Source: a candidate division TA06 bacterium SM23_40
Lineage (GTDB): Bacteria; LJUI01; SM1-40
NCBI GenBank assembly: GCA_001303705.1
Contig: LJUI01000114.1
Span: forward strand, 1 to 8,216
Reading direction: 5' to 3'
Length of the DNA: 8,216 nt
Within the stretch, counting starts at the first letter, position 1. The number at the start of each line of letters is the position of its first letter. Position numbers and translations under genes: made by a program. Shown here in pieces: positions 1 to 8,216 of this stretch. Below the pieces are notes generated by a model. The model made no database searches. It had not been told where the DNA came from and worked only from the letters and a program-made list of their open reading frames with translations.

Positions 1-78
1 AAATTTCGTAAGATCGCGCACTGTCAGATCCGTTGCATAACCGGCCCAGAGGGTGGGCGCTAACAAGAGTCTGTGCAC

Positions 79-315
79 ATGTGCCTTGCCATACCGATGA
101 AAGTCGTTGAGATCGAGGGAGAGCGCGGGCTCGTCGAGCAGGGCGGCGTGCGGCGCCCGGCAGACCTCCGTCTGCTCGAGGAGGTGAGCGTCGGCGACTA
201 CGTCATCGTGCACGCCGGCTTTGCCATCTCCCGCCTCGATACCGAGGAGGCGGAGGAGACGCTTCGGCTCTTCGCCGAGCTGATCGACGCAGAGGAAGGG
301 TCTGACGAGACGTGA
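79..315 (+). CDS. hypC: HypC/HybG-family hydrogenase maturation chaperone
   Basis: HypC is a small chaperone that pairs with HypD to carry the iron atom while its CN and CO ligands are added, then delivers it to the [NiFe] hydrogenase large-subunit precursor in the cytoplasm. The product is 78 residues, normal for the family. It begins MCLAIPMKV, the diagnostic HypC N-terminus in which Cys2 (exposed after Met removal) is the essential metal/HypD ligand. The GDYVIVHAGFAI block and the acidic C-terminal helix are also typical. I chose ATG 79 over the in-frame GTG 73 because the GTG would add two residues and bury Cys2. The ribosome site is weak (AAGAG near 65-69). The stop overlaps the hypD start by 4 nt (GTGA), implying translational coupling. 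The upstream 78 nt hold no recognisable gene end. Confidence 0.96.
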   Translation: MCLAIPMKVVEIEGERGLVEQGGVRRPADLRLLEEVSVGDYVIVHAGFAISRLDTEEAEETLRLFAELIDAEEGSDET

Positions 316-1403
316 AGTATCTGGATGAGTTTCGCAAACCGGAGGTAGCGCGGCGTCTGGCGGCCCAGATCGAGCGTGTAGCGGGAACGCGGCGCATCGC
401 GATGATGGAAGTCTGCGGCACGCACACCATGGCTGCGGCGCGGTACGGCATACGCGAGCTGCTGCCCGCCGGCGTTGAACTCATCTCCGGACCCGGGTGC
501 CCGGTCTGCGTCACGTCGAACAGGTACCTGGACACGGCAGTTGCCCTGGCCCGGCAGGAGAATACGACGCTCGTCACGTTCGGAGACATGTTTCGAGTAC
601 CGGGATCTACTTCCAGCCTGGAATGGGAGAAGATGCGCGGAGCCGATGTGCGCATCGTCTACTCGCCGAGCGACGCGGTCGAGCTGGCGGCCCGGGAGCC
701 GGATCGAAATATCGTATTCCTCGGCGTGGGATTCGAGACGACCGCCCCCCTTGTGGCTGCCTCGGTGTTGGAGGCCCGCGATCGGTCTATCGCCAACTTC
801 AGTGTGTTCTGCGGGCACAAAGTGATTCCGCCCGCGCTCAATGCACTCGCGACCGACGCCAAGCTCGGTGTCGATGGCTTTCTCTGCCCTGGTCATGTGA
901 GCGCGATTATCGGCGCCCGCCCATACGAATTCCTCCCCCGCGACTACGGGATTCCGTGTGTCGTTGCTGGGTTCGAGCCGAGCGACATACTCGAGGGAGT
1001 TCTCATGCTGGTCAAACAGGTGGCGGATGGACGGGCTGAGGTGGAGATCCAATATAGCAGGGTTGTGGACTGGGATGGCAACCTTAAGGCACGGGAGATC
1101 ATGGACCGCGCATTCGACAGAGCGGCCGCAGAGTGGCGCGGCCTCGGTGTGATGCCGGATAGCGGGCTCGTGATCCGTCCGGAGCTCGCAAGGTGGGACG
1201 CTGAGCGGCTGTTTGACGTACAAGTCGAGGAGACGCGGGAGGCGCCGGGCTGTGCGTGCGGCGACGTGCTGCGCGGAGTGACGAGGCCTCCGGAGTGCCC
1301 TCTGTTCGCGGCAGGGTGCACGCCCGATAACCCTGTCGGGCCCTGCATGGTCTCCTCAGAGGGAACGTGCGCAGCCTACTATCGGTACCTCAGGAGCACG
1401 TGA
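312..1403 (+). CDS. hypD: HypD, [NiFe] hydrogenase Fe(CN)2CO assembly scaffold
   Basis: HypD is the [4Fe-4S] protein that, with HypC, holds iron during ligand assembly and accepts cyanide from HypE. The 363-residue length is typical. Family motifs appear in order: CGTHT (Cys35), GPGCPVCVT (Cys63, Cys66), FGDMFRVPGS (90-99), GFETTAP (140-146), FCGHKVIPPAL (166-176), CPGHVSAIIG (192-201) and GFEPSDIL (220-227). The C-terminal cysteine set Cys314, Cys316, Cys329, Cys336, Cys345 and Cys353 includes the cluster ligands. All key cysteines are present and the frame is intact. GTG 312 gives the usual MKYLDEFR start and overlaps the hypC stop. The last codons and stop (AGC ACG TGA) lie inside the first unit of the tandem repeat that follows. 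Confidence 0.97.
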   Translation: MKYLDEFRKPEVARRLAAQIERVAGTRRIAMMEVCGTHTMAAARYGIRELLPAGVELISGPGCPVCVTSNRYLDTAVALARQENTTLVTFGDMFRVPGSTSSLEWEKMRGADVRIVYSPSDAVELAAREPDRNIVFLGVGFETTAPLVAASVLEARDRSIANFSVFCGHKVIPPALNALATDAKLGVDGFLCPGHVSAIIGARPYEFLPRDYGIPCVVAGFEPSDILEGVLMLVKQVADGRAEVEIQYSRVVDWDGNLKAREIMDRAFDRAAAEWRGLGVMPDSGLVIRPELARWDAERLFDVQVEETREAPGCACGDVLRGVTRPPECPLFAAGCTPDNPVGPCMVSSEGTCAAYYRYLRST

Positions 1404-1590
1404 TGGATCTCGCGGGCAGGTGGGGGATCTCAGTAGCGCGTGAGGGTCGGGCAGGCGGACATCCCGGTGACCAGCGAGGATCTTTCGGGTACGCGGGGAT
1501 CTCGCGCGCACGTGGCGGATCTCGGTAGCACATGAGGATCTCGGTAGCACGTGATGGATCTCGCGGGCGCGTGATGGACCCGAGCAGCGC
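1391..1590 (+). repeat. Degenerate ~20-bp tandem repeat after hypD
   Basis: GGATCT or a one- or two-base variant recurs at 1405, 1425, 1478, 1497, 1517, 1536, 1556 and 1576 (as GGACCC), mostly 19-20 bp apart, with flanks resembling CGGTAGCACGTGAT. Between 1445 and 1477 the units are too decayed to count. A 23-bp stretch (AGCACGTGATGG...CGGGC) is identical at 1395-1417 and 1546-1568; the first copy covers the last codons of hypD. The units at 1517-1535 and 1536-1554 differ at one base. The period alternates 19/20, so the array is not coding in any one frame. I see no CRISPR spacers and no transposase. Confidence 0.8.
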
Positions 1591-1690
1591 ACGACAGTGG
1601 GTCGCGGGCTAGAGCAGGGGTGACGAGCCGAAATATCCTCCGAGAGCGCGGTTCATCATTCCCCGGATTACAGGTCGAATAGTAGGTGCA

Positions 1691-1924
1691 GGCAGCAGAT
1701 CAGGTGGCGGGCCAGGCAGTAGATCAGGTGATATGCCGGGCACCAGCTAAGGCTAAGAGGCTAGGCACCAGATCGGGCTAAGGGGCTGGCCACCAGATCA
1801 GGCCACAGATCAGATAACAGGCCAGACACCAGATTAGACAACAGGCCAGGCACCAGATCAGGCAGCAGATCAGGTCACGGATCAGGCAGCTGCCCAGTTG
1901 ACAAGCCGGACAGCAGATCGAGTG
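1691..1924 (+). repeat. Degenerate repeat with ~12-bp phase, core CAGATCAGG
   Basis: The core (C/G/A)CAGATCAGG and variants recurs with its central G at 1698, 1722, 1746, 1771, 1796, 1808, 1832, 1856, 1868, 1880 and 1916. The steps are 24, 24, 25, 25, 12, 24, 24, 24 (as 12+12) and 36, so nearly all copies sit on a 12-bp lattice. The two 21-bp stretches at 1817-1837 and 1841-1861 differ at two bases. The array follows about 100 nt (1591-1690) in which I see nothing. It fills the rest of the gap up to the likely hypE promoter. Open frames across it are short, lack a good start and contain stops, so it is treated as non-coding. Confidence 0.75.
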
Positions 1925-1950
1925 ACCAGCCGGAGAATAGATATCATAAT
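1922..1950 (+). promoter_or_regulatory. Possible hypE promoter
   Basis: GTGACC (1922-1927) is followed after 17 nt by CATAAT (1945-1950). Against the sigma-70 consensus the -35 matches four of six bases and the -10 five of six. The AT-rich patch here stands out from the G+C-rich surroundings. It would start transcription near 1957, about 50 nt before hypE, and would let hypE be expressed separately from hypCD, which lies 606 nt upstream. This is inferred from sequence alone. Confidence 0.35.
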
Positions 1951-1988
1951 TGACATGCCCACGTCACGAGATTGACACGCGTACGTCA
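1950..1988 (+). promoter_or_regulatory. Tandem TGAC-N8-GTCA dyads, possible operator pair
   Basis: Two 17-bp boxes, TTGACATGCCCACGTCA (1950-1966) and TTGACACGCGTACGTCA (1972-1988), agree at 14 positions. Each contains the inverted arms TGAC and GTCA around 8 bp (1951-1966 and 1973-1988). Their 22-bp offset is about two helical turns, and both are followed by CACGAGA. They lie just downstream of the putative -10, where a repressor would act. TTGACA here is unlikely to be a -35 element because no -10 lies 16-18 bp downstream of either copy. The regulator is unknown. Confidence 0.45.
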
Positions 1989-2009
1989 TCACGAGAGAGG
2001 TCCGGGCGC

Positions 2010-3023
2010 ATGGCCACACAGGGGACGATCAGGCTCGCTCACGGCAGCGGGGGCAAACTGACGCACGATCTGGTCGAGAGAATGTTTCTGCCCCGGTTCC
2101 GGAATGCAGTCCTCGAGGAACTCGCCGATGCGGCGCGGGTTGCTATCGGGGGATTGCGGCTGGCATTCACTACCGACTCCTATGTCGTGAAGCCCCTCTT
2201 CTTCCCGGGAGGAGACATCGGCCGTCTGGCCGTCTCAGGCACGGTGAACGATCTCGCTGTCGTAGGCGCGAGGCCGCTCTTCGTCTCCTCTGCACTCATC
2301 ATCGAGGAGGGAATCGAGGAGGAGCTGCTTGTGCGTGTGACGGACTCGATGCACGCAGCGGCAGCGGAGGCTGGCGTGGAGATCGTCGCCGGGGATACAA
2401 AAGTCGTGGAGAAGGGTGGGGCTGACGGGCTGTTCATCAACACCTCTGGGCTGGGTGTTATCGATGGTGAGATCGACCTGGGCCCGCATCGCGTCAAGGC
2501 CGGCGATCGCGTCCTTGTCAGCGGGAGCGTGGCCGACCACGGTATTGCAGTCATGGCAGCACGGCAGGAACTCGGACTCGAGCCCCCCATCGAGACTGAC
2601 TGTGCCCCTCTCGGCGGCCTCGTGGCGGACCTGCTCGCGCTGGGACAGGCCATCAGGTTCATGCGAGACCCGACCAGGGGAGGGGTGGCCATGAGCCTTA
2701 ACGAGATGGCGCTCCAGGCGGAGAAGGTGGTAGTCATAGATGAGACAGAGGTGCCGGTGAAGGAGAGTGTACGGAGCGCCTGCGAGCTCCTGGGATTCGA
2801 CCCGCTCTATGTTGCGAATGAGGGGAAGGTCGTCGCCATCGTCGCTGCCGAGGCGGCGGACGAGGCCATCGGAATACTGCGGCAGCATCCTCTGGGGAGA
2901 GACGCTCGCCTTATCGGCGAGGTAGCCGACGGAGAACGACCGCACGTAGTCCTCCGAACCGCGATCGGGGGGAGGCGCATCGTCGACATGCCCGTCGGCG
3001 AACAACTCCCCAGGATCTGCTGA
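2010..3023 (+). CDS. hypE: HypE, carbamoyl dehydratase for hydrogenase cyanide ligands
   Basis: HypE receives a carbamoyl group from HypF on its C-terminal cysteine and dehydrates it with ATP to a thiocyanate, the source of the CN ligands passed to HypCD. The 337-residue product ends PRIC, with the required terminal Cys337. Other PurM/AIRS-type HypE signatures are HGSGGK (11-16), FTTDSYVVKPLFFPGG (53-68), SGTVNDL (76-82), AGDTKVV (127-133), MRDPTRGG (218-225) and YVANEGK (267-273). ATG 2010 is preferred over the TTG 60 nt upstream, which would add a non-family tail encoded by the dyads. AGAGAGG (1994-2000) gives a ribosome site 9 nt before ATG. The hypF partner is not in the window. The gene is separated from hypD by two repeat arrays, which is unusual for a normally compact hypCDE set. 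Confidence 0.97.
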   Translation: MATQGTIRLAHGSGGKLTHDLVERMFLPRFRNAVLEELADAARVAIGGLRLAFTTDSYVVKPLFFPGGDIGRLAVSGTVNDLAVVGARPLFVSSALIIEEGIEEELLVRVTDSMHAAAAEAGVEIVAGDTKVVEKGGADGLFINTSGLGVIDGEIDLGPHRVKAGDRVLVSGSVADHGIAVMAARQELGLEPPIETDCAPLGGLVADLLALGQAIRFMRDPTRGGVAMSLNEMALQAEKVVVIDETEVPVKESVRSACELLGFDPLYVANEGKVVAIVAAEAADEAIGILRQHPLGRDARLIGEVADGERPHVVLRTAIGGRRIVDMPVGEQLPRIC

Positions 3024-3030
3024 CCTGAGG

Positions 3031-3189
3031 AGTCGGGGGCGTCGGCTTTCAGTGAGGGCGAGCAGTCTCGAGAGCGGGAGAGAGTCAGCCCTGGGTTGCT
3101 CTGTAGTCGGGGCTCAGTCGGTTTGTGAGTGAGGGGCAATCGATTTCTTCTTGAGAAGGTAGTGCGCTCTGGAGTGAGGGAGTAGTCGG
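3031..3189 (+). repeat. Spacer with repeated words AGTCGG and GAGTGAGGG
   Basis: In the spacer between hypE and the cytochrome gene, AGTCGG occurs at 3031, 3105, 3116 and 3184. GAGTGAGGG occurs at 3127 and 3172, and the related CAGTGAGGG at 3050. Spacing is irregular, so this is a low-complexity, repeat-derived spacer rather than a clean array. I see no convincing promoter or terminator. It may contain an unrecognised promoter for the cytochrome gene. Confidence 0.5.
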
Positions 3190-3262
3190 TCATCTGGGTA
3201 AGGCGTCTGTCTCTTGGTCGGCGGCGGCCGGCATCGCAGGGATCAGGCTGAGGATAGATCGT

Positions 3263-4171
3263 ATGCCTCTGACTCCGCAGGAGAAGACTATCGTCGAGCG
3301 CCGCCGCGTCCTCTGGATCTGGGGAGTGATCATCCTCGTGGGCGCCCTCGCCGCGCTTGTCGTCGTGCTCGTGGGGGTGATCGCAGTAGGTGGTGTGGGC
3401 CTGGCCGGCTATGCCGGGATGCACATGCTTGAGCAGCCGATAACCTGCACGATCTGCCACAACATGCGTCCGGCCGTTGAGTTGTGGAAGGCCTCGACGC
3501 ACGCGGGGATCATCTGCGCCGAATGTCACAGCGAACCTGGACCTAGGGGTAGGTTCAAGGGCACGGTGCTCGCTCCGATCCGTGAGACGTTCCTCTACGT
3601 GACTGGCAACTACGGGAAGAAGCCGATGATCGCCGATATCCGCGACGAGAGCTGCATGCGCACGCATTGCCACAAGTCGCGACTCCTCCACGGTGAGGTC
3701 TCCTTCAAGGGGGTAGTCTTCGACCATAGCAGGCACTTCGAGTCTCTGTTGGGCGTCAAGCGCCTCCAGTGCGCCAGTTGCCACTCTGACACCGTGGCCG
3801 AAACCCATATGGCGACAACCGGGCAGACATGCTTCATCTGTCATTTGAGGGAGAATGCCATAGCGGACGTGCCGTCGGGGTGTCCTTCATGTCATCGGGC
3901 GCCACCAGAACCGATCGAATTCCAAGGGACCGTCTTCGACCATCAGCACCCCATCGTTCGAGACGATCCGTGTGAGTCCTGCCATGACAACATCTCGCGG
4001 GGCGGGGGGAGTGTGAATTCGGATCTGTGCGTCGAGTGCCATGGAGAGGCGCATGTGGTAGAGCGGATATCGAACTCTGGCTATATCCATCAGCTCCATG
4101 TTGTAGATCACACAGTCAATTGTCTCTATTGTCACGAAGCGGTCACCCACGCGATCGAGAAAGAGTGGTAG
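3263..4171 (+). CDS. Membrane-anchored nonahaem cytochrome c, C-terminally truncated
   Basis: The product is a 302-residue multihaem c-type cytochrome resembling NapC/NirT- and c3-like proteins that pass electrons between the membrane and extracytoplasmic partners. A basic start (ERRR, 12-15) precedes one long hydrophobic segment (about 17-50), probably an uncleaved anchor with the haem domain outside. Haem motifs are CTICH 62, CAECH 85, CMRTHCH 131 (a CX4CH site, as known in class III cytochromes), CASCH 170, CFICH 190, CPSCH 207, CESCH 237, CVECH 256 and CLYCH 287. From 149 on, modules recur: F(K/Q)GxVFDHxxH, then two CXXCH motifs 19-20 residues apart. The third module has only its first haem before TAG 4169-4171, while the expected partner CSLCH lies just beyond in the +1 frame. 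ATG 3263 has GAGGAT at 3250-3255. It may still work as a shorter protein. Partner enzyme unknown. Confidence 0.88.
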   Translation: MPLTPQEKTIVERRRVLWIWGVIILVGALAALVVVLVGVIAVGGVGLAGYAGMHMLEQPITCTICHNMRPAVELWKASTHAGIICAECHSEPGPRGRFKGTVLAPIRETFLYVTGNYGKKPMIADIRDESCMRTHCHKSRLLHGEVSFKGVVFDHSRHFESLLGVKRLQCASCHSDTVAETHMATTGQTCFICHLRENAIADVPSGCPSCHRAPPEPIEFQGTVFDHQHPIVRDDPCESCHDNISRGGGSVNSDLCVECHGEAHVVERISNSGYIHQLHVVDHTVNCLYCHEAVTHAIEKEW

Positions 4172-4398
4172 GTTTCCGTGCTCCCTGTGCCATCAGGCGG
4201 CTGCGCCACCAGGTGGAGGAGAGGATCTACCAGGGGATTGATTCATTGGGACGTGCGCCGGGAGCGAGCCAGTTGCTCGCCATCATCGGGGCGGGTTGTG
4301 AGGCATGTTATGCTGGTGCCCAGGTGGAGCCGGTGGCTGGTCGGGTGTGGAATGCCTGTGATCACGGTGAGCCCGACCGGGCGATTCTCGAAGTCTAG
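4172..4398 (+). pseudogene. Decayed 3' continuation of the multihaem cytochrome
   Basis: Downstream of the cytochrome stop the sequence still reads as cytochrome in shifted frames. Dropping one base in the AAA near 4160 continues the protein as EKSGRFPCSLCHQ, with CSLCH at 4179-4193 and 19 residues after the previous haem cysteine, the spacing of the two earlier modules. A second shift near 4191-4205 gives HQVEERIYQGIDSLGRAP, then GCEACYAG and VWNACDHGEPDRAILEV, ending at TAG 4396-4398. CEACY and NACDHGE resemble CXXCH sites with a lost or displaced histidine. Accumulated shifts plus haem-site damage argue for genuine decay rather than one sequencing error. From 4399 to the promoter at 4528 I see no confident coding. 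A frame-0 DHNHTLDRAW (4511-4540) could be a further remnant or chance. Confidence 0.55.
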
Positions 4399-4527
4399 AG
4401 AGGGATCGATGCCGACAGGTCGCGGTCGGTGCCGACGTGGCCTCTGACATACGGTATCGCCGGCACAGCTCGGCTTGCCCGCGGGCTCTGGGCCTTCGTC
4501 ATTCTTGTCGCGATCATAATCATACGC

Positions 4528-4556
4528 TTGACAGGGCCTGGCGCAGTCTCTATGAT
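4528..4556 (+). promoter_or_regulatory. Near-consensus sigma-70 promoter upstream of the hdr operon
   Basis: TTGACA (4528-4533) and TATGAT (4551-4556) are separated by exactly 17 nt. The -35 is a perfect match and the -10 differs from TATAAT at one base. An AT-rich patch (ATCATAATCATA, 4513-4524) lies just upstream. Transcription would start near 4563. The first well-supported gene downstream is hdrC at 5028, implying a leader of about 465 nt that includes the UbiA-like remnant. No terminator-like hairpin with a T-run was seen between the two. Confidence 0.65.
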
Positions 4557-4589
4557 AGGAGTCCTTGTCCCTGCGGGATAGCGGGATAA

Positions 4590-4709
4590 GTGGGCGAGAT
4601 AGATGCTCCTGCAGGCGAGGAGCTGCTCTTCCGCCCGGATACCGATATGGCGGGCGGGGTGTTCGGGGCAGCGAATGTGGCGGACCTCCTCATCTCGAGA
4701 TGGTCCTGA
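4590..4709 (+). other. Small open frame, 39 codons, function unknown
   Basis: This GTG-initiated frame just downstream of the promoter would encode a 39-residue peptide containing EELLFRPDTDMAGG and ANVADLLISRWS. Its composition looks protein-like rather than random, but I recognise no family and there is no convincing ribosome site (GCGGGATAA precedes the GTG). It could be a leader peptide, a fragment of a decayed gene like its neighbours on both sides, or chance. Confidence 0.2.
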
Positions 4710-4729
4710 GAGATGTGCAGACGGATTAG

Positions 4730-5041
4730 ATGAGAAAAGCGGCTGGACTTGTGCGCGCGGCGAGACCGGCGACGACGCTCGCCACCTTGATCACACCGGG
4801 AGCGTCGGCCTTCCTCGCCGCGGGACAGGTACCTCCCCTGCGGAAGAGAGTTGGCGGCTTCGTGGCGGCAACGGTAATCGCCAGCGCGCGCATCTTCAAC
4901 GATGTGTGCCGCGGCGAGACGGACTGGTTGGGCCGGCGCACGCGGATGCGGTCATTGGCGAGGGACACCCGGGCCGCTCGCCCCGCGCTCATCTGGCTCT
5001 CCAACGAGCAAACCAAGGAGCACTACTGTGGAAATCACTGA
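4730..5041 (+). pseudogene. UbiA-type prenyltransferase, N-terminal remnant
   Basis: This 103-codon frame resembles the first third of UbiA-family membrane prenyltransferases, which attach isoprenoid chains to quinone precursors or other acceptors and are usually near 290 residues. Visible landmarks are RAARPATTLATL (9-20), a hydrophobic stretch GGFVAATVIASA (42-53), NDVCRGETD (56-64) where the family has NDxxDxxxD, and RRTRMRSLARD (68-78) corresponding to the family's RTxxRPLxxG. The middle aspartate of the first metal-binding motif is replaced by Arg60, and the second aspartate motif and remaining helices are absent. The frame loses resemblance after ALIWLS and ends at TGA 5039-5041, 14 nt inside hdrC. 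It is most likely a truncated, inactive gene left when the hdr operon was joined here. It could still be translated as a short upstream frame coupled to hdrC. Confidence 0.5.
5015..5020 (+). promoter_or_regulatory. hdrC: Ribosome binding site deciding the hdrC start
   Basis: AAGGAG lies 7 nt before GTG 5028. It is the only good Shine-Dalgarno in this frame's upstream region and fixes the start at GTG rather than the ATG at 4902, which would add 42 residues read out of frame through the UbiA-like remnant. Confidence 0.8.
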
Positions 5042-5534
5042 ACTCGATCCCACCTTCAAGTTCGATGTGACTCGGGAACCGGGCGGGGAGCAACTCATGC
5101 GCTGCTTCGCCTGCGGCACCTGCACGGCGAGCTGTCCGGTTCGCGAGATCGACGAGAAGTTCAATCCCCGCCGGATAATCCGCATGGTGCTGCTCGGCAT
5201 GCGGGAGGAGGTGTTGTCGAGCCAATTCATCTGGCTCTGCTCCACCTGCTATGCGTGCCAGGAGCGCTGTCCGCAGGACGTGCGGATCACCGAGCTGATG
5301 TCTGCGATAAAGAACCTCGCAGTCAAGGAGGGTCACCTTCCTGCCGCATACAAGATGCAGCTCGAGCTCATCCGGAACATGGGGCGGCTGTACGAAATCG
5401 ATGAGTTCGACAACAAGAAGCGCAGCAAGGCCGGTCTGCCCGAGCTCGAGAGCACAAACGAAGATGTGAAGAAGATATTTGTCATGACCGGTGCCGATCG
5501 TCTGATCGGGGGAGAGGAAGGAGGTGGAGAATGA
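5028..5534 (+). CDS. hdrC: HdrC-type heterodisulfide reductase subunit, two [4Fe-4S]
   Basis: HdrC is the small soluble ferredoxin-like subunit that carries electrons from HdrA to the catalytic HdrB. The 168-residue product has two classical cluster motifs: Cys26-Cys29-Cys32-Cys36 (CFACGTCTASCP) and Cys71-Cys74-Cys77-Cys81 (CSTCYACQERCP). No hydrophobic segment is present, so it is a cytoplasmic HdrC and not a membrane QmoC/HdrE-like fusion. The start is GTG 5028. The C-terminus is charged and glycine-rich (GGEEGGGE), and its end contains the strong ribosome site for hdrB. The stop overlaps the hdrB start (ATGA). The frame is intact. Confidence 0.93.
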   Translation: MEITELDPTFKFDVTREPGGEQLMRCFACGTCTASCPVREIDEKFNPRRIIRMVLLGMREEVLSSQFIWLCSTCYACQERCPQDVRITELMSAIKNLAVKEGHLPAAYKMQLELIRNMGRLYEIDEFDNKKRSKAGLPELESTNEDVKKIFVMTGADRLIGGEEGGGE

Positions 5535-6406
5535 AATACGCCTTCTATCTCGGATGCGCTGCCCCGGTGAGAGGACGACACTACGAGATGTCAACCCGGA
5601 AAATAGCTGAAGGGTTGGGGATCGAGCTCGTCGATATCCCCGAGTTCTCCTGCTGCGGGTTCCCGATCAAGGGGGTCGCTCACGATACGTTCTTCCTGCT
5701 GTCAGCGCGAAATCTCGCCCTTGCAGAGAAGCACGGCCTGAACATTATGACGATCTGCAACTCCTGCACCGGCGTGATGACGGAGGTCAACCATGAGCTG
5801 CGGGAGAACGAGGACCTGAGGAAGAAGACGAACAAAGCACTCGCCGAGTTGGGGTACGAGTATAAGGGCAACGTGGAGGTGAAGCACCTCATACGGGTGC
5901 TGTACGAAGATGTCGGCGTCGAGAAGATCAAGGAGAAGGTGAAGGTTGACGTCGCCGCCTGGAAGCTTGCGCCCCACTATGGATGTCACTTCGCCAAGCC
6001 ATCGGTGGCATACAATCGGTTCGAGGATCCGGAGTACCCTCGTATCCTGAGGGAACTCATGAGCGCAGCCGGAGTTGGCGTGGTCGATCACGATCGGGAC
6101 AAGGCGTGCTGCGGCGGCGCCATCCTGGCGGTCGATGAGAATATCGCCCTTAAGATGGCCGGCAAGAAACTCGAGAGTGTTGCAGGCGCAGATGGTGATG
6201 GGATCTGTCTTCACTGCACGTTCTGCTGTGTGATGTACGACGATAATCAGAGCAAGATCAACCAGGCGATCGGACAGGAGTACGTCATTCCAATCCTCTA
6301 CTATCCGCAGGTTCTTGGTATGGCGATGGGCTATGATCCCAAGGATCTCGGCCTGAAGATGAACCGCGTGAAGACGAAGGAGTTGCTCGCCAGGCTCGAG
6401 TCGTGA
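5531..6406 (+). CDS. hdrB: HdrB-type heterodisulfide reductase subunit, two CCG domains
   Basis: HdrB is the subunit that reduces the disulfide (CoM-S-S-CoB in methanogens; the bacterial substrate is generally unknown) using two noncubane [4Fe-4S] clusters bound by CCG domains. The 291-residue length is normal. The first CCG set is Cys9, Cys41-Cys42, Cys76 and Cys79 (GCAAP, SCCGFP, CNSC). The second is Cys152, Cys193-Cys194 and the pair Cys229/Cys232 (YGCHF, ACCGGA, CTFC). Both sets are complete, so catalysis looks possible. Cys226 and Cys233 flank the last pair, giving C-X2-C-X2-CC. A full AAGGAGGT (5518-5525) precedes ATG 5531, which overlaps hdrC by 4 nt. A CCG protein of a different pathway (e.g. 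a GlpC/LldE type) is less likely because hdrC and hdrA genes flank it. Confidence 0.93.
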   Translation: MKYAFYLGCAAPVRGRHYEMSTRKIAEGLGIELVDIPEFSCCGFPIKGVAHDTFFLLSARNLALAEKHGLNIMTICNSCTGVMTEVNHELRENEDLRKKTNKALAELGYEYKGNVEVKHLIRVLYEDVGVEKIKEKVKVDVAAWKLAPHYGCHFAKPSVAYNRFEDPEYPRILRELMSAAGVGVVDHDRDKACCGGAILAVDENIALKMAGKKLESVAGADGDGICLHCTFCCVMYDDNQSKINQAIGQEYVIPILYYPQVLGMAMGYDPKDLGLKMNRVKTKELLARLES

Positions 6407-6445
6407 TGGGATCGGCATGCAGCCGGAAAAGGTGGAGCGATAGTG

Positions 6446-7798
6446 ATGACGCAGGATAGCAGCGGAAGCGGACGGGTGTTGGTGATCGGTGGAGGCATCG
6501 CAGGGTTGACTTCTGCGCTCCAGCTGGCTCGCAGCGGCCAGGCCGTCGATCTCGTGGAGCGGGACACAGTGCTCGGCGGCCATGCCATGCTCTTCACGTG
6601 TAAGGCGACAGATCGTTGCCAGAAGTGCACTGTCTGCATGGTCAACGACCGCATCAGGGAGATACTGGATGAACCGCTGGTGCGCGTCCGAACCGGACAG
6701 GAAGTAGTCGGCGTCGAACGAGCTGACGGCCGGTTTCAGGTGCGGCTGAAGAGCGCGGGAGCTCCCGTCGATGCCGCGAAGTGTATCGCCTGTGGACTGT
6801 GCACTGAGGAGTGTCCGACGACACCGGAACCCTCCATATCTCTCGCTTCCGATCAGGGGATGCCACGTGTGTACCGGGTGAGTGAAGAGACTTGTCTCGT
6901 CTATCTGGGCAAGGAGTGCGAGCGGTGTGTGGCGGTCTGTCCGACAGAGGCGATTGCCTTCGGCAGAGAGAGGGAGATAGCCGAAGAGACGTACGGCGGG
7001 ATCATCGTCGCGACAGGGTATCGGCCGTTTGCCGCAGAGAGGCTGACGCAATACGGGTACCGGCATTTTCCCGATGTGATCACCGGGCTCGATCTCGAGA
7101 TGCGGCTCCGGCGTGAAGGAAGGCTCACCCGGCCGTCTGACGGCTCGGTGCCCAAGCGGGTGGCATTTATCCAGTGTGTGGGATCGAGAGACGTAAAGCA
7201 CAACCGCTACTGTTCTCGAGTCTGCTGTGCCTACGCCGTACGGTGCGCGAACAAGTTGAGTTATCTGGAGCCCGAGAGTGAGATTGCAATCTTCTATATG
7301 GATCTTCAGGCGTTCGGAAAGGATTTCGCGGGGTGGCGCGACAGGCTGCGAGGCCGCGTCCGTCTCGTGCGGAGCCACCCGGCGTTCATCGAGATGGCCC
7401 CCGAGGGAGGACTGAGGCTGGCCTACGAGTCTGTAGAAACCAACCAGATCGATCGGGAGCCGTTCGATCTCATCGTTCTCTCTGTAGGCCTCTGTCCGGG
7501 CTCCGATACCGCAGGGCTCGCCGAGATGCTGGGCATCGGACTCGATGAAGATGGATTTCTGCTCGCGCGCGCTCGGGAGGCAGGCGGTCGATCCAAAGGA
7601 GAGGGACGAGGGGGTCTGGGGCCGGACGAGACGCTAACGCAGGTCCCGGGTCTCTTTCTCGCCGGGACATGTCAGGGACCGCGCGACATCGCGGGGAGCA
7701 TCGGCCACGCATCAGCCGCGGCCGGGGCGATGTTGCACCACCTCCGGGGTTCACAACTTGTGACGGTCGAGGAACGGGACGACGATGCCAGAGGGTGA
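6446..7798 (+). CDS. hdrA: HdrA-type flavoprotein, short form lacking N- and C-terminal domains
   Basis: HdrA binds FAD and iron-sulfur clusters and is where electron bifurcation or confurcation occurs in Hdr complexes. The product is 450 residues versus about 650 for full methanogen HdrA. It starts directly with the FAD Rossmann motif VIGGGIAG (13-20), so it lacks the N-terminal domain, and it ends after the second FAD segment GLFLAGTCQGPRDIAG (402-417) without the C-terminal ferredoxin domain. An early cysteine cluster is Cys52, 58, 61 and 64. The inserted ferredoxin domain has Cys113-116-119-123 and Cys150-158-161-165. The HdrA-specific set is CVGSRD Cys244 plus Cys256, Cys260 and Cys261. 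Residues 374-398 form a Gly/Arg-rich linker. ATG 6446 is chosen over GTG 6443 because GGTGGAG (6431-6437) sits 8 nt before it. QmoA is a related alternative of similar size. Confidence 0.88.
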   Translation: MTQDSSGSGRVLVIGGGIAGLTSALQLARSGQAVDLVERDTVLGGHAMLFTCKATDRCQKCTVCMVNDRIREILDEPLVRVRTGQEVVGVERADGRFQVRLKSAGAPVDAAKCIACGLCTEECPTTPEPSISLASDQGMPRVYRVSEETCLVYLGKECERCVAVCPTEAIAFGREREIAEETYGGIIVATGYRPFAAERLTQYGYRHFPDVITGLDLEMRLRREGRLTRPSDGSVPKRVAFIQCVGSRDVKHNRYCSRVCCAYAVRCANKLSYLEPESEIAIFYMDLQAFGKDFAGWRDRLRGRVRLVRSHPAFIEMAPEGGLRLAYESVETNQIDREPFDLIVLSVGLCPGSDTAGLAEMLGIGLDEDGFLLARAREAGGRSKGEGRGGLGPDETLTQVPGLFLAGTCQGPRDIAGSIGHASAAAGAMLHHLRGSQLVTVEERDDDARG

Positions 7799-8216
7799 TA
7801 CGAAAACGATAACCGCACTGCTATGTCACTGCAAAGACTCCCTGTCGAGGACCCTCGACTACGAGGAACTCGCTCAGATGCTTCGACAGGAGAAAGATGT
7901 CAAGGAGGTCTCCGTTGTCGCCGGCCTCTGCCGGGAGACGGACCAGGCCTCGGTGAAGACCCTTCTCGAGGGTAAATCCGACTCCTCCGTTCTCGTTCTC
8001 GGGTGCTCGCCCAAACTGCTTGAGCCCTCTTTCCGACAGCTCCTGAGCGAGGTGGGGATCAATCCGCACCTCCTGTCCGTGGTCAACGTGAGAGAGGGGT
8101 GCGTGTGGGTTACGCCCGATCAGGGAGAGGCAAGGGCACGGGCGAGGAGAATGCTCCGCCAGGGCCTCCAGCGGGTGCGGCGCCTGGTGGCGATCGAGCA
8201 GGAGCCGGTCGCGGTG
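7785..8216 (+). CDS. Second HdrA-like protein, N-terminal part (runs off window)
   Basis: Only the first 144 codons are present, with no stop before the window edge. They match the N-terminal domain of full-length HdrA: LCHCKD (Cys14, Cys16), GLCRET (Cys49), VLGCSPKLLEPSFR (Cys74) and NVREGCVWV (Cys106), the ligand-bearing landmarks of that domain, followed by the helical stretch (115-135) that leads toward the FAD domain. This is exactly the domain missing from the preceding gene. ATG 7785 overlaps the preceding gene by 14 nt, with GAGGA at 7769-7773. It may be a full HdrA, a QmoB-like protein with an MvhD domain, or a stand-alone N-terminal half; the rest of the gene would tell. The conserved cysteines suggest it is functional. 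Confidence 0.85.
   Translation, partial: MPEGDTKTITALLCHCKDSLSRTLDYEELAQMLRQEKDVKEVSVVAGLCRETDQASVKTLLEGKSDSSVLVLGCSPKLLEPSFRQLLSEVGINPHLLSVVNVREGCVWVTPDQGEARARARRMLRQGLQRVRRLVAIEQEPVAV

Follow-up and report, generated by a model that had tools for sequence, protein, structure and literature searches.

The results presented here suggest that a gene encoding a twelve-haem cytochrome was truncated by an insertion or deletion, that its last part then decayed, and that the nine-haem head is probably still made. The window, i.e., the whole stretch of 8,216 nucleotides analysed, is a complete contig (C71), one of 189 in a 2.88-Mb assembly, and contains the following gene:

3263-4171, + strand: open reading frame of a nine-haem cytochrome, 302 aa, with an N-terminal membrane anchor and a NapC/NirT-NrfH-like start

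The frame holds 8 CXXCH sites and one CX4CH site (CMRTHCH from residue 131), the latter common to the relatives, and its C-terminus reads CLYCHEAVTHAIEKEW, i.e., ...VTHAIEKEW, followed by the stop.

Relatives were sought first in 59 and then in 386 genomes, and the same protein was found in 43 of the 386, the source genome included. The best matches are 38-39% identical, in collections without another genome of the same phylum. Only two distantly related proteins with haem repeats, neither of them of this kind, came from a second collection of genome contigs, and the viral contigs contained no relative of the cytochrome. The family is widespread; its proteins are membrane-anchored, resemble NrfH/NapC at the N-terminus and have twelve haem sites (11 CXXCH and one CX4CH). 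All 32 aligned relatives run on past the stop found in the window, through haem sites 10 to 12, nearly fixed in spacing, a tryptophan whose spacing is fixed and a final helical part that carries HN..Y. The spacing from haem 9 to haem 10 is 22 residues in 23 of these relatives (range 21-27), and the tryptophan lies 15 residues after the first cysteine of haem 12 in 31 of the 32, hence 11 residues after the haem-12 histidine. Of the matches listed at E <= 1e-25, 55 in all, 47 extend to position 395 or further in a model of 460 positions, whereas the window's protein ends at 293. The seven other short matches end at positions 133-372; one of the seven, in a genome with internal stops, is a fragment ending at 291. 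Homologues ending naturally at EKEW would have spoken against the trimming proposed in the original prediction; no intact protein ending at this point is present among the 55 matches listed from the 386 genomes.

Dodecahaem cytochromes with the NrfH/NapC-like anchor (e.g., L003, L006 and L008) are 33-39% identical to the window's protein and share with it the anchor and the haem order to site 9, including the CX4CH third site. They differ from it in that haem sites 10-12, the tryptophan and the HN..Y helical end, which in the window are not part of the frame closed by the TAG at 4169-4171, are coding sequence. The head is thus a truncated descendant of the dodecahaem family rather than a complete member. 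The family is matched in part by the Pfam models Cytochrom_NNT, Cytochrome_C7 and Cytochrom_c3_2, with no NCBIfam model above its cut-off; the NrfH model TIGR03153 reaches the head at E 1.8e-9 with 37.8 bits, below its cut-off of 134.2. The likeness to the NrfH quinol dehydrogenase (2j7a) lies in the N-terminal anchor and the first haem sites, but NrfH is short, with four haems, and the window's protein is much longer, with nine haem sites. Weak profile similarity to MccA (4rkm) and to NrfA-type nitrite reductases (8bcx, 4wjy) is confined to the C-terminal region of intact relatives, i.e., the part lost from the window's gene, and nothing in the sequence points to catalysis. Literature searches on Hdr-linked or truncated multihaem cytochromes yielded nothing specific. 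One relative (L004, G042:C10) has an open frame of 604 aa with a segment that, judged by eye, resembles a response-regulator receiver before the anchor, and relatives of similar length occur in genomes G320 and G187 (L036, L038).

The lost C-terminal part can still be read in the DNA after the stop, where the following features were recognised:

4151-4171, + strand: departure from the ancestral frame, ending in the TAG at 4169-4171; the relatives have no stop here, and the length shows a net change against the usual 22-residue spacing
4179-4193, + strand: CSLCH, what is left of haem site 10, complete in its motif though in a shifted frame, placed by alignment to the relatives
4194-4215, + strand: second frame change (about 4196-4212), between CSLCHQ and HQVEERIYQG, from the shifted-frame translations
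4228-4311, + strand: YxG...G segment and relic of haem site 11, CEACY, with tyrosine now at the histidine position, placed by alignment to the relatives
4351-4365, + strand: relic of haem site 12, NACDH, with the histidine kept and both cysteines lost, or shifted by small indels, placed by alignment
4396-4398, + strand: TAG where the spacing would place the conserved tryptophan, 11 residues after the haem-12 histidine (cysteine to tryptophan being 15 in 31 of 32 relatives)

Translation from 4140 gives RSPTRSRKSGRFPCSLCHQAAAPP; the frame next to that of the cytochrome gives KSGRFPCSLCHQ; and, after another change of frame, translation from 4141 gives HQVEERIYQGIDSLGRAPGASQLLAIIGAGCEACYAG...NACDHGEPDRAILEV up to a stop. 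Together they match the continuation of the relatives in order, namely haem 10 (CSLCH), YQG...LG, haem 11 (CEACY) and haem 12 (NACDHG). At least two frame changes are needed to follow the tail, and two indels are secure; further disabling changes are the lost histidine, the lost cysteine, the stop at the tryptophan spacing and the missing end. The final helical domain was not recognisable in 4398-5027, where scores of 26-32 fall inside the range of shuffled sequences. In the rest of the genome the lost C-terminus has a match only on the homologous contig C13, discussed below, so that nothing suggests its relocation; nor does the genome contain a second copy of 4160-4728.

The haem tail that the original prediction expected to be exposed by a frame shift past the TAG was accordingly recovered, with every named segment in its place, and alignment of the shifted frames to the multihaem cytochromes of relatives confirmed the order. 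With one base skipped, the first cysteine of CSLCH (4179) falls 19 residues after C287, as had been calculated, but the argument from the spacing of the earlier modules (20 and 19 residues) does not hold: the agreement is coincidental, most relatives having 22. The proposal of an ancestor with at least 12 haems trimmed to nine stands independently of the failed spacing argument, given that the relatives have twelve and the last three are readable in shifted frames.

Could such a tail be read out of ordinary intergenic sequence by chance? The DNA was compared, in an alignment tolerating frame changes, with a profile of the 32 relatives that excluded the window. With its start anchored where the intact gene ends, the alignment scored 47.7, a value reached by none of 1000 dinucleotide shuffles (mean 7.1, sd 6.7, maximum 32.9) and by none of 650 other 270-nt pieces of the window taken from both strands (maximum 40.0). 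Without the anchor the result was weaker, the score of 44.4 (shuffles 29.7, sd 4.8) being reached by 5 of 500 shuffles, and the shifted reading frames have no Pfam match, both of which leave some room for chance. The anchored result is strong and the unanchored one modest; therefore, order and position carry much of the weight. The order of the segments agrees with the relatives, and so does the tryptophan spacing of the TAG at 4396-4398, an extra check outside the anchored score; lower frameshift penalties added only implausible further shifts. We consider chance similarity extremely improbable.

Programmed +1 frameshifting, by which a minor, longer product would be made, was the other outcome envisaged in the original prediction. 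The context of the stop, TGG TAG G, would permit a +1 shift, and a shift at or before the TAG would join haem 9 to CSLCH at 19 residues. However, the shifted frame soon meets a stop past CSLCHQ, so that a second shift would be required to reach the next segment. With haem sites 11 and 12 broken by substitutions and the final domain gone, the shifted frame holds no intact coding sequence, and we give this explanation hardly any credence.

The tail damage could also stem from mistakes in sequencing or in assembling the contig from a metagenome, in which case the true gene would be continuous, and the fact that the window is an entire contig of only 8.2 kb in a 189-contig assembly makes this worth weighing. 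The other genes on the contig bear on this question:

73-315: hypC, intact family match
312-1403: hypD, intact family match
about 2010 to 3023: hypE, intact family match
5028-5534, + strand: hdrC-like gene with a GTG start, from a family match and comparison of cytochrome-hdrC-hdrB neighbourhoods
5531-6406, + strand: hdrB-like gene with two CCG domains, family match
6443-7798, + strand: hdrA-like gene, matching HdrA2 positions 141-557
7785 onward: further open reading frame of which only the start is present, running off the contig and resembling HdrA2 N-terminal positions 3-137

All six named genes match their respective families unbroken, in line with the earlier claim of intact neighbours, and matches to HdrB-like and UbiA proteins elsewhere in the genome are free of internal stops. 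An error would, by contrast, have to account for at least two indels, a lost histidine, a lost cysteine, a stop at the tryptophan and a missing domain within one 250-bp stretch, which we find very improbable. At 6443-8216 the HdrA2-like parts stand in swapped order, with positions 141-557 first and 3-137 after them; the frame from 7785 could be where a second HdrA begins. Between hypD and hypE, a gap of 550 nt contains degenerate tandem repeats (1497-1888) with units of about 12, 20 and 24-25 nt, which occur nowhere else in the genome.

The association of the cytochrome with hdr genes extends beyond the window. In genome G206, hdrC and then hdrB directly follow an intact relative (L074), and on contig C13 of the source genome an intact 20-haem homologue adjoins hdrC and hdrB:

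Contig C13 (L067), 10359-12623 and 13382-14817: second, intact homologue together with its hdrB- and hdrC-like neighbours

This homologue (L002/L067) is 39% identical to the window's protein over residues 59-298 and differs from it in being intact, with a 755-aa stop-to-stop frame, 20 CXXCH sites, a complete tail and a second haem-rich unit. Because the same arrangement is found in L074 and on C13, the cytochrome-hdrC-hdrB neighbourhood is probably old, with hdrC the probable ancestral neighbour of the cytochrome. In the window the two genes are separated by 856 nt of relic and other DNA, a gap that is absent from L074, and which contains a promoter-like site:

4528-4556, + strand: TTGACA-N17-TATGAT, sigma-70-like, with 11 of 12 consensus matches, between the relic and hdrC

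This is a consensus match only, found in a scan in which 0.6 sites would be expected at the lower threshold of 9/12; the site may drive hdrCBA. An open reading frame of 103 aa at 4730-5041 matches the first 70 positions of UbiA prenyltransferases below the threshold (19.8 bits against a cut-off of 34.2). It does not closely resemble the UbiA proteins encoded in this genome and is possibly another gene relic, or chance.

The head has been preserved to a different degree from the tail. Its 302 codons contain neither a stop nor a frame change, and 52 of 58 family-conserved positions are kept, the six departures affecting no cysteine or histidine. By our own tally on the alignment, 9 of 21 conserved positions survive in the tail, 6 of the 21 falling in the missing end (Fisher p = 5e-5 against the head, or 0.013 on the 15 alignable tail positions). 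At the tail's rate about 7 frame-changing indels would be expected in the head and none is seen, but this rests on the two secure indels, both of which uniform placement would put in the tail with probability 0.05, and the indel-rate argument is weak. The contrast in conserved positions indicates that the head, in which every conserved cysteine and histidine is kept, was under selection for longer than the tail, which does not by itself prove present use.

It might nevertheless be that the entire gene is a dying pseudogene, with a head that is also out of use and open only through recent truncation. In mean identity the head diverges furthest of all the sequences compared (0.363 versus 0.383 or more for the others). 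The same genome keeps the intact 20-haem homologue beside hdrC and hdrB, and the DNA now lying between the window's cytochrome and hdrC is apparently non-coding. Yet enough time has passed for two haem sites and the end to vanish from the tail, while the head has kept its open frame, its conserved cysteines and histidines and a coding-like GC content by codon position (0.60/0.44/0.74). On this balance we regard a wholly dying gene as unlikely, and favour truncation with a head that is still made.

Under truncation with a retained head, a frame-changing indel just past haem site 9 (4151-4171) would have caused translation to stop at EKEW, and the DNA past the stop, freed from selection, would then have eroded. 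The second frame shift, the loss of the haem 11 histidine and the haem 12 cysteine, the TAG at the tryptophan and the deletion or erasure of the end would be later changes. The nine-haem head is most likely still made, because its open frame and all conserved cysteines and histidines are kept; once loaded with haem, it would carry electrons between the quinone pool of the membrane and its own chain of haems, a role that we infer from the NrfH/NapC-like anchor and from knowledge of the family. Tentatively, the truncation could even be adaptive, yielding a stable nine-haem form that serves as a shorter conduit decoupled from hdrCBA, which would use their own promoter in the former downstream region; we think this doubtful.

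Finally, the protein is of a known kind and its gene shows ordinary decay, the persistence of the nine-haem head being the only unusual point. The case captures, at a stage that can still be read, the shortening of a multihaem electron wire, with every conserved haem-binding residue of the head kept and the last three sites decaying in order beyond a stop. If the short protein is not functional, this would be ordinary gene decay in a lineage without close relatives in the collections; if it is functional, modular cytochromes can drop terminal modules and yet keep working.
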